Positions 1-64,000 of a stretch of DNA of 64,000 nucleotides are shown in pieces. How positions within the stretch are numbered: position 1 is the stretch's first letter; the number at the start of each line of letters is the position of its first letter. The position numbers and the translations under genes were made by a program. The notes below the pieces were generated by a model. The model ran no database searches. It worked only from the letters and a program-made list of their open reading frames with translations, and was not told the DNA's origin. This DNA comes from Erysipelotrichales bacterium (GTDB taxonomy: Bacteria; Bacillota_I; Bacilli_A; Erysipelotrichales; Erysipelotrichaceae): positions 1 to 64,000 of the forward strand of contig CAJTIT010000009.1 of the NCBI GenBank assembly GCA_910576345.1, written 5' to 3'.

Positions 1-18
1 ACTATTTGTGTCTTTCAT
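1..18 (-). CDS. Start of an unidentified gene (partial)
   Basis: An ATG whose first codon is at 18-16 reads M-K-D-T-N-S before leaving the window. It sits 7 bases after a perfect AAGGAGG ribosome site. It lies downstream of prs on the same strand but after the prs terminator, so it probably has its own promoter. Too little is visible to name it; the first residues do not match the usual start of peptidyl-tRNA hydrolase, a common neighbour of prs in Firmicutes. Confidence 0.55.
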
Positions 19-22
19 TAGA

Positions 23-90
23 CAAACCTCCTTCTTTACTTTTGTTAGCTGCCAGGCCAACTTTATTGTACAGAAGGAGGTTTGTTTTTT
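23..90 (-). promoter_or_regulatory. Hairpin that pairs the ribosome site of the edge gene
   Basis: The 13-base arms 23-35 and 72-84 are perfect complements. On the minus transcript the 3' arm contains the AAGGAGG Shine-Dalgarno of the gene starting at 18, so the upstream arm is an anti-Shine-Dalgarno. The 36-base loop holds a weaker inner hairpin. On the plus strand the same stem is followed by six T, so it could also end a plus-strand transcript, although no plus-strand gene is visible here. Confidence 0.6.
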
Positions 91-109
91 CCACAGTATA
101 ACTTCTTTT

Positions 110-130
110 ACCACATGCATAGCATGTGGT
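110..130. repeat. Short 9-bp inverted repeat
   Basis: ACCACATGC at 110-118 and its complement at 122-130 are separated by 3 bases. The repeat lies between the prs terminator and the edge gene. It could be an operator or a processing hairpin; nothing in the sequence decides between them. Confidence 0.4.
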
Positions 131-144
131 ATTCGCTTCGCAAT

Positions 145-179
145 AAAAACGGCATTGTTAAAGTAACATTGCCGTTTTT
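145..179 (-). terminator. Rho-independent terminator after prs
   Basis: AAAAACGGCATTGTTA pairs with TAACATTGCCGTTTTT. On the minus strand the stem ends in a T tract, 12 bases after the prs stop. The A tract on the other side makes it usable in both directions. Confidence 0.85.
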
Positions 180-190
180 CATTATGTATA

Positions 191-1144
191 TTATTTAAAG
201 TATTCCGCCACGATTTCACTAACCGGTTTGCTTTCTTCCATTGCTTTGATGACATCACCAAGAACATGCCCCACAGATAATACAGTCATTTCAGGATAAA
301 GCGGTGCTTTCTCATCTTGACAGATGGTATTTGTACAAATGAATCCACTGAGTTTTGCGGCTTTTAAGCGATCAATGGCAGGTCCGGACAAAACGCCATG
401 TACACAAGAAGCATATACGGCAATAGCGCCTTTTTCATACAGCATATTGATACCGGCAGTTAACGTGCCTGCGGTATCCACAATATCATCAATCATGACA
501 GCGATTTTTCCGCTGACATCACCAATCAAATTCATCGCTTCCGCAACATTTGGTTTTGGTCTTCGCTTATCAATGATTGCCAAAGGTGCATGTAGAATTT
601 CAGCGAGTTTTCTGGCACGTGTCGTTCCACCATGATCCGGAGAAACGACAACGACATCTTTCATGTTCAAATTTTTAAAGTACTCTCCAATGATACTGAT
701 CGCAGAAATGTCATCCGCAGGAATATCAAAGAAACCTTGAATTTGTGTTGCGTGCAGTTCCATTGTGATAATGCGGTTTGCGCCGGCTCTTTCCAATAGA
801 GAGGCAATCAGTTTGGAAGTGATTGGCTGTCTTGGCTTTGCCTTGCGATCTTGTCTTGCATAACCAAAGTATGGAATAACAACGGAAATATGTGCTGCAC
901 TGGCACGTTTACATGCATCAATCGCAATCAGTACTTCCATTAAATTGCTGGAAACCGGATTGCAGGTACTTTGCACAATATATACATTCTTTCCTCTGAC
1001 GCTTTCACCGAGTTCCACCATAATTTCACCGTCTGCGAAATGCTTAACTTCACAAAGCCCCAAAGGTATACCGATACGGGCAACGATTTCATTTGCCAAC
1101 CCCACGCTTGATGTTAATGCGAATACTACTGTTTTCTTTTCCAT
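191..1144 (-). CDS. prs: Ribose-phosphate pyrophosphokinase
   Basis: Makes PRPP from ribose-5-phosphate and ATP for purine, pyrimidine, histidine, tryptophan and NAD synthesis in the cytoplasm. The 317-residue length is normal for the family. Recognisable parts are the ATP-binding region (GYARQDRK), the catalytic flexible-loop histidine region, the PDHGG segment, and the PRPP-binding loop DDIVDTAGT. The reading frame extends back into glmU, but the start at 1144 (M-E-K-K-T) has an AAAGGGA ribosome site and fits family length, so it was chosen. It lies 25 bases after glmU, the conserved glmU-prs order of Firmicutes. Confidence 0.96.
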   Translation of the reverse strand: MEKKTVVFALTSSVGLANEIVARIGIPLGLCEVKHFADGEIMVELGESVRGKNVYIVQSTCNPVSSNLMEVLIAIDACKRASAAHISVVIPYFGYARQDRKAKPRQPITSKLIASLLERAGANRIITMELHATQIQGFFDIPADDISAISIIGEYFKNLNMKDVVVVSPDHGGTTRARKLAEILHAPLAIIDKRRPKPNVAEAMNLIGDVSGKIAVMIDDIVDTAGTLTAGINMLYEKGAIAVYASCVHGVLSGPAIDRLKAAKLSGFICTNTICQDEKAPLYPEMTVLSVGHVLGDVIKAMEESKPVSEIVAEYFK

Positions 1145-1169
1145 GACTTTATCCCTTTCTCTATCGTTC

Positions 1170-2525
1170 CTATTTATTCTTATATTTTGTTCCATATCCT
1201 TGTATAACGCTTTGACGTGCTCTTGCGATTCCCATATCGCCATCATCTACTGAATTGGTAATGGTAGATCCGGCAGCCAATAAAGCATTTTCCCCAATGG
1301 TAACCGGCGCAACAAGATTACAGTTACTACCAATAAAAGCGCCGTCTTTTACTGTGGTTCTGAATTTATTTTTTCCATCATAATTGACTGTGACAACTCC
1401 ACAGCCAACATTGATGTTTTTGCCAAACGTACTGTCGCCTAAATATGTTAAGTGCGCACATTTACTGCCATTTCCAAAATCGGTGTTTTTGAATTCCACA
1501 AAATTGCCAATGCGGCAGTTTTCATGTACATGTGTTTGATTGCGCAAATGACTCATAGGTCCTACTGTGCTGTGCGCATCTACTTGTGATTCCACGATTT
1601 TACTGGAATCGATGATAACATCATCACCGATGACGGCATTGCGTAAGAAACTGTTTGATAGAATTTCACAATGTGCGCCGATCTTACTGTTTCCTTGAAT
1701 CACAACATTTGGATAAATGGTTGTATCGCTTTCAATTTCCACATCTGCATCAATATAGGTATTGGATGGATCAATCAAATGGACGCCATTTTTCATATGC
1801 TGTTCGTTGATATGATTTCTCATCCATGTTTCCGCTTTTGCAAGATCACATCGATCGTTGACGCCCATCGTTTCATCCGGTTCATCGACAATCATTGCGT
1901 TGGTACTCCAGCCTTTTCGGTTAAAAATTTCAACCAGATCTGTCAAGTAATATTCTTTTTGTGCGTTGTCGTTTTTGATTTCCTTTAATCCTTCAAACAA
2001 CTGCTTGTTTTTAAATACATACAAACCTGTATTAATTTCTGTTAATGCGTATTCTTCCTTTGTGCAGTCTTTCGCTTCCACGATTTTTTTAACATGGCTG
2101 CTTTCATCCCGCACAATTCTTCCATAGCTTCCACCATGTGCAAGATTTGCGCTTATTACGGTTAGTGCATGATCTTTATTTGCATCAAATGCTTTTAAGA
2201 TCGTTTCTTTTTGGATGCATGGCCCATCCCCATTCAACACAATGGTATCACCATCCAATCCTTCCAATGCACTTGCCTGCATAACCGCATGTCCTGTACC
2301 AAGCTGCGACATTTGTGTCGCATACTGCACTTCATCTTTTAGATACTCTTTTACATCTTCTGCGCCGTGTCCAACAACAACAACAATATGGTTTACATCT
2401 GCCGCTTTTAATGCGGAAACGATATGACCAATCATTGGTTTGTTGGCAACTGGGTGCATCACTTTACATAAAGTCGATTTCATTCTGGTTCCTTTACCAG
2501 CAGCTAAAACTATCGCAGATTTCAT
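1170..2525 (-). CDS. glmU: Bifunctional GlcN-1-P acetyltransferase / GlcNAc-1-P uridyltransferase
   Basis: Makes UDP-N-acetylglucosamine for peptidoglycan and wall polymers. The N-terminal half is a nucleotidyltransferase with the L-A-A-G-K-G-T-R-M-K signature at the start. The C-terminal half is a left-handed beta-helix of hexapeptide repeats that carries the acetyltransferase site. The 451-residue length is typical. An in-frame start six codons upstream is possible, but the chosen M-K-S-A-I-V start matches the family, with GGAGG upstream. Cotranscribed with prs. The upstream 200 bases end at island 1. Confidence 0.96.
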   Translation of the reverse strand: MKSAIVLAAGKGTRMKSTLCKVMHPVANKPMIGHIVSALKAADVNHIVVVVGHGAEDVKEYLKDEVQYATQMSQLGTGHAVMQASALEGLDGDTIVLNGDGPCIQKETILKAFDANKDHALTVISANLAHGGSYGRIVRDESSHVKKIVEAKDCTKEEYALTEINTGLYVFKNKQLFEGLKEIKNDNAQKEYYLTDLVEIFNRKGWSTNAMIVDEPDETMGVNDRCDLAKAETWMRNHINEQHMKNGVHLIDPSNTYIDADVEIESDTTIYPNVVIQGNSKIGAHCEILSNSFLRNAVIGDDVIIDSSKIVESQVDAHSTVGPMSHLRNQTHVHENCRIGNFVEFKNTDFGNGSKCAHLTYLGDSTFGKNINVGCGVVTVNYDGKNKFRTTVKDGAFIGSNCNLVAPVTIGENALLAAGSTITNSVDDGDMGIARARQSVIQGYGTKYKNK

Positions 2526-2735
2526 AGAAAAAAATACCTCCATCTATATTTTATCAAAAAATCATCATAATAAAAAGGTTTAGTTTAATATCATTATCTG
2601 TGAAATGCATATTTTATGCTTTTTTAGTTTCTTTCACCGCTTCATTTATCTTATACATTCACAAAATATTATTGGATCCTATCAATGAGTAAACATTTTT
2701 ATTTCATTAACCTTCTTGCATATCAAACACATCTG

Positions 2736-4436
2736 CTAATTACATCGTATACATACGTAAGTAGGTAGTGAAGCCTCAGAAATGGAGTTTTCTGAGGCTT
2801 CAGCTTTTTTTAGCGTTTCTAAAGCCCCCGTAACGCCCTTTGCTACCATAAAGCTCCATTTATGCGGCAGCATCTTCAAATAAACTTCTATGTGGTTTTT
2901 ATCGTTGATTACCATTTTGTCGAGTATCTGGGTATAGTATTCGTCCTCGTACTGGATACCGTTAATCAGCTCGTCAATGGCGTTTTTTATATCCGCCATC
3001 AATTCCTGCTGTTTGAGTATCATTGTCTGTTGTTGCTCAATTCCCTCCACCATAGACTTTAGCTTTTCAATATACTCGTCATACTTGGCTCTTAGGGCAG
3101 TAAACTCGGTTTTGTCTATGTCGCCGCTTGTGTAAAGGTCTATAAGACCTGTACGCTTTTTCTTGGCTTCTTCGATTTTCTCCGATAAGGCACTCGTGCT
3201 TGTTCCTGTTAAGTCTATCCGCATAACAGCGTCAATCGTCTTGGTGAGATTATCGACAACTTTCTGGCGGTTGATTTTCAGTTCCCTGCAAACAAGGTAC
3301 AATAAATAAATCGCATCCTCATTGCGGATACTCTCGCCAGAACAGCCCACTTGATTACCCGCCTTGTCGATGTGCGGTCTGCCGTGGTTTGCCGCTTCAT
3401 AGCAACGCCACGCCTTGTATCTGCTTCCGTCTTTGCGGGTCTTATATCGGGCGACATAGCTTGCTCCGCATCTGCCGCATTTGATTTTCCCAGAGAACGG
3501 ATAGCGGTTGCTGTGTTTTGCCTTACCCTCCTGCGAAAGTGATTTTGCATCCAGAATGCGGTTTGCCTTATCGAAAAGATCACGGGAGATAATCGGCTCG
3601 TGGTGGTCTTTGAGAATGACAAATTCCTCTTGTCCTCGGTTGTATTTCTTTTCGTGAGACAGGAAGTCTGGCGTATAGGTTTTCTTCTGTACTAAATCGC
3701 CGCAGTATTTTTCGTTGCGGATAACACGGAGAATAACCGTATTCTGCCATTCTTTGACACGCATAGGCTCGATGCCTTTCTCCCGAAGCTCACGGGCGAT
3801 AACATGAGTACCTTTTCCTTCGTCCACAAACTTGTGGAAAATAAGGCGGACAATTTTCGCTCCCTCCTCATTGATAGTCATTTTCCCGTCCTTTACATCG
3901 TCGCCGAGCATACTGCGTCCGAACACAACGCCTTGCTCCATCTGGCGTTTCTGCCCCCATTTCACACGCTCGGAAGTCTTGCGGCTTTCCTCCTGTGCTA
4001 TAGAGGACATAATGGCAAGGCGAAGCTCCGCATCGCCGTCCAAGGTGTTGATGTTGTCGTTCAGAAAGATAACGCCGACACCGTGCTTTTTGAGGTCACG
4101 GGTATAGAATATACTATCAAGGGTATTTCTTGCAAAACGGGAAATCTCCTTTGTAATAATCAAATCAAAATCGCCGTTTTTTGCACACTCAATCATGCGG
4201 TTAAATTCTTTTCGCTTTTTCGTGTTCGTTCCAGAAATGCCCTCATCGGCAAATATGGCATAAAGCTCCCAATCGGGATTACGCTCAATATACTGGCGGA
4301 AATATCGCTGTTGGCTTTCAAAAGAATTGGCTTGGTCTTCATTGTCCGTGGAAACACGGCAATAGGCGGCAACTTTCTTTTTCGTTTCCTGCATTTTTCT
4401 CTCTTGGTTTAAGAGTTCGTATTGTAATGTTGGCAT
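2736..4436 (-). CDS. Large serine recombinase (TnpX/TndX-like)
   Basis: Site-specific recombinase likely to excise and integrate island 1. Residues 20-160 form the resolvase catalytic domain, with the nucleophile serine in the A-Y-C-R-V-S-T motif. A recombinase DNA-binding domain follows, then a zinc ribbon (C-G-R-C-G), then a coiled coil. The 566 residues suit the family. AAAGGAGAGG four bases before the ATG supports the start. The last codons lie at the extreme left edge of the island, so the C terminus may overlap the attachment site. The frame is intact. Confidence 0.93.
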   Translation of the reverse strand: MPTLQYELLNQERKMQETKKKVAAYCRVSTDNEDQANSFESQQRYFRQYIERNPDWELYAIFADEGISGTNTKKRKEFNRMIECAKNGDFDLIITKEISRFARNTLDSIFYTRDLKKHGVGVIFLNDNINTLDGDAELRLAIMSSIAQEESRKTSERVKWGQKRQMEQGVVFGRSMLGDDVKDGKMTINEEGAKIVRLIFHKFVDEGKGTHVIARELREKGIEPMRVKEWQNTVILRVIRNEKYCGDLVQKKTYTPDFLSHEKKYNRGQEEFVILKDHHEPIISRDLFDKANRILDAKSLSQEGKAKHSNRYPFSGKIKCGRCGASYVARYKTRKDGSRYKAWRCYEAANHGRPHIDKAGNQVGCSGESIRNEDAIYLLYLVCRELKINRQKVVDNLTKTIDAVMRIDLTGTSTSALSEKIEEAKKKRTGLIDLYTSGDIDKTEFTALRAKYDEYIEKLKSMVEGIEQQQTMILKQQELMADIKNAIDELINGIQYEDEYYTQILDKMVINDKNHIEVYLKMLPHKWSFMVAKGVTGALETLKKAEASENSISEASLPTYVCIRCN

Positions 4437-4553
4437 AAAACCTCTCCTTTCCCGACAATGACTTGCCGTAGTTTAAGTATAATGAATGCTTGCTTGTGTG
4501 TCGAATGTGCAAATTTTGAAATCGCACATTTCTATATGTTAAGAGCCAAGCGG

Positions 4554-4754
4554 TTAGGCTTGGCTGCGGTTTTTCTGACTGTATTGCTTTTCTATTTCCT
4601 CGATACAGCGGCTATATTGCGAATGGGTCAAAAGCTCCCGTTTTTCCAAAGAAGCAAGTATTGACTTTTGAAGATGCAGATAAAACGCTGTGCATTCCTG
4701 TTCAGTAATTTGCGGAGCAGGCTCTCCGACATAGATAAACTCACGACATTTCAA
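4554..4754 (-). CDS. Small conserved element protein next to the recombinase
   Basis: A 66-residue protein with a helical, SHOCT-like C-terminal half (L-E-K-R-E-L-L-T...). Small genes of this type are common immediately upstream of large serine recombinases in gut Firmicutes elements. It begins three bases after the stop of the 53-residue gene upstream, so the two are likely cotranscribed and translationally coupled. No function is assigned; a directionality factor is possible but not shown by the sequence. Confidence 0.65.
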   Translation of the reverse strand: MKCREFIYVGEPAPQITEQECTAFYLHLQKSILASLEKRELLTHSQYSRCIEEIEKQYSQKNRSQA

Positions 4755-4757
4755 TCA

Positions 4758-4919
4758 TCAACACCACCTCGCTATACTGTATTCACAAGGGGTTGTACAG
4801 TATAACAAGAGTGTTCGTCCTTTTTGAAAAGCCGATTTAATATCTTGTTTGCAGCCAATAACGGTATTTAATACAGAGAAATATATATCGCTGTATTTTA
4901 GCTTTAAAGTCCTTTCCAT
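4758..4919 (-). CDS. Small cysteine-containing element protein
   Basis: A 53-codon frame beginning M-E-R-T-L-K-L-K and ending A-R-W-C. It has four cysteines and a GGAGAAAG ribosome site just before the ATG. It is followed three bases later by the 66-residue gene, giving an apparent three-gene run into the recombinase. The family is not recognised. The tight spacing, ribosome site and lack of any competing frame support it as real. Confidence 0.5.
   Translation of the reverse strand: MERTLKLKYSDIYFSVLNTVIGCKQDIKSAFQKGRTLLLYCTTPCEYSIARWC
4773..4804. repeat. 9-bp inverted repeat in the small gene
   Basis: TATACTGTA (4773-4781) and TACAGTATA (4796-4804) are perfect complements 14 bases apart. 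They lie within the 3' part of the 53-residue gene, just before the next ribosome site. The repeat could be an operator or hairpin controlling the recombinase-side genes, or chance. Confidence 0.35.
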
Positions 4920-5434
4920 TTGTCTTTCTCCTATCTGAATTTAAGCAGTGTTTTTACTGCTTATGTAGAAGCCGGATATAAGGGAATAAAGCATAAAATA
5001 GAACTCGTTTCCATAGATCCGCTTTACATCTGGCTTAATATGATAGGAGTATTTTTATTTGTACACACTAATGAAGTTAGTGGTGCACTTACGAAAAATT
5101 CATCAAACGGCTGGCAGCGTACCAGCTCCACGGGAATCTCACCCTCACATGGTTCTCATGCGACCGCCCCCATTGCCTGCGACGGCTTCACGACTGAAAT
5201 ATCGCTTTTCACGCTCGGACTGTGGCTGGACGGGAGTATCATTGTCCCTATTGCCTGTCGTCGCCATATCGGGAGCCGCCCGATACTGATAGCCAACTGT
5301 ATCTCGCTCCTTGCCGGATAATTGGTTCGGCATATCGTGGCGCAGCTGCTAATGTGGCTCATGCTTTCGCAATAGCAATAGGAATATGGTATTCAGTTGT
5401 CAAAGAGCGTAATCGTTCACCGTAAAACGGATAA
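4920..5434. other. No supported gene
   Basis: Several overlapping frames on both strands can be read here, but none has a ribosome site, a recognisable family or a plausible neighbour. A short hairpin, GCAGT...ACTGC, lies at 4944-4959. The stretch sits between the sigma-like gene terminator and the small recombinase-side genes and may hold the promoter of the latter. Confidence 0.4.
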
Positions 5435-5461
5435 AGGGCAGAGAAAATTTATCTCTGCCCT
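5435..5461 (-). terminator. Terminator after the sigma-like gene
   Basis: AGGGCAGAGA pairs with TCTCTGCCCT around a 7-base loop, 30 bases after the sigma-like stop codon. The T tract on the minus strand is short (TTTATCC), so termination may be partial and allow readthrough toward the recombinase genes. Confidence 0.6.
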
Positions 5462-5490
5462 CATCCTCACTCAAAGGGATTTTTTCAACC

Positions 5491-5964
5491 CTATTTGGAA
5501 AGAATTTTTCTTATTTTTTCTATCGCCGCAGAAATCGAACTTACAACAGCCGAAGAGGAACATCCCTCTATTTCTGCAATTCGCTTATAGGTCAATCCTT
5601 GGAAATAGTACAGTTTCAACCGCTTTTGCTGCGTTTCGGTCAGCATTGCAATCGCCTGATGTAATTCTTCATATTCGATGCCGCGCAGAACAACTTCCTC
5701 AATCGATTCATTTTTGACACAAGCGTGCCTGTTCAGTGATTGCTCCGTTTGCTCAAAGTGTTCAATATGCCTGTCCCACTCGTTAAGAATCGAGAGATCG
5801 TCCAATTCAAAGCGGTTAAGCATATCAAATAAGTCCTTTTGTATTTCCATCTCATGTCGCACGCCTTGTCCGTCTTTGAACGACAGATAATATCTGCCGT
5901 CATTCTCGCAAATGGTGTACGGGTTGTACTTGTCTTTTCTTCTTTTCGGATGATACCCGATCAT
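5491..5964 (-). CDS. Sigma-70-like regulator of the island
   Basis: A 157-residue protein. The N-terminal half is not recognised. The C-terminal 60 residues form a sigma region-4 helix-turn-helix (T-E-T-Q-Q-K-R-L-K-L-Y-Y then L-T-Y-K-R-I-A-E-I-E-G-C-S), the layout of Tn916 Orf7-type regulators of element transfer or excision. Region 2 is absent, so it is not a full sigma factor by itself. Its ribosome site lies inside a 21-bp stem (5973-6024). A related gene stands in island 2 at 54,804-55,229 behind a similar leader. Confidence 0.8.
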   Translation of the reverse strand: MIGYHPKRRKDKYNPYTICENDGRYYLSFKDGQGVRHEMEIQKDLFDMLNRFELDDLSILNEWDRHIEHFEQTEQSLNRHACVKNESIEEVVLRGIEYEELHQAIAMLTETQQKRLKLYYFQGLTYKRIAEIEGCSSSAVVSSISAAIEKIRKILSK

Positions 5965-5972
5965 TGTTTTTT

Positions 5973-6024
5973 CCTCCGATCAATCTGAATTTTGAAAATC
6001 GAAAAAATTCAGATTGATCGGAGG
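5973..6024 (-). promoter_or_regulatory. 21-bp palindrome covering the ribosome site of the sigma-like gene
   Basis: Arms 5973-5993 and 6004-6024 are perfect complements around a 10-base loop. In the minus transcript the 3' arm ends in GGAGG, the ribosome site eight bases before the ATG at 5964. As RNA the stem would bury the site completely; as DNA it could be an operator. There is no T tract on the transcript side, so it is not a terminator. Confidence 0.7.
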
Positions 6025-6054
6025 AGAACGACAACCTGGGGCAAACACAAAAAC

Positions 6055-6090
6055 GCACTTGAATAACGACAAAAGCCGCTTTACAAGTGC
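6055..6090 (-). terminator. Attenuator-like hairpin in the sigma leader
   Basis: GCACTTG and CAAGTGC close a 22-base loop. On the minus strand the stem is followed by GTTTTTGTGTTT. It lies about 90 bases before the sigma-like start, so it would stop transcription before the gene. Island 2 has a hairpin with T tract in the equivalent place (55,394-55,427). Confidence 0.5.
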
Positions 6091-6260
6091 ATTTAATTCA
6101 TTATTTTTATGGCATAACAGTTCATTGCATAAGCCGCAGTACCCCTGTGTAGGGCATATGCTTTTTTTTAATTGACTACCCGCAAGGATAATATCTATAT
6201 CATAGATTCATATTCGCTGCTTATGACAAGCAGCGAAACGCTGAAAGAAGTCCAGCACAT

Positions 6261-6352
6261 AAAAAATCTCTCCAATCCAAAAACTCGGATTTGGAGGGAT
6301 GAGCGCATAAGGAAACTGCCCTGACAAACCTCGTTTTTTTATTTGGCAGGGC
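6261..6352 (-). ncRNA. Structured leader element, copy 1
   Basis: Two hairpins lie upstream of the sigma-like gene on its strand. Hairpin A pairs 6318-6323 with 6347-6352 and has an AAATAAAAAAACG loop on the minus strand. Hairpin B pairs 6270-6278 with 6287-6296 and is followed by a T6 run and ATGT, like a terminator. Island 2 has the same two-hairpin arrangement at 55,601-55,704, with the same loop and T-run sequences but compensating stem changes. No coding frame fits the segment in both copies. Confidence 0.55.
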
Positions 6353-6468
6353 TGACACCTGTTATTTAGTTCATAGATTTGCGAACTGTCATTCCACTTA
6401 TAATTGAATTGTCGTGCATTATAAACATGGCTCAAATCAGTATAGTTATATATGGAGGTGGACTGTAA

Positions 6469-6567
6469 GTGCATAACGAAACTGAAAAGCTCGGTTGTAT
6501 CATTAAGGCTTTCACAGTCGTCAAGGCAACTGCTAAAGCCTTAATTGATACCGCACCCGAAAAGTAG
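6469..6567 (+). CDS. Possible 32-residue peptide
   Basis: A GTG start 8 bases after GGAGGTGG reads V-H-N-E-T-E-K-L-G and ends D-T-A-P-E-K. It is followed directly by a small terminator hairpin (AGCC GCAA GGCT then TTTTT) that the IS has split. The ribosome site plus terminator suggest a real short transcript unit. The peptide belongs to no family that can be named here. An overlapping ATG frame (M-E-V-D-C-K-C...) is a less likely alternative. Confidence 0.4.
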   Translation: MHNETEKLGCIIKAFTVVKATAKALIDTAPEK

Positions 6568-6576
6568 CCGCAAGGC
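6567..6576. repeat. IS target-site duplication, left
   Basis: GCCGCAAGGC, identical to 8190-8199. Without the IS the two copies collapse into the stem and GCAA loop of a terminator that would end the 32-residue peptide transcript. Confidence 0.85.
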
Positions 6577-8189
6577 CAATGTCATTAAGATAAAAAGATA
6601 TAAATAAAAGAAGGTAAATCAAAATAAGAATTACCTTCTATTCATTAGGTGAAAGCATTATGAAAACTGTAGTTCAAAACTACAAGAATTTATATTATAA
6701 TAGACATGTTAATCGAATCGATAGTTAAAACAAACAACACCTTTTGGTTTAAGAGGTCGAGTATTACTTCTATTTGGTCGTATAGGTAATATCTCTTTAG
6801 CTATCAGCGATTCAACATTGAGCGGTACTCCGCTCTTTTTTCTTAGAAACGCTCTTATTATATGGAAAGCTCGCGTAAAATTAACTTGATATAGATATCT
6901 TGTACTCTTTTTCTTGATCTTAATCTTTTGAATGATGCGTTGAGAGAAATTATAGAGAAGGATACGGGCGTATATTTCCTGCTTGATCAACTCTCGTTTT
7001 TTACTGTGTAAAGCGCTCAATCCTATGGCATATTTTAATTCTCTAAATGAAGTTTCAATACCCCATCGTTTATGATAGAGTTCCTTGATTTCCTCCATTG
7101 TAAATTCATTTCTGTCAAGATTGGTAATAATACATTCATAAGTATCGTCTGTAATTTTAAACCTTACAATTCTTGTATGAAATTCATAAGGTATATCTTT
7201 GTTTTCGTCAAAGTAATCAAAACGCTGATTCCTAGGCATGTATTTATAAATTTCAGGATGTTTTTTTATTTCATTTGTACATTTTCTTGTAAACAGACGA
7301 GAGACATCAATATCAAATTCATTATTAGGTAATGAACCAAAACTTTTCATAATACTCGTTTTTGAATGTATATCTTTTACACGAATCAAATATTTATTTT
7401 CAGAGTGACTTACATGTTCAACTCCATTGAAGGATTCGTAACCTCTATCCGCAATAAATATAGCTTTATTTCCTTTATATTGATCTACAAGTTGAACAAA
7501 AGCACCGTTTTCATCGAAATTAGCTTGACCTTGAATAACTAAATCATCATAAGTACATTCTAATAAATCATAGGAAGCATTAAGATGAAAAGCTGAAAAA
7601 GTTTTGTCTGAATTATTGATTTTTTGTAGAGTTTTCTTCATCCGCAAATGAATTGTCAATAGGAAGTACTGTACCATCAATCGCTAATAAACGATACCCT
7701 TTCAATGTTTTAGTGACAAGAGATTTTTGATTAAAAGTATCAAAAATAGTTTTGAAAGCATCATGTTTGATTTTACTTCTGGCTTGGACAAAAGCAGAAG
7801 AAGTAGGAGTGAAAGAAGAATAATCATTTAATTTCAATAATTCATCTTTCAATGATCCGGCTTCCATGCATATAACATTTTTAATAACAGTTTCAAAAGA
7901 AAGCTTTCTGTTTCTGGTGAAATCAGATTTAGGATTCACAGAGAAAAGCGATGGTGAATTTGGAACAACAGAAATCACATGATTTAAAATATTACGTAAA
8001 TGTTTAGACTTGTTCATAGATAATACCTCCAAAAATCTATATCTATAAACAATTGGCTAATTATTCATTTAGCAGTAATGAATAATTAGCCACACACCTT
8101 TTAATATATGTCAAGAAAAATATAAAAAAAGAAGGGCCAATTTTTCTTTGACTCCTTCTGTGTCATTTTACCTTAACTTAATGACATTG
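6577..8189 (-). mobile_element. IS4-family insertion sequence, complete copy
   Basis: A 1,613-bp element. Its ends begin CAATGTCATTAAG and are inverted repeats of each other for at least 13 bases, continuing with one mismatch. It is flanked by 10-bp direct repeats GCCGCAAGGC, which fits IS4-family target duplication. It contains one transposase reading region on the minus strand, split by a one-base shift in an A6 tract. Confidence 0.9.
6709..8017 (-). pseudogene. IS4-family DDE transposase, frame-shifted
   Basis: The upstream part runs from the ATG at 8017 (GGAGGT ribosome site) through the first catalytic aspartate motif L-L-A-I-D-G-T. It then hits a stop just after an A6 run (7620-7625 on the plus strand). 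The downstream part continues in another frame from K-I-N-N-S-D through the second motif F-I-A-D-R-G-Y and the Y...R...E motif (H-K-R-W-G-I-E-T-S-F-R-E-L-K). Removing one A restores a single 435-residue frame. Either the gene is dead or slippage on the A run makes the full enzyme. Confidence 0.85.
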
Positions 8190-8199
8190 GCCGCAAGGC
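8190..8199. repeat. IS target-site duplication, right
   Basis: GCCGCAAGGC, identical to 6567-6576. It is followed by TGCTTTTTCTTT, the T tract of the interrupted terminator. Confidence 0.85.
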
Positions 8200-8230
8200 T
8201 GCTTTTTCTTTATATAAAAGCAGCGATATT

Positions 8231-8608
8231 TTAATTTTCACTGCGGATGTGTTCCTGAATAAATGATAGAAGTTCCTTTTTAGAAAATCCTAATTCTGTC
8301 ATTGCGCTTATAAAACTATGGCAAATAAGCTCCATTTCTTGAATGCGTTTCTTTTGAATGAGAGTGCTATTTAATGTGACACAATAATTTCTTTTCCCTT
8401 GTGTAAAAATCAAATTATCATGCTTTATCAATCGATATGATCTTGCAACGGTATTGACATTCAGGTGCAGCATATCAGCCATACTGCGAATGGATGGAAT
8501 ACTCTCTCCGGGTAGTAACCTACCGCCGAGAATGCTGTATCGGAGTTTATGAGCTAATTGTATGTAAATTGGAGATTTTTCATCGAAAGTCCATGCTGTG
8601 TAATTCAT
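8231..8608 (-). CDS. GntR-family (YtrA-type) regulator
   Basis: A 125-residue protein with an N-terminal winged helix-turn-helix (P-I-Y-I-Q-L-A then L-P-G-E-S-I-P-S-I-R-S-M-A) and a short helical C terminus lacking a ligand domain. This is typical of YtrA-type repressors that govern ABC transporter operons. It is the last gene of the peptide-resistance operon, 25 bases after the receiver protein, so it may control that operon. Confidence 0.85.
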   Translation of the reverse strand: MNYTAWTFDEKSPIYIQLAHKLRYSILGGRLLPGESIPSIRSMADMLHLNVNTVARSYRLIKHDNLIFTQGKRNYCVTLNSTLIQKKRIQEMELICHSFISAMTELGFSKKELLSFIQEHIRSEN

Positions 8609-8633
8609 TTTTTACTCTCTTAAACCATGTCTT

Positions 8634-8975
8634 TTATATCAACGCTCTGATTTTATCAAGAAACTGACAATCCGCTTTTTCACAAAAGGTTATACCGTAC
8701 AACCCGGCTTTGATTGAGAGATTATTGCTGCCATCAGATGACATAAGCATAAATGGAACAGAAATATTCCTTTCCCTGCAAGAATGCAGCAAATCTAAGC
8801 CTGTTCCGTCCCGCATATTATAATCAGAACAAATCAAGTCAACAGAATCTTTTTTCAGTTTTTCCAATGCGTCCTTAACGCCGAATGATTTCAAAACTTC
8901 AAATTCTTTGCTCAACAATTCCGATAAAGCATATCTGAATGTTTCATCGTCATCTACAAGTAAAATTCTTTTCAA
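8634..8975 (-). CDS. Stand-alone response-regulator receiver
   Basis: A 113-residue CheY-like receiver with no output domain. The acidic pair is at D8-D10, the phosphorylated aspartate is in C-S-D-Y-N-M (about D51), and the switch serine and conserved lysine (F-C-E-K) are in place. It starts at TTG. It sits between a small membrane protein and the GntR gene in the transporter operon. It could be a phosphate sink or partner of the island kinase at 14,927-16,318; that link is inferred only from proximity. Confidence 0.8.
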   Translation of the reverse strand: MKRILLVDDDETFRYALSELLSKEFEVLKSFGVKDALEKLKKDSVDLICSDYNMRDGTGLDLLHSCRERNISVPFMLMSSDGSNNLSIKAGLYGITFCEKADCQFLDKIRALI

Positions 8976-8999
8976 AATAACGCCTTACTTTCTACCGAA

Positions 9000-9173
9000 T
9001 CACAGATTTTCGTATTTATCGCACCGGCGAATCACCCAATCTATGATTTTATAAATACAATAAATAAGAATTATCAAAATGCCTGTGGGTATCAGTAATA
9101 TCCCTATACAGATACCGCCGATACCCATTACGGCATATACTACAAGTTTTTTGTGCCTCTCAGTTTTCCGCAT
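9000..9173 (-). CDS. Small membrane protein of the peptide-resistance operon
   Basis: 57 residues: a basic N terminus (M-R-K-T-E-R-H-K-K), one or two hydrophobic segments rich in I, L and G (residues 10-45), then a charged tail. It overlaps the end of the lipoprotein gene by 14 bases and precedes the receiver gene by 24. The family is unknown. Its size and place suggest an accessory or immunity peptide of the transporter. Confidence 0.6.
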   Translation of the reverse strand: MRKTERHKKLVVYAVMGIGGICIGILLIPTGILIILIYCIYKIIDWVIRRCDKYENL

Positions 9174-9660
9174 CTTTGACTATCAGTTCGAGGCTTCCGC
9201 TGAAATGATCGCCTTTCAGAACGATGTAATTATCACCGGACGAAATGGTGTATTCTTTCGTATCTTCCGAACTGATATTTGCAATCGAATACTCATCGCT
9301 GCCGGCAATCCAGTTTAACTCAGCAGTTCCATCTTCTATGGTAAGTTTGTAGGTTACCTGCAGGTGATTGCCGTTTTCACGGTTCAAAGCCGTTCCGCCG
9401 AAAATGAACTCTTTTCCGTTAAATCCGTCATAAGCAGCCGTATAGGTACCTGTATAAGCGTCAACGCCTTCGTCTTTCTCGCCCTGCAAATCCTTTTCTT
9501 TTGTCAGTGCGTGTTTGCTGAAGGACTACATCCATCTGTTCCAACCGTCAATCAGGTTATCTTTCAAGCTGCCTTTATTGTGGTCAGAGCCGCACCCCAA
9601 AAAGCAACCGACGATACTCAAAACCAAAAGAACAGAGATGATTGCTTTTATCTTTTTCAT
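9160..9660 (-). pseudogene. Lipoprotein of the peptide-resistance operon, amber mutant
   Basis: From the ATG at 9660 the frame gives a lipoprotein signal peptide (hydrophobic core, cysteines at 19 and 23) and 44 residues to W-M, then a TAG at 9526-9528. The same frame continues without break for 121 more residues of a soluble beta-rich domain (Y-T-G-T-Y-T-A-A-Y...). One nonsense change therefore splits an otherwise intact gene of about 166 codons. It likely encoded a LanI-like immunity lipoprotein, judged from position. Translation of the second half alone would lack a signal peptide. Confidence 0.75.
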
Positions 9661-9670
9661 TATGCGCACC

Positions 9671-9955
9671 TCACATAAAATGCGTGTTGATCATCATTCC
9701 CAGGAATACGACTCCGGCAACCGCATAAAGGCTGTTTACAATCAGGCAGACCTTCATCAAATTGTTTTGCGCCTTTGCTTTGACATAGGAAATGATGGTG
9801 AATACTCCGCTGAAAATCATAAACGCAGAATAGCAGGCAATCATAATTTCAGCGGCAGGCGATTCCAACGCCCAGTCAAAAGTCCTAAGCGGGAGAATTG
9901 TCCACGGGACAAGAAGCATAACGGCGCTGACAGCGGTCAAAATTTTGTTTTTCAT
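9671..9955 (-). CDS. Accessory membrane protein of the lantibiotic transporter
   Basis: 94 residues with three hydrophobic segments (about 6-23, 35-55, 68-88). It lies 5 bases after the second permease. Small proteins of this kind accompany LanFEG-type transporters in several Firmicutes elements. No catalytic motif is seen, and the function is inferred from context. Confidence 0.65.
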   Translation of the reverse strand: MKNKILTAVSAVMLLVPWTILPLRTFDWALESPAAEIMIACYSAFMIFSGVFTIISYVKAKAQNNLMKVCLIVNSLYAVAGVVFLGMMINTHFM

Positions 9956-9960
9956 AAGAA

Positions 9961-10731
9961 TTATTTCCTTTCAGCCTGCCCAAAACGAAGGCAGGAAATG
10001 CCTAAACATAAGATTGTAATAAGGACGGCGACAGGCAGCCACGGTATGAGCTCCACCGGCGCCGTATCAAGATTTTCTGCGAGCTTTCCGTATTCCGAGG
10101 TGATAACGAAAAACGGATACGACATGGGATAAGCAAACCATGCCTTTGTATTGATGATCAATACCGACGGCACAATCGAAGCCAAGCCGATTCCGATGGA
10201 AAAAATCGGCGTCTGAATACAAACCGACAGCATCCAGAAAAATGCAATCATCGGTATGGCGGACAGAAATATCAGGCTGATCTCTTTCAGAACAAACAGC
10301 GGCGGCAGAATAAAGTTATAATCCTGCGTCCCCGAACTGATGGCGGCGCTGATATAGTACATACCTGTCATCATTAAAATTTGCGCTGCCGCCAGCGTCA
10401 GCAATACAATAAACTTAGCGATACAGAGCTTTGCTGTGCCGACCGGCAGGGAAAGCATTTTCAAAATGCCCTTGTTTGCTCTTTCCGTCTGGCTTAAAAG
10501 AACCGTACCGACTACCATACTTGCAGGGAACATAAACCACGCCATTCCCATAAAGCCCTGAATAAAGAAATTGTTTTCGGGCGAAATTCCCTCTGCCTGC
10601 ATACCAAAATTTATTTTGGCATTCAAGATAGACGGTATCCAAAGAATAACGGCAGCCACAGCCAAAATGAAAAGGATTTTAGATCGGCGTATCTTTTTGA
10701 ATTCTACGCTGGTAAGCGATATAAAACTCAT
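9961..10731 (-). CDS. Lantibiotic protection ABC permease (LanG/MutG-like)
   Basis: 256 residues with six predicted membrane segments, belonging to the ABC-2 permeases that expel lantibiotics or cationic peptides. It starts with M-S-F-I-S-L-T-S-V-E-F-K-K behind AAGGAGG, overlapping the end of the first permease by 4 bases. With the neighbouring permease and ATPase it forms a LanFEG/CprABC-type unit. Confidence 0.85.
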   Translation of the reverse strand: MSFISLTSVEFKKIRRSKILFILAVAAVILWIPSILNAKINFGMQAEGISPENNFFIQGFMGMAWFMFPASMVVGTVLLSQTERANKGILKMLSLPVGTAKLCIAKFIVLLTLAAAQILMMTGMYYISAAISSGTQDYNFILPPLFVLKEISLIFLSAIPMIAFFWMLSVCIQTPIFSIGIGLASIVPSVLIINTKAWFAYPMSYPFFVITSEYGKLAENLDTAPVELIPWLPVAVLITILCLGISCLRFGQAERK

Positions 10732-11450
10732 TCAAACGACCTCCTTACCTTTACGAGTATCAGCTGCGCCAAACCACAAACAGCAAGCTCTGCGATTGCC
10801 CCGCAAATATAGTGCATTGACTGCGTCATATCTGTACCCGCAAATATCTGAAAAGGCATGGCGAAAGGAAAGAGGGAAAGCGCAAAATTCGTTGTCGGCA
10901 GTATCGTTGCGGTAAATACGCATACTACGCCGACCCCAAGGGATACCCACATATTCTTACAGGCTTCCGAAATAAGGAGCGACAGGATAATGCAGGGTAA
11001 CATCAGTAAAAACGAATACCCGAAGCATTTGCACAGTTCACCCCAAAAGCCGTTTCCGACTTCAAACCAGCGATAGGAACAGAAAGCGACTGCGCCCGCC
11101 TGGGTGACGAGCACAAAAAGGCTCATAAAAACCGTCAAAACCGCTTTGCTAAGAAAAATAGAGCTTTCCCGAATGGGCAGGGACTTCATTTTCTGCATAG
11201 CGTTGTCGGCATATTCCGTATGATACAGCAGGCAAGCTCCGGCTACTGCAAGCAGTACGTTCAGCATAGCCATCATCTGCCAGTTTGCGCCAAGCAGAAT
11301 TTGTATTGGACTGCCCGGCTGGTTCAGATACATTTCCGAACGAACTGCCATGTTGATCACAGGAACAGCCGCCGCCAATATTCCACCACCGATGAATGTC
11401 GGTAGAAAGCCGGTCCGTTTTACCTTTTTGCATTCCAACGAAACACTCAT
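10728..11450 (-). CDS. Lantibiotic protection ABC permease (LanE/MutE-like)
   Basis: 240 residues with six hydrophobic segments and the same N-terminal pattern (S-L-E-C-K-K) as its partner permease. It overlaps the ATPase gene upstream and the second permease downstream by 4 bases each, showing strong translational coupling. Probable heterodimer with the other permease. Confidence 0.85.
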   Translation of the reverse strand: MSVSLECKKVKRTGFLPTFIGGGILAAAVPVINMAVRSEMYLNQPGSPIQILLGANWQMMAMLNVLLAVAGACLLYHTEYADNAMQKMKSLPIRESSIFLSKAVLTVFMSLFVLVTQAGAVAFCSYRWFEVGNGFWGELCKCFGYSFLLMLPCIILSLLISEACKNMWVSLGVGVVCVFTATILPTTNFALSLFPFAMPFQIFAGTDMTQSMHYICGAIAELAVCGLAQLILVKVRRSFE

Positions 11451-12202
11451 CGCACCGCCCCCCTATGTTTGTTGTCGGCGTCGATCAGGGCGAGGAAGGT
11501 ATCCTCCAGATTGTCCGTAGGGTACCCTTTTGCTGCTGCGCCGGATTTAAGCTGGTCGAGCGTTCCCTCAAACAGCAGGTGACCGTGATTCAGGATACCG
11601 ATCGTATCCGCCATCAGTTCTATTTCGGACAGCAGGTGCGACGATACCAAAACGGTGCAATCAAACTTTTCCGGCAAGGAACGGATCAGCGTTCGGATTT
11701 CGTGAATGCCCACAGGATCAAGTCCATTTGTCGGTTCGTCTAAAATCAGAATCGGCGGTTTTCCAATTAAAGCGCCAGCAAGACCCAATCTCTGTTTCAT
11801 TCCAAGAGAATATTTCTTGGCAAGCCGCTTCTTAAACTGCGTCAGTCCCACGATTTCAAGGGCTTCCGCTACGGAGGATTTGGGAAGTCCCAATATTTTA
11901 CGGATAATATCGAGATTTTCTTCACCGCTTAAATTTCCATAGAAAGCGGGGGCTTCAATAAACGAGCCGATTTCTTTTAGAATCTGTACCCTATTTTCGG
12001 GATACTTCTTCCCGTCAATCGTAAATGAGCCGCCGGAAGGTTTAGTAAGCCCCAAAAACATTTTCATGGTAGTGGATTTCCCCGCCCCGTTCGGACCGAG
12101 GAAACCATAGACAGCGCCTTTCGGAATATGCAAATTGATACCCGAAACCGCAGTAAAATCAGTATAGGATTTCGTTAGATTTTTCGTTTCAATGATGTTC
12201 AT
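11447..12202 (-). CDS. Lantibiotic protection ABC ATPase (LanF/MutF-like)
   Basis: 251 residues. Walker A is G-P-N-G-A-G-K-S-T, the signature is Y-S-L-G-M-K-Q-R, and Walker B is L-I-L-D-E-P-T, all intact. The start at 12202 was chosen for its GAAAGGAG site; an upstream in-frame ATG is weaker. First gene of an eight-gene operon running to the GntR gene. Family knowledge links such transporters to nisin-like peptide or CAMP resistance, as with C. difficile CprABC. Confidence 0.9.
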   Translation of the reverse strand: MNIIETKNLTKSYTDFTAVSGINLHIPKGAVYGFLGPNGAGKSTTMKMFLGLTKPSGGSFTIDGKKYPENRVQILKEIGSFIEAPAFYGNLSGEENLDIIRKILGLPKSSVAEALEIVGLTQFKKRLAKKYSLGMKQRLGLAGALIGKPPILILDEPTNGLDPVGIHEIRTLIRSLPEKFDCTVLVSSHLLSEIELMADTIGILNHGHLLFEGTLDQLKSGAAAKGYPTDNLEDTFLALIDADNKHRGAVR

Positions 12203-12255
12203 TGCGTTATGCTCCTTTCGTATCATTGCAAGTACATTGTAACCTCCGAACCTTG

Positions 12256-12294
12256 TGTCAACCTTCTCGTGTCCTTACATTTACCTTACATTTC
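12256..12294 (-). promoter_or_regulatory. Probable response-regulator-activated promoter
   Basis: Two 11-base direct repeats CCTTACATTT(A/C) stand head to tail at 12273-12283 and 12284-12294. The spacing of one helical turn is typical of OmpR-family binding. Just downstream on the minus strand is TTGACA (12256-12261), with a weak -10 17 bases further on. This arrangement fits activation of the LanF operon by the island response regulator at 14,221. Confidence 0.6.
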
Positions 12295-12361
12295 ATCGCA
12301 CATTAGAAAAAGACACATTTCTATGGTATAATTAGAAAAAATAAAAAAGGGGAAAGAAAAA

Positions 12362-12937
12362 ATGAGCACCTACTATAAGCACACAAAAACAGAAACGATC
12401 GAAGTGCCATATTCTTTCCGCTGCGAACAGTGTCTGAAGAACAGTGGAATGTTACAGGCGACAATTTCCGGAGCGCAGGCTGAAATAAACAGCAATTTTA
12501 AAAAGCTGGACGACATGAAGCAACAGAAATTAGAGGATATGGCTCACACCAATCTTGTAAAAGCGGTTAAAGGCGCATACACAGACGCTACTGAAAAACA
12601 ACTCTATTCCAAAGCTTTCAGGGACGAATGCCCCCATTGTCATAAGCCCCAGTCATGGGCAGTCAGCGGTCTCAAGAAAGAGCGTTACAGCACACCACTC
12701 GTCTGTCTGATTCTCGGTGTCATTTTAGGCATAGGATGTTACTTCTGTATTGAAATGGAAAGCCGCTTAATCATCGCCATCGCTGCGGCTGGAATTTGTC
12801 TGATATTGGCAGTCGGCAGTTTCATATTCAACAGCATAAAAATTGCCAATAAGCAGCGAAAGACCTCCGATTCGCTTCAAAAGAACCTTCCGGTCATTGA
12901 ATGGAGCGCTGTGCAACACATTCTGAACGAACAATAA
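12362..12937 (+). CDS. Zinc-ribbon membrane protein, paralogue of a host gene
   Basis: 191 residues. A C-E-Q-C pair near residue 22 and C-P-H-C near residue 87 probably form a zinc ribbon, followed by S-W-A-V-S-G-L and two membrane segments (about 105-125 and 130-150). The function is not known. A clearly homologous gene, about half identical by eye, lies outside the island at 25,461-26,033. GGGGAAAG precedes the ATG, and TATAAT lies at about 12,326. It stands divergently from the transporter operon. Confidence 0.85.
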   Translation: MSTYYKHTKTETIEVPYSFRCEQCLKNSGMLQATISGAQAEINSNFKKLDDMKQQKLEDMAHTNLVKAVKGAYTDATEKQLYSKAFRDECPHCHKPQSWAVSGLKKERYSTPLVCLILGVILGIGCYFCIEMESRLIIAIAAAGICLILAVGSFIFNSIKIANKQRKTSDSLQKNLPVIEWSAVQHILNEQ

Positions 12938-13050
12938 GTTATATAATTTGGTATGGCTGTCAGAAACGAAAAAGATATATTCCTATCGATGAACACACTT
13001 TGGCAACGTTGTACAAGACTGAGGATTTCAAAAATATGGGAGACTTGCAA

Positions 13051-13560
13051 ATGATCGAAACAGAGAGTCTTATTTTAGATAAAGCAAAGTTTTCGGACTG
13101 GGAAGAAATGTACCGCAATGTTTGGTCACAGCCGGAAAACGCAAGATATATGGAGTGGACTATTACCACCAGCGAAGAAGCCGCTAAAATAAGAATCGTA
13201 AAAACGATTGCATTTCAAAAAGAGCATGACACCTATTTGGTTTATGAAAAATCAAGTGGTAAAGCGATCGGATTTGCCGGTGTAGAAAAAATCGAACCTT
13301 ACATATATCAGGAAGCCGGAATATGTTTGGGACGGGATTATGTGGGAAGAGGATTTGGCAAACAGATTCTTCAAGGTTTGATTCAATATTGCAGAGAACA
13401 ATTTGATGCCAAAGAGTTTATCTATTCGGCAAGAGATGAAAACATAGCTTCTAATCGCTTGGCAGAATCATTTGGCTTTTCGATCATTTCTTCGGAAGCT
13501 AAAATAGACGTTAAAGACGGTCATCGTTATAATCTCCTGCAATATAGCCTGAAGCTGTAA
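13051..13560 (+). CDS. GNAT acetyltransferase (RimJ-like)
   Basis: About 169 residues with the GNAT acetyl-CoA loop (R-D-Y-V-G-R-G-F-G-K) and the C-terminal N-x-x-S-N-R-L-A-E-S-F-G-F motif of the RimJ/RimL branch. The frame is open far upstream; 13051 was chosen because GGGAGA precedes it and the domain begins there, while 13036 is a near alternative. It may acetylate a small molecule or protein N terminus; the substrate is unknown. Confidence 0.8.
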   Translation: MIETESLILDKAKFSDWEEMYRNVWSQPENARYMEWTITTSEEAAKIRIVKTIAFQKEHDTYLVYEKSSGKAIGFAGVEKIEPYIYQEAGICLGRDYVGRGFGKQILQGLIQYCREQFDAKEFIYSARDENIASNRLAESFGFSIISSEAKIDVKDGHRYNLLQYSLKL

Positions 13561-13621
13561 TTTTTTGCTTTTAGAGAGCTATTTAGAGCGATAAATAAGA
13601 ATTTGTGAGGATGAGGATAAA

Positions 13622-14116
13622 ATGGAAATCAGATATATCAATTCATCGGATAACAGAAATGCAATAAGTCAGATATATGAGGAAAGTTGGAAAAATGCTT
13701 ATTCTGGTATTATTCCGCAGGACTATTTAGATTCTATCCCAAAAGGACAGTGGGCCAAAAATTTGGATACTCCCGGGTGGCATACTATGGTCTGTATTGA
13801 AAATGAAGAGTATATAGGAACCAGTAGCTTTTGCAAGTCAAGATTTGAGCAATACCCGGACTCCGGGGAAGTGATTTCTATTTATTTTCTGCCGGATCAT
13901 GTGAGAAAAGGATATGGCAGCAAGCTAATGGAGGCCGTAATATGTGAACTGCAAAAACAGGGCTTCAAAGAGGTATTCCTTTGGGTTCTTGAAGAAAACA
14001 GTTGTGCCAGACAGTTTTATGAAAAGTTTGGTTTTGTATATACCTCAGATTATCGCGAGGATAACATTGGAGGAAAAGATCTGAGAGAAGTAAGGTATGT
14101 TTATTGTTTTGCTTGA
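13622..14116 (+). CDS. GNAT acetyltransferase
   Basis: 164 residues. The acetyl-CoA motif is V-R-K-G-Y-G-S-K-L-M, and a second motif is N-S-C-A-R-Q-F-Y-E-K-F-G-F. It lies 61 bases after another GNAT gene and just before the response regulator, in the resistance module. The substrate is unknown. Confidence 0.85.
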   Translation: MEIRYINSSDNRNAISQIYEESWKNAYSGIIPQDYLDSIPKGQWAKNLDTPGWHTMVCIENEEYIGTSSFCKSRFEQYPDSGEVISIYFLPDHVRKGYGSKLMEAVICELQKQGFKEVFLWVLEENSCARQFYEKFGFVYTSDYREDNIGGKDLREVRYVYCFA

Positions 14117-14220
14117 GAACGATAATTTCCGATTTATTAAATTGTAGTTATATGGAAACGATGCGCACGCGAGATTTTCAAAGGCGTGACAGAATAACAG
14201 ACCTGAAAGGAGGCAGCCCT

Positions 14221-14925
14221 ATGAACTTTGATTACTTAAAACAAAAACGCATTCTGCTTGTGGATGATGAGCAGGAGCTTTTAGATATGGTCGTATCTAT
14301 CTTGAATGAGGACGGATTTCAGAATATTAAAACGGCAAAGACAGTGAGTGAAGCGGTTACGGTTTCTGAAACCTACCAACCAGAGTTTGCGATTCTTGAT
14401 GTCATGCTCCCTGACGGGAACGGGTTTAATCTGATGGAACGGCTGAAAAAAGCGGCGGATTACCCCGTACTGTTTTTAACTGCCCGCGGCGAGGATGACG
14501 ATAAGTTCCGTGGCTTCGGGCTTGGTGCGGACGATTACATGGTAAAGCCGTTTTTGCCAAAGGAGCTTTTATTCCGTGTAAATGCCATTCTCCGTAGAAG
14601 CTATAAAGCCGAAAATCCCCTTGTAAAACTGCGTGACAGTGAAATTGACTTTGAGCGTGCAGAGATCATAAAGAAGGGTGAACACATTTCTCTTACGGCA
14701 AAAGAACGCGACATACTCGCAGCTTTATATCGGAACGCCGGAAGAATTGTCACGATTGACGCTCTATGCGAAGCGGCTTGGGGCGATAATCCTTTCGGCT
14801 ATGAAAACTCGCTGATGGCGCATATCCGCCGTATCCGGGAAAAAATTGAAGCAAATCCGTCCCAGCCTGTTTCTCTGATAACAATGAAAGGGCTTGGATA
14901 TAAGCTCGTTATGGAGGGCAAGTGA
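14221..14925 (+). CDS. OmpR-family response regulator (NisR/CprR-like)
   Basis: 234 residues. The receiver has D-D at 15-16, the phospho-acceptor in I-L-D-V-M-L-P (D60), and K in M-V-K-P-F. A winged-helix output domain follows. The start has an excellent AAAGGAGG site. It is cotranscribed with the kinase, whose ATG follows the stop by one base. It probably activates the divergent LanF operon through the direct repeats at 12,273-12,294. Confidence 0.92.
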   Translation: MNFDYLKQKRILLVDDEQELLDMVVSILNEDGFQNIKTAKTVSEAVTVSETYQPEFAILDVMLPDGNGFNLMERLKKAADYPVLFLTARGEDDDKFRGFGLGADDYMVKPFLPKELLFRVNAILRRSYKAENPLVKLRDSEIDFERAEIIKKGEHISLTAKERDILAALYRNAGRIVTIDALCEAAWGDNPFGYENSLMAHIRRIREKIEANPSQPVSLITMKGLGYKLVMEGK

Positions 14926-14926
14926 T

Positions 14927-16318
14927 ATGAAAAGCGTACCGAAACTCATCCGGCGTTTTGTCGGTATTATGCTCTTGTCTTCGTTGCTCCTCATTATTCT
15001 GAACTTTGCTTTATTGGTGATATATACACTGAATCAAGCGCCGAACGGTTCCCCCTGGATTACGGCGCAGGAAGTTGCCGATGCTCTGTCACAAAATGAA
15101 AACGGATATGTTTTGGGTGAAGATACGGCGCTTGAACTTCAAAATACAGATGTGTGGGCAATATTGATTGACAACAGGACAATGGAAGTAGTATGGCAGA
15201 CGGAGAAGCTTCCCGAAACCGTGCCTATGTCCTACACCGCTTCGGATATAGCAAGCCTGACCCGCAGCTATATCGACGGGTATCCTACCTTTACAGGAGA
15301 GGCAGAAAACGGACTTGTGGTACTCGGCTATCCGAAAGAAAGCTTTTGGAAACATATGTGGCCGAGTTGGGATTATAATTTCATCGCCAACCTGCCCAAA
15401 ACGGTTCTTTCTGTTTTGGCAATCAATATAGCCTTAATTTTTATAATCTATGTGATTGCCAATTCCAAGCTGTTAAAATCCGTGAAACCGATTGTCAGCG
15501 GAATACAGGCTTTATCAACAAACGAAGAAGTCCATATCCGGGAAAAGGGGCTTTTATCCGAGCTTGCAGTAAACATTAACAAGACCTCAGATATTTTGCA
15601 GACGCAAAGCAGGCAGCTCCGTAAAAGAGAAACTGCAAGAGCAAATTGGATTGCAGGGGTATCCCATGACATACGAACCCCTCTGTCGATGGTAATGGGC
15701 TATGCCGGACAGTTAGAAAACGATGTTCAGTTATCAGAAGATAACCGTGAGAAAGCGGCGGTTATTGTACGGCAAAGTAAACGAATGAGAAACCTGATTA
15801 ACGACTTAAACCTTGCGTCCAAGTTGGAATATAATATGCAGCCGCTAAGCCCTGAAAGGCAAAATCTGATCGCCGTTGTCCGCCAGGTCGTAGTGGATTT
15901 CATCAATATGAACATGGATGAAAAGTACACGATTGAATGGCAAACGGATGAAGCATTCACTTCCTGCACGGTAAATGCTGATAAAAACTTAATGAAAAGA
16001 GCAGTAAGTAATCTCATTCAGAACAGCATAAATCATAACGAACAGGGATGTCATATTTTCGTTCGTGTAAAGCTTGAAGATAATATTTGTACTGTGATTG
16101 TTTCCGATGACGGTGTTGGCGCGACAGATGAACAAATTGAAAAATTGAACAATACGCCGCATTATATGGTGTGCGATGAAAAAACAACCGAACAGCGCCA
16201 CGGTTTAGGACTGCTCATTGTCAAACAAATCGTATTTGCACACGGCGGAAACGTACTGGTAAAGCATAGCGAATACGGCGGTTTTGAGGTTGATTTGAAC
16301 TTGCCGATAACTATGTAA
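14927..16318 (+). CDS. Sensor histidine kinase (NisK/CprK-like)
   Basis: 463 residues. Membrane helices lie near 10-34 and 164-182 around an extracellular domain of about 130 residues. The H box is V-S-H-D-I-R-T-P (H247), followed by the N box (N-S-I-N-H-N), D-D-G-V-G and G-L-G-L. Such kinases sense lantibiotics or cationic peptides. GGAGG precedes the ATG. Paired with the regulator above. Confidence 0.92.
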   Translation: MKSVPKLIRRFVGIMLLSSLLLIILNFALLVIYTLNQAPNGSPWITAQEVADALSQNENGYVLGEDTALELQNTDVWAILIDNRTMEVVWQTEKLPETVPMSYTASDIASLTRSYIDGYPTFTGEAENGLVVLGYPKESFWKHMWPSWDYNFIANLPKTVLSVLAINIALIFIIYVIANSKLLKSVKPIVSGIQALSTNEEVHIREKGLLSELAVNINKTSDILQTQSRQLRKRETARANWIAGVSHDIRTPLSMVMGYAGQLENDVQLSEDNREKAAVIVRQSKRMRNLINDLNLASKLEYNMQPLSPERQNLIAVVRQVVVDFINMNMDEKYTIEWQTDEAFTSCTVNADKNLMKRAVSNLIQNSINHNEQGCHIFVRVKLEDNICTVIVSDDGVGATDEQIEKLNNTPHYMVCDEKTTEQRHGLGLLIVKQIVFAHGGNVLVKHSEYGGFEVDLNLPITM

Positions 16319-16391
16319 AGGAAAAGAGGAAACAGAGAGTAAATTCACTGTTTCCTCTTTTTGTGATCCTTTTGCGAACAAATTAAGGGTT

Positions 16392-16445
16392 TCAGGGATT
16401 TCCCTGACCAAGTGCCTTTGTGGTATCACAAAGGCGATGCTTGCT
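16392..16445. other. Inverted-repeat cluster shared with island 2 (candidate oriT)
   Basis: TCAGGGATTTCCCTGA (16392-16407) is followed by a second stem, CCTTTGTG/CACAAAGG (16415-16434), then CGATGCTTGCT. Island 2 at 54,260-54,340 has TCAGGGA-TGT-TCCCTGA-like repeats, extra stems, and GATGCTCGCT in the same order. The position beside partition genes and the repeat design suggest a transfer or replication origin, or a leader RNA. The rest of 16,319-16,664 holds no supported gene. Confidence 0.45.
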
Positions 16446-16664
16446 GGTATATCGCATAGGATTTTCGCTTTGTTTGCATTTTCACAACCCGAAAAGAAGA
16501 AACTGCAATTTTCTGCAAAGGTACGAAATTTCCGCCCTATAACATCTCTTTTTTCGGGCAGTAACAGGTAGTTTTGAGGGGGAGAGGTGTGGAGAGGGGG
16601 AACAAGCAAGCACCGCCGTACCTTGTCTTATTTTTGGGTATAGCTGCCCCTTGTTAGTGAATTT

Positions 16665-17605
16665 CTACCTTTCCATGCTCTTTTGCCGTTCACGCTTGCG
16701 GTATAGCTCCAAAGCCTTAATAATGGTATCTTCAATCTTCTGCGCGAGCGTCCCCGGCGCAAAATATTTGCTGATACGCTCTTTCGGCATTTTGAACTGT
16801 TCTTTCTGATTTGGCTTTTCCTCTTGCATAATGGAGAGAATCACCTCGTCGGTCAGTTTGCCGTCCTTGCTAAACTCTTTCATTTTGATCGCCTGCGCCA
16901 AAGACGGGGTGCAATCCTCACATTCCATTGTGCTGTATAGGGATTCCTGCTGCTCTTTGGAGAATAGGAGATCTCGACGGCAGGACGGAAAGCAATCTTC
17001 CCGTCGTCCACCATTTGCAGAACAGGCGGGATAAGCTCGGTTAAGCGGATAAAGCGTTGAATTTGCCTTGCACTATCGGGAGAATCTTTTGCTAATTGTT
17101 CGTCAGATCGTGTCCCGATTAAATTTGTGTCCAGTGGGCGCGAATTTTCCTTGCTCGGTCTGCCTGCTTGCCTTTTCATAGCATCCAGCTTCATTTTATA
17201 GGCAAATGCTTTTTCGGACGGTAAGATCATTTCCCTTTGTAAGTTACTGTCTACCGTGATAATGGTAGCTTCATCGTCCGTGAGATTGCGGACAATGCAG
17301 GGAAGCTCCATCAGTTCAGCCAGAGCCGCCGCAAACTTTCGCCTGTGGCCAGCCACCATTTCATAGCCGCCGTCCTCTTTCGGTCGGACAAGTGCCAGAA
17401 CTAACACGCCATATTTCCGCACGCTATCCACCATTTCAGCCATTGCCTCGTCCTGTTTGACCTTGAACGGGTGGTTCGGAAAGTCGGAGATTTCGGCGGG
17501 ATTCAGTATTACGACCTTTTCAAGCTGTGATTCCGCGCGGCTTTCGTCGGTGGAGAACAGGTCATCTAACGGCGTCATTCCTAAATCTCTCGTTTTTGCG
17601 TTCAA
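16665..17605 (-). pseudogene. ParB-like partition protein, frame-shifted
   Basis: The first 220 residues carry the ParB core, with the nuclease-like loop (M-V-A-G-H-R-R-K) and helix-turn-helix (S-D-E-Q-L-A-K-D). The frame shifts near 16,958-16,970 and ends in a meaningless tail. The true C terminus continues in another frame from S-K-E-Q-Q-E-S-L to K-S-M-E-R at 16,665. Inserting one base restores about 313 residues. The start is probably TTG at 17605, after AAAGGAAG. Confidence 0.8.
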
Positions 17606-17651
17606 TCTCCAACACTTCCTTTGTCAGCATGGTTACATGAAAATTTGACAT
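17562..17651 (-). pseudogene. Possible ParA C-terminal remnant
   Basis: A 29-codon frame, beginning M-S-N-F-H-V-T and then L-T-K-E-V-L-E-I-E-R-K, overlaps the start of parB in another frame. ParA genes normally sit just upstream of parB and overlap it. The peptide resembles a charged ParA tail, and nothing else of ParA remains. This may be over-reading of a short frame. Confidence 0.25.
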
Positions 17652-17716
17652 TTTGCATTTTTCTCCTTTGCATAAATTTGTTTGCTTGCAGTAAGCAGAC
17701 AGTTATGTACAGGTAT

Positions 17717-17752
17717 GAAAAAACCGCTTATTCTTTTCAGAATAAACGGCTT
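17717..17752 (-). terminator. Terminator after the small gene at 17.8 kb
   Basis: A stem of about 13 bp (AGCCGTTTATTCT with AGAATAAGCGGTT, G-U tolerated) around a GAAA loop, followed by six T on the minus strand. Confidence 0.85.
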
Positions 17753-17768
17753 CACAAATATATAAATA

Positions 17769-17957
17769 TTACACAGCAGGGATTGCACAATAGATGTTGA
17801 TTTCACGCTGAGAGCCTTGTCCGATAACAGCAGGTTGCTCGGCGTATGTATAGCGGTTGTTTTTTCCGTACTTTGTAGGCTTGTCCTCCGTTGTAAATTC
17901 ACCCATCCAAAAGCCCATAAATAGCGACTGTTCGGACGATTTTGGGAAATGGAGCAT
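17769..17957 (-). CDS. Small conserved element protein, copy A
   Basis: 62 residues from the ATG at 17957. The C-terminal pattern R-E-I-N-I-Y-C-A-I resembles W-I-N-L-Y-A-V in the small gene at 21,277-21,489. The DNA before and over the start, CCTACxTTxTGCTCAGAAATG, is nearly the same in both. No ribosome site is seen, so the start is uncertain. Followed by its own terminator. Function unknown. Confidence 0.5.
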   Translation of the reverse strand: MLHFPKSSEQSLFMGFWMGEFTTEDKPTKYGKNNRYTYAEQPAVIGQGSQREINIYCAIPAV

Positions 17958-18008
17958 TTCTGAGCATAAGGTAGGTCGAGGTTACGGAAATGGCTCACTT
18001 CACAATTC

Positions 18009-19585
18009 CTATTGGATTATTTTTTCTTGAGCAAATGTTTTTAGCAAATCAGAACTTGGATGGTCAGCTAAAGATACCAATTTATTAGCCATTACAACAG
18101 GAACAAGTGAATTATAATATAAGTCACATTTTAAAGCTGTAATATTATATAAAATCTCATTGATATTAATATAGTCGCTTATTTGGGGTTCAACCATTGC
18201 TTGAACATTTGGTATTGTTGCGACATACACATTGTTGTGCTCAGATTTAAAGATAACCTTATGCCCATAATATGATGAAATGGCATATGGCTCGCTATCC
18301 CTTCCGTTTCCAGGAATAATATACTTGTAAATATAACTATTTCCAAGTAGTAGCATCTGCTTTGGCAACATTTTTTTAGATGCCTGCACTGCATGTTCAA
18401 CAAAAGAACCGCTTTTTTCAAGTCCAACCAGATAAATTGAATGGTTTTGATTTAAGAAAGTCATCAGCTTTCGCATAGGTTTATGAAGATTGGCGGTTTG
18501 ACCGAAAAAAGCAAGGGGGCCATCCTTTACAAACAAGGTCTGGGATAATAAACTCGGTCTTATATTTAGCATTTGCTTAATAAGATATACGATGATTATT
18601 TGTTCAACCGCAGACGTTAAATATCCAAGAATACCTCCTGCACCAAGTTCATTATCAATGACCTCATGAAGTCTTAAAATATCTGTAAGATATATTTTAT
18701 CACCGCAATGAGGGCAAGTTATAGTGTAGTCATTTTGAACATTCTTTTTCTGTATATCAACGCCTACACTACAATGGGGACAAGTTGCTAAATGCCAAAT
18801 CTTACTGTTATCAGAAGAACTATATTCTTCAAATATGAGCCATTTTAATGCATCTATAAAACCGTTTCTTTCTGGCTGGGAAATAAAGAACTCATATATA
18901 GTTCTTCTGACCGATGATACAAAGTCAATCTCACCATCAAGAGCGATTCCCTTCGTTGGGACTACGAGCTTTATTCTTTGAATATTTTGATTATCAGTTA
19001 AAAATCCTTTTTCACTTATGACATGTTCTGAAGGTCTTTTCCCAGAATTGAATTTTCCCGACTTAAGTAGCTTTTTCATACTTTTACTATAAGGTCGCAA
19101 CACCCTACGATTATCTGCTTTAGGATAGTCCGAATTAGATATCCACCATTCATGTGTAAAGCTGTCAATCGCTCTTATTCTATGAATTGTTACCCATTGA
19201 GCAGGTGACGGCAATCTGGCAGGATTATAACAAATAAATTCTTGACACAACCTTAGTCCCGCCTTTTCATTATTTACAAAACTAAGAAGGCTATTTAAAT
19301 GAAGTAGAGACTGAACAGGACGATTTTTCTCCCACGCATTTCCCATTTCAATTACTATTGAACCGTTTGGAGCTAATACACTTGAAAACAATTCCGCTAA
19401 TCCCGTAAACCATTTTAAATATTCTTCCCCGTTAAGATTTCCATATTGTTTTTTGTTATTTAAAGGAAAAGGGGGGAAGTAAGTATCAATTGTACTTTCT
19501 TCTGTAAATCTAATTCTCTAATGGTTTCTTCACATTTTCCTATATAGTATTTTCCGAGTTCTGTGCTGTATAATAAATCACTCAT
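18009..19585 (-). pseudogene. DNA methyltransferase N-half fused to a NurA-like domain, frame-shifted
   Basis: From the ATG at 19585 the frame gives a beta-class DNA methyltransferase (L-Y-S-T-E-L-G-K-Y-Y-I-G) up to the catalytic T-S-P-P-F motif. There a C6 run (plus-strand G6 at 19471-19476) is one base short, and the frame ends at once. With seven C the frame reads on for 525 residues in all: methylase signature E-M-G-N-A-W, P-A-R-L-P-S-P-A-Q-W, then after about residue 195 an unrelated part. That part has two D-G motifs (I-A-L-D-G and V-K-D-G-P-L) and two CxxC pairs, resembling a NurA-type nuclease. The usual methylase D-P-F-x-G-x-G motif is missing. The NurA assignment is tentative. Confidence 0.7.
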
Positions 19586-20492
19586 TTTCTTTTACCACTT
19601 TCCAATTACATTCTATCGAGTGCCATTGTTTTTGCCACTCATCTTCATTCACAATTGCATCAAATACAGGCTCAAGGAATTTCTGTATTTCCTCAATGAC
19701 CACCGAAAACTCAAGCGTATCATCCTTTATGGTTCTCAAAAAGAATTTCCACCGCTTTTGCATATCCACATCCTCGGCAAGTGTTAGAATACGCTTGAAG
19801 CTTTCCTTTTCGTAGGGCGTCCCTCGCCGTTCCAGTGTTCTGGATATTGCCGTCTGTAATCTCGCTCCGTCAAAATCAAAAGTCCTCGCTAAATAGTAAA
19901 TATCGTAAAAGTCCTTCATTCTGCTTATTAGTTCAAACCGTTGCAAAATAGCATCAAATTTCTCGGCAATGGTGCTTTCAAGAGAATAGGTCATAATAAC
20001 AGGAGCTTCAAAATCGGGAAGCTGTGTATGGATAGTCCGCTGCTCGGCACGGGGGACAATCACATCGCCCACGCCAATATCCACATTAAAGGGAACACGG
20101 ACATTTTTTATCTTTCCGATAATCTGTGTGCTGATGCCGTGATATTTCCTTTGCGGTGAGATTTCTTCAAATCCTTTCGCAGTCATCTCAATATAATCAT
20201 TGCCCGTAGGCGTAGCAAGGATTTTTAGGATAAGGGCTTTTACTTCATCCAACGAATTGGAAACGCTGCGAAGCAGAAAATCCACATCAATCGTTGCTCG
20301 GCTTTCAAAATTTGTGAGCGTATAGATAAACAATCCGCCCTTAAGAATAAGCGTATCATCATATCCAGACTTTGAGAGCTTCCGTAAAAACTCCTCCTGC
20401 ATAAAAAGCTGTAGGCACTGCTGATAGCTGATACCAGCCGCCTTTGCTTTATTCTTAAGCTTTGCCAAAACAGATGCTGCTACATCAGCCAT
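19578..20492 (-). CDS. abiEii: AbiEii nucleotidyltransferase toxin
   Basis: 304 residues of the AbiEii/AbiGii nucleotidyltransferase family (type IV toxin-antitoxin, abortive infection). The active-site motifs L-I-L-K-G-G and T-I-D-V-D-F-L, then I-A-E-K-F-D and R-M-K-D-F-Y-D-I, are all present, so it is probably active. The ATG shares one base with the AbiEi stop, and its own stop overlaps the methyltransferase start by 8 bases. The three genes form one operon. Confidence 0.93.
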   Translation of the reverse strand: MADVAASVLAKLKNKAKAAGISYQQCLQLFMQEEFLRKLSKSGYDDTLILKGGLFIYTLTNFESRATIDVDFLLRSVSNSLDEVKALILKILATPTGNDYIEMTAKGFEEISPQRKYHGISTQIIGKIKNVRVPFNVDIGVGDVIVPRAEQRTIHTQLPDFEAPVIMTYSLESTIAEKFDAILQRFELISRMKDFYDIYYLARTFDFDGARLQTAISRTLERRGTPYEKESFKRILTLAEDVDMQKRWKFFLRTIKDDTLEFSVVIEEIQKFLEPVFDAIVNEDEWQKQWHSIECNWKVVKENE

Positions 20493-21100
20493 CACAACCA
20501 CACTCCAATCAATTCTTTTACACGCTTTTGCATACGCAATATCTTTGCATACTCCATAAGGTTCGGTATATTTTTTTTCGGGTCTTTTACATACCCTTGT
20601 ATTGCCTTATTAAAAATCTCCTTATCCATTTTGTTCATATTCCGCAGTACATCGCAAATGGTACGGTCACGGTCATAGATACGGACATCGACAAAATTGA
20701 TACTGCCTTTTGTTTCGCCAAGGGATACCAAAACTGGCTCAACACGATATGCCTTTACAAAGGGGTAGTCGATATTTGTACGGCTTCTGGATACATTTTT
20801 ATCAATCGTAATATTCCACTCGGCAGGGTTGCGGTCGCTGTACTGATAGTAAAAGAGGGCAGTTTCCATGCAAAGCACCGCATCGGGAAATAGGCGATTT
20901 ATAATTTTAACTTCCTGTTCGCCATAGATTTCCGTCCAATGATAATAGCCCCGTTTGATTTTTTCAATGAAGCCCTCGTTTAATAGTTGCTGAATATCCG
21001 CATAGTAGATTCTATTGGAATCCAATTGAGCTGTCGTCATTATATAATCATGTTTAGAAAAAATCTTCCTAACAGCGTTTATCGATTTTTCATCAAGCAT
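20492..21100 (-). CDS. abiEi: AbiEi antitoxin / autorepressor
   Basis: 202 residues with an N-terminal winged helix (residues 10-65: Y-I-M-T-T-A-Q-L-D, then I-E-K-I-K-R-G-Y-Y-H-W) and the AbiEi antitoxin domain behind it. GAGGTGA stands five bases before the ATG at 21100; an upstream in-frame ATG lacks a site. Family members counter AbiEii and repress their own promoter by binding inverted repeats, which are visible upstream. Confidence 0.92.
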   Translation of the reverse strand: MLDEKSINAVRKIFSKHDYIMTTAQLDSNRIYYADIQQLLNEGFIEKIKRGYYHWTEIYGEQEVKIINRLFPDAVLCMETALFYYQYSDRNPAEWNITIDKNVSRSRTNIDYPFVKAYRVEPVLVSLGETKGSINFVDVRIYDRDRTICDVLRNMNKMDKEIFNKAIQGYVKDPKKNIPNLMEYAKILRMQKRVKELIGVWL

Positions 21101-21142
21101 TGTCTCACCTCTACTAAAACACACGCAAATTCCTCGTCGCTT

Positions 21143-21200
21143 GTGTACTTTACTATAGCATACTCGATTTTTCTCAAAAAGTCAACTTAGTAAAGCACAC
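21143..21200 (-). promoter_or_regulatory. AbiE promoter inside an inverted-repeat operator
   Basis: On the minus strand TTGACT (21180-21185) and TATGCT (21157-21162) are 17 bases apart, a good sigma-A promoter. It lies between the inverted repeats GTGTACTTTACTA (21143-21155) and TAGTAAAGCACAC (21188-21200), which match in 12 of 13 positions. This is the layout expected for AbiEi autorepression. Confidence 0.8.
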
Positions 21201-21238
21201 GAGATTGAAACTATCAATGGTGTAGTTTAGTACAAGAA

Positions 21239-21272
21239 ATGAGCTTGTCCAACTTCTTTCAGACAAGCTCAT
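21239..21272 (-). terminator. Hairpin after the small gene at 21.3 kb
   Basis: ATGAGCTTGTC and GACAAGCTCAT form a perfect 11-bp stem just after the stop at 21,277. The T tract (TTCTT) is weak. Confidence 0.6.
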
Positions 21273-21276
21273 GTTC

Positions 21277-21489
21277 TCACGCTTCATAATTATAATAGAC
21301 ATCTGCATCCGCTACCGCATAGAGATTTATCCATATCGGAGTGCCGCCAAGCTCGATAAAATAAGGCTTTCTGCCACCTTTCCTGTATCTTTCTTCATCC
21401 CACTTGCCGATTCTTTCATAGCTTACAAAGCTATGTACAGATAAGCCGAAGGCACTGGGCTTGTCCGTATAGGGCTTGATTTGGAACAT
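21277..21489 (-). CDS. Small conserved element protein, copy B
   Basis: 70 residues from the ATG at 21489 (M-F-Q-I-K-P-Y-T-D...F-V-S-Y-E-R-I-G-K-W). Homologous at the start and end to the 17.8-kb small gene. The frame is open upstream through the host terminator, so the native N terminus may have been cut away at the island edge. No ribosome site is seen. Function unknown; it is the last feature before the host transporter operon. Confidence 0.5.
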   Translation of the reverse strand: MFQIKPYTDKPSAFGLSVHSFVSYERIGKWDEERYRKGGRKPYFIELGGTPIWINLYAVADADVYYNYEA

Positions 21490-21524
21490 TTCTGAGCACA
21501 ATGTAGGAACATCATGCACATATC

Positions 21525-21549
21525 TAAAAAAGTGCGATATCCTCGCACT
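21525..21549 (-). terminator. Terminator of the tryptophan-type ABC operon
   Basis: AGTGCGA and TCGCACT form a 7-bp stem followed by six T on the minus strand. The stem overlaps the stop codon of the ATPase gene. It marks host sequence and limits the right edge of island 1. Confidence 0.8.
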
Positions 21550-22306
21550 AATCCAAAGCATGATATAGTTCCAACAGTGCATCTGCACGAATTGTCTTTT
21601 TTTCTTCTTGATTCAATTCACGAACGATTCTTCCTTCATTCATGATCAGCAACTTATTGCTATATTGAAGCGCTTGTTTAATGTTATGTGTGATCATCAA
21701 TGTGGGGATCTGTTCTTCTTGAATCAATGTATTGGTAACTTCCATAATCGTATCTGCTGTTTTTGGATCCAACGCAGCGGTATGCTCATCCAGCAACAAC
21801 AGTTTTGGCGTAACCAGCGTTGCCATTAACAGTGTTAACGCCTGTCGCTGTCCGCCGGATAAAAGTCCAACCTTGGTATCCAATCGATTTTCAAGCCCTA
21901 ATTGGAGTTTCGCCAGCTGTTTCTGAAAATAAGGTATATCTGACTTTTTGATTGCTTTTGATAAAGTAGAACGCTTTCCTCGACTGTACGCAAGACCAAG
22001 GTTTTCTAAAATCGTCATGTTGGGTGCCGTTCCCTTCATTGGATCCTGAAACAATCGACCAATGTATTTTGCGCGTTTGTACTCTTTCATCCATGTAATA
22101 TCCATATCATCCAACAAAATATTGCCGCTGTCAAGCTCTACGGTACCTGCAATACTATTCAATAGCGTAGACTTACCTGCGCCGTTGGTGCCAAGCACAC
22201 TGACAAAATCACCTTGTTTCAATTCATAACTGACGCCATCTAACGCAATACGCTCATTGATTGTATTTGGATGAAAAGTCACATGTAGATCTGTAAATTT
22301 TAACAT
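21548..22306 (-). CDS. ABC transporter ATPase, tryptophan-type uptake
   Basis: 252 residues. Walker A is G-T-N-G-A-G-K-S-T, the signature is L-S-G-G-Q-R-Q, and Walker B is followed by D-E-H-T rather than D-E-P-T, as is usual in this uptake family. It overlaps the permease stop by 7 bases. Third gene of a binding protein-permease-ATPase operon under a T-box with a Trp codon, so tryptophan or a precursor is the likely substrate. Confidence 0.88.
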   Translation of the reverse strand: MLKFTDLHVTFHPNTINERIALDGVSYELKQGDFVSVLGTNGAGKSTLLNSIAGTVELDSGNILLDDMDITWMKEYKRAKYIGRLFQDPMKGTAPNMTILENLGLAYSRGKRSTLSKAIKKSDIPYFQKQLAKLQLGLENRLDTKVGLLSGGQRQALTLLMATLVTPKLLLLDEHTAALDPKTADTIMEVTNTLIQEEQIPTLMITHNIKQALQYSNKLLIMNEGRIVRELNQEEKKTIRADALLELYHALD

Positions 22307-23184
22307 CTGCGTTTCCTCCGGTTTCTTCTATATTTTTGAAGCAGTGGGAATGAAATCGCAAACGTTACAAGTATTGTGGAAAGTAAGCGCTGATCAATGG
22401 CTGCCACACCCATCTGTAAGGCTATTGTCAATAAGAATCGATAAGCTACGGCACCAACCACAACAGCCATAAAACTGCGAAATAAAGTTTTTCTGCCAAA
22501 AAATGCTTCGCCAACAATTATAGACGCCAGTCCAACAACGAGTTTCCCTAACCCGTCATTCACATCCGCAAAACTTTGATATTGTGCCAACACGCCACCC
22601 CCCAATGCCACAAGCGCATTTGCCAAAGCCAATCCCAAAAGTTTCATCGCATCACTGTTAATGGAAGATGCACGTACCATAGCTTCATTATCACCGGTCG
22701 CACGCAGACACATTCCCATCTGTGTTTTTAAAAACAAATATAACAAAGCCATGACGATAACTGCCAAGACACCGCATACAATCAAAATAGTATAATCACT
22801 TGGAAAAAGATCTGTTGCGCTGCGAAAAATTGTAGATTTGTCAAACAAAGAAATGTTTGGGGTATTCCCCATGATTTTATAATTGATCGTATATAGACCA
22901 CTCATGACTAGAATCCCGGATAAAATCGGTTGAATCTTACATTTGGTTTGTAAAACGCCTGTCATCATTCCAGCGAAGCCACCGACAACAAATGCCATGA
23001 CGATGCCAAGAAAGGGATGTCCATGCAAGGCAAATATTGCGCTGGTAGCACAACCGGTAATAAAAGTACCGTCCACACTTAAATCAGGGATATCCAAAAT
23101 GCGAAACGATATATAAACACCAAACGACATAATCGCATAAATTAAACCCAGTTCCAGTGTGCCAATCAAAGTTGAAAGAGCCAT
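22300..23184 (-). CDS. ABC transporter permease, tryptophan-type uptake
   Basis: 294 residues with about eight membrane segments, of the branched-chain/sugar-type permease family. The P-D-L-S-V-D-G-T motif after the second helix is typical of the TrpY-like group. It lies 16 bases after the binding protein gene. Confidence 0.88.
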   Translation of the reverse strand: MALSTLIGTLELGLIYAIMSFGVYISFRILDIPDLSVDGTFITGCATSAIFALHGHPFLGIVMAFVVGGFAGMMTGVLQTKCKIQPILSGILVMSGLYTINYKIMGNTPNISLFDKSTIFRSATDLFPSDYTILIVCGVLAVIVMALLYLFLKTQMGMCLRATGDNEAMVRASSINSDAMKLLGLALANALVALGGGVLAQYQSFADVNDGLGKLVVGLASIIVGEAFFGRKTLFRSFMAVVVGAVAYRFLLTIALQMGVAAIDQRLLSTILVTFAISFPLLQKYRRNRRKRRC

Positions 23185-23200
23185 ATTTGTTTCTCCTGTT

Positions 23201-24178
23201 CTATTGGATCATTTTTAATTTATCATTGTTTTTTATATCATCCGGTAATGTGATTTGTAATGTGTTTAAAACATGTTCGTTTACATAAACATTCAAATTT
23301 TCCTTAAACACCTTAACAGGAAGTTCTTCCACAGGCGTACCTTTTAAAACTTTATCCACCATGCGTGCTGTTTCTCTTCCAAGTTCTTCATAATCAATGC
23401 CGACCGTCGCAAATCCACCGTCCATGACCATAGAATCCGCACCAACAAATACAGGGACTTTTGCTTTGTTTGCTTCCGAAGCAAGTGCACTCATCGCGCT
23501 TGCGACCGTATTATCGTTTGGTACAAAGATGGCATCTGTTTTCGTTACCAGCACTTGTGCATTCGTCTGTACATCAGAGATGCTTGTAACAGCACTTTCT
23601 ACAACTTTGATTCCTTTTGCATCGCAATAAGCTTTCACTTTTTCCAAATTGGAAACAGAATTTGCTTCAGATGCGTTATACATAAACCCCAATGTTTGAA
23701 TATCTGGCTTTATTGATAATGCCAGATCCAAAATCAAGTCGACTTGAATTTCATCAGCGGTTCCAGTAATGCCTTTATCCGGTTTCTCCATATTGGTTAA
23801 CAGACCTGCGCCAACCGGATCGGAAACGGCGGAGAATACGACCGGCATATCTTTCGCAAAATTCGCAGCGGCTTGTGCAGTTGGTGTTGCGATTGCCACA
23901 ACGATGTCTTTTTTATCGCCGGCAAATTTCTGTACGATACTGTTGAGATTGCTTGTATCATTCATGGCGTTTTGGAAATCCATGCAGCTCTCATCATATC
24001 CCAACTGTATCATCTCATCCTTGAATGCATCACGAATGGTATTCAATGACATATGGTCCATAATCTGTGCAATACCGATTTTCACATCGTCTTTGTTACT
24101 TTTTGAACCGCATCCGCTAAGCGTTGCCAGTGCTATACAGGCAGTTAATCCTATTTTTATTCCTAATTTTGTTTTCAT
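23201..24178 (-). CDS. Substrate-binding lipoprotein, tryptophan-type uptake
   Basis: Signal peptide with lipobox L-S-G-C at about residue 25, then an ABC substrate-binding domain of the TrpX-like family (V-K-I-G-I-A-Q-I-M-D-H...). About 325 residues. The start at 24178 gives the best spacing from GAGAGG; an ATG two codons upstream is too close to the site. First gene of the operon, behind the T-box. Confidence 0.88.
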   Translation of the reverse strand: MKTKLGIKIGLTACIALATLSGCGSKSNKDDVKIGIAQIMDHMSLNTIRDAFKDEMIQLGYDESCMDFQNAMNDTSNLNSIVQKFAGDKKDIVVAIATPTAQAAANFAKDMPVVFSAVSDPVGAGLLTNMEKPDKGITGTADEIQVDLILDLALSIKPDIQTLGFMYNASEANSVSNLEKVKAYCDAKGIKVVESAVTSISDVQTNAQVLVTKTDAIFVPNDNTVASAMSALASEANKAKVPVFVGADSMVMDGGFATVGIDYEELGRETARMVDKVLKGTPVEELPVKVFKENLNVYVNEHVLNTLQITLPDDIKNNDKLKMIQ

Positions 24179-24258
24179 GTCCATTTCCTCTCTTTCTTTT
24201 CTAGTTAAAATTTCAATCTATACCACCAGTCATATTCTTTCATATGATCATCTCCTTA

Positions 24259-24595
24259 TAAAAAAACATCCATCCATATGAAATTGATTCACAGGACAGA
24301 TGTTATGATCTGCGGTACCACCTGAATTGATATTGATGTATGTAGTTCAATATCCACTTGTTCAAGATGCTTGTTTACATCTCTAGCCGAATAACGCCGG
24401 CATACGTCTTAGATACTTGCTTTTGATAAGCGTTCCCTTTGCCCTTCCAAAGTCCATTTGTCTCATCCGCATTTCTGTCTGGTTTCCAGCATCCCAAACT
24501 CTCTGTAAGCGCGCAATCAGTTTTACTTCTTTGGTTCTATCGGTTTGTAGGTAAAGCATACACTTTTTCATTATGCTTGTCAACATCTTTCATTT
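24259..24595 (-). promoter_or_regulatory. T-box riboswitch, probably tRNA-Trp
   Basis: The T-box core AGGTGGTACCGC lies at 24312-24323 (minus strand). Upstream, stem I has the AGAGAG turn and the distal GCTGGAAACC segment. The specifier is best read as TGG in AAATGGAC (24454-24456), that is tryptophan. Downstream is a terminator, ACATCTGTCC with GGATGGATGT, then seven T. Uncharged tRNA-Trp would favour readthrough into the transporter genes. Confidence 0.88.
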
Positions 24596-24976
24596 ATTTT
24601 CAGAAAAAATGATCGATGTTTCACAGTGGATATTGCTTTTTGGCTGTTTACATAAGAGTATTGGAATGTTAAGAATGGCGCCGATACATTTATGAATCAC
24701 TTCAAGCAAAATGATATGCATATTCATCATGATGTCATTTTCCTAATTGTTGTACTACTATAATTTATTGGATATGCAGGTGTAAAAATGAAACTTTCAT
24801 AATTCAGAGAACCAAAAAAACATTTCATGATGTTATGAATTGTAACGTAAAGGTGAAACTATGGGATTGTTTAAAGTTTTTAGAAAAAAGTAATTTCTGA
24901 AGATGAGAATATCGTTCATTGATTTACTTTGTTTGTATACGCTGTTTTTTTATATCATTATTTCCTTTCATCACAC
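24596..24976. other. Intergenic region with one possible tiny peptide
   Basis: No ordinary gene. At 24861-24893 on the plus strand a 10-codon frame, M-G-L-F-K-V-F-R-K-K, follows AAAGGTGA at good spacing. It is amphipathic and cationic, but too short to be supported by itself. Confidence 0.25.
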
Positions 24977-25003
24977 AAAAAAACCTTTGTAATTAAAAAA
25001 AGG
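24977..25003 (-). terminator. Terminator after the 56-residue membrane protein
   Basis: CCTTT and AAAGG close a hairpin that is followed by seven T on the minus strand, about 19 bases after the stop at 25,022. Confidence 0.6.
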
Positions 25004-25021
25004 CATAATTTCCTATACCTT

Positions 25022-25192
25022 TTAATCTTCGCTGACCTCTTCGTTTTCTTCCTGTTCCAGCAGTGCTTCCAATTCGTCAATCGCTTCTTTATCATTCTGT
25101 TTCTTCTTTGAATATAATTTCATTCCACCAAATACGCCAGCGACAGTAGCGATGGTTGCGACAATGATTTTACCTGCTTTTTTTGCTTTCAT
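25022..25192 (-). CDS. Small membrane protein with acidic tail
   Basis: 56 residues: K-rich N terminus, one membrane segment (about 8-24), K-K-K stop-transfer, then a highly acidic tail (E-E-N-E-E-V-S-E-D). The start at 25192 follows GGAGG; the longer upstream frame has no site. Short proteins of this design occur in Firmicutes envelopes. Function unknown. Confidence 0.7.
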   Translation of the reverse strand: MKAKKAGKIIVATIATVAGVFGGMKLYSKKKQNDKEAIDELEALLEQEENEEVSED

Positions 25193-25460
25193 AACTACAT
25201 CCTCCTGTTCGTTGAATATTTTACCACATTCTAGGTAAAATAACATAAAAATATCAAAAATGTAAGTATATTTTTATATCCGGAATGAATCAGAAATGCC
25301 ATAAATAAGGGAAATGTCAATAATTGTCCAACAATCCTCTATCAGAATCAACGATAGCCATGCATATCATCTCCTTTTTCAAAAGCGTTTTTATCGTATT
25401 GTCATATTCTTATAAAAAGATAAAAAAACAATGCATACTGCACTGCTTTTATACTAGGAA

Positions 25461-26033
25461 TTATTCTTCATTGAGAAGATTGGAAACAGCACCCCAGTCA
25501 ATGACAGGTACATTCTTCTGTAAAGAAGTTGATGTTTTCTTTTTCTTATTGCTGATTCTTAACATATTAAAAATAAGCGTAGCGATAGCCAATGCGAAAC
25601 AAACACCGGCTGCGATAATCGCAATCATCATATTGTTTTCCACTTCCGTGAAGAAATAACAACCCAATCCTACAACCACACCGATAATGACAAGCGCAAT
25701 CGGCCAAGTGAACATATCATCTTTTAGACCGCTGACAGCCCAAGACTGCGGTTGTTGACAATGCGGACATTTGTCTTTGAATGCTTTGATAAAAATTTGG
25801 TTTTCAGTGGCATTTTGATGTGCACTTTTTACTTCTCTGACCAGTTTTGCATGGACATTGTTTTTTAGTTTTTCATCTTTATTTGCTTCTAATTCTCTGT
25901 GATTGCTGTTTATGGTTGCGTCCACTTCTATCGTTGCACTTAACGTTCCACTGTCTTTCATGCATTGTTCACACGTGAAAGAATAAGGAATATCGACAGA
26001 AGCTGTCCTTTTGTGCTTGTAATACGTACTCAT
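25461..26033 (-). CDS. Zinc-ribbon membrane protein (host paralogue)
   Basis: 190 residues, co-linear with the island gene at 12,362. Both share M-S-T-Y-Y-K-H, the C-E-Q-C and C-P-H-C pairs, P-Q-S-W-A-V-S-G-L, two membrane segments, and a C terminus with S-L-Q-K-N. The start at 26033 has AGGAGG at proper distance; the TTG two codons earlier is not needed. No family function is known. Probably a zinc-binding envelope protein. Confidence 0.85.
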   Translation of the reverse strand: MSTYYKHKRTASVDIPYSFTCEQCMKDSGTLSATIEVDATINSNHRELEANKDEKLKNNVHAKLVREVKSAHQNATENQIFIKAFKDKCPHCQQPQSWAVSGLKDDMFTWPIALVIIGVVVGLGCYFFTEVENNMMIAIIAAGVCFALAIATLIFNMLRISNKKKKTSTSLQKNVPVIDWGAVSNLLNEE

Positions 26034-26117
26034 ATACAAATCCTCCTATAATCATAATTACTTTTTAAGCAAGAGTATTATACTGCTCCTGTATTTGTTC
26101 GTCAATAACATAGTCGC

Positions 26118-26153
26118 TGTTGGTTTACAATAGATTGTTGGTTTACAATAGAT
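26118..26153. repeat. Two tandem 18-bp repeats
   Basis: TGTTGGTTTACAATAGAT is repeated exactly, head to tail, upstream of the 25,461-26,033 gene. It includes TTTACA and so could double a -35 element or binding site. Confidence 0.8.
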
Positions 26154-26252
26154 GTGTTACAAAAAGAGTAAACAAAAAGCAAGAGGTACGCCATATTTAA
26201 GTTTTCACACCAAGAAAGGAGACCAATAAATCATTCTAACAAATAAAACAAA

Positions 26253-26285
26253 AAAACATGAACATCTCTTCCTCGTTCATGTTTT
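26253..26285 (-). terminator. Terminator downstream of the MATE gene
   Basis: AAAACATGAAC and GTTCATGTTTT form an 11-bp stem with A and T tracts on the two sides, so it works in both directions. It lies about 95 bases after the MATE stop. Confidence 0.75.
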
Positions 26286-26377
26286 CTTTTTCACTTTCTA
26301 AAAACTGTATTCATACATCTTCCGTAAGATTCACTGTCCTCTACTACCCGAAAACAAACATTGTATCATTGAAACCC

Positions 26378-27718
26378 CTAACCATAATGATAAAAACTAC
26401 GCAATCGATACATCCACACCACGGTGACAATCACCGCCAACATTTCCGCAGCCACAACAGAAATCCAAATACCATCAATTCCCCACCATAACGGAAGAAT
26501 CAACACGCAGATCATCTGAAATACCATTGTACGCAAAAAGGAAATCAACGCTGATACAAATCCATTATTCAATGCGGTAAAAAAGGAAGATCCAAATATA
26601 GCCATTCCAGAAAATAAAAATGAAAACGAATAAAACTGAAAACCACGCACCGTCAATTCACATAAGATTGCATCATATCCGACAAACAAAGCAGCCAAGG
26701 GCATTGCCAAAAGCTCCGCAAGAACAAACATCAAAATAGAGAACACACCAATCAAACACAGACTTCTCTTTAACAAATTCTTCAATTCGCTGTTATTTTC
26801 TGCGCCGTAATGATAACCCATCACAGGTGCACATCCAATCGAATAACCAAGAAAGATTGCTAAAAAAATCATATTCACATACATAATAACACCATAAGCC
26901 GCAATCCCATTCTCCCCTGCATACTTCATCAACTGTGCATTATATAACATACTGACAATGGATATCGAAATATTGGACATCAATTCACTAGAGCCATTGG
27001 TACACGTTTTCCATAAAGCCGCTTTGTCCAACTTCGTTCTCGTCAAACACAATAAACTTGTGTTCTTTCTTGCAAAATATCCCAAAGAAACACCACCACC
27101 CACATACTGACTCAAAGCAGTTGCTAGCGCTGCCCCTGTCAATCCCCAGCGCAATACCGCTACTAACAAAAAATCCATAACCATATTGGTTATTCCAGCA
27201 AGAATCGTTACCATCAATCCTAATTTCGGCTTTTCCGCCGTGATGAAAAAACTTGCAAACGCAAACTGTATAATATAGGCCGGCACTGCAATCATAATCG
27301 GATAACTGTATGTTAAACAATCCGACAACATGGAACCACTCGCACCCAGCCATACCGCAGCTGAACGAATCAGTACAAATCCAAAAATCATCAAAACCAC
27401 ACCGCAAACAATGGATACATACACAATCATAGAGAACAATCTATTTGCTTTTTCCCTATCTCTTTGACCCAATGTTTTCGCAATCAATGCACTGCCACCT
27501 GTTCCAAACATAAAACCTACAGCCCCCAAAATCATCAAAAACGGCATAATGAAATTCACAGCCGCAAACGACGTTTTACCAACATAATTAGAAACGAAAA
27601 AACCATCCACAACACCATATATGGATGTAAACACCATCATCACGATCGAAGGTAATGTAAATCGCAATAATCGCTGATAATTAAAATGGTCAGATAATTG
27701 AATTCGATTATTTTTCAT
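26378..27718 (-). CDS. MATE-family multidrug efflux transporter
   Basis: 446 residues with twelve hydrophobic segments in two related halves. MATE-type motifs include V-D-G-F-F-V-S-N-Y-V-G in helix 2 and the G-T-G-G-S-A-L segment. The start at 27718 overlaps the last codons of the MarR gene, so the pair is an operon. The substrate is unknown; drugs or metabolites exported with sodium or protons are usual for the family. Confidence 0.9.
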   Translation of the reverse strand: MKNNRIQLSDHFNYQRLLRFTLPSIVMMVFTSIYGVVDGFFVSNYVGKTSFAAVNFIMPFLMILGAVGFMFGTGGSALIAKTLGQRDREKANRLFSMIVYVSIVCGVVLMIFGFVLIRSAAVWLGASGSMLSDCLTYSYPIMIAVPAYIIQFAFASFFITAEKPKLGLMVTILAGITNMVMDFLLVAVLRWGLTGAALATALSQYVGGGVSLGYFARKNTSLLCLTRTKLDKAALWKTCTNGSSELMSNISISIVSMLYNAQLMKYAGENGIAAYGVIMYVNMIFLAIFLGYSIGCAPVMGYHYGAENNSELKNLLKRSLCLIGVFSILMFVLAELLAMPLAALFVGYDAILCELTVRGFQFYSFSFLFSGMAIFGSSFFTALNNGFVSALISFLRTMVFQMICVLILPLWWGIDGIWISVVAAEMLAVIVTVVWMYRLRSFYHYG

Positions 27719-28125
27719 AAGCGTACACCTTGTAAATTCTTTGTTTTTTCTTTCATATTCTCCAAATAACACTTTGATAACTCAAGATAACATTTTTGAT
27801 CTTTTCCAGACCAAGATGCCAATACCTGTTGTTCCAATTCCATCAAACGCAGAACGCTGTTTTCGCTTAATTTCTTACCTTTTTCACTTAAATGCACATT
27901 TTTTTTCTTTCCATCATAGAATGTAAGATAAATTATCTGATCTTGCTCCAATTTTCGAATCGCAGAATGAATGGTCTGCCTGCTTGTGCCGGAAAGCTGA
28001 TAAATTTCCTGTAACAGACATTTCCCTTCATTTATACATAACGTATACAAAATAATCATTGCACTGTCTGACAGATGAAAAGAAACCGCAATTTCATGAT
28101 ACAGTGCATGAATTTCACAAGTCAA
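27715..28125 (-). CDS. MarR-family regulator
   Basis: 136 residues from a TTG at 28125, with a winged helix (L-L-Q-E-I-Y-Q-L-S-G-T-S-R-Q-T-I-H-S-A-I-R-K). The domain seems cut short at the N terminus. In the same frame a well-placed ATG at 28167, with AAAGGAG, opens the gene but meets TGA at codon 7 (28147-28149). Either the native gene starts at the TTG, or it was inactivated or attenuated by that stop. It probably controls the MATE gene through the palindromes upstream. Confidence 0.75.
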   Translation of the reverse strand: MTCEIHALYHEIAVSFHLSDSAMIILYTLCINEGKCLLQEIYQLSGTSRQTIHSAIRKLEQDQIIYLTFYDGKKKNVHLSEKGKKLSENSVLRLMELEQQVLASWSGKDQKCYLELSKCYLENMKEKTKNLQGVRL

Positions 28126-28179
28126 ATAATGTAATTCTTTTAAGATTCAATCCTTGTTTTTTTTCATCGCTTTATCTCC

Positions 28180-28220
28180 TTTGTATGAAATCGTACAAAT
28201 CATAGTATGAAATCATACTA
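28180..28220 (-). promoter_or_regulatory. Double MarR operator
   Basis: TAGTATGAAATCATACTA (28203-28220) is a perfect palindrome, and TTTGTATGAAATCGTACAAA (28180-28199) has one mismatch. Both centre on TATGAAATC(A/G)TA and lie 22 bp apart, two helical turns, just upstream of the MarR ribosome site. Confidence 0.75.
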
Positions 28221-28263
28221 TTGTCAATCACGGATTAGAGCATGTACTCTATCAAAAAAATAA

Positions 28264-28289
28264 ATGAAAAGAAAGACATATTGTCTTCC
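28264..28289 (-). terminator. Possible terminator after mnmG
   Basis: AAGACA and TGTCTT form a 6-bp stem around ATAT-like bases, followed on the minus strand by TCTTTTCATTTATTTTTTT, about 40 bases after the mnmG stop. Confidence 0.45.
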
Positions 28290-28329
28290 TTGCTCATATC
28301 TTTCCTTTAAGTTTCCCTATTTAAGAAAC

Positions 28330-30180
28330 TTATCTTAGACTCTTTAAATATACAGCGAGCACCGCAATATCTGCTGGATTCACACCCGAAACACGACTTG
28401 CCTGTCCCATTGTTTTTGGTTTGATCTGATTGAGTTTCTGTTTTGCTTCCAATGATAAATGTGGTATTTCTTCATAATTCAAATCTTCTGGCAAAACTCG
28501 CTGCTCCATCTGTCTTAAATGTGCAGCATCGCGTTTTGCTTTAGTAATATAACCTTCATATTTGATTTCAATTTCCAGTCGTTTCTCCACTTCCTCATCA
28601 AACTGTTTTGGCAAATAAGCATGCATCGACTGTATACTTACACCAGGACGCTTGATAAGATCCAAAGCAGAAACACCTTCTTTCAGCGGTTCAAAGCCGA
28701 GTTCACTTAAATATGTTTGAATTTCTGATTTTGGTGTAAAACGCGTTTGTATAAGCATATCTCTGCAAGAGCGAATATCTGCCTGTTTCTGTTTAAACAT
28801 ACGATAGCGTTCTTCACTGATCAATCCAATCGCATATCCTTGCGGCGTTAATCGCTCATCTGCATTATCATGACGCAGCAACAATCGATATTCTGCTCTT
28901 GATGTTAACAATCGGTAAGGTTCTTTTGTTCCTTTTGTAACCAGATCATCAATCAACACGCCAAGATATGCTTCATCGCGACGTAAAACAAACGCATCTT
29001 CCCCATCCATTTTTAAAACCGCATTGATGCCTGCCAACAAACCTTGACCAGCCGCTTCCTCATAACCGCTGGTTCCATTGATTTGCCCGGCAGTAAACAA
29101 ATTCTCCACAATTTTACTTTCCAAACTTGGTTTCATTTGTAAAGGATCAATCGCATCATACTCGATTGCATATGCATATTTTTCAATTACGCAATTCTCT
29201 AATCCAGGCAGACTTTTCAACATTTGTTCCTGCACATCATGCGGCATGGATGTGGAAAACCCCTGCACATAGGTTGTAGGCAGCGATTCGCTTTCGGGCT
29301 CCAAAAAAATTTGATGCCGTTCTTTATCTGCAAAACGTACGAGTTTGTCTTCAATACTTGGACAATATCTTGGACCTACACCTTTGACCAATCCGGAATA
29401 CATTGCGCTGTCTTGTAAATGGTCCAAAATGATCTGATGCGTTTTTGTGTTCGTATAGGTCAAGTAGCAAGGTAGCTGTTTATCAAAGGAGCGAATGTTC
29501 TTTGTTTCATAAGAAAAACTAACAAATGCATTTGTTCCAGGCTGCAATTCCGTTTTAGAAAAATCAATGGAATCACTGCGTACTCTTGCCGGGGTGCCTG
29601 TTTTCAGTCGAAAGGTCGCAATACCATGAGCGCGCAGTGACGCAGATAGACGATTGGTCGTTGGCTCTCCTTCCGGACCACTTGATACAACACTGTGTCC
29701 CACCAATACGCTCGATGCCATAAATGTGCCACTGGTCAAAATCACTGCGCGGCTTTCCTGTATCCTGCCGTCACTTTGCTTCACACCTTTGACGACGCCG
29801 TTTTCCACGACAATTTCTTCCACCATCATCTCTTTTATTTCCAAACGATCTTGTTTGAGAAGCGTTTCTTTCATATATTGTTTATACAACAGCTTATCGG
29901 ACTGCACACGCAGACATTGCACACCGGGTCCCTTGGTTGTATTCAACATCTTAAACTGGAGCGCTGTCGCATCTGCCGCTTTCCCCATCTCACCACCCAA
30001 CGCATCAATTTCACGCACGACAATACCTTTTGCCGGTCCACCAACACTGGGATTGCAGGGCATACTGGCAATCATATCCGTATGCAGCGTATATAATATC
30101 GTTGATTTTTTTAATCTGGCACATGCCAAAGCCGCTTCCACTCCGGCATGACCGCCGCCAACCACAATGATATCTACCAT
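28330..30180 (-). CDS. mnmG: tRNA wobble-uridine modification enzyme MnmG
   Basis: 616 residues. It binds FAD (V-V-G-G-G-H-A-G-V-E-A at the N terminus) and with MnmE adds the 5-carboxymethylaminomethyl group to U34 of certain tRNAs. The signatures P-C-N-P-S-V-G-G and G-Q-I-N-G-T-S-G-Y-E-E-A are present, and the C-terminal helical domain is complete. The start at 30180 has AAGGTGAG. The usual rsmG or mnmE neighbours are not next to it here. Confidence 0.96.
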   Translation of the reverse strand: MVDIIVVGGGHAGVEAALACARLKKSTILYTLHTDMIASMPCNPSVGGPAKGIVVREIDALGGEMGKAADATALQFKMLNTTKGPGVQCLRVQSDKLLYKQYMKETLLKQDRLEIKEMMVEEIVVENGVVKGVKQSDGRIQESRAVILTSGTFMASSVLVGHSVVSSGPEGEPTTNRLSASLRAHGIATFRLKTGTPARVRSDSIDFSKTELQPGTNAFVSFSYETKNIRSFDKQLPCYLTYTNTKTHQIILDHLQDSAMYSGLVKGVGPRYCPSIEDKLVRFADKERHQIFLEPESESLPTTYVQGFSTSMPHDVQEQMLKSLPGLENCVIEKYAYAIEYDAIDPLQMKPSLESKIVENLFTAGQINGTSGYEEAAGQGLLAGINAVLKMDGEDAFVLRRDEAYLGVLIDDLVTKGTKEPYRLLTSRAEYRLLLRHDNADERLTPQGYAIGLISEERYRMFKQKQADIRSCRDMLIQTRFTPKSEIQTYLSELGFEPLKEGVSALDLIKRPGVSIQSMHAYLPKQFDEEVEKRLEIEIKYEGYITKAKRDAAHLRQMEQRVLPEDLNYEEIPHLSLEAKQKLNQIKPKTMGQASRVSGVNPADIAVLAVYLKSLR

Positions 30181-30309
30181 CACACTCACCTTACTTTGTT
30201 AATCATTTTCATTCTTGCAAAGTATAGCATAAAATAAATGGAAGTTCATCTTTTTTACGATGCAACATTCATTTCGCTGTTAGTTTTTCCTTATTTATGG
30301 GTAATGATT

Positions 30310-30342
30310 AAAAAAAGCCGCTGTGTTCAAACAAAGCGGTTT
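30310..30342 (-). terminator. Terminator after nrdG
   Basis: AACCGCT pairs with AGCGGCTT around a 12-base loop, with seven T following on the minus strand, just after the nrdG stop. Confidence 0.75.
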
Positions 30343-30345
30343 TCT

Positions 30346-30864
30346 TTATAATAATTGATTTTCCTTATCATATGAGCTGTATATCAAGCGCTGTTTCAAT
30401 AAACTCGCTTGAACATCGATAATTCTTTGATTTTTACTGCCTTTGAATTTTAAACGATAGTCTTTTTGCGCTTTGATGAATTTCCCATCCACTAACACAT
30501 CTATACACTCCAACAATGATGTTTGTTCGGGATGCGCCATTAGTTCCTCAATAGTAAATCCACTATACGCCCATATATTCCAACCACGCTTCTTCGCTGC
30601 TTTCACAATCGGAATCAACGGCTTTGCCTGTAAGAAAGGCTCTCCCCCTGACAAAGTTAGTCCTGTCTGTAGACTTGCCTGTTCAATTTCTTTAATCACA
30701 TCTGCCTGTGCAACCAATATTCCGCCATGAATATCATGTGTCTGTGGATTATGGCAACCCAAACAACCATGATGACATCCTTGTGTCCATATGACCATTC
30801 TAACTCCTGGTCCATCCACAATAGAATCCATCTGAACAGGTGCTGCTAAACGCAGATCATCCAT
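30346..30864 (-). CDS. nrdG: Anaerobic ribonucleotide reductase activating enzyme
   Basis: 172 residues, radical SAM. The cluster motif C-H-H-G-C-L-G-C (CxxxCxxC) is near residue 30, with the S-A-M site G-G-E-P downstream. It makes the glycyl radical on NrdD. It overlaps the nrdD end by 8 bases, so the two are coupled. Confidence 0.94.
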   Translation of the reverse strand: MDDLRLAAPVQMDSIVDGPGVRMVIWTQGCHHGCLGCHNPQTHDIHGGILVAQADVIKEIEQASLQTGLTLSGGEPFLQAKPLIPIVKAAKKRGWNIWAYSGFTIEELMAHPEQTSLLECIDVLVDGKFIKAQKDYRLKFKGSKNQRIIDVQASLLKQRLIYSSYDKENQLL

Positions 30865-33205
30865 GTTTCACACGATCGTGCTCTTCCGCAGCTTTTGCAT
30901 TGTTAAAACGATCAACCGTACCTACCAAATAACCGGTGATGCGACGAATTTTTTCAAAATGGTATTCGCTTTCACGCTCATCTCGACCGCATTTTGGACA
31001 TACATGACCTTCAATGATGCCAGAATATCCACAGATCGGATCACGATCAACCGGATGGTTGATACTTCCATAACCAATATGTTGTTCTTTCATGCAACGC
31101 ACAATGGCTTCAAACGCTTCTAGATTGTTGCTAGGATCTCCATCCACTTCCACATAAGAAATATGTCCGCCATTTGTAAATGCATGATATGGTGCTTCTT
31201 TTTCAATCTTCTTAAATGCTGTAATATGATAATAAACAGGTATGTGGAATGAATTTGTATAGTATTCACGATCTGTAACATTTGGAATGATTCCATATAA
31301 TTTTCTGTCAATGCGTGTAAATCGTCCTGATAGACCCTCAGCCGGTGTCGCAATCAAAGAAAAATTCAAATGATATTTTTCTGTTGCTTCATCCATGCGA
31401 TCTCTCATATGCTTCACAATACGAAGTCCCAGTTCTTGTGCACGTTCACTTTCTCCGTGATGTTCGCCAATCAATGCTTTTAAACATTCCGCCAGTCCAA
31501 TGAATCCCATTGTCAGGGTTCCTTGTTTCACAAGCTCTTCCAAAGTGTCTTCCCATTCCAGCGATTCGCTTCCCATCCATACACCTTGTCCCATTAAAAA
31601 TGGGAAATTCTTCACTTTCTTACGCATTTGCACTTCCAAGCGCTCTAATAATTGTTTGATTACCAAATCAATTTTTTCATCCAATTCATTGAAGAACGCA
31701 GCTTCATTGAATTCGCCATTGGTCACAACGCCATGCTTGATACCCAATCTAGGCAAGTTAATGGATGTAAAAGAATTGTTCCCTCTGCCAGTCGCAATTT
31801 CCGGACCATTGATATTGCCCATGACACGTGTACGGCATCCCATATATGTAGTTTCTGTTTCCGGATGTCCTTCTTTATAGTATTGCAAATTAAACGGTGA
31901 ATCCATAAAGCTGAAATTAGGGAACAAACGTTTTGCGGATACACGACATGCCAGTTTAAACAAATCATAGTTTGGATCTTCCGGATTGTAATTTATGCCT
32001 TCTTTTACTTTGAAAATCAGTATTGGAAAGATTGGTGTTTCTCCATTTCCCAAACCTGCTTCTTGTGCCAGCATTAAATTTTCTGATACCATTCTTCCTT
32101 CAGGGGAAACATCCGTACCAAAGTTGATACTGGAAAACGGCACCTGTGCGCCGGCACGTGAATGCATGGTGTTCAAATTATGAACAAATGCCTCCATCGC
32201 CTGAAAAGTTTTCTTCTTTGTATCGCTGTATGCTTCTTTATATGTAAACTTATTGATAAGTTCAATCTGATCTCTACCTAAACCAAAATCTTCCGCCAAC
32301 ATTTTATTCAATCCATTTAAGAATGCATCATCCATTTCGATCGCCGCTGTTTTACCAGTTTCTTTTTCAATGGCGGTAAATTTGTCTTTGATATCTGTAC
32401 TCAAATTTATGAACAATTCCAGCGCACGGTTAACATTTGCACGATATTCTTTTCGGAATGTTTTCGCAACGCCTTTTGCCAAATAGAAATCAAATGCAGG
32501 AATACTTTGTCCGCCATGCTGATCATTTTGATTGCTTTGAATGGCAATCGCTGCTAGCGCTGCGTAGCTAGTAATGTCCTGTGGTTCTCTTAAATGTCCA
32601 TGTCCGGTGGAAAATCCACCTTTAAACAATTTATCCAAGTCGATTTGACAACATGTCAAGGTGCCCATATTCATAAAATCCATATCATGAATATGAATAT
32701 CTCCATTGTCATGAAGATGTGCAAATTGCGGTGTCATTAACTGACTCTTGCAAAATTCTCTGGAAACAGCACTGCCATATTGCAACATGGTTCCCATGGC
32801 CGTATTTCCGTCGATATTCGCGTTTTCACGTTTTACATCCGCATCTTTACTATCCGCAAATGTGATCTCTTCGATCGATTTCATCAATCTGCTTTTCATG
32901 TTGCGGATTTTACTGCGTTCAGCACGATATAAAATATATGCTTCACTTGTTTTTGCATGTCCGTTTTCAATCAATATTTTTACAACAGCGTCTTGGATGT
33001 CTTCTACGCCTGGTTCCTGTTCGTTAGAATAATGACTTTCCAAGTAGTGAACGATTTGTTCTGTCAATTGCTCCGCAATGGCATAATCTGCTTTTGTTCC
33101 TTCATCTTCTGCAACTCTTGAGGCTGCCAAAAAAATGGCTCTTGTGATTTTTTCAGGAGAGAAATGGATTTCACGTCCATCTCTTTTCTTGATTGTTGTC
33201 AACAT
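30857..33205 (-). CDS. nrdD: Anaerobic ribonucleoside-triphosphate reductase
   Basis: 782 residues. An N-terminal ATP cone is followed by the reductase barrel. The zinc site C-G-Y-S-G and C-P-K-C-G lies near the end, and the glycyl-radical segment R-R-I-T-G-Y-L-V-G-T is at the C terminus. It reduces NTPs to dNTPs without oxygen, marking an anaerobic organism. Preceded by a structured leader. Confidence 0.95.
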   Translation of the reverse strand: MLTTIKKRDGREIHFSPEKITRAIFLAASRVAEDEGTKADYAIAEQLTEQIVHYLESHYSNEQEPGVEDIQDAVVKILIENGHAKTSEAYILYRAERSKIRNMKSRLMKSIEEITFADSKDADVKRENANIDGNTAMGTMLQYGSAVSREFCKSQLMTPQFAHLHDNGDIHIHDMDFMNMGTLTCCQIDLDKLFKGGFSTGHGHLREPQDITSYAALAAIAIQSNQNDQHGGQSIPAFDFYLAKGVAKTFRKEYRANVNRALELFINLSTDIKDKFTAIEKETGKTAAIEMDDAFLNGLNKMLAEDFGLGRDQIELINKFTYKEAYSDTKKKTFQAMEAFVHNLNTMHSRAGAQVPFSSINFGTDVSPEGRMVSENLMLAQEAGLGNGETPIFPILIFKVKEGINYNPEDPNYDLFKLACRVSAKRLFPNFSFMDSPFNLQYYKEGHPETETTYMGCRTRVMGNINGPEIATGRGNNSFTSINLPRLGIKHGVVTNGEFNEAAFFNELDEKIDLVIKQLLERLEVQMRKKVKNFPFLMGQGVWMGSESLEWEDTLEELVKQGTLTMGFIGLAECLKALIGEHHGESERAQELGLRIVKHMRDRMDEATEKYHLNFSLIATPAEGLSGRFTRIDRKLYGIIPNVTDREYYTNSFHIPVYYHITAFKKIEKEAPYHAFTNGGHISYVEVDGDPSNNLEAFEAIVRCMKEQHIGYGSINHPVDRDPICGYSGIIEGHVCPKCGRDERESEYHFEKIRRITGYLVGTVDRFNNAKAAEEHDRVKHG

Positions 33206-33362
33206 AGCTATCGTCCTTTCTCATTTCGCTAACGTCACATCGTATAAGAAAGTCAAGAAGACTAAAAGCGACTCTTGACTTTACGATTATGTAAGAAATT
33301 TTAACCCATCCCATATGCTCTTTGCAAGAGATATGCTCCGAACGGGACCCTATAATTATACA
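33206..33362 (-). promoter_or_regulatory. nrdD promoter and folded leader
   Basis: TATAATTATAGGG on the minus strand gives a good -10 near 33,350. The leader of about 140 bases holds a long imperfect hairpin (around 33,305-33,345, CATAT-CTCTT with AGAG-ATATG) and a second stem, AAGTCAAGA/TCTTGACTT (33,250-33,281). No T tract follows. No known riboswitch class could be assigned. Confidence 0.5.
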
Positions 33363-33781
33363 ACAATTTTGCAAAGAATAAAGCTGAAAATCATGAAAGT
33401 TTTTGTATGAAAATGAAAGCGTCGATATCCCCTTTACTTATCGTCTTTTTCAAGCAAATTTTTAAATTTTTCTATATTTTTACATGTCAGATTTTTATAA
33501 TCAATATCAATATTTTAATCTAATGATAAACTCACTTTGATGAAATGAAAGTAAATTTCAATCTTTCATATCTCCTTTAATTGAAGTGCACCAAATAATT
33601 TAAACAATAGTAAAAAAACTTGATTAAGCGATTATTAAGGATTGATTTCTGAATTGAACAGAAGTCACTCCTTTTAATTACTTACTAGAAATAAAATCAT
33701 CCATTTTTGTTATCTTGAAGTTATTAGCCATAATTCTTATAAAGATTATAATCTTTATATATTCAAATTCTTAAATAATTT
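33363..33781. other. AT-rich region, nothing supported
   Basis: About 420 bases between the nrdD promoter and the RhuM remnant. No frame with a ribosome site or conserved content was found. Confidence 0.5.
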
Positions 33782-34215
33782 TCAATCTAAAACAGCTTCA
33801 GTTTCGAGTCCAATGTTTCCTGCGATGATCTTTGATTGCACCTGAATCGTTTTTTGCCATGCTTGCATACGTTTTTCATTTACCGCATATCCTTGAACAT
33901 GTATTCCTTTAGAATCTTACTTGCTCGTTTATAAAAATATACACCATGTTGAGACTTTACTCTGTACCCTACAGAAATAATAATATCTAAAGAATAAAAT
34001 GGCACTTCAACACGCAAAAATTGTGTGTTGATATCTCTGTCTACCTCATTTTCTTTAACCACATTATTAATATGTTTTCTTATTGTCTGTTCATCACGCT
34101 TAAAAAGATCTGCCATTTGATTAACGCTCAGCCATACGGTATCTCTCTGCGACAAAATTGTTACATCAAGTTTAAATTCGCCATCTTCAAATACTACGAT
34201 ATCATTATCATCCTT
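33782..34215 (-). pseudogene. RhuM-family gene remnant
   Basis: The frame reads D-I-V-V-F-E-D-G-E-F-K-L-D-V then D-T-V-W-L-S-V-N-Q-M-A-D-L-F and I-I-S-V-G-Y-R-V-K-S, the N-terminal domain of virulence RhuM-like proteins. No start codon remains before it. After Y-M-F-K it shifts frame (near 33,900) and continues G-Y-A-V-N-E-K-R-M-Q-A-W to a stop at 33,782, far short of full length. A dead fragment. Confidence 0.65.
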
Positions 34216-34519
34216 CTACCGCATTGAGAGCATCATACATTGTTATTCCCAAAGACCTTTTCAACTCTGTATTATACACAGTATGTACTTTAAATCCATA
34301 TTTCTTCTTAACATACTTCTGTATCATTTTATATGTAATTTTCGGTTTCGGCTGATACTTCTTTGTCCGCTCTGCTATTGTATCTATGGGTACTTTTCCC
34401 TCGCCTTCTTCAAATTTCACTTTTACATTAATAACACTATCCGGTGATTTGTGGGACAAACATACAATCGTCTCAACAAGTATCGAATGTTTGTAATTGC
34501 TACGCAAAAAACACAACAT
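34208..34519 (-). pseudogene. Element-borne copy of the rlmD 3' end
   Basis: 103 codons: after a short unrelated start it reads V-E-T-I-V-C-L-S-H-K-S-P-D-S, then a lysine-rich region with Y-K-M-I-Q-K-Y-V-K-K-K-Y-G-F-K. The first part matches the end of rlmD (V-E-T-V-V-M-L-Q), and the DNA shares GAGACGxTTGTA. Elements that integrate in the 3' end of rlmD carry such tails to rebuild the gene. Here the N-terminal part is not joined to it. Confidence 0.55.
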
Positions 34520-34538
34520 ATTACTTTAAACATGATTT

Positions 34539-35094
34539 CTATGGCCTAACTTTTATTTTTTTGGATATTTCACTTTTGCTCTTATTGAAAGCTTTATCGA
34601 TATATGTTTCTGGTTCATTTTTAAAATATTCCCATTTGATAAGAACACAATAACGCTCATCTTCTGACCAAGAACATCCACTTTCTTTAGGAATATAATA
34701 ATTATAACTAAACTCTTTTATGGTAGTAGTATCGTTTATACATACAACGTTATGGTTCTTTCCACATACTGAACACTGCTCCTTACCTTTATATACTTTG
34801 TCATACATAAAAGGTAAAAAGATACCTAATATACCATTCTTCGTATTGTTCTTAACATTATACAAAGATGCTTGCACTTCTCTTTTAATATATGTTTGGT
34901 CTTGTAGAATGAATTTTCAGCACTATATTCTCCAATAAAATAAATTGTCACTGTAGAATCAGCAAAATAATCCTCTCTGATTTTACGCATAATATAATCT
35001 TCATCATCAGAATTGATGGGTTCATCCAATGATTTATCCAGCATGTCAATATCCATATCTTCTGTTTTAAAGATATAAAACATTTATGTGCCAT
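34539..35094 (-). pseudogene. TIR-like (Thoeris-type) protein, two frame shifts
   Basis: From the ATG at 35094 (AAGGGAT site) the frame begins M-A-H-K-C-F-I-S, the first strand of a TIR fold. It then needs one inserted T to continue F-K-T-E-D-M-D...V-T-I-Y-F-I-G-E-Y-S-A-E-N-S-F-Y. A second one-base loss follows near 34,880, after which Q-T-Y-I-K-R-E-V-Q-A-S-L-Y-N...G-I-L-G-I-F-L-P runs to the stop at 34,539. Restored length is about 185 residues, typical of TIR-like DUF1863/ThsB proteins. As it stands it cannot be made. Confidence 0.6.
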
Positions 35095-35119
35095 ATTAGG
35101 TATCCCTTAAACATAAGAA

Positions 35120-35247
35120 TTAGTTTGTTGTATTTCCACACTCTATATCAACTACTACTGAAACATTAATATTGTTTTTAATCTCGGATTTATCGCCCTC
35201 ACTTGTAAATACGATATGCTTGAAAAAGTGCCTAAAATTAAGGATTT
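35120..35247 (-). other. Unassigned open stretch after rlmD
   Basis: One minus frame is open from within the rlmD end to TAA at 35120, reading H-I-V-F-T-S-E-G-D-K-S-E-I-K-N-N. It looks protein-like but has no start of its own, and no family was recognised. Probably another remnant from the same insertion site. Confidence 0.3.
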
Positions 35248-36609
35248 CTACATAGTTCGTCTTTGTAGCATTACAACCGTCTCCACATACATCGTGTTTG
35301 GGAACATATCCACAAGTGTCATTTCATCACAACAATATCCAAGTGAACGAAAATAAGTTAAATCGTTGATCTGTGTTCTCGGGTCGCACGAAACATAAAC
35401 GATCTGTTTTGCTTTCATCATAGCGCACGCATCCATAAATTCTTTGGTGCTACCGCTCCTCGGCGGATCCATCAAAATCACATCAAAATGCTGACGCTCC
35501 TTCGCTGCCCTCCGCATAAAATCGGATGCGTCATCACACACAAAGCGAATGTTTTTCACATGATTACGCTGCGCATTTTCTTTTGCATCATTGACAGCTT
35601 TTTGATTTGACTCGACCCCAACGACACTCCCTACTTTTTCCGCAATGCTCATTCCAATCGTCCCAATACCACAATAAGCATCCAAAACACGTTCATTTCC
35701 TCGTAACTTTAACAACGATAGTGCCTTTTGATACAACACTTCACACTGTTGATGATTGATCTGATAAAAACTTTTGGAAGAAATACGATAACGATGACCC
35801 AATAAGACATCCTCGATATAACCTTTTCCATATAAAACCTGTTCCTGTTCCCCCAAAACAACACTTGTTTTTCTTGTATTCACATTTTGTATTATCGTCT
35901 TCACTTGTGGAAAGCTCTTTGATAACGCTTGCACAAATGATTTCCTTCCAGGAAAAACTGTGCCTGCACAAACAAGCACTACCATGATTTCTTCGGTAAC
36001 AGTACCCTTTCTCAATAACACATGACGAAGAAAACCACGCCTTCTATCCTCTTCGTACGGCTCTATGCGAAACTGCGCCATCAACTGCACAATCTTATGC
36101 ACAATTTCATCCATCACTTCCTCATGAAGCAAACAGTGTTGATAAGGAATGATGCGATGAGAAAACTCTTCATAGAATCCAACCTGAATTTTCCGTTTTT
36201 TATCCTTATAAAAACCAACGATTACTTTATTTCGATATGCATAGGGATGTTCCATTCCCACTACATCCCTAACACAAATTGACTGTAGATGCGCTTGTTT
36301 CAGCCAGCCACATACCATATCACGCTTTAAGGATAACTGTCGCTCATAAGCACAATGCAGAAGATGACAACTCCCACAGCTTTGATAATGTACACAAGGA
36401 CTCTTCACTCTGTGGGCGTCTTGTAGATGTAGGCAAACCACTTCACCCACATACCCCTGTTTCAGTTTTTTTGTAATCACAGCCGATCCACGTTCACCAA
36501 TAAGCGCCTGTTTTACATACAAGCGATCTTTTCCAATGTAGGCAACACCATAGCCATGATCTGCCATCTCACGTATTTGAAAAGTGACACGCTGATTTGT
36601 TTTTAACAT
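35248..36609 (-). CDS. rlmD: 23S rRNA uracil-5-methyltransferase (RlmD/RlmCD type)
   Basis: 453 residues. A TRAM domain at the N terminus, the iron-sulfur cysteines C-V-H-Y-Q-S-C-G-S-C-H, the SAM motif L-D-A-Y-C-G-I-G-T-I-G, and the catalytic V-S-C-D-P are intact. The C terminus ends Y-V-E-T-V-V-M-L-Q, the known integration hotspot of several mobile elements. Downstream DNA holds their remnants. Confidence 0.93.
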   Translation of the reverse strand: MLKTNQRVTFQIREMADHGYGVAYIGKDRLYVKQALIGERGSAVITKKLKQGYVGEVVCLHLQDAHRVKSPCVHYQSCGSCHLLHCAYERQLSLKRDMVCGWLKQAHLQSICVRDVVGMEHPYAYRNKVIVGFYKDKKRKIQVGFYEEFSHRIIPYQHCLLHEEVMDEIVHKIVQLMAQFRIEPYEEDRRRGFLRHVLLRKGTVTEEIMVVLVCAGTVFPGRKSFVQALSKSFPQVKTIIQNVNTRKTSVVLGEQEQVLYGKGYIEDVLLGHRYRISSKSFYQINHQQCEVLYQKALSLLKLRGNERVLDAYCGIGTIGMSIAEKVGSVVGVESNQKAVNDAKENAQRNHVKNIRFVCDDASDFMRRAAKERQHFDVILMDPPRSGSTKEFMDACAMMKAKQIVYVSCDPRTQINDLTYFRSLGYCCDEMTLVDMFPNTMYVETVVMLQRRTM

Positions 36610-37181
36610 ACGATCACCTCTGCCTGTGCCATTGATTGAAATACGATTCCTTGTATGCCCAACAAACGTGCCGTTTCCACATTCTCTTTTCGATCATCGA
36701 AAAACACGCAATCGCTTGGATCCAAACAATAACGATCCAGTAATATCCGGAAAATCGCAGGATTCGGTTTCAATACCCGTTCTTGATAACTCAATACCAT
36801 ACCATCTGCCAAATCAAAAAAATCATACTTGTGCTTTAAATATCGATGACTTTCCTCTCCAATATTACTTAATAAATACACAGCATTCCCTAACGCTTTG
36901 CACTGTTTGAAAAACGCATATGTATCATCCTTTAATCTCATCATTTCCATCCAATGATCATAAATAAAGACAATCTGTTTACGAATATGTGGATAGCGCC
37001 GCAAATGTACAGACTGCGCTTGTTCACATGTCAAAACACCACAGTCGATTTGTTCCCACACATCATCAAATACCAATGTGCATACCCTATCCATCTGCAT
37101 ATCCGGCATCCGTTTTTCAAAAAAAGTAACAGGATGGAAATCCACCAATACGTTGCCAATATCAAAAATGAAGTTTTTCAT
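36603..37181 (-). CDS. HAD-family hydrolase
   Basis: 192 residues. The motif I aspartates are in F-D-I-G-N-V-L-V-D, motif II is L-L-S-N-I, the lysine is in V-L-K-P-N-P, and motif IV is F-F-D-D-R. Likely a phosphatase of the YihX/epoxide-hydrolase-N type; the substrate is unknown. Overlaps the rlmD start by 7 bases. Confidence 0.88.
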   Translation of the reverse strand: MKNFIFDIGNVLVDFHPVTFFEKRMPDMQMDRVCTLVFDDVWEQIDCGVLTCEQAQSVHLRRYPHIRKQIVFIYDHWMEMMRLKDDTYAFFKQCKALGNAVYLLSNIGEESHRYLKHKYDFFDLADGMVLSYQERVLKPNPAIFRILLDRYCLDPSDCVFFDDRKENVETARLLGIQGIVFQSMAQAEVIVC

Positions 37182-37213
37182 GTGAGATTCCTCTTTCCTT
37201 TTATGATCAACGC

Positions 37214-38014
37214 CTAATCCGAAACGCTCGGAAACGTCTGCACCATGGCTTCACAAAGCGCATTCGCAATATCATCTTGTCCTTCCTCACTCACCAAATA
37301 AGCACGATCATGTTCATCATCCAAAAAACCCATTTCAATCAACACTGCAGGGCGAAGATTCATTGAAACGATTTGCAACGTCTGCCCATCCAAAACACCT
37401 CTGGATGTGGTATATTCTAACCCATTCAACGAACTATGTATATTCTGTGCCACCTTATGAGAAACACTGTCATTCTTATTCTCATAAACCTCAAATCCAT
37501 AACAGCGCTCGGTTTCTGTTTCATTACGCATATTCAAATGAAGCGATAAAAAAGCCGCTGCTTGATGTTTATACGCGAACTGCGCCCTTAAAGCCAAATC
37601 TTCTTCCTCATAAGCCCCCAAGGCAATATCACTTTCCCTCGTATATATGACTTGAAAGCCTCGTTTTCTCATCTTTTCTCCCGCTTTTTTCGCAATTTGA
37701 AGTGTTATATCTTTTTCATTATAATCATCAAAAGAACAACCAACATCATATCCACCATGCCCTGCATCAATAACAATGACTTCACGCATAATATTGTTGC
37801 CTATATTCGCATCACCATCCTCAAACACAATCGGCGGCTGATCCACATGCATCAGGTTATGATCTTCTGCCTGCAATACTTTCGAAAATAAAGATATACC
37901 CATGCCAGTCAATAAAAACAACAGCAATGATCCTAAGGTAAGAATAATAGCTGTTTCACTTTGACGATCGTTTTTCCTTCTGCGCTCACTTGGCATCAGT
38001 TCATAATTTGTCAT
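37214..38014 (-). CDS. N-acetylmuramoyl-L-alanine amidase, membrane-anchored
   Basis: 266 residues. One N-terminal membrane helix (about 24-46) follows a basic region, then an Amidase_3 domain with zinc ligands in D-A-G-H-G-G, E near N-E-K-D-I-T, and S-L-H-L-N, and the catalytic E in V-L-I-E-M-G-F-L. It cuts the peptide from peptidoglycan glycan. A TTG two codons upstream is an alternative start. Confidence 0.92.
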   Translation of the reverse strand: MTNYELMPSERRRKNDRQSETAIILTLGSLLLFLLTGMGISLFSKVLQAEDHNLMHVDQPPIVFEDGDANIGNNIMREVIVIDAGHGGYDVGCSFDDYNEKDITLQIAKKAGEKMRKRGFQVIYTRESDIALGAYEEEDLALRAQFAYKHQAAAFLSLHLNMRNETETERCYGFEVYENKNDSVSHKVAQNIHSSLNGLEYTTSRGVLDGQTLQIVSMNLRPAVLIEMGFLDDEHDRAYLVSEEGQDDIANALCEAMVQTFPSVSD

Positions 38015-38148
38015 ATACAATACTATACCTTTTTTTTAACACATTTTCAATCCGTATAACGAAAAAAAACTTCGTTGTTTTTACACCTTCCATAACAATG
38101 TAAAAAGAAAACCAATTAAAATCATTCGCACAAAACAATTTCCTTTGT

Positions 38149-38154
38149 TATAAT
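38149..38154 (+). promoter_or_regulatory. -10 element of the HD hydrolase gene
   Basis: TATAAT at 38149-38154, with TTCGCA 18 bases upstream (4 of 6 to TTGACA). It stands 52 bases before the start codon. Confidence 0.45.
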
Positions 38155-38205
38155 ATACAAGAACATAAGATACGAAAAAACAATGCATACAGGAGGAACA
38201 ATGAT

Positions 38206-38784
38206 ATGAGCTACCAAGAAGAATTCATTCAAATTTATAAACAACACATCCATCGTGAAGGAGCTGACAAACTATTGGAATATCTCTGTTCTCATCAATC
38301 TGATTTCTTTGACGCTCCTGCCAGCACCCGATTTCACGGTTCTTATGCACAAGGACTTGTTGCACATTCCCTTAATGTCTATCACTGCTTAAAAGATTAC
38401 ATGAGCCGTCCACGCGCAAAAGAACAATATCATATGAACTACAACGATGAAACGATTGCGATCGTTGCTTTGCTGCACGATATATGCAAAATCAACTGTT
38501 ACAAGACATCCATCAGAAACAAAAAAATAGATGGCGCTTGGCAACAAGTAGAAGTCTATGAATTTCAAGACGATCTGCCCTATGGACACGGAGAAAAAAG
38601 CGTGTATATTATCACCGGTTTCATGCGGCTGACAAGAGAAGAAGCATTTGCCATACGCTATCACATGGGATTTTCAAATAACGACAATCCAACAAGTGTT
38701 GGTTATACATTTGAACACTATCCCTTGGCCTTTGCATTAAGTACCGCTGATATGGAAGCCACTTATTTCCTGGAAAATAAATAA
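38206..38784 (+). CDS. HD-domain phosphohydrolase
   Basis: 192 residues. Metal ligands are H in G-L-V-A-H-S, H-D in A-L-L-H-D-I-C-K, and a later D in S-T-A-D-M. The family includes nucleotide phosphohydrolases and RNA-related hydrolases; the substrate cannot be told. AGGAGG stands before the ATG. One of the few plus-strand genes, flanked by its own promoter and terminator. Confidence 0.88.
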   Translation: MSYQEEFIQIYKQHIHREGADKLLEYLCSHQSDFFDAPASTRFHGSYAQGLVAHSLNVYHCLKDYMSRPRAKEQYHMNYNDETIAIVALLHDICKINCYKTSIRNKKIDGAWQQVEVYEFQDDLPYGHGEKSVYIITGFMRLTREEAFAIRYHMGFSNNDNPTSVGYTFEHYPLAFALSTADMEATYFLENK

Positions 38785-38796
38785 CATGAATTAGAA

Positions 38797-38826
38797 AGTC
38801 TGATACAACAATGATCAGGCTTTTCA
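38797..38826 (+). terminator. Terminator of the HD hydrolase gene
   Basis: AGTCTGAT pairs with ATCAGGCT (one G-U) and is followed by TTTCATTTT on the plus strand, 13 bases after the stop. Confidence 0.65.
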
Positions 38827-38831
38827 TTTTC

Positions 38832-38857
38832 AAAAAAACGTCTAAATAGACGTTTTT
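38832..38857 (-). terminator. Terminator of the pullulanase gene
   Basis: A perfect AAAAACGTCT/AGACGTTTTT stem around AAAT with flanking A and T runs, overlapping the pullulanase stop. It works in either direction. Confidence 0.8.
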
Positions 38858-40986
38858 CCTATACTGTTACCAGATGACTTCGCCAAAACAATCGTACTTA
38901 CAGCCCCAATATGCACTTCATGACAAAGATCCTTTGAAGATCTTCCATTGTAATACAACAAATGATAATCACAAGGTAGATGATAAACAAACTGCTCATA
39001 CGTCGGATTAAAGAAAACCATCAATTCCTCTGATTCATCTTTTGTTTGGTATATCAAAACCTTGCGATCGATATCATGAAATTCCACATTCTTTACCACT
39101 TCATCCTGTGTCGCATAACGAAGACACGCATACGCCTTGCGAATTTCAATCAGCGCTTTGGTACTTTCCACAATTTCCTCATAGCGTTTTTTTCGATCAT
39201 AATCCATCTGATTGATTTCATCAGAATCGTTATATGTGTTGTGCTTCCCATGTTTGGTTCTTGCGAATTCCTGACCGCTATGCAAAAACGGAATGCCTTG
39301 TGCCAACAATACCGCCGCAATACACATCTTATGGCGTTGAATTCTGATCTCTCTTGGATCTTCTTTGCAGCATTCTTTCAATTTATCCCAACATGTCATA
39401 TTATCATGGCATTCCACATAATTCACCACATGATCCGGATGAACAAACATCCGATCACATCCATATTCGCTACAGCTACCAAGCATAACGTTTTTCATCA
39501 CATCAATCAAATACGTCGCACCGCTACAATACCCTTTCACATTGACTTCATATTCACTCGTTTTCCCTTTTGCAACGTCACGAAAGCGGTCAGAGAAATG
39601 AGCAACGTGCGGCATGTGTGCATGATTGGGAATACTGGCTCTTCGTTCATTTGCCAATAAAGAAGGCATATCCCAACCTTCACCATATAGAATGAAATCT
39701 TTTTGATATGCTTTACAAACGCTGTACACTTCTTTGATCGTATCCATATCCAAAATACCCATTAAATCAAAACGGAAACCATCAATTTTAAATATTTTGC
39801 ATAAATACAAACATGTATCAACAATTAATTTACGACACATCTTTCTTGTAGAATCAATATCATTGCCACAGAATGTACCATTGGAATATTCTCCATTTTC
39901 ATTCATTTGAAAATAATAATTTGGCACGATCAAATTCATCGCATTCTTCGGCATGTCATACACATGATTAAACACAACATCCAATACGACACGCATGCCG
40001 TTTTCATGACATGTTTCCACCAATTTCGCAAATTCAAACATTCGTGCATACGGATTTTCGGGATCGCTGCACAGACTCCCTTCCAAACATCCCCACTGTA
40101 CCGGATCATAGCCCCAATTATAAAACATCGTCGGATATAATTCATCCACAGAGCCAAAATCCATGACCGGCATCAGTTGCACATGCGTTACGCCCAGCGA
40201 TTTCAAATAAGAAAAACCGGTTTTCTTCTTCTTTGTTTCATCATTTTCTTCGATAAATCCTAAAAATGTTCCCGCATGTTCCACACCAATGCCTTTCTGT
40301 TTCGTGAAATCACGCACACTTGTTTCATAAATAATCGCATCACAGTTACTTTTCATTTCAGGTAAAGGAAACGATTTTACTTTGATTTTTTCAAGATCAA
40401 CCACAACAGAGCGAAGCGCATTGACTTTGGATGCGACACCATAAGGATCGATTGATTCTCTCCATTCTCCATGGACACGCACGAAATAAGCATAAGACGC
40501 ATTTTCCCAATCACCCTCTACGGCGAGTCGAAAAACACCACGCTCTTCTCTTTTCATTTCATACATATGCATTTGTCCATGTTTGATTAATTCCAGTTTA
40601 ATTCGCGATGCACACGGCGCCCAAAGCACAAACGTTGTCTTTTGTTTTGTATAGTTTGCCCCAAGATCATTGCCCTCATATGCATACAATTCGTCAAATC
40701 TTTGCGTTTTTGTGATATATGCATACTCCAGAACCGCTTCTCTGGCAAATTGATGTACGACATAGTATTCATGCCCAATCTGCATTTCACCATGTATCAT
40801 CAATGTATATTTATTATAGTTATTCCCTGTTTGCTCAATGGAATTGATGGACAGTTCCTGCATATGACCAAAACGATCTTTTAAATAAAAACGATTACTG
40901 ATACCACCATAGCTGTCCTTTGACATAAACACAATGATTTTGTCAAAATCATCGAGATATGCTTCAAAATAAGTATGTTGTCTCAT
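38842..40986 (-). CDS. pulA: Type I pullulanase
   Basis: 714 residues; debranches alpha-1,6 links in glycogen or limit dextrins. An N-terminal CBM48-type domain is followed by the GH13 barrel. The type I signature Y-N-W-G-Y-D-P, nucleophile D in D-G-F-R-F-D-L-M-G, acid E in L-Y-G-E-G-W-D, and V-E-C-H-D-N are present. There is no signal peptide, so it acts inside the cell, fitting the nearby glycogen genes. Confidence 0.93.
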   Translation of the reverse strand: MRQHTYFEAYLDDFDKIIVFMSKDSYGGISNRFYLKDRFGHMQELSINSIEQTGNNYNKYTLMIHGEMQIGHEYYVVHQFAREAVLEYAYITKTQRFDELYAYEGNDLGANYTKQKTTFVLWAPCASRIKLELIKHGQMHMYEMKREERGVFRLAVEGDWENASYAYFVRVHGEWRESIDPYGVASKVNALRSVVVDLEKIKVKSFPLPEMKSNCDAIIYETSVRDFTKQKGIGVEHAGTFLGFIEENDETKKKKTGFSYLKSLGVTHVQLMPVMDFGSVDELYPTMFYNWGYDPVQWGCLEGSLCSDPENPYARMFEFAKLVETCHENGMRVVLDVVFNHVYDMPKNAMNLIVPNYYFQMNENGEYSNGTFCGNDIDSTRKMCRKLIVDTCLYLCKIFKIDGFRFDLMGILDMDTIKEVYSVCKAYQKDFILYGEGWDMPSLLANERRASIPNHAHMPHVAHFSDRFRDVAKGKTSEYEVNVKGYCSGATYLIDVMKNVMLGSCSEYGCDRMFVHPDHVVNYVECHDNMTCWDKLKECCKEDPREIRIQRHKMCIAAVLLAQGIPFLHSGQEFARTKHGKHNTYNDSDEINQMDYDRKKRYEEIVESTKALIEIRKAYACLRYATQDEVVKNVEFHDIDRKVLIYQTKDESEELMVFFNPTYEQFVYHLPCDYHLLYYNGRSSKDLCHEVHIGAVSTIVLAKSSGNSIGKTSI

Positions 40987-41070
40987 AAAATCACCTATAT
41001 TAGTATATCATAATCCATGTTATATGAGCCATAAGTTTCATAAGAAAAGGAAAATATTTCTTATTTGTTT

Positions 41071-41925
41071 CTATTCATTCATAAACGTTTTGATTGTATC
41101 TAATCGTTGGAGCGTATCCTCATAACCAAGATCAAACCATTTTCCAAGCAGACCTGCTTCATGAGTATACCTTGTGACCCCATAATCTGCACTTGGCCGC
41201 AAGATCAAAGCTTTCTGCTCTTTTTCTAGCTTTCTTACAATCTTCCACTGTTTTGCATAATTGATATGGCGAATTTTCAGATTTTCACGAATTTTCTTGT
41301 TTCCCGGATACATCATTCTTGCCAAATGCACTTGATAATTCCCAGCCGGTTTTCTCACAAAATCTTCTTCTTTGGTTGAAATAATGATATGTTTTTCCAT
41401 GCCTTGTCGAATGCTTTGTTCAATAGGGATCATATCGACGAGTCCTGCATCCATATACATCTTACCTTGAAATTTCACAGGTCGATTTAAAATAAACAGG
41501 GAACAAGCCGCAATGATCAGTTTTTGATCGTTTGGATCTAAATATTCTTTACCAAAATACTCCACCTTGTTTTCTTCTATATTATATAACCCTACATCTA
41601 GTTTTGTTTCATTCTTGATAAATGTTTCATAATCCAAGGGCGCTTTGTTTTCGATAAATTCACAAGTTAGCCGGATACCAAACAATCCTTTTTCCTTGAA
41701 CAAAGGCACCATTCCTATTGCCTTAGGATTACTGGCAGCTTCTACACCGGTAATACGAAGCCGATCCTTTTGTTTGGAAACAAACGGCAACAACACCTCT
41801 GCGCCTGCACTGATTCCCACCGTATACGGAAACGTAATATCATGATCAAGAAAGCATTTCAAAACACCACAGGAATATGCGATTTTTGTTCCGCCGCCTT
41901 CACAAATTAATCCAACCTTTTTCAT
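41071..41925 (-). CDS. Patatin-like phospholipase
   Basis: 284 residues. The oxyanion motif is E-G-G-G-T-K, the nucleophile serine is in G-I-S-A-G, and the catalytic aspartate is in M-D-A-G-L (D-A-G rather than the common D-G-G). It lacks a signal peptide. It probably hydrolyses an acyl lipid in the cell; the target is unknown. Confidence 0.88.
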   Translation of the reverse strand: MKKVGLICEGGGTKIAYSCGVLKCFLDHDITFPYTVGISAGAEVLLPFVSKQKDRLRITGVEAASNPKAIGMVPLFKEKGLFGIRLTCEFIENKAPLDYETFIKNETKLDVGLYNIEENKVEYFGKEYLDPNDQKLIIAACSLFILNRPVKFQGKMYMDAGLVDMIPIEQSIRQGMEKHIIISTKEEDFVRKPAGNYQVHLARMMYPGNKKIRENLKIRHINYAKQWKIVRKLEKEQKALILRPSADYGVTRYTHEAGLLGKWFDLGYEDTLQRLDTIKTFMNE

Positions 41926-42201
41926 ATGAATTCCTCTTTTCTTTATAATAGAATGTAATCATGTTTCTCATTTTTATAAAGACTTGAAGTCGTCTTAATC
42001 TAATTGCTCATAATACAAAAAGTATAGACTATTTTTGTCGTTTCGTAAAGCAAAAATCAATGAATCACGTGAATAAATACATCACTTATGTGAAATATAG
42101 GATTGTTTACTAACATTGTTTCATATGAGATCGAACTACATTAAATCATAATTTAACCTTTTTTTCTCCAAAAAATAGGATGATCTAATTTTTTCATACG
42201 A

Positions 42202-42520
42202 GTGCTTTACAGAGTGCAGAATTTACAATGTATACGGACAAAGCGTGTACCGATAACCTTGATGAAGCAATTACTAATCAATTAGGTAATGCCATTTTTA
42301 AAGACATCAAGTTTGGCAAAAAGCGGAAAAGATTATTTTCGTAGAAATACGCTTCCATAACAATCCTGTACATGAAGTAGTATATGGAGTGTATGGCGCT
42401 GAAGGTAATGTTTCTCACAGGAATGTGGTTCTAGCGGCAGACAGTATGATTGGTGTATCCGGCATTGATTCACATGGTAGAAATGTTCAATTCGCAAGCA
42501 AATTAGAAAAACTCATTTGA
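42202..42520 (+). pseudogene. Unidentified broken gene
   Basis: A plus frame reads Q-S-A-E-F-T-M-Y-T-D-K-A-C-T-D-N-L-D-E-A-I. It shifts by one base at the A5 run 42318-42322 and continues I-I-F-V-E-I-R-F-H-N-N-P...S-G-I-D-S-H-G-R-N-V to TGA. About 105 codons look protein-like after repair, but no start and no family were recognised. The bases from 41,926 to 42,201 hold only the patatin promoter region. Confidence 0.4.
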
Positions 42521-42610
42521 GCCATACTATAACATCTGCTCATGAGGAAAAAAGCATTGAAAACATTAAAACTCGGACTACCATAAAAGCCCATAACAAA
42601 GGCGAAATGT

Positions 42611-42632
42611 AAAAAAAACTCACCGAAGTGAG
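42611..42632 (-). terminator. tRNA transcript terminator
   Basis: CTCAC-TTCG-GTGAG hairpin with an ultra-stable UUCG loop, followed by eight T on the minus strand, 14 bases after tRNA-Ala. Confidence 0.92.
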
Positions 42633-42645
42633 ATTGTTTTAAATA

Positions 42646-42721
42646 TGGTGGACCGTAGCGGGATCGAACCGCTGACCCCCTGCGTGCAAAACAGGTGCTC
42701 TCCCAGCTGAGCTAACAGCCC
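42646..42721 (-). tRNA. tRNA-Ala (UGC)
   Basis: 76 nucleotides folding into a full cloverleaf. The anticodon is TGC in the loop TTTTGCAC, the T loop is GGTTCGATCCC, and CCA is encoded. The acceptor stem GGGCTGT/ACGGTCC contains G-U pairs. Second in the two-tRNA transcript. Confidence 0.95.
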
Positions 42722-42738
42722 ATATATATTTAATTCGA

Positions 42739-42815
<77 letters not shown>

Positions 42816-42834
42816 ATATATCGAATGCTCAATA

Positions 42835-42863
42835 ATAATACCATGCGACTAAGATTATGTCAA
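42835..42863 (-). promoter_or_regulatory. Strong promoter of the tRNA pair
   Basis: TTGACA (42858-42863), 17-base spacer, TATTAT (42835-42840) on the minus strand. Transcription would start about 10 bases before tRNA-Ile. Confidence 0.9.
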
Positions 42864-43293
42864 CGATTTTTTTATTTTTTTTGAGACGAAATTTTTGTAT
42901 CAAGTTTATAACCAAAAAAATCTATAAAAACTTTTTGCGATACTCGTTTTTTCAACAGTTTTGATACGGTATCATTCTGTTATCATAAGAAACCATTTTT
43001 GGATGAAACGAAACATTACATGATGAAGCAATTACAAAAATATTGTCTAGAATTATTATAATGGATCACATGAAACATATATCATTTCTTTTGATATTCT
43101 AGATGATATACAAAAAGAAATCCATCCACTGTATATTTTGCATTTGCACGCCTGCGATATTTAAATCCGAAATTCTCAACTGCTATAAAATCGATAATAC
43201 ATAATATCATATCTTTATACTTACTTACATGTGGTAAGCCATTACAGTGTCTTTTTATTCTTTAGCTGTTTCTAACAATAAAACACTTTCTTT
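42864..43293. other. AT-rich region, nothing supported
   Basis: About 430 bases between the tRNA promoter and the guaB terminator. No gene, RNA fold or repeat that can be supported. Confidence 0.5.
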
Positions 43294-43320
43294 AAAAAAA
43301 GCAGATCGTCTGCTTTTTTT
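43294..43320 (-). terminator. guaB terminator
   Basis: AAAAAAAGCAGA and TCTGCTTTTTTT form a tight hairpin overlapping the guaB stop, with T tracts for both strands. Confidence 0.9.
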
Positions 43321-44833
43321 ATTTTACTTTCGCATCTAATGTTTCATCTTTTACAACGACATCATGAGCGCCGCCTTCAACAATACTGGTCGAAGAAACC
43401 AATGTCAGCTTTGCGTTTTTCTGTAATTCTTCAATCGTTAAACATCCACAATTACACATCGTATGCTTTACTTTGCTTAACGTCATACCTACATTATCTT
43501 TTAAAGAACCAGCATATGGCACATAAGAATCCACGCCTTCCACAAAAGAAAGTTTGTTAGAACCTCCCATATCATATCGCTGCCAATTTCTGGCACGTGC
43601 ACTGCCTTCTCCCCAATATTCCTTCATATATGTACCATTGACTGTCACCTTCTTTGTTGGTGATTCATCAAAACGAGAAAAATAACGTCCCAACATCACA
43701 AAATCTGCGCCCATTGCCAAAGCCAATGTAATATGATAATCATGTACGATACCACCATCAGAACATATCGGAATATAGATACCGGTTTCTTTATAATATT
43801 CATCACGTGCCTTCGCTACTTCAATCGTCGCAGTCGCCTGACCGCGACCAATACCTTTTTGTTCACGTGTAATACAGATTGAACCACCGCCGATGCCAAT
43901 CTTCACAAAGTCTGCACCTGCTTCTGCCAAGAAACGGAATCCTTCCGCATCCACCACATTACCGGCTCCTACTTTCACACTGTCACCATATCGTTCACGG
44001 ATCCAAGCCAATGTACGTTTTTGCCACTCACTGAAACCTTCACTAGAATCAATGCACAGTACATCAACACCTGCATCTACCAAAGCCGGAACGCGTTCTT
44101 CATAGTCTCGCGTATTGATGCCGGCACCTACAATATATCGTTTTTGAGAATCAAGCAATTCATTTGGATTTTCTTTATGAGAATCATAATCTTTACGGAA
44201 CACAAATGCTTTCAAACGCTGACTGTCATCAACAATCGGCAACTGGTTCAGTTTATGATCCCAAATCAAATCATTGCATTCACTTAATGTCATACCATCT
44301 TTTCCGCACACCATCTTATCAAACGGCGTCATAAATTCAGATACCTTTGTATCCAAAGACATGCGTGAAACACGATAATCTCTGCTTGTCACAATACCGA
44401 TCAGTTTTCCATTTGCCGTTCCATCCTCTGTAACAGCCATTGTAGAATGACCGCTTTCCTCACGAATGTCCAAAATATCTTTTAAAGTCGCATCCGGTTT
44501 CACATTGGAATCACTAAAGACAAAGCCCGCTTTTGTCGCTTTTACACGGCGCACCATAGCAGCTTCATTCTCGATACTTTGTGATCCATATATAAAAGAA
44601 ACACCGCCTTCACGTGCCAAAGCACATGCCATCTTCTCTCCGGAAACAGACTGCATGATCGCAGAAACCATTGGAATATTCAAAGACAACGGACATGTTT
44701 CCTCACCTTTACGGAATTTCACCAAAGGGGTTTGTAACGAAACATTCTGCGGTGTTGCTTCTGCGGAAGAATACCCCGGCACCAAAAGATACTCACTAAA
44801 TGTGCGTGATGGTTCATCAAAAATAAATGCCAT
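43319..44833 (-). CDS. guaB: IMP dehydrogenase
   Basis: 504 residues; oxidises IMP to XMP, the first step to GMP. The catalytic loop [17 protein letters not shown] holds the active cysteine. A CBS pair lies between the barrel halves (about residues 105-225). Single-gene unit with its own terminator. Confidence 0.95.
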
Positions 44834-44984
44834 TGACTGCTCAACTCTCTTTCTATTTTATGTTTTCCTTATTATAAGGATTTCTATATAAAAAATCAAG
44901 GCAAAATGAAAAAATTTTCAATGATTAAACTGACGAAAATAAAAGCTTAAATCACGCCTTTTCCTCTCATGTGATAATAAAAAC

Positions 44985-45034
44985 AAAAAGCATCAAAAGC
45001 AGATCCAAAAGCGATCGACTTTCCATGCTTTTTT
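44985..45034 (-). terminator. Terminator of the glycogen operon
   Basis: AAAAAGCAT and ATGCTTTTTT enclose a longer loop with partial pairing. The T tract lies on the minus strand, directly after glgA. Confidence 0.6.
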
Positions 45035-45038
45035 AGGT

Positions 45039-46478
45039 TTATAAATGTAATTCCTTATACAACAGACAATATGTATAGGCACTCTTTTCCCATGAAACAT
45101 CTGTGCTCATCGCATTACGCACCAAGATTTTCCAGTCTTCCGGACGATCATAATACACGCTGACCGCCATACGCAACACATCCATCATTTCATTGGAATT
45201 ATAGTTATAGAAACTAAATCCATTGCCTGTTTTTTCAAATTCATTGTATGGTGTTACCGTATCTTTCAAGCCACCTGTTTCACGAACAAACGGCAAAGTT
45301 CCATAGCGCATACTGATCAGCTGAGAGATACCGCATGGCTCAAACAAACTTGGCATAAAGAACAAATCACATGCCGCATAAATACGATGTGCCAATGACT
45401 CATTGTATCCGGAATAGAAAGCGATCTTTCCGCGGTTGCCCGCCTGTAGCTGTTCCATTTTTTCTTCAATCGCATATTCACCGGAACCCAAAACTACCAA
45501 CTGAATTGGCAAAGCGCAAAGCGCATCCAGTTGCTCCATTAACAGATAGAATCCTTTCTGCCATGTCAGACGTGACACGACGCCTACCAACATGACATTT
45601 TCATCTTGTTCCAGTCCCATTTCTTTCTGTAAAGAAATCTTGTTTAATTTTTTGGCTTTCTCAACATTTACACGATTGAAATGATATGGCACTTCCGGAT
45701 CCGATTTTGGGTTCCAATACTCCACATCGATTCCATTCGTGATGCCCCATAAATCATATTTACGCATATTGAGTACCATTTCCAAGTGTTCTCCATATTG
45801 TGGCGTTAAAATCTCCTGAGAATAGGTAGGAGATACTGTCGTAACTTTATCCGCATACAGAATTCCAGATTTCATGAAACTGATACCGCCGTCATAACGC
45901 ACATTTCCGTTGTCAAACAAGCGATAATCAAGACCTAAACAGCTGTCCAGCATTTCCACTCCAAAATTACCTTGATATGCAAGATTATGAATCGTATAAA
46001 CATGTTTGATATTTCGATAACGCTCGTCAAAACTGTGACCTTCTTTACACAATACCGGAATCATACCAGTATGCCAATCATGAGAATGAATAATTTCCGG
46101 CCAGTAATTCAACTGATTCAACATTTCAATGACAGCTTTCTGGAAATATGCAAATCGTTCCCCGTCATCATTGTATCCATATAGCGTATCTCTTTCAAAA
46201 TAGCCCTGATGCTCAATAAAATAATATTTCACATCTTTGACCATAGCGGACCATACAGCTACCGGCACTTCATGATAATTGATATTCACACTGAATGATT
46301 TTTCATGTGTAAAACCATCATGATATTTTTGTGCAATTTTTAAATACAGTGGCAATACAACACGTACCTCATGCCCTTTTTTGGTGAGTTCAAAAGGCAA
46401 AGATCCTATAACATCGGCTAAGCCGCCGCTTTTGATAAACGGCAGACCTTCGCCGGCAACCATCAATATTCTAGCCAT
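45039..46478 (-). CDS. glgA: Glycogen synthase
   Basis: 479 residues, GT5 family. The N-terminal K-S-G-G-L-A-D-V motif binds ADP-glucose. The C-terminal half has S-R-L-T-W-Q-K-G and E-P-C-G-I-S-Q. Its ATG shares a base with the glgD stop, so translation is coupled. Last gene of glgC-glgD-glgA. Confidence 0.95.
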   Translation of the reverse strand: MARILMVAGEGLPFIKSGGLADVIGSLPFELTKKGHEVRVVLPLYLKIAQKYHDGFTHEKSFSVNINYHEVPVAVWSAMVKDVKYYFIEHQGYFERDTLYGYNDDGERFAYFQKAVIEMLNQLNYWPEIIHSHDWHTGMIPVLCKEGHSFDERYRNIKHVYTIHNLAYQGNFGVEMLDSCLGLDYRLFDNGNVRYDGGISFMKSGILYADKVTTVSPTYSQEILTPQYGEHLEMVLNMRKYDLWGITNGIDVEYWNPKSDPEVPYHFNRVNVEKAKKLNKISLQKEMGLEQDENVMLVGVVSRLTWQKGFYLLMEQLDALCALPIQLVVLGSGEYAIEEKMEQLQAGNRGKIAFYSGYNESLAHRIYAACDLFFMPSLFEPCGISQLISMRYGTLPFVRETGGLKDTVTPYNEFEKTGNGFSFYNYNSNEMMDVLRMAVSVYYDRPEDWKILVRNAMSTDVSWEKSAYTYCLLYKELHL

Positions 46479-47593
46479 TAGATACGGTCATCCCTTTTCA
46501 CATACATCGGATTTCCGCTCTCACCAACCAAATCCTTTTTCCTTGTGATACGTGCTTTTTTATCCACGACAACATTTTCAATATGCACATCTTCACCAAT
46601 CACAACACTTGGCGATATGACGCAGTTTTTCAAAACCGCTCCTTTCTTCACAACACAGCCACGACCCACAATGCAGTTTTCAACAGTGCCTTCAATCAGA
46701 CATCCGTTGGACACAAAACTATTGACAACACGTCCTGTTGGATAATACTGTGTTGGACAAGAATCATTTGTTCTTGTATAAATCGGCCAATCCTCATCAA
46801 ACAAATCTTTTGCCTTATCGAAATCCATCAATGACATATTCGCATCAAAATAGCTCTTGAAATCATTGATGCATGCGAAGAAACCACGATGATTGGTTGC
46901 GCGAATATCCAATTCACTGCACTCATCATTTACAATATCTCTGAACCAATACAAAGAACTTGTATTCGCTGCTTTCTTAACCAAATCAATGAACAATTCT
47001 TTGCTCATTACATAAGTTTCTAAAGAAATATTCCTTGTTTTATAAATACCACGGTTCTTTTCGATAGAAAGAACGCCTTTCTGCTTGTTCAAATTCAAGA
47101 CATCGCAGTCAATAAACGCTTCTTTTGCATTATCCACACTTTGATAAACCATTGTGATATCTGCGCCGCTTTCAATATGACGATCCAACAAATCAGAATA
47201 ATCCATACGATAGACCATATGACTTGGCACCAAGATCACATAGGGATAATTCACTTCTTCAATAGCGCGCATATTGTAAAGGTAACTAGCAATGTCATGG
47301 TTATAAAAATCCGAACCAAGATCGCTGCTGGATGGCAAAATGTGCAATTTCCCACGTTTTGAGTTAATGTTATAATGACGGCCGGTACCTAAATGTTCAA
47401 CCAGCGAACGCGGTTTATCCTTGATATGCACTTGAATATGATTGACACCGCTATTGCTTAAATTAGAAATCGGAAAATCAATCAATCGATAACGTCCCAA
47501 AAAGGAAATCGCACCTGCAGGACGATAATCCTGAAGTCCTTTAATCTTTACATTTGAACCTTCAAAGTTTACAATTCCGAATGCATTGCACAT
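46478..47593 (-). CDS. glgD: Glucose-1-phosphate adenylyltransferase regulatory subunit GlgD
   Basis: 371 residues related to GlgC but with a changed substrate loop (P-A-G-A-I-S-F-L-G-R-Y), the mark of the GlgD subunit in Firmicutes. The start at 47593 has GAGGTG at good spacing; a GTG three codons upstream is possible. Starts one base after the glgC stop. Confidence 0.93.
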   Translation of the reverse strand: MCNAFGIVNFEGSNVKIKGLQDYRPAGAISFLGRYRLIDFPISNLSNSGVNHIQVHIKDKPRSLVEHLGTGRHYNINSKRGKLHILPSSSDLGSDFYNHDIASYLYNMRAIEEVNYPYVILVPSHMVYRMDYSDLLDRHIESGADITMVYQSVDNAKEAFIDCDVLNLNKQKGVLSIEKNRGIYKTRNISLETYVMSKELFIDLVKKAANTSSLYWFRDIVNDECSELDIRATNHRGFFACINDFKSYFDANMSLMDFDKAKDLFDEDWPIYTRTNDSCPTQYYPTGRVVNSFVSNGCLIEGTVENCIVGRGCVVKKGAVLKNCVISPSVVIGEDVHIENVVVDKKARITRKKDLVGESGNPMYVKRDDRI

Positions 47594-47594
47594 T

Positions 47595-48731
47595 TCACTC
47601 ACACCTCACTCTTTTCGAGATCAACTCGATATGTTCACTGTCCGGATCGCCAACCACAGCACCTGCGTCAATTTTAACGCCTTGTGCAACGATTGCACGA
47701 TGAATCACAGCACCTTCGCCTACTTCAACATTCGGCATCAGGACCGCATCCTGTACATCCGCATTCTCAGCGACTTTTACACTGGTAAACAGCACAGAAT
47801 TCTTTACTTTTCCATTGACAACACATCCCTGATTGATATAGGAATTTACAACTTCAGCGTTCTTCCCTACAAAATGTGGTGTCGTTGCCACATCTTCCGT
47901 ATAGATTTTCCATGTTGGATCATTCAGATCCAATTCATTGTTTTTATCCAGCAGATCCATATTGGCTTCCCATAAGGAATCAATCGTTCCAACATCTTTC
48001 CAGTATCCGTTGAACTCATAAGCGAACAAACGCTTACCGTCATTCAGCATGGTTGGAATAATATCTTTACCAAAGTCATGGTTGGAATCCGAATTATCCA
48101 TATCCGCCACCAGCATCTTACGTAACTGTTTCCAATCAAAGATATAGATACCCATCGATGCCAAATTGCTTTTTGGATGTTCCGGCTTTTCTTCAAATTC
48201 TACGATGCGTCCTTCTTCATCCGTATTCATAATGCCAAAACGGCTTGCTTCTTTCATTGGTACCGGTAAAACGGCAATCGTCACATCTGCATTCTGCGCA
48301 CGGTGGTAGGAGAGCATTTTTGCGTAATCCATTTTATAAATATGATCGCCTGACAATATCAGTACATATTCAGGAGAATGACTGTCGATAAAATCAATGT
48401 TTTGTGAAATGGCATCGGCGGTGCCGCGATATACATCAAATGCCGCTCCGTCTTTTTCTCTTGGTGGCAATACAAACACGCCACTGTCTCTTGCATCTAG
48501 GCCCCATCGTGATCCGGCTGCCGCATAAGAGTTTAGCAATACACTTTCATACTGTGTCAAAACGCCGACGTTGTTAATGCCGGAATTCGCACAATTACTT
48601 AGCGGAAAATCGATGATGCGATATTTACCGCCATAATAAACTGCAGGTTTAGCGATTTTTTTTGTGAGCGCTTCCAATCTCGTTCCACGTCCACCAGCCA
48701 AAATCATGGCCAACATATTGTTTTGTCTCAT
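47595..48731 (-). CDS. glgC: Glucose-1-phosphate adenylyltransferase, catalytic subunit
   Basis: 378 residues; makes ADP-glucose. The A-G-G-R-G-T-R-L loop, the F-E-E-K-P motif, and C-terminal beta-helix repeats are present. First gene of the operon, with AAAGGGGGG upstream. With glgD, glgA, pulA and glgP it supports glycogen storage and use. Confidence 0.95.
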
Positions 48732-48969
48732 CTAAAACCCCCCTTTAAGGTTTCTCTATGTGTAGTTCTGTTTTTTTGAAGAAGGATCATATGCAGACAT
48801 AAGCGACATCCATATGTATACATAAATCATTCATTGCGATTTACGCTTATTTGAAATAACATCTTTCTTCACGCAAAACAGGATAGCGTTTCGCTCTATA
48901 ATATTAACATGACTTTACGGATATGACTCGTTTTTTCATCTGCCAAATTCCGTCAAACGCTGCGCTTTT

Positions 48970-49944
48970 TCACGCTTCATCTATCATCAGCCGCTGTGCA
49001 GCGGTAACGATAGCCATCTTATAAATTTCATCTTCATTTGCTCCTCGACTTAGATCATTCAATGGTTTACGCATCCCTTGTAAGATTGGTCCCACTGCTT
49101 CAAATCCGCCAAAACGTGCCAGCAACTTGTAACCGATATTGCCTGCATCCAAAGATGGAAAGATAAAGGTGTTCACCTTTCCGCCGATTCGACAATTGGG
49201 TGCTTTTAAATCTGCCACCTCCTGCACCACCGCTGTATCCAACTGCATTTCTCCATCTACCTCATAAGGCAAAGGAAGACGCTTTAGCCGTCTTACAGCT
49301 TCTTTTACTTTATCGACACTGCAACCAGCTCCGCTGCCAAACGTACTATAAGATAATAATCCTACGTTGGGCTCTATACCAAATACAGTTGCCGTATTGG
49401 CGCACTGCATTGTGATATCCACCAATTCATCCGCACTTGGATCAATATTCAATGAGCAGTCACCCATAATATAGCGCTCTTGCCCACGTATCATCAAAAA
49501 ACAGCTTGATACAATATCACAGCCTTGTTTTGTTTTGATCAGTTGCAATGCCGCTCTCAGCGTATCGCGTGTCGAAATAGCAGCACCGCCCAAAAGTCCG
49601 TCTACATCACCCATTGCCAAACACATTGTCGCAAAATAATTTGGCTGTTTCAACAGGTTTTCACATTCCATAGAGCTTAATTTGCCTTTTCTTAACTCTA
49701 CCATACGAAGGATCATTTCTTCCATCCGATCATAGTTTACTTGATCAATCATTTCGATATGACGAAGTGAAACTCCTTGATTCTTCGCAGCAGCTTCAAT
49801 ATCTTTACGACTTCCATTCAATACCGGTATCAAGACATGTTCATCCAACAATCTTCTCGCTGCCCTCAGAATTCTTGGGTCCCAGCCTTCTGTAAACATT
49901 ATTCTAATCGAATGTCCTTCCAGCATTTTCTTTAGTCGTTCCAT
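48970..49944 (-). CDS. Phosphate acetyl/butyryl-transferase family protein (Pta paralogue)
   Basis: 324 residues, co-linear with the Pta gene that follows upstream at 50,113. Family features include I-M-F-T-E-G, D-G-L-L-G-G-A, G-D-C-S-L-N-I and V-N-T-F-I-F-P. The active-site region is complete. It may be a second phosphotransacetylase or one with a different acyl preference; identity to its neighbour is roughly half by eye. No gene lies between 48,732 and 48,969. Confidence 0.88.
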   Translation of the reverse strand: MERLKKMLEGHSIRIMFTEGWDPRILRAARRLLDEHVLIPVLNGSRKDIEAAAKNQGVSLRHIEMIDQVNYDRMEEMILRMVELRKGKLSSMECENLLKQPNYFATMCLAMGDVDGLLGGAAISTRDTLRAALQLIKTKQGCDIVSSCFLMIRGQERYIMGDCSLNIDPSADELVDITMQCANTATVFGIEPNVGLLSYSTFGSGAGCSVDKVKEAVRRLKRLPLPYEVDGEMQLDTAVVQEVADLKAPNCRIGGKVNTFIFPSLDAGNIGYKLLARFGGFEAVGPILQGMRKPLNDLSRGANEDEIYKMAIVTAAQRLMIDEA

Positions 49945-50070
49945 ATACTGCTCCTTTGTAAACGCTTTCTTGTATAAAGATTATACAATAAATTGACAAT
50001 AAAAGGAAGTATTTTTTTGATTTTACTCGAAAATTCCTATACCTATGCATTCTAGTTATATGCTGCGCTG

Positions 50071-50101
50071 AAAAAAAGAAGTACTTTACTCGCACTTCTT
50101 T
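50071..50101 (-). terminator. Terminator between the two pta genes
   Basis: AAAGAAGT and ACTTCTTT form an 8-bp stem with a T7 tract on the minus strand, after the 50,113 gene. The two pta genes are therefore probably separate transcripts. Confidence 0.75.
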
Positions 50102-50112
50102 GATTTTCGTTA

Positions 50113-51084
50113 TTAAATTTCCATATCTTTTTGCGCTGCAGTTACGATTGCCATCTTATATACTTCTTCTGCATTACATCCGCGTGAAAGGTCATTGATC
50201 GGCGCATTCAAACCTTGCAAAATTGGTCCAATCGCTTCAAAATTGCCAAGTCTTGCAGCTACTTTGTAGCCGATATTGCCCGCATCGATATTTGGATAAA
50301 TAAATGTATTTACATGTCCTGCAACGTTAGATTCTGGCGCTTTGAGAGCAGCAACTTCTTCTGCCACACAGCAGTCAAACTGCATTTCTCCATCCACCTC
50401 AAAATCCAACGGCATACGTTTCAATCGCTCACTTGCTTCCTGCACTTTTGTAACGCTTTCCCCTTTTGCGGAAGCATATGTAGAATAAGAAAGCAATCCG
50501 ATATGCGGTTCAATTCCAAATGCACGTACAGTCTTCGCTGTCTGTAACGTGATTTCTACCAGTTCGTCTGTATTGGGATTGATATTGATGGAACAATCTC
50601 CCATCACCAACTGTTCTTCTCCTCTTAAAAGAATAAAGCAGCTGGAAACGATGGAATTTCCCGGTCTTGTTTTGATCAGCTGAAGCGCAGGGCGCACCGT
50701 ATCCGCCGTGGAGTAAGTCGCACCGCCCAAAAGTCCGTCGGCACATCCCATCTGTACAAGCATGGTGCCAAAATAATTGGTTTGAAGCAATAGTTTGCGA
50801 CAAGTATCCGCATCCAGCTTACCTTTTCTTAATTCCACCATTTTTGTTACCATGGCATCCATATCTTTATATTCATAAGGGTCCTGCATTTCAATACCGT
50901 CCACATCAATGCCGTTGGCTTTTGCACTGCCGATGATTTCTGCACGGTTGCCTAATAACACCGGCGCCAATACACCGTCTTCATGAAGTCGTGCCGCTGC
51001 CTTTAAGATACGCACATCACTGCCTTCTGTAAAGACAATGCGGATCCCTCTCCCTTTTATTTTTTCAATCAAGCCTGCAATCAT
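50113..51084 (-). CDS. pta: Phosphate acetyltransferase
   Basis: 323 residues; interconverts acetyl-CoA and acetyl phosphate. Motifs I-V-F-T-E-G-S-D, D-G-L-L-G-G-A-T, G-D-C-S-I-N-I-N-P and H-V-N-T-F-I-Y-P are present. It fits a fermentative metabolism. No acetate kinase gene is in this window. Confidence 0.93.
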   Translation of the reverse strand: MIAGLIEKIKGRGIRIVFTEGSDVRILKAAARLHEDGVLAPVLLGNRAEIIGSAKANGIDVDGIEMQDPYEYKDMDAMVTKMVELRKGKLDADTCRKLLLQTNYFGTMLVQMGCADGLLGGATYSTADTVRPALQLIKTRPGNSIVSSCFILLRGEEQLVMGDCSININPNTDELVEITLQTAKTVRAFGIEPHIGLLSYSTYASAKGESVTKVQEASERLKRMPLDFEVDGEMQFDCCVAEEVAALKAPESNVAGHVNTFIYPNIDAGNIGYKVAARLGNFEAIGPILQGLNAPINDLSRGCNAEEVYKMAIVTAAQKDMEI

Positions 51085-51301
51085 ATGTATTATATCCTCG
51101 CTTTCATTTCATCGCTATTATACACCCAAGCAGTTATTTAGAAAAGAGTATTTTTTCACTTGCAAAGAAATTCTTTCTTTTTATTCATCCCTATTGATTT
51201 TGTTGTTATTTTGGCATAGTTTTATTGTTTTCATTCCAAAGTTTTCAGTTTTTGATAAAACAGTATGGATTTTTGAAATCAGATATATTATAATACTGCT
51301 C

Positions 51302-51410
51302 GTTAGCAGAGTAGGAATATGCGCGTCAAGTACAACCTGAACGGGGAGTTGTCAGGATGGCGAAAAACGTTAAGACGTTTGCGATGCATGTTCCGCATCC
51401 CACTGTTGCA
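51302..51410 (+). promoter_or_regulatory. THF riboswitch
   Basis: The segment has the tetrahydrofolate riboswitch landmarks in order: AGAGTAG, GCGCGTCAAGTA (consensus GCGUUAAGUG), a GGGGAGTTGTC arm, GGCGAA, and a closing CCGCATCCCACT. It follows TATAAT at about 51,290 and precedes a folate ECF transporter subunit, the usual partner gene. A weak hairpin with T6 at 51,417-51,447 could be the terminator. Confidence 0.75.
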
Positions 51411-51474
51411 TCTGAAAAGGATCGTTTTGAAAGACCTCTTTTTTCATTTGCGATATGGAAAAGGAGGTTTTATT

Positions 51475-52041
51475 ATGCAAAAATACTTTGTGACACAAAC
51501 GCAGTTGTTTTGGAAGAATAGCGCTGATGAATTTAAACGTGTATCCAGTATTTGTCTTGCGGCTATGATGACCGCTTTGAATACGCTGATTGGCGCATTT
51601 CGTATCGTGGTGATTCCTAAATTTCTAACGATTTCTTTTGCCTCTTTGGCAACCGCATCTTGTGCAATGATGTGCGGACCGCTCTTGACCGGAACGGTTG
51701 CGGCGATCGCTGATATTCTGGAGTTCATCTTACGTCCGGATGGTACATTTTTCTTTGGTTTCACATTGAATGAATTTTTAACCGGATTGATTTATGGTGC
51801 ATTCTTTTACCGTGTATCCACAATCAGTTTAAAACGTTGTATCATTGCACGTTTATGCATCGTTTTATTAATGAATATGTTCCTTACTCCCCTATGGCTC
51901 TATATTCTATATGGCGATTCATTCTTTGCGTTGTTGGCAACAAGAGTCATTAAAAACATCGTGATGTTTCCTATTGATGTTGCGCTCTTGTATTTTGTTA
52001 CATCGACCACTGCGCGTATTTTGAAACAAAGACGTCGCTAA
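51475..52041 (+). CDS. folT: ECF transporter substrate-binding subunit, folate type
   Basis: 188 residues with six membrane segments, of the FolT S-component family (F-R-I-V-V-I-P-K-F-L-T-I-S-F near the start of helix 2, F-F-F-G-F-T). AAGGAGG precedes the ATG at 51475; the longer frame upstream is the riboswitch. It would work with a shared ECF energising module encoded elsewhere. Confidence 0.88.
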   Translation: MQKYFVTQTQLFWKNSADEFKRVSSICLAAMMTALNTLIGAFRIVVIPKFLTISFASLATASCAMMCGPLLTGTVAAIADILEFILRPDGTFFFGFTLNEFLTGLIYGAFFYRVSTISLKRCIIARLCIVLLMNMFLTPLWLYILYGDSFFALLATRVIKNIVMFPIDVALLYFVTSTTARILKQRRR

Positions 52042-52056
52042 CTCAAAACACTGCAT

Positions 52057-52088
52057 AAAAAACATGGGATTTGTTCTCATGTTTTTTT
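52057..52088 (+). terminator. folT terminator
   Basis: AAAACATG and CATGTTTT close a short loop, followed by T tract on the plus strand, about 15 bases after the folT stop. Confidence 0.8.
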
Positions 52089-52394
52089 CATTCAATTTTA
52101 TCTTGTATAAATGCATAAAGATTATTGTCTCGTGCGGCAATATTTTTATGACCTTTAGATAAAACATCTTATAAGATATTTCACTTTTCGACTATAAACG
52201 ATATAGTTTTTGGGTAGTTGAATACTTGCTGAATGATAATGGCTGTGCCGGACAACGGTGGATACATCGGTAGCAGTTTTCGCATTTTGCACTGTTAAAT
52301 AACGGATAGTTCGATTTAGTTCTTTCCCAAGCATGATGCGGACAATTTTTAATACACCATTGACGGAATGAAAAAGTCTCCTAACAACCTTGCA

Positions 52395-52660
52395 ATATTG
52401 GCAAGTGCATTTACTAATCGTCTTATTTGAAATTACGCAAACCTAAAGGAGTGTACGAAACGTAAAGCAATTCGAGTGTGGTCACACTCCGAAATTTTTG
52501 CTGGATCGTAGACTAATGGGAGCCGCCTTGAAAACCAAAACAGGGAGGGCCACAGTGGTCTTCGGCCACATTGCACAGAAAAAACGTTCCATTTTCAAGG
52601 ACGGCTATCTGCGTAATGTGATAGTTTCAATGCGGTTTCGTGTTCCTAATAAGAGTTAAT
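52395..52660 (+). ncRNA. Candidate structured non-coding RNA
   Basis: No gene fits 52,089-52,850. Within it, AGCCGCCTTGAAAA (52521-52534) pairs with TTTTCAAGGACGGCT (52592-52606), with one bulge, and the helix extends outward CGTAGA/TCTGCG. Inside is GTGGTC-TTCG-GCCAC, a C(UUCG)G hairpin that points to the plus strand. Upstream lie further stems: GAGTGTG-GT-CACACTC at about 52,471 and GCAA...TTGC. A compact multi-stem RNA of about 110 to 260 bases is likely. The class is not identified. 52,089-52,394 holds nothing recognisable. Confidence 0.6.
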
Positions 52661-52847
52661 CATAAGTAATAGAAAACCAATAATCAGACAAATTCCCAAA
52701 AGTCTGTTTCTACACAAAATCATACGATCCATTGTGCCATAAAAACAACAAGCAATATAGAATTGTATAAATTGTGACCTCTAACAATATCGCATATTGT
52801 AAATCGGATCATTTGCATGTTTCTAATTCTATATTTACAACCATAAA

Positions 52848-52881
52848 GAAAACACACTTGTTTCTTATGAAAACAAATGTG
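52848..52881 (-). terminator. metK terminator
   Basis: ACACTTGTTT pairs with AAACAAATGT (two G-U), followed on the minus strand by GTTTTCTTT, just after metK. Confidence 0.6.
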
Positions 52882-52890
52882 CACGCTTAT

Positions 52891-53985
52891 TTATTTTAAA
52901 TCCTTGATGGTCTCCCAAGTGAATTCATTTCTGCCAAAATGACCGTAACAAGCAGTCTTTTTATATATTGGCTTACATAAATCCAATTCTTTAATAATAT
53001 TGGCAACTTCAAAATTAAAGTTTCTTTTGATAATCGACAGTATCTCTGCGTCTGTTTTGGTTCCTGTGCCAAACGTGTCCACCATAATAGATACCGGCTG
53101 TGCTTTTCCAATCGCATAGGCAACTTGAACTTCACATTTGCGCGCCAATTGATGCGCTACGATATTTTTTGCTACATAACGGCAATAGTATGCAGCGCTT
53201 CGATCGACCTTGCTGGGATCCTTGCTGGAAAAACATCCGCCACCGATTCTACCCATTCCTCCATATGTATCCACGACAATTTTTCTTCCGGTTGTTCCAC
53301 TATCACCAAAACTTCCGCCCAAAACAAAGCTGCCGCTTGGATTGATCAAATATTTCGTATCTGCATCTACAAGTTTTGGATCGATAACTTTTTGAATAAC
53401 TTCTTTCATAATCAAATCTGCAATTTCTTCTTGAGATGCTTGCTTTACATGTTGCGTTGATACAACAATCGTATCAATGCGTTTTACACGATCATTCTCA
53501 TATTCCACAGTAACTTGTGTCTTTCCATCCGGAAGCAGAATGTCACTGGTTCTCCGTACATCGCTTAATCTTTTTGCCAGTTGATGTGCATAATCAATCG
53601 CTGCCGGCATATAGTTATCTGTATCATCGCATGCATAACCAAACATAATTCCTTGATCTCCGGCGCCAAGTTCATCGCCTTCATGAACAACCGCCTGATT
53701 GATTTCATTTGATTGCTTGTTTACTTTTACGTGAACATGATACGTTTCTTCATATCCAATTTCACGAATTGTCTGTAAAGAAATTGCTTCATAATCGATT
53801 TGCGCCTTCGTATTGGCCTCTCCGTAAATCAAGACAAAATCATCTTTAATCGTACATTCGACTGCCATTTTACTGGATGGATCCTGTCGCAGTGCTTCAT
53901 CCAATATACTATCGGCTATTTGATCGCAAATTTTATCGGGATGTCCTTCAGTAATGCTTTCTGACGTAAACAAATATGTTTTCAT
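52891..53985 (-). CDS. metK: S-adenosylmethionine synthetase
   Basis: 364 residues; makes SAM from methionine and ATP. The E-G-H-P-D-K start, G-A-G-D-Q-G-I-M-F-G-Y, and Y-G-G-M-G-R-I-G-G-G motifs are intact. The last is followed by C-F-S-S-K-D-P, where A-F-S-G-K-D-P is standard, and A-A-Y-Y-C-R instead of A-A-Y-A-A-R. The enzyme is also somewhat shorter than the common 380-400 residues. AAGGAGG precedes the ATG. Controlled by the SAM riboswitch upstream. Confidence 0.94.
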   Translation of the reverse strand: MKTYLFTSESITEGHPDKICDQIADSILDEALRQDPSSKMAVECTIKDDFVLIYGEANTKAQIDYEAISLQTIREIGYEETYHVHVKVNKQSNEINQAVVHEGDELGAGDQGIMFGYACDDTDNYMPAAIDYAHQLAKRLSDVRRTSDILLPDGKTQVTVEYENDRVKRIDTIVVSTQHVKQASQEEIADLIMKEVIQKVIDPKLVDADTKYLINPSGSFVLGGSFGDSGTTGRKIVVDTYGGMGRIGGGCFSSKDPSKVDRSAAYYCRYVAKNIVAHQLARKCEVQVAYAIGKAQPVSIMVDTFGTGTKTDAEILSIIKRNFNFEVANIIKELDLCKPIYKKTACYGHFGRNEFTWETIKDLK

Positions 53986-54003
53986 AGTAGTCCTCCTTGT
54001 AAT

Positions 54004-54027
54004 AAAAAAGCCTTCATAAGAGAAGGC
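54004..54027 (-). terminator. SAM riboswitch terminator
   Basis: GCCTTC-TCTTAT-GAAGGC then six T, between the aptamer and the metK ribosome site. It is the expression platform of the SAM switch. Confidence 0.85.
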
Positions 54028-54047
54028 ATAATCATCAATTTATGTCG

Positions 54048-54147
54048 CATCTCTTATCGTTGTTAGCAGTACCACCTTGCTTACGATATGCAGGTTGGTG
54101 ACAGGATCAAACGAGCTAACTCTCTAACCCATCTCTTGATAAAAAGG
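54048..54147 (-). promoter_or_regulatory. SAM-I (S-box) riboswitch
   Basis: On the minus strand: CCTTTTTATCAAGAGATGGG opens P1. GAGAG...GCTCGTTTGATCC...GTCACCAACC, then AAGGTGGTACTGC follow, and GATAAGAGATG closes P1, all in S-box order. It precedes metK and a terminator, so high SAM would stop transcription. A possible promoter (TTGCAA-17-TTTAAT) lies at about 54,155-54,190. Confidence 0.8.
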
Positions 54148-54259
54148 CTGCCTATATTAAAACATAAACGAACCGTAATTGCAATGATTAAATTTTTTTA
54201 TTACAAAAATGCTCATTTTTCTTATCCTCCAGTCTTGAATTTCATTTTTAACAGGGTAT

Positions 54260-54340
54260 TCAGGGATGTTCCCTGAGTAAGTCCACGCCCACAAGCGGCG
54301 TGGATTGGGATTGTGGCTGACACAATCCGATGCTCGCTAT
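54260..54340. other. Inverted-repeat cluster shared with island 1 (candidate oriT)
   Basis: Three stems in a row: TCAGGGA/TCCCTGA (54260-54276), TCCACGCC/GGCGTGGA (54282-54304) and GGATTGTG/CACAATCC (54308-54328), then GATGCTCGCT. The first and last stems and the trailing motif match the cluster at 16,392-16,445 in order. This suggests a functional nucleic-acid element of the island, possibly a transfer origin. Confidence 0.45.
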
Positions 54341-54483
54341 CTCTGTGGACAACGCCGCAGAGCATTTTCCTGTGCAGCGGCATCTTTAACGCCTGCCTTA
54401 CCCTCCGAAAAGAAACCCCTATGTCCTTTCCACCTCCGTTCTGGATTCGATTTCTCTTGACTTTTGGATAAATGAAAAAGCCG

Positions 54484-54651
54484 CTACACGGCATCACGAA
54501 TGACAGGAGTGTTTTCTCCTGCTTGGATTCGCAATGCTATGTAACGGCTTTGAAATTCAAAACCATGATTCCACTCATCAGCCGAAAACAGAAGTTTATT
54601 TTCGGCGGCGGTCAGCTTTGTCCGCTGGATGACAATCCATTCTGCAATCTA
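54484..54651 (-). pseudogene. Small element gene with internal stop
   Basis: After a TAG at 54649-54651 one minus frame reads I-A-E-W-I-V-I-Q-R-T-K-L-T-A-A-E-N-K, then F-Q-S-R-Y-I-A-L-R-I to the stop. It looks like a 55-residue element protein, and the frame is open before the TAG (W-K-I-E-N-E-I-S-A), so the TAG may be a nonsense change. No start codon or ribosome site is evident. Function unknown. Confidence 0.35.
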
Positions 54652-54803
54652 TGCGCTTATTTCATTTTCAATCTTCCAATTTCCTTGTGAGTATTTTTAG
54701 TATTCCCTGTGGACAAACTTTTTATACATCCGTTTTTAAAATTGGGCGGGGGAATTTTATCCCTCACCCAATAGTCCATAGAAAAGCGGGAAATATTAGA
54801 CGC

Positions 54804-55229
54804 TTATAAAATTTTCCGCAGCTTTTTCCGCAGATGGTTTAACCTTGCATAAATAGCCCCCGCTGTCAGTCCAACAAGCGGGGCAATCTCCTTTGTGGAA
54901 TAGCCCTGCATTTTCAGCAGGACGATTTGCAGGGTACGCCTATCCACCGTAAGCAATGCCCGATATAGGGTTTCGTTTTCAATTTCGTCCAGTAAATCGG
55001 CAACGGTCATTACCTCCGCCTGCTTCTCCCTGTCTGCCATTCCCTCAAGGTATTCCCCGAAGTTGCTTGACCAGTGGTAAAACCGCCTGTTGGAATTGAA
55101 GTCTGCCCTGTCGTCTATGCGGATTTGCTCAATGGTGGTTTCATCAACTCCATGTTCCCGCAATATTTTTTCTTCGGCTTCTTTCCAGATACGCCATTTC
55201 CTGTCTTCACGTCCGTTGTTGTATGCCAT
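54804..55229 (-). CDS. Tn916 Orf7-like sigma-70 family regulator
   Basis: 141 residues. The C-terminal 60 residues form a sigma region-4 helix-turn-helix (V-D-R-R-T-L-Q-I-V-L-L-K-M-Q-G-Y-S-T-K-E-I-A). The N-terminal half resembles Orf7-type activators of conjugative transposons. GGAGGAAAAAGGAG precedes the ATG. The leader AATTCAGATTGGAGGAAAAA resembles that of the island 1 regulator. Confidence 0.82.
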   Translation of the reverse strand: MAYNNGREDRKWRIWKEAEEKILREHGVDETTIEQIRIDDRADFNSNRRFYHWSSNFGEYLEGMADREKQAEVMTVADLLDEIENETLYRALLTVDRRTLQIVLLKMQGYSTKEIAPLVGLTAGAIYARLNHLRKKLRKIL

Positions 55230-55256
55230 TCTCCTTTTTCCTCCAATCTGAATTGA

Positions 55257-55272
55257 GCAGGCTTCTGCCTGC
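55257..55272 (-). repeat. Hairpin in the sigma leader, inner
   Basis: GCAGGC-TTCT-GCCTGC, a 6-bp stem 28 bases before the sigma start codon. Confidence 0.55.
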
Positions 55273-55276
55273 GATG

Positions 55277-55300
55277 CTTCTTGACCTAATGGTCAAGAAG
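55277..55300 (-). repeat. Hairpin in the sigma leader, outer
   Basis: CTTCTTGACC and GGTCAAGAAG, a perfect 10-bp stem with a 4-base loop directly upstream of the inner hairpin. No T tract. Confidence 0.6.
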
Positions 55301-55393
55301 ATTGCTGTTTAACTAATGCAGATGGAAAAGGCGGTGAACGGCAGCCAACATCAGAAAAAGCCCTGCGGCGTATTCCGATAAAAATTGACAAAA

Positions 55394-55427
55394 TAAAAAC
55401 CGCAAAGGTACTGTGACCTTTACGGTT
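55394..55427 (-). terminator. Attenuator-like terminator in the sigma leader
   Basis: AACCGTAAAGGT pairs with ACCTTTGCGGTT (one G-U), followed by TTTATTTTG on the minus strand, about 165 bases before the sigma-like gene. It would stop the leader transcript before the gene unless overridden. The equivalent in island 1 is at 6055-6090. Confidence 0.65.
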
Positions 55428-55600
55428 GTAGGAAATGCAGCTTCTACCATTGGGATATTCTATTTCTGTTTTCATGGCGAGAAGCAGCCTTACATATGCA
55501 GGGATTTTTTTAACTGGCTTCCTGCCAGTCCCCGATATGCTATGTATGGATGAACATTGCGTTGTATGGACAAATAAGTAACCGCCCGAAAAAAGAACAT

Positions 55601-55704
55601 AAAAAATCTCCCCAAACTTAAAAACAGCTCTGGGGAGTGTCTGTTAAGTCTTTTCGGGCATAGCAATACCGCCCACCATACGCCGTTTTTTTATTTGGTG
55701 GGCG
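55601..55704 (-). ncRNA. Structured leader element, copy 2
   Basis: Hairpin A pairs CGCCCACCA (55670-55678) with TGGTGGGCG (55696-55704) around a loop with AAATAAAAAAACG (minus strand). Hairpin B pairs CTCCCC (55608-55613) with GGGGAG (55632-55637) and ends in ATTTTTTATGT. Same order, loop and T run as 6261-6352 in island 1, with different stem bases. The rest of 55,301-55,600 holds no gene. Confidence 0.55.
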
Positions 55705-55721
55705 TTTGGCTTAAAACCTTA

Positions 55722-55776
55722 TGAAATAAAATAGAGCCAACGAACTATGATATAAACTCACAAGTTCATCGGCTCT
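55722..55776 (-). terminator. Terminator of the KTR gene
   Basis: AGAGCC...GAAC and GTTC...GGCTCT close a large hairpin with ATTTTATTT following on the minus strand, 5 bases after the KTR stop. Confidence 0.65.
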
Positions 55777-55781
55777 GCGTC

Positions 55782-55952
55782 TTAAGCGTCTGGCTCTTTG
55801 ATGACAGTTACTTGTAACTCTTTTACATTAATCAACGTTTCCTGCTTACATTTCGGACAGTAGAGCGGATAGTTTTTCATAATCGTATCCGATCTAATTC
55901 TGTCACGAGTTTTACTACCGCAGATGGGGCAGCGTATCCATTCTAATTTCAT
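55782..55952 (-). CDS. Cysteine-rich KTR-domain protein
   Basis: 56 residues: M-K-L-E-W-I-R-C-P-I-C-G-S-K-T-R then Y-C-P-K-C-K-Q-E, a four-cysteine zinc ribbon with the K-T-R motif that names the family. Such genes lie next to resistance genes in Tn916-like elements. Its role is unknown. GAGAGGTATTTG precedes the ATG. Confidence 0.88.
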   Translation of the reverse strand: MKLEWIRCPICGSKTRDRIRSDTIMKNYPLYCPKCKQETLINVKELQVTVIKEPDA

Positions 55953-56059
55953 TTTTCAAATACCTCTCTATTATTTTCGAATAATAAGCTATTTCTCTTG
56001 TGTGATTGATTCGCATATATTTACCTATCCTTTGCATGGCTTTTTCAATTTTCAATCAT

Positions 56060-57283
56060 TCACGCTCTTGCGAAAACTGTGGTGACGGTGATGATGTCAT
56101 TATCGATTTTCGCAAAAATCTCGCCATTCATCTTGCGCATGAGCTGTCTGCAAATGTAAAGTCCCAGCCCGTTGCCGCCAATGTTTCCTGCATTTGCTCC
56201 GCGCCAAAAGCTCTCGAAAATATGCGTCAAATCGTCCTTCTCAAGCGTACAACCGCCATTCATGATTGCAATTTGGACGCATTCGTCGTCTTTGGGGAAA
56301 ATCAATTCCACACGTCTGCCATCGCCGTATTTGAGGGCATTTTCCATAATGTTTTGCATCACTTCAACGCTCCTGCTCAAATCCCCCGATAGCAGACAGT
56401 TTTTATATTTTCCGATAATAAAATCTGTTTTGATAAGTGCCAGTTTTTCCTTGTAATATCCCGCGATTTTTTCAACAAGTTCCGAAAGATAAAACTCGCC
56501 CATATTCACTTCAAAGCTGAAGAAATCTTCTCTTGAAGCCGTTATAATCTGTGAAACATAGCCCTCGATCTCCTCCGCTTTTTCGTTGATGTTTTCAGCG
56601 ATTTTGTGCTGCTTTTCCGCGTCCGAATACAAATTTTTCGACAGTGCTGCCGAGTACAATTTTATAGCGGAAAGCGGCGTTTTAATATCGTGCGAGAGCG
56701 ATAGCAGCAGTGTTTTCTTTTCTTTCTGCATTTCCAGTTCGCGCTGCTTTTGCTGTTCTATATTTTCACGGAGAATATTGATCCCCCAAAGAAATTTTCC
56801 GAAAAAACGGTTTTTCGTTTCCTTTATCGGCGCGGCGAGATTACCCTTTGAAAGCTCGTAAGGGATACCGCTCAGACGTTCAAAGGGCATAAGAATTGCA
56901 AATTTTATGTAAAGCATAACTGCGATAAACAAAATCGCCATAGTACCGAGAACTGCGTTTACAATTCCTACAAGATGTGCTTTGTTGGAATAACCATTTG
57001 CACGGTAATCGAAGCGATAAAGTTCTCCGTTTATTTCACGGATAACATAGTCGCTGTCCGTGCTGTAAAATCTTTCTCCGTATCGTTCAATATTTGTTAC
57101 ATACTCACATTCGGAAATGTCAGCAGAACCGTTCGCTTCTATTTCCAGAGCAAGACGGCTTATCTCTACGCGGTACAGTCTGCCTCCGTCGGTCTTGTCG
57201 GCAGCAAGGATCATATTCACGACAGCAAACAATAGGATCACGGCAGCCGTAGCTGCCAAGAGAATCCTGTTAAACGCTTTCAT
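56060..57283 (-). CDS. Sensor histidine kinase of island 2
   Basis: 407 residues. Membrane helices lie near 8-26 and 102-126 around an extracellular domain. A HAMP-like segment precedes the H box L-S-H-D-I-K-T-P (H198), then N in M-E-N-A-L-K-Y-G and G-G-N-G-L-G-L-Y. It overlaps its regulator gene by 14 bases. Probably senses envelope stress or a peptide and controls the transporter genes upstream. Confidence 0.92.
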   Translation of the reverse strand: MKAFNRILLAATAAVILLFAVVNMILAADKTDGGRLYRVEISRLALEIEANGSADISECEYVTNIERYGERFYSTDSDYVIREINGELYRFDYRANGYSNKAHLVGIVNAVLGTMAILFIAVMLYIKFAILMPFERLSGIPYELSKGNLAAPIKETKNRFFGKFLWGINILRENIEQQKQRELEMQKEKKTLLLSLSHDIKTPLSAIKLYSAALSKNLYSDAEKQHKIAENINEKAEEIEGYVSQIITASREDFFSFEVNMGEFYLSELVEKIAGYYKEKLALIKTDFIIGKYKNCLLSGDLSRSVEVMQNIMENALKYGDGRRVELIFPKDDECVQIAIMNGGCTLEKDDLTHIFESFWRGANAGNIGGNGLGLYICRQLMRKMNGEIFAKIDNDIITVTTVFARA

Positions 57284-57935
57284 ATTTATAACCCACCCCC
57301 CATACAGTAACTATTTTTTTAGGATTTTGGGGGGCGTCCTCTATTTTCTGCCGCAGCCATTTTATGTGTACCGTCAGTGTCTGTTGTTCTGAAAAGCTGT
57401 CGCTGCCCCAGACCTGTTCAAAAATGTATTCCTTGCTCAAAGCCCTGCCCTTATTCTCCATCAAAAGCAGAAGCAACTCAAATTCCTTCGCGGTCATTTC
57501 GAGTTCTTTTTCGTTTTTGTAAACGGCACGGCTCGCCTTATTTATGCGTATATTGCCGTCAGTAATTTCGTCAAGAGCGTATCGTCGCTTAAAAATCCCG
57601 CTTATTTTTGCGAGCATAATATCAATATCATACGGCTTTTCTATATAATCGTCTGCGCCGAGATTCAGTCCGTTCAGCTTGTCATCCTTTTCCGTTTTCG
57701 CACTTACAATCAATACGGGCGTGTTGCTCGACCTGCGGATTTTTTCCAGAACATAAAATCCATCCTTATCGGGCAGCATGATGTCAAGCACGACAAGCCT
57801 TGCGCCGTATCTTTCGTACAGCAGCAAGGCTTTTTCGGCTGTTTGAGCCGCTGATACCGTATAATTCTCCGCTCGGAGAAAGTCACACAGCAAATCAGCA
57901 AGCTCCTTATTGTCCTCAACAATAAGAATATCCAT
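57270..57935 (-). CDS. OmpR-family response regulator of island 2
   Basis: 221 residues: receiver with E-D at 7-8, phospho-aspartate in V-L-D-I-M-L-P (D51) and K in Y-I-E-K-P-Y, then a winged-helix domain. It starts one base after the ATPase stop. Part of the run permease-ATPase-regulator-kinase transcribed on the minus strand. Confidence 0.93.
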   Translation of the reverse strand: MDILIVEDNKELADLLCDFLRAENYTVSAAQTAEKALLLYERYGARLVVLDIMLPDKDGFYVLEKIRRSSNTPVLIVSAKTEKDDKLNGLNLGADDYIEKPYDIDIMLAKISGIFKRRYALDEITDGNIRINKASRAVYKNEKELEMTAKEFELLLLLMENKGRALSKEYIFEQVWGSDSFSEQQTLTVHIKWLRQKIEDAPQNPKKIVTVWGVGYKYESV

Positions 57936-57936
57936 A

Positions 57937-58695
57937 CTACCAACCTAATTCCAAAAGCCAGTTATTCAGAGCCCGCTCCCGATCTCTCATCTGCGTAGAA
58001 GCGTTGCTTAGGTCATACTCCCCCTTTATGTTCCCGTCAACAATGTACATGACCCTTGTACATTTTGCCGCGACCTTAACATCGTGAGTAACGAGCATGA
58101 TCGTTGTTCCCTCAGAATTTAATTTTACAAGTTCTTCCATTACTTCGTCGGAAGAAGTACGGTTCAAAGCCCCTGTCGGCTCATCGGCAAAAATCATTTT
58201 CGGATTGTTTATCATACTGCGGCAAATGCACGCCCGCTGAAGCTGGCCACCCGAAACCTCGTTGATGTCATTGTCGGCAATGCCAATAATGCCGAGCTTG
58301 CGCATTAAACCCTGACCACGCCGCGCCGTTTCCTTACGGGATTCATGGAGCTTTTTGGATTGCGTTGCGGGGAGTATGATATTATCCAATATGGTGAGGT
58401 TTTTCAGCATATACATTTGCTGAAAGATAAAACCCATTTCGTCAAGGCGCAGGTCTGCAAGTTCTCTTTCACCTATCCCTGCGATATTTTTCCCACAGAA
58501 ACTCACTTCTCCTGCGGTAAAATTATCCATGCCCGAAACTGCGTACAGCAGCGTGGATTTTCCAGAGCCTGACGGACCCATAACGGCAACCATTTCTCCC
58601 TCGCCAATTTTGAAATTTACATTTTTCAGTACATTATTCTGCCGCTTGTTTACGATATACGTTTTGCAAAGGTCTTTTACTTCGAGAATATTCAT
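57937..58695 (-). CDS. MacB/LolD-type ABC ATPase
   Basis: 252 residues. Walker A is G-P-S-G-S-G-K-S-T, the signature is V-S-G-G-Q-L-Q-R, and Walker B is M-I-F-A-D-E-P-T. Partner of the large FtsX permease 18 bases upstream. With the kinase and regulator this is a Bce-like or VEX-like sensing and export module. Confidence 0.93.
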   Translation of the reverse strand: MNILEVKDLCKTYIVNKRQNNVLKNVNFKIGEGEMVAVMGPSGSGKSTLLYAVSGMDNFTAGEVSFCGKNIAGIGERELADLRLDEMGFIFQQMYMLKNLTILDNIILPATQSKKLHESRKETARRGQGLMRKLGIIGIADNDINEVSGGQLQRACICRSMINNPKMIFADEPTGALNRTSSDEVMEELVKLNSEGTTIMLVTHDVKVAAKCTRVMYIVDGNIKGEYDLSNASTQMRDRERALNNWLLELGW

Positions 58696-58713
58696 AATTG
58701 ATTCTTCCTTTCA

Positions 58714-61101
58714 TTATTCAATGCTTGCCGTATCAGAGGATTTGATTTTTCTTGTGTACAAAGAGGTCAAAAACGCGCTTACGGCTGTGGCGGTAAGGAC
58801 GATAACGGGGAATACTGCGTATATCTCCACAGGGTTTTGCATATATTCTACGCCCATTTCAAGCCCCATTGTCCTAAAAATAGGGTCGAAGCAAAGCTTT
58901 GTAATGGGCATACCCAAAAGCTCCGCAAGAAGTACAGCCACCGCCACCGCAATGAAAAATCTTAACGTGTACTGTCCGTATATTTTGGCGTTCCTGATGC
59001 CTATGGCTTTCATAAGGGCGATTTCCGCCTGCTCCTTTGCGATAAAGGAACGCGCCATAAGCACAGTTATAAGTGTGGCTAAAATTACCGTAAGGACGGC
59101 GGACATTTTTTTAACCGCATCTATGGCGTCGCCAACTCCGGTAGTGTCACTTACTGTTTCACCCGCTGTTTTAACGCTTGAGAACTTAGGATAAAGCTCC
59201 TTAATCTTTTCAATCCTGCTTAATACTTCCTTATCGTCGGGGTCGTCGGTAAATTTTATCTGCGTACCGGGGGAGCCGCTTGCTGCGATATAGTTGATAT
59301 CACAGTCGGTATGAACCCTTACGGATATGCCTTGATTGACCATTGCCTGATACAGAGCGGTTATGATGAACTCCGCCGTTTCGCCCGTCGGGTAGGACAA
59401 GGTAACGGTATCGCCTATTCCCGCACCCAGCTTTTTTGCCAAAAGGGTCGTCACTGCAATTTCATTGATGTTTTGGGGAGGAGTACCCTCTAAATATTCG
59501 TACATATCCATTGTTGTTCCCGTGCCCTGAAGTATAGCTGTCTTGCTTTCCTGTTCGCCGTGTCCTATCATCGAATAAATATAATATTCTGTCATACATT
59601 CTGCGGGCATACCGTTTTCTGCAAGGGTCTGCTCCATGTCCGCAAGATATTTTTCAACCTTTTCATGTCCGTCCGCGGCCATAAACTTCATAGCCTCATC
59701 GCCGATGTCCATAACGGCGTGGCAGTCCGCCTGCCCAAAATATTTCAGCAGCTTTTCGCTTTTAAGAGACGCCGTGACATTGGAAAGCATTATCAGCAGC
59801 GACATACACAGAAAAAACGTAAGGATAATGACAGCGTAGCGTTTAGGACCGCTTACAATATCGTTTGCGGCAAGGAAAGCCGTCGTGCCAAGTCTTGATT
59901 TTCCAAGGCGCATAACACTCTTTTTGTGGAAGCGTTCCCCCGTCTGCCCGTTTCTTATAGCATCGATCGGGGACATTTTGCTCACCCTGCCCGTACAGCC
60001 GAGACAGAACAGGAGAATGACAGCCGCTACCAGAACCGCGCAGGCAGCATTGACAAAACCGTTATTGCTGATGTCTATTATAATAGACTCTGAGGAATAA
60101 TTTATAAGCATTTTTCCGAACGGGTAGCTGAGTATCAAGCCAATGCCCGCGCCGACAACGGAAATAGCAAAGTATTTTGTAAGATACAATCCCCGAATTT
60201 TTATGTTCCGTATGCCTATTGCTTTCATAACGCCTATCTCGCGGAATTCTTCAGAGAGGGTAAAGGCTATGGTGAACCGCAGTACCGCAAAGGATATGAT
60301 GATAAGAATAAGGCTCACCGCAAGGATAAGACCCATGATTATCATGTTAAAAATATAGGCTTGCCCCAGTGTATCCGTGTCACTCGCAAAGGTAAAGCTG
60401 TCGGATATATCCGCTATTTGGGACAGGGTCTTGTCAAGATTGGCGGTGTGTATGTATAAGAATTTCCCGCCGTACATATTTTTCATCGTTTCGTCGGACA
60501 TATATTCGTCAAATTCCTCGCCGTTTATGATAAACCTTTTAATGCCTATCAATTCCGTGCCGCAGACAGCATCTCTAAAGCTACCTGCAAAGGTAAATTC
60601 GTGACTTACGCCCTCTATTTCGACAGTAATTTTATCGCCCACCTTAAGTCCCATGTTTTTCGCTATGAAACGGGTAGCGTAAATTTCCCCTCTCGGTACG
60701 CTTTTAAGAATACTTTCGTCATCCAGGAAATAATTCATCCCCATATCCCTGTCACTCTGTAATCCTAATATCTGATTGGCGTTGGAATCGTTAAACGGTT
60801 CGCCGGCCCGCGTAATATTGGACTGGGACATACGGATGTACTCCTCGATACGGAACTCGTCTATCGCGGAGGCGTTTTCAAGCGTCCCGCAAATGTCCTT
60901 GTCTGAGGATTTGTTTTCGCTCATCACCCAATAATCGGGCACGTCTGCCATTTCAAAATAGCTGTCCAGCGCAGTCGTCACGGTGATGATGTTGCTCACG
61001 CCTGAGGACATGAACATCGATGCGAGTATAATAAATACCAGCAGTATCACGTTCATCGCCTTTTTGCGTTTAAGGTCTTTTTTCAGTATTTGTAAATACA
61101 T
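58714..61101 (-). CDS. FtsX-family ABC permease
   Basis: 795 residues with two FtsX domains. A membrane helix near residue 20 precedes a large external domain, followed by three helices (about 270-390), a second helix and external domain (about 420-680), and three final helices. This is the MacB-like or BceB-like exporter layout. AAAGGAG precedes the ATG at 61101; the longer upstream frame has no site. Confidence 0.92.
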   Translation of the reverse strand: MYLQILKKDLKRKKAMNVILLVFIILASMFMSSGVSNIITVTTALDSYFEMADVPDYWVMSENKSSDKDICGTLENASAIDEFRIEEYIRMSQSNITRAGEPFNDSNANQILGLQSDRDMGMNYFLDDESILKSVPRGEIYATRFIAKNMGLKVGDKITVEIEGVSHEFTFAGSFRDAVCGTELIGIKRFIINGEEFDEYMSDETMKNMYGGKFLYIHTANLDKTLSQIADISDSFTFASDTDTLGQAYIFNMIIMGLILAVSLILIIISFAVLRFTIAFTLSEEFREIGVMKAIGIRNIKIRGLYLTKYFAISVVGAGIGLILSYPFGKMLINYSSESIIIDISNNGFVNAACAVLVAAVILLFCLGCTGRVSKMSPIDAIRNGQTGERFHKKSVMRLGKSRLGTTAFLAANDIVSGPKRYAVIILTFFLCMSLLIMLSNVTASLKSEKLLKYFGQADCHAVMDIGDEAMKFMAADGHEKVEKYLADMEQTLAENGMPAECMTEYYIYSMIGHGEQESKTAILQGTGTTMDMYEYLEGTPPQNINEIAVTTLLAKKLGAGIGDTVTLSYPTGETAEFIITALYQAMVNQGISVRVHTDCDINYIAASGSPGTQIKFTDDPDDKEVLSRIEKIKELYPKFSSVKTAGETVSDTTGVGDAIDAVKKMSAVLTVILATLITVLMARSFIAKEQAEIALMKAIGIRNAKIYGQYTLRFFIAVAVAVLLAELLGMPITKLCFDPIFRTMGLEMGVEYMQNPVEIYAVFPVIVLTATAVSAFLTSLYTRKIKSSDTASIE

Positions 61102-61206
61102 TTCTGCTACTCCTTTCGCTTTGTGATTCGATTGTAGCATAGAAGTTATTAAATAATCCTTAAATCAGTTTACGGCAATCAAATTATGCGTGATGATGAA
61201 AAACGT

Positions 61207-61689
61207 TTACCCATTCCCAATGTTCATTAGCCTAATTTCTCCTATGCCGACAAATAATTTTACATAAAGATGGAAAAGCAAATCTATTTTGTCCTCGTTG
61301 AAATCTGTAAATAGCAACTTCAAAAACTGTGAATGGCGTTCTCCTATTTCTTCGGCATATTGACCTGCTTTATCGGTTAGCTCAATACGGACAGAATTAT
61401 TTCCCTCTAATAGCAAACGGACAAATCCTTTCTTTTCAAGAGTTAAAGCTAATTTTTTTATATTCTGTCTGGAACAGCCCATAAAGTTTCCGATATTTGT
61501 TAATGTTCGTGGCTCTGGACAGCAAGCTGTCATTGCAAGTAATAACCATTGCTTTAGGGATATTTCCGTTTGAAGTTTTTCACCCGCTGTCTGCATACGA
61601 TTTTGTAGTATAAAGATACTTGAAAATATCGCTTGTACTCTGTGTTCGGTATCACAGTCGTATTCTTCAAAGAGTTCATCCATTTTCAT
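61207..61689 (-). CDS. MarR-family regulator of island 2
   Basis: 160 residues. The winged helix is at about 70-110 (T-L-T-N-I-G-N-F-M-G-C-S-R-Q-N-I-K-K). The start at 61689 follows AAAGGAAAA. It stands upstream of the transporter operon on the same strand and may repress it. Confidence 0.85.
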   Translation of the reverse strand: MKMDELFEEYDCDTEHRVQAIFSSIFILQNRMQTAGEKLQTEISLKQWLLLAMTACCPEPRTLTNIGNFMGCSRQNIKKLALTLEKKGFVRLLLEGNNSVRIELTDKAGQYAEEIGERHSQFLKLLFTDFNEDKIDLLFHLYVKLFVGIGEIRLMNIGNG

Positions 61690-61842
61690 CTATTTTTCCT
61701 TTGTACTTAGTAGTAACAAGTTCCTGCCGAATAGCATAGTAACTCATTACTGCCATGTCAATATATTCAGAAAAAAATCACTATTAAATCAGATGCTTCC
61801 CGAAAAGAAAAGCGACAGAGCTTTTCCCTGTTGCCTTGCTGT

Positions 61843-62217
61843 CTATGCGTAAATGATTTCATCATATACAATCTTCCTCGCACAAGCTCTTATGTTATTC
61901 ATTTTTCCTGTCCATTCTAAGGCATTTTCAGCCTTTAGCTGTTCTGTTATGTCTTGTGTTTGCTTCATGCCCTCTATGAGCCTTTCAAAGCGTTCCTGTG
62001 CCTGCCTGTCTACATCAACAAGATAGGCGTTGAGCCTGCCGTTTGTAAAAAGATTAGTGTATGTAACCTTATGGTACTGCTTCAGATAGTTCATATGCCG
62101 CTGTCCCCATATGCCTATGGGCTGTTCTTCTTCGGCGGGTACAGACAAACACGGTATTAAATAATCGCCTTGCCTTTCGTATCTGCCGCCCAGTTCCTCA
62201 AATAATGATTTTGCCAT
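61843..62217 (-). CDS. tnpV: TnpV transposon protein
   Basis: 124 residues of the TnpV family found in Tn4451-type and gut Firmicutes elements (L-G-G-R-Y-E-R-Q-G-D-Y-L-I-P, then G-I-W-G-Q-R-H-M-N-Y-L). GGAGG lies 8 bases before the ATG. Role unknown; a marker of mobile elements. Confidence 0.85.
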   Translation of the reverse strand: MAKSLFEELGGRYERQGDYLIPCLSVPAEEEQPIGIWGQRHMNYLKQYHKVTYTNLFTNGRLNAYLVDVDRQAQERFERLIEGMKQTQDITEQLKAENALEWTGKMNNIRACARKIVYDEIIYA

Positions 62218-62220
62218 TTT

Positions 62221-62412
62221 CTATTTCCTCCAAATAAGATATTCACTCCACATTATGGTGTCTGTTGTCTTAAACACAATTTTTAGTTTTCTCCTTATCT
62301 GGTTTAACCCATCTCTTGTTTTTATAAAACAATCCAATATGTAACCATGTCTTACTTCAATATGGTGTTCTTCCATTACAATCTTTAATATCTCTGCCAT
62401 TATCCTACTCAT
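62221..62412 (-). CDS. Hypothetical element protein
   Basis: 63 residues beginning M-S-R-I-M-A-E-I-L-K-I-V-M-E-E-H-H. Its last codons carry the TnpV ribosome site, so the two may be coupled. No family is recognised and no good ribosome site is seen before it; it may be the tail of a lost longer gene at the island edge. Confidence 0.35.
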   Translation of the reverse strand: MSRIMAEILKIVMEEHHIEVRHGYILDCFIKTRDGLNQIRRKLKIVFKTTDTIMWSEYLIWRK

Positions 62413-62445
62413 ATCAGTGGAGGATAAAGTAAAAACATTCACCAA

Positions 62446-62794
62446 GACAGTAACATAGCCTATTCATGACTTCAATATCGACCATGAAATTTATATGCAA
62501 CTCGGTATATATGTTTGACCATTGATTGTAAGTATTTTTCTTACCCTCCTATATTTATACTGTTCGTTGTAGAATTCAAAATTACAAAAAAGTTGTAGAA
62601 ATCTTGCTATTTATCTCAAGCATTAGATGAAAAGTATACACAAACAATGAAAAGTTTCTTATATTGTCGTATATTTAATAATTATGAGTAAAATCAAGTT
62701 GACTCAAAACCATTTCAATACTTTCTGTGTTGAATCCATATCTACTTTATGTTAATATTGTGCAGAACAATTTTTATTCAAAGAGGTATCGATT
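62446..62794. other. Intergenic, nothing supported
   Basis: About 350 AT-rich bases at the right edge of island 2. No gene or fold was found except the promoter region of the small plus-strand gene that follows. Confidence 0.5.
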
Positions 62795-62989
62795 ATGAGC
62801 AGTTTTTTAGAGGAAACGTTTGAGAAAGGATTTCGTGAAGGCTTCGCTACCGGCTGGATGCACGCACACATTGAACATATTACAATTTTGTTGATGGTGG
62901 GCAGGTACAAAGCAAGAATTATTTCAGCTGTTACCGGATTAGCTGTGGATCAGATTATGAAAATCATCACATCAAATTTTCTCCATTGA
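62795..62989 (+). CDS. Small protein resembling a transposase/nuclease tail
   Basis: 64 residues starting M-S-S-F-L-E-E-T-F-E-K-G-F-R-E-G-F-A-T-G-W. The E-K-G...R-E-G-F pattern resembles the C-terminal repeats of Rpn/PD-(D/E)XK transposase-like proteins, but the catalytic part is missing. AAAGAGG precedes the ATG at 9 bases, and a terminator follows. It may be an independent small gene or a remnant. Confidence 0.5.
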   Translation: MSSFLEETFEKGFREGFATGWMHAHIEHITILLMVGRYKARIISAVTGLAVDQIMKIITSNFLH

Positions 62990-62994
62990 ACGAT

Positions 62995-63027
62995 AAAAAA
63001 ACCAAAGCAACAAGACTTTGGTTTTTT
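62995..63027. terminator. Bidirectional terminator before glgP
   Basis: AAAACCAAAG and CTTTGGTTTT with A and T runs on both sides. It ends the small plus-strand gene and glgP. Confidence 0.85.
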
Positions 63028-63032
63028 CATAC

Positions 63033-64000
63033 TTATTTTACAATAACAGGTTTGATATTCCAGATTTCATCCGCATACTGTTGAATTGTTCGATCAGAAG
63101 AGAAGAACCCGGACTGTGCAATATTTACCAAACACATTCTTGCCCAGCTTTTCTTATCGGCATAACGATTTTGCACATTATTCTGTGCATGCACATAAGC
63201 ATCAAAATCTGCCAACAATAAATACTCATCATTCTTAAACATCAATTCATTGTAAATCGTTTTAAAATCATTTCCATTACTACTGAAAGTACCATCTGTA
63301 AAACTTGTGATAACTTTCTGCAAAACAGGATTTTGATTATACTTGTCCCATGCATTATACATATTGTCCAATTTGATCAATGCGACATCATCTGCGCGCA
63401 AACCAAATATTTCCGCATTCTCAAATCCAACATGTTCTACAATTTCCACATTGGCACCGTCCATCGTACCCAATGTAATAGCACCATTCATCATAAATTT
63501 CATATTACCGGTACCGCTGGCTTCTTTTCCGGCTGTGGAAATCTGTTCAGATACATCTGCCGCATTCTGTAAGATCTCTGCCATGGAAACACCATAATTT
63601 GGCAGGAATACAACCTTCATCATCTTGGATACATGTGGATCGTTATTCACCTTATCAGCCACACAATGAATCAATTTGATGACTTCTTTTGCGAATACAT
63701 AAGAAGGCGCTGCTTTCGCCGCAAAAATGAACGTTCTTGGTGTAATCGTAAACGATTCATCTTCTTTCATGCGTTGATATAAATAAATGATATGCATTAC
63801 ATTCAATAATTGACGTTTGTAAGCATGAAGACGTTTTGCCTGAATATCAAATATAGAATTTACATCCACTTCCACACCTGTAGTGTCTTTGATATAACGT
63901 GCCAATATTTCCTTACGTTCCTTTTTCACATTCAAGAAAGCATTTTGTAATTTCTCATCATCCACATACTTCATCAGATTGCTTAACTGATCCGGATCCT
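63033..64000 (-). CDS. glgP: Glycogen phosphorylase (C-terminal part)
   Basis: The last 320 or so residues of a GT35 phosphorylase; the frame runs out of the window at 64,000 (D-P-D-Q-L-S-N-L-M-K-Y). The PLP lysine region S-G-T-G-N-M-K-F-M, then G-A-I-T-L-G-T-M-D-G-A-N-V-E-I, and the earlier I-Q-A-K-R-L-H-A-Y-K-R-Q motif are intact. It releases glucose-1-phosphate and belongs functionally with glgC-glgD-glgA and pulA. Confidence 0.93.
   Translation of the reverse strand, partial: DPDQLSNLMKYVDDEKLQNAFLNVKKERKEILARYIKDTTGVEVDVNSIFDIQAKRLHAYKRQLLNVMHIIYLYQRMKEDESFTITPRTFIFAAKAAPSYVFAKEVIKLIHCVADKVNNDPHVSKMMKVVFLPNYGVSMAEILQNAADVSEQISTAGKEASGTGNMKFMMNGAITLGTMDGANVEIVEHVGFENAEIFGLRADDVALIKLDNMYNAWDKYNQNPVLQKVITSFTDGTFSSNGNDFKTIYNELMFKNDEYLLLADFDAYVHAQNNVQNRYADKKSWARMCLVNIAQSGFFSSDRTIQQYADEIWNIKPVIVK

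Follow-up and report, generated by a model that had tools for sequence, protein, structure and literature searches.

The window studied here, a 64,000-nucleotide stretch of a contig from an Erysipelotrichales bacterium, holds two copies of a sequence that a sequence-only reading had taken for a two-hairpin leader, that of a regulatory RNA conserved in mobile elements and not of a coding region. This raises two questions. What does the element consist of, and what might it control at the place where it is found?

Both copies are present, at 6254–6354 and 55594–55706, where the limits had been given as 6261–6352 and 55601–55704. The motif quoted for them is real, but its letters are the minus-strand reading, and both copies are located on the minus strand. 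The 15-nucleotide loop motif CCAAATAAAAAAACG that they were said to share is found in the 2.83 Mb genome at the two window copies and nowhere else. The compensating differences in the stems are likewise confirmed, with GCCCTG/CAGGGC standing against GCCCACC/GGTGGGC. Read along the minus strand, each copy presents a hairpin H1 with an A-rich loop, a spacer with UAUGC, a second hairpin H2, six U, AUG and a further U. Both fold better than every dinucleotide shuffle (z of −3.1 and −3.3), and their covariance model scores are 84.6 and 105.4 bits, both being seeds of the model, with the next match in the window at 16.7 bits.

The element has more parts than two hairpins: H1 with an alternative pairing H1′, H2, a leader ORF, a terminator-like hairpin T2 and a hairpin H3 form one unit of ~350–450 nt (Table 1). 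T2 and H3 are the further attenuator-like stems that had been noticed 3′ of both copies, and the same-strand genes that follow are indeed sigma-70 region-4-like, with PF08281 matches. In copy 1, the 75 nt before the start of the sigma-like gene fold at −36.3 kcal/mol. The 5′ end of the supposed leader is not promoter-proximal; it is a junction with unrelated cargo genes. Upstream of copy 1, an apparently interrupted DDE transposase gene (6709–8032, minus strand) takes the place that cargo would normally have. Copy 1 may be an element in decay, with a large serine recombinase (2736–4436, minus strand) nearby. A THF riboswitch is also found in the window, at 51305–51407 on the plus strand (84.8 bits).

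Table 1. Positions of the parts of the two copies and of neighbouring features (window coordinates unless a locus is named).
Feature	Position	Strand	Basis
Copy 1 H1, GCCCTGCCAAA-UAAAAAAACGAGG-UUUGUCAGGGC	6318–6352	−	fold and family covariation
Copy 1 alternative pairing H1′, GGGC...GCUC, excludes H1 base	6301–6321	−	family covariation; copy 1 poorly aligned here
Copy 1 H2, Shine-Dalgarno GGAGAG in 3′ arm	6266–6300	−	fold and covariation
Copy 1 GGAGAG-AUUUUUU-AUG (Shine-Dalgarno, spacer, start codon)	6258–6273	−	spacing and start codon conserved in family
Copy 1 leader ORF MCWTSFSVSLLVISSEYESMI, 21 aa, MCW class	6195–6260	−	frame analysis
Copy 1 T2, terminator-like hairpin, U-rich tail	6043–6091	−	sequence unrelated to copy 2 T2, same place
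Copy 1 H3, buries GGAGG ribosome-binding site of sigma-like gene	5973–6024	−	fold
Copy 1 sigma-70 region-4-like gene, 157 aa	5491–5964	−	PF08281, E=2e-11
Cys_rich_KTR protein gene, 56 aa, cargo side of copy 2	55782–55952	−	PF14205, E=3e-32
T0, terminator-like hairpin of KTR gene before copy 2	55724–55777	−	sequence
Copy 2 H1, GCCCACCAAAUAAAAAAACGGCGUAUGGUGGGC	55671–55703	−	fold and covariation
Copy 2 H1′, GGGC-N11-GCCC	55656–55674	−	family covariation
Copy 2 H2, UCCCC...GGGGA	55608–55638	−	fold and covariation
Copy 2 GGGGAG-AUUUUUU-AUG (Shine-Dalgarno, spacer, start codon)	55598–55613	−	family conservation
Copy 2 leader ORF MFFFRAVTYLSIQRNVHPYIAYRGLAGSQLKKSLHM, 36 aa, MSFF class	55490–55600	−	frame analysis
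Copy 2 T2, intrinsic terminator, AACCGUAAAGGU-CACAGU-ACCUUUGCGGUU-UUUAUUUU	55390–55427	−	sequence
Copy 2 H3 region, CCAUCUG ... CAGAUUGGAGG, two short inserted palindromes between arms	55227–55325	−	fold
Copy 2 sigma-70 region-4-like gene, 141 aa	54804–55229	−	PF08281, E=2.4e-6
pemK RNA (RF02913)	5128–5245	−	Rfam
pemK RNA (RF02913), L218	4802–4902		Rfam
pemK RNA (RF02913), L160	2600–2700		Rfam

A covariance model (R1) built from six diverse copies of the family detects six copies in the 2.83 Mb source genome, and a second model (R2) returned the same six. The wider family, collected by a public pattern scan together with genome searches, comprises 82 distinct sequences whose stems covary. Over these, 93.5% of the cells of H1 and H2 are paired, in alignments which were fitted to the covariance model and therefore lean towards structure. 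Double changes are seen in 15 of the 20 pairs (8/10 in H1, 7/10 in H2), the covariation score was reached by none of 500 shuffles, and pairing falls to 51–57% when the partners are slid by one column. Compensatory changes beyond both the shuffled and the slid controls point to a structured RNA family. With covariation in many more copies and a constant place upstream of sigma-like genes, the earlier view of a regulatory RNA conserved among mobile elements is supported.

Comparison with Rfam gave no family at the element, neither in a scan of the window with Rfam 15 at the gathering score nor in permissive scans up to E=1 (L119, L150, L152, L158 and L160) or up to E=0.1 (L003, L215, L218 and L225). 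Literature searches found no description of it either. What lies at the junction of cargo and core in these ICE-like elements appears to be a conserved, so far undescribed leader RNA that includes a leader ORF.

The 3′ arm of H1 can pair instead with a downstream GCCC, ACCC or GCUU, forming H1′ and excluding the base of H1. This helix of only 4 bp is 95.4% paired, with double changes in three of its four pairs, and it is compatible with H2, so that both can coexist. Three related sequences have an A in this arm, which faces C in H1 and so disrupts that stem, but pairs with U in H1′. A base of this kind is the trace to be expected of a switch, although it is seen in one lineage and in a 4-bp helix. 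Other pairings were considered and rejected. The A-rich loop of H1 (AUAAAAAA) is complementary to the U6AU tail in both window copies, but A-run length shows no covariation with U-run length (r = −0.17) and several copies have an interrupted U-run, which speaks against a loop-tail pseudoknot. A hairpin H1″ (GGUA/UGCC) is poorly kept, and the long-range pairing of GCCCGAAAAGA with UCUUUUUUCGGGC in the fold of copy 2 is confined to one class, being mismatched in the L003 group and absent from the LP class.

The arm of H2, GGAGGG (or GGGGAG and similar), reads as a Shine-Dalgarno sequence, and a start codon follows 5–8 nt past it in 40 of the 45 scored copies (ATG in 29, TTG in 11); of the five misses, two are truncated and one, L191, does have an ATG, which the script failed to register. 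The run of U after the H2 stem is present in most copies and broken in several (TTTCTTATG, ATATTTCATG, TTTTTCATG, TTTTTATTG). Since the start codon stays where the U-run is interrupted, the terminator tail is less well conserved than the ribosome-binding geometry. The T6-ATGT end recognized earlier is thus present, but it is more than a terminator tail: a Shine-Dalgarno sequence precedes it, and it supplies the spacer and the start codon. The earlier reading set the element apart from coding regions, but a short ORF begins at the ATGT; because H2 sequesters the ribosome-binding site of this ORF, the element is not purely non-coding.

In 73 of 77 copies the frame set by this start runs for 20 codons or more without a stop; the other two frames do so in 30 and 16. 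The leader ORFs range from 20 to 42 codons and fall into the classes MSFF (~42 aa), LP (~35 aa) and MCW (~20–26 aa). In the long-ORF classes the distances to a conserved GTTAAAAAAATCC are 59, 62, 65, 80, 83, 86, 89 and 107 nt, all eight in one frame, so that indels keep the frame; L203, L228 and L266, with shortened or shifted ORFs, are exceptions. The pN/pS of the leader ORF is 0.63–0.77, not lower than in the other frames, and since it is not frame-specific, the peptide sequence is not constrained and a conserved functional or stalling peptide is not supported. Translation seems to be kept while the peptide is not, as would be expected of a regulatory leader ORF. GTTAAAAAAATCC itself (region e.g. 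55490–55528, minus strand) is retained in MCW copies whose leader ORF stops earlier, which suggests a role at the RNA or DNA level.

Beyond the leader ORF, 37 of 46 copies have T2, at a distance of about +140 to +200 that is mostly +140–176, compared with 14 of 230 shuffles; in the MCW class, including window copy 1, an unrelated terminator at the same position replaces it. Of the 27 copies listed, nearly all have H3 folded over the Shine-Dalgarno sequence of the sigma-like gene (AAUCUGGAUUUU...AAAAUUCAGAUUGGAGG), and the sigma-like genes behind it belong to different subfamilies. Two palindromes, CTTCTTGACC..GGTCAAGAAG and GCAGGC..GCCTGC, stand between the H3 arms at 55257–55300 of the window, with an equivalent in L212. 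Sigma70_r4_2 is the commonest domain of the downstream ORFs (26 of 39, some copies giving two ORFs), and for some copies, e.g. L113, L192, L201 and L202, no sigma-like gene is present in the downstream stretch that was read.

On the upstream side, the last cargo genes have no common family; they encode ABC ATPases, ABC-F, histidine kinases, alanine racemase, VanY, BacA, Tet(O), FtsX, DUF4180 and others, and resistance genes are often among the cargo. The cargo stop codon lies 15–54 nt before H1 in several copies, in many others a KTR gene with its own terminator-like hairpin T0 precedes H1, and between L003 and L004 homology breaks ~30–40 nt before H1. A scan for sigma-70-type consensus sequences in the two window copies gave no minus-strand promoter-like site between cargo and sigma gene, so the leader is most simply taken to be transcribed by read-through from the cargo.

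The element was found in 8 of 195 genomes of its own family, 10 of 315 of the order, 3 of 395 in a sample of the class and 33 of 299 of Muricomes relatives. The genome of Dorea sp. 5-2 (G797) alone has 14 copies, and in the regions that were read their cargo varies. On plasmids of Enterococcus and Salmonella the element adjoins tet(O), and in a Monoglobus plasmid and a phage-like element of Streptococcus suis it adjoins tet(O)-tet(40); Campylobacter pTet carries it as a 5′ half. A blastn search with copy 1 as query gave no plasmid or phage match, and the strict form of the exact pattern had zero matches in viral contigs. In L006, L182, L224, L284 and L276 homology ends inside H2 at the same TTACCCTCTGA point, where two different downstream sequences are joined. 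This point is a possible recombination breakpoint, also in the Campylobacter tet(O) plasmids.

What, then, does the element do? We consider it fairly probable that it combines an attenuator with a translation gate where cargo and core meet in Tn916-like and similar elements, tying the expression of the regulator to read-through from the cargo. Direct support comes from the structures and their covariation, the conservation of start codon and frame, the constant order and the interchangeable cargo; attenuation, switching between H1 and H1′ and coupling to cargo transcription are what we infer from them. In such integrative or mobilizable elements it would form the regulatory 5′ boundary of the core module, between the swappable cargo operons and the regulator/excision module. 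A transcript coming from the cargo would enter H1/H1′ and next H2, whose arm would hide the ribosome-binding site of the leader ORF; after that ORF it would meet the intrinsic terminator T2, and next H3, which would hide the ribosome-binding site of the sigma-like gene. By default, transcription would stop at H2/T2 and the sigma-like gene would be silent. If H1 yielded to H1′, or if the leader ORF were translated differently, e.g. under ribosome-targeting drugs, the polymerase would pass T2 and the regulator would be made, so that regulator expression would follow cargo transcription. Against this reading stand the unconstrained leader peptide, the shortness of H1′ and its ability to coexist with H2, the hairpin T0 that precedes H1 where a KTR gene comes first, and the copies with no sigma-like gene in the stretch that was read.

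A rival proposal is that of a plain double terminator or insulator, in which H2 and T2 terminate the cargo transcript and keep it from the regulator genes, much as terminator T1 insulates Tn916, with H1/H1′ and the leader ORF playing no switching role. T2 is a strong terminator of conserved position, some copies stand directly 3′ of cargo stop codons, and insulating terminators matter in Tn916 (PMC11658703). Against it stand an H2 that retains the geometry of Shine-Dalgarno sequence and start codon while the U-run is lost, covariation in both H1 and the alternative H1′, a reading frame maintained across indels, and an additional gate on the sigma-like gene in H3; we regard this proposal as unlikely. 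The structured RNA with a conserved loop in front of tandem terminators might instead be a processive antitermination RNA, with H1/H1′ modifying RNA polymerase, like put, EAR or canT, to ignore H2 and T2. The Tn916 family does have a cis-acting antiterminator RNA, canT (PMC11658703), but canT has 452 nt and lies downstream of orf8 rather than upstream of the sigma gene, the Rfam scans gave no resemblance to known antiterminator RNAs, and the arrangement of Shine-Dalgarno sequence and start codon would be left unexplained; such a role is therefore very improbable. Equally improbable is a site acting as DNA, whose inverted repeats would be a hotspot of recombination or cargo exchange, or a protein-binding or single-strand site, with the RNA structure incidental. 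Homology does break beside or inside the element (L003/L004 before H1, the TTACCCTCTGA point in H2) and cargo is swapped exactly at its 5′ side, yet the order H1-H2-ORF-T2-H3-sigma is kept in a fixed orientation with frame and ribosome-binding sites preserved, and U-G pairs, which fit RNA, are common.

Under the preferred reading of an attenuator and translation gate, a bolder and more tentative idea, which we hold to be possible though not the likelier outcome, is that of a plug-in control RNA, by which the regulator, and hence excision and transfer, of many unrelated elements would depend on the transcription of whatever cargo is docked. Any resistance operon placed upstream would then automatically become a transfer signal, irrespective of drug class, because the leader would sense read-through from whichever cargo is present. 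Tn916 is the textbook case of tetracycline exposure promoting spread; if the leader works as proposed, far more elements of gut Clostridia and Erysipelotrichia would share that logic. For annotation, the leader shows exactly where the core module has its 5′ end, which would help to place cargo boundaries, and the covariance model can be used for finding such elements.

How does the element compare with known systems? Like the leader-peptide attenuators of tet(M) and erm, it has a short ORF with its own Shine-Dalgarno sequence and start upstream of the regulated gene, putative alternative hairpins, and a terminator between the leader ORF and that gene. Unlike these leaders, its peptide is not conserved, and its proposed target is a regulator that follows the resistance cargo instead of the resistance gene itself. 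The resemblance thus appears to lie in the proposed mode of action rather than in established membership. In L225, a tet(M)-KTR-HTH-sigma locus, the model detects no copy at this place; the best score of 21.4 bits falls at the terminator of the tet(M) leader. This weak match covers that terminator only, and homology to the tet(M) leader was rejected. L225 carries SQ2397 (RF03532) in the corresponding region instead. From canT, an antiterminator of Tn916 that follows orf8 and acts by orientation-specific antitermination (PMC11658703), the element is set apart by its position upstream of the sigma gene. The pemK RNA of Rfam occurs in the same modules as the element, but it is a different RNA and lies downstream of the sigma-like gene, a position comparable to that of canT in Tn916. 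The regulatory region of Tn916 (tet(M) - orf6 (KTR) - orf9 - orf7/orf8) likewise places a sigma-like regulator after resistance cargo and a KTR gene, and there, as we propose for the element, expression of the regulator and of transfer is linked to transcription through terminators.

Follow-up and report, generated by a model that had tools for sequence, protein, structure and literature searches.

The question raised by this locus is whether a gene that seems to join a DNA methyltransferase (MTase) to a NurA-like nuclease, directly behind an AbiE pair, belongs to a larger composite defence system or represents what is left of one. The locus lies in a stretch of 64,000 nucleotides from an Erysipelotrichales bacterium (the window), where the initial annotation had correctly placed it at positions 18009-21200. 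We propose, with a probability of about 0.72, that the window carries a composite defence operon that was acquired horizontally and has recently collapsed, the intact form of which is seen in locus L009 of an uncultured Clostridia bacterium, and in which AbiE is likely the only part still functional.

AbiE is a type IV toxin-antitoxin family in which AbiEi binds inverted repeats to autoregulate its own promoter and neutralizes the toxic AbiEii. The pair and its promoter in the window are as follows:

20492-21124, minus strand: abiEi, antitoxin and autorepressor; ATG at 21100, alternative GTG at 21124; intact ORF
19578-20501, minus strand: abiEii, nucleotidyltransferase toxin; ATG at 20492, alternative GTG at 20501; intact ORF
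21140-21203, minus strand: promoter upstream of abiEi, sigma-70-like; -35 TTGACT at 21185, -10 TATGCT ending at 21157

AbiEii matches PF08843 (E 1.2e-45), and the L009 orthologues of AbiEi and AbiEii match the PADLOC models for these proteins (2.4e-67 and 7e-91); an AbiEii nucleotidyltransferase domain and an AbiEi partner are hence present in one operon, as is expected of a member of this family. Both frames are open and overlap by 1 nt when read from their ATG starts, and abiEii in turn overlaps the ATG of the MTase fragment by 8 nt, just as first described. The single promoter that had been assumed for the three genes was located within an inverted repeat, the 16-nt arms of which (21140-21155 and 21188-21203, 88% complementary) enclose it. 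This repeat recurs in L010 and in L007, a locus from an uncultured Lachnospiraceae, and is likely to be the AbiEi operator; the placement of the promoter within it fits the autoregulation known for the family, which we infer to operate here too. Given dN/dS values of 0.03 for abiEi (against L007 and L010) and 0.05-0.07 for abiEii (against L010 and L007), both genes are under purifying selection, and within the window copy it is probably AbiE alone that is predicted to remain functional.

The third gene had been described as a single ORF of 525 codons. Instead, it resolves into the following pieces:

19460-19585, minus strand: 5' fragment of a PvuII-type m4C MTase; 41 codons, then a stop; overlaps abiEii and matches the intact N-terminus in L007 and L009
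19471-19476, minus strand: C6 tract at which the MTase frame breaks; net -1 in L010 too
18988-19470, minus strand: remainder of the MTase N-terminal half, in another frame; SAM-binding C-terminal half absent
18988-18990, minus strand: deletion junction with a 3-bp TCA microhomology; 2,745 bp absent relative to L007, in frame
18009-18989, minus strand: C-terminal 326 codons of NurA; zinc-ribbon cysteines and DGPL motif kept, first 138 residues with the motif-I aspartate gone

Reading from the ATG at 19585 meets the stop after 41 codons, homology is picked up again beyond the C6 tract in a different frame, and the ORF at 18009-19391 lacks a proper start of its own. The fused frame is free of stops for about 490 codons, the break falling at codon ~38. 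Within the 460-aa ORF, the similarity is to methyltransferases over residues 1-134 and to NurA over residues 135-460; the MTase piece is 59% identical to an Aurantiacibacter MTase and 95% identical to residues 37-201 of the L009 enzyme, and the NurA piece shares 51% identity with an annotated NurA across 325 residues. Thus, the junction of an MTase half with a NurA-like domain, as originally noted, is genuine by homology on both sides, but neither half can be expected to yield a working product: the TSPPF motif of the MTase is broken by the frameshift and its SAM-binding half deleted, and of the two acidic motifs of NurA (DG[GS] motif I and DGPL) only DGPL is retained, D89 of motif I, invariant in 18 relatives, having been lost. 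No relative spanning both parts was recovered from the plasmid and phage collections. A sequencing error is a less likely source of the frameshift, as L010 has a net -1 at the same tract.

When species genomes were scanned, L009 and L007 were recovered, in both of which abiEi, abiEii and the genes for a 326-aa MTase, a HerA ATPase (DUF87) and a 464-aa NurA form a tight row. The genes of L009 are as follows:

3078-3755: abiEi
3746-4669: abiEii
4662-5642: MTase
5639-7639: HerA
7644-8981: NurA

All five are open and either overlap or lie at most 5 bp apart; L007 has the same order, with one stop codon in HerA near residue 77. Against L007, the window aligns in two blocks (93% and 98% identity) that join at 18988-18990, equivalent to L007 5255-5257 and 8000-8002, with TCA at both sides. 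The missing 2,745 bp amount to exactly 915 codons, so the first ~200 codons of the MTase were joined to the last 326 of NurA, at the cost of the SAM-binding half of the MTase, the whole of HerA and the part of NurA that includes D89. Judged by this alignment, the window locus is an abiEi-abiEii-MTase-HerA-NurA locus minus 2,745 bp, and the suggestion of collapsed remains, offered initially as the alternative to a larger system, is borne out by the intact row in L009 and the near-intact one in L007. Neither HerA nor a second close copy of the MTase was found in the genome to which the window belongs, and a Pfam NurA search of that genome was empty because motif I, the part that the model recognizes best, was deleted.

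Residues 5-316 of the L009 MTase align with M.PvuII (1boo) at E 5e-68; being a full-length homologue, it is predicted to be an m4C enzyme of the PvuII kind. Eight of the 18 members of the NurA family match PF09376 (best 2.2e-21). A fold search with an AlphaFold model built from 9 sequences (pLDDT 74, pTM 0.79; a 5-sequence model with pLDDT 45 was set aside) returned TdpB of TdpAB as the best match (E 2.3e-9), followed by the NurA structures 9x1n, 3tai, 7f6d and 2ygk (Thermococcus, Pyrococcus, Deinococcus, Sulfolobus). The resemblance to NurA noted at the outset, for which a fold comparison had been suggested, is therefore upheld by the identity to an annotated NurA, the Pfam matches and the fold. 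When the PDB was searched by sequence with a NurA profile, only chance zinc-finger matches came up, and PADLOC-DB 2.0 contains no model that recognizes the nuclease. The closest solved relative of HerA by sequence is TdpA (E 7e-19); hence, in the intact relatives, HerA and NurA are adjacent and nearest to TdpA and TdpB, respectively, as would be expected of a Tdp-like effector.

Relatives were gathered by sequence and their neighbours read, which gave 23 loci with undeleted HerA-NurA (L001-L003, L007-L009, L016, L017, L024, L025, L060, L063-L068, L071-L076), although an insertion sequence interrupts HerA in L003 and the above-mentioned stop does so in L007, and the contigs of L074 and L076 end inside or before NurA. 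They come from Bacillota, prophages, a Vibrio phage, Deferribacter, an archaeal plasmid and cyanobacterial plasmids. A DNA methyltransferase directly adjoins HerA-NurA in 19 of the 23, where we estimate that a random gene would stand beside one about 1 time in 100 or less; the four loci without an adjacent MTase are L001 and L002 (cyanobacterial plasmids), L072 (viral, with a D12 gene ~2 kb off) and L074 (contig end). These MTases belong to four unrelated clusters (the PvuII type, two D12 clusters and an N4/N6 type), and the NurA tree implies six or more switches from one class to another. A marking enzyme that is swapped while the effector is kept is what the logic of restriction-modification predicts, and the intact system is probably restriction-modification-like with an exchangeable methylase, the restriction activity being suggested by gene association. 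The Deferribacter MTase is of a different type from that of the window. Among L016, L017, L071, L073, L075, L076 and L024 are viral contigs that carry a D12 MTase with HerA-NurA, some beside phage genes, and a Vibrio phage in which HerA-NurA is accompanied by a convergent MTase; these loci look like phage-borne defence cargo. No match was obtained when viruses were scanned with only the NurA of the Vibrio phage as query.

Several observations bear on the age and origin of the window copy. Relative to L007, the MTase piece shows 5 silent differences and 1 changing one, and the NurA piece 12 and 1. A long-dead gene is expected to show several-fold more changing than silent differences; therefore, on these counts, the collapse is recent. 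The dS against L007 is 0.33-0.40 for abiEi and abiEii but 0.05-0.06 for the MTase and NurA pieces, and because of this difference the two modules have separate histories, that of abiE being recombined. The same locus is wrecked in L010 too, where a bigger gap spans the window's junction. The C-tract reads C6T4 in the window, C7T3 in L010 (at about 7915) and CTC6T3 in L007, and the NurA pieces of the window and L010 differ by 12 silent and 0 changing substitutions despite their common net -1 at the MTase C-tract; this combination could reflect either repeated slippage of the tract (phase variation) or recombination of old and new pieces. The unit that appears to have moved is the following:

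17755-21513, no strand assigned: mobile unit; block common to L010 and (17951-21501) to L007, in different chromosomal surroundings

A search of the remaining 315 genomes of the order and of a further 391 from the phylum gave no copy of the NurA nuclease, and this block sits in unrelated surroundings; the window copy therefore arrived horizontally, most likely from Clostridia. The edges of the block (window 21487-21513 and 17947-17990; L007 2743; L010 5914) bear a similar short sequence, TGCTCAGAAATG, in the tails of related genes. L007, L009 and L012 adjoin a gene that by eye resembles manganese catalase, which suggests a common insertion site. Beside the element, at 16665-17605 of the window, is a ParB-like gene that seems to be broken into a pair of overlapping frames and may be what is left of an integrative element. 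Elsewhere in the genome there is another and older remnant of this NurA, with 54% identity and four stops (G000:C7:8625-8837; L006 ~1500-1745), so that such a system has probably been gained and lost there more than once. An independent collapse is seen in L062 (6207-7979, genome G1009), where 205 aa of the MTase and 375 aa of HerA remain, followed by a complete NurA. HerA is broken in every decayed locus in which this could be judged (L007, L003, the window, L010 and L062), and no truncated MTase was seen beside a whole HerA-NurA, although the number of loci is small.

Taking these findings together, we propose that in the intact system the MTase would mark host DNA at its own site, and that HerA-NurA would load on DNA, translocate and degrade it unless the mark stalls the complex, by extension from TdpAB. 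AbiE would repress its own promoter and serve as an addiction module or abortive-infection backup, roles that are established for AbiE. In the window, the in-frame deletion removed HerA, half of the MTase and the catalytic N-terminus of NurA, and the frameshift silences the leftover fusion. The order of the genes, the deletion, the break in the frame, the homologies and folds and the recurrence are observed, and the biochemical action is predicted. More broadly, we would give an even chance to the proposal that MTase, HerA and NurA constitute an unrecognized restriction-modification-like family, in which a translocating nuclease of the TdpAB type is served by interchangeable MTases (m4C PvuII, two D12 clusters and N4/N6) and is carried by chromosomes as well as by plasmids and phages. 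In gut Clostridia it would stand under an AbiE pair, which may protect the cell against loss or blockage of the system.

The AbiE pair lies upstream of a PvuII-type MTase in L007, L009, L010, L012 and the window, and in no other HerA-NurA locus read. The recurrent order abiEi-abiEii-methylase-NurA, which had been put forward as a check, is found in L009 and L007, with HerA between the last two genes, but AbiE is not a constant member, most HerA-NurA relatives having an MTase without it; it is best read as an addition made in a single branch from gut Clostridia. As the linkage is confined to a few related loci, AbiE may even be a passenger. An ordinary AbiE that came by chance to lie beside an MTase system, with no functional tie, would agree with its being common and usually found alone (AbiEii relatives occur in 632 plasmid records, where AbiE is common without such an MTase) and with L008, where MTase-HerA-NurA lacks AbiE; we nevertheless consider this somewhat unlikely, for the 8-nt overlap of abiEii and MTase is identical in L007, L009 and the window, and L012, a different locus, has abiEi-abiEii directly before the same MTase type. 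There (7743-9221), the row continues at the contig end into a PRTase-CE protein (PF24390, E 2.9e-15); with PRTase-CE in the place of HerA, abiE and the MTase may form a cassette that is combined with one effector or another.

Two further explanations concern the enzymes themselves. The idea that the fused ORF encodes a functional MTase-NurA protein through programmed frameshifting or re-initiation draws on the in-frame deletion, the long stop-free frame and the nearly all-silent differences of the kept pieces from L007. Constraint acting before a recent collapse would equally account for the last of these, and with the frame broken so early, an MTase without its SAM-binding half, a NurA without its first catalytic aspartate, and L010 having shed even more of the same genes, a fusion found in no other genome is very improbable as an enzyme; we accordingly rejected a bifunctional protein. 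A serious rival for function is furnished by ICEth1 of Thermus thermophilus, where an operon with the NurA-like nuclease, the HerA-type TdtA and an N4/N6 methylase serves DNA transfer, NurA and TdtA being required for DNA donation (PMC5365140). By this precedent, MTase-HerA-NurA would serve mobile elements in processing or transferring DNA and would not be a restriction system, and several HerA-NurA loci are indeed on plasmids and phages. We deem it unlikely, as other loci are in prophage regions by integrase or repressor genes or in chromosomes with no transfer machinery in the stretch read, four unrelated MTase clusters have been swapped in, and the nearest solved relatives of both subunits, TdpA and TdpB, are from an antiphage system.

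If the restriction-modification-like reading is true, a HerA-NurA effector of the TdpAB type would not be bound to phosphorothioation and could read ordinary base methylation, restriction-modification would gain a class of translocating nucleases, and the "DNA repair nuclease NurA" annotations in prophages and on plasmids would be accounted for. The window wreck, in which AbiE is kept and the restriction part lost, shows cleanly how the decay of a composite defence locus can leave only the toxin-antitoxin core. The open-access literature searched offered no description of MTase-HerA-NurA as a defence system, and the intact relatives in other gut bacteria and phages suggest one that is little described. 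DndFGH/HerA "capture" systems and new HerA-centred systems related to BREX have been described (PMC10853773, PMC12839542), and the Dnd paper makes no mention of NurA.

Among known systems, AbiE shares the abiEi-abiEii order, the overlap, the autoregulatory-looking promoter and the nucleotidyltransferase toxin, but normally comprises two genes, whereas the intact relatives continue into MTase-HerA-NurA. Type II restriction-modification of the PvuII kind shares the M.PvuII-like MTase; however, the row holds no PvuII-like endonuclease and has HerA-NurA in its place. The HerA-NurA end-resection complex of archaea and Deinococcus has the same two folds but is encoded by repair genes, the archaeal ones lying by mre11-rad50, in contrast to the zinc ribbon and MTase neighbour of the present loci. 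The ICEth1 operon (Tth111II, NurA-like, TdtA, N4/N6 methylase) likewise unites NurA, a HerA-family ATPase and a PF01555 methylase, but the description is of a machinery for DNA donation that includes a type IIG enzyme; it is not known to restrict DNA, differs in gene order and has no AbiE (PMC5365140).

The closest parallel is TdpABC of Thermus, the phosphorothioation-based antiphage system of thermophiles in which TdpAB degrades DNA that lacks phosphorothioate. Like the intact relatives, TdpABC (PDB 8wet, 8wfd) combines a HerA-type ATPase (TdpA), a NurA-fold nuclease (TdpB) and a DNA-marking enzyme; unlike it, the present system would mark DNA by base methylation through a PvuII-like m4C enzyme rather than by TdpC phosphorothioation, and has AbiE added in this branch. 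With a DNA methyltransferase as the marking enzyme found, HerA-NurA-MTase may thus be said, by analogy, to work like Tdp rather than to be Tdp.
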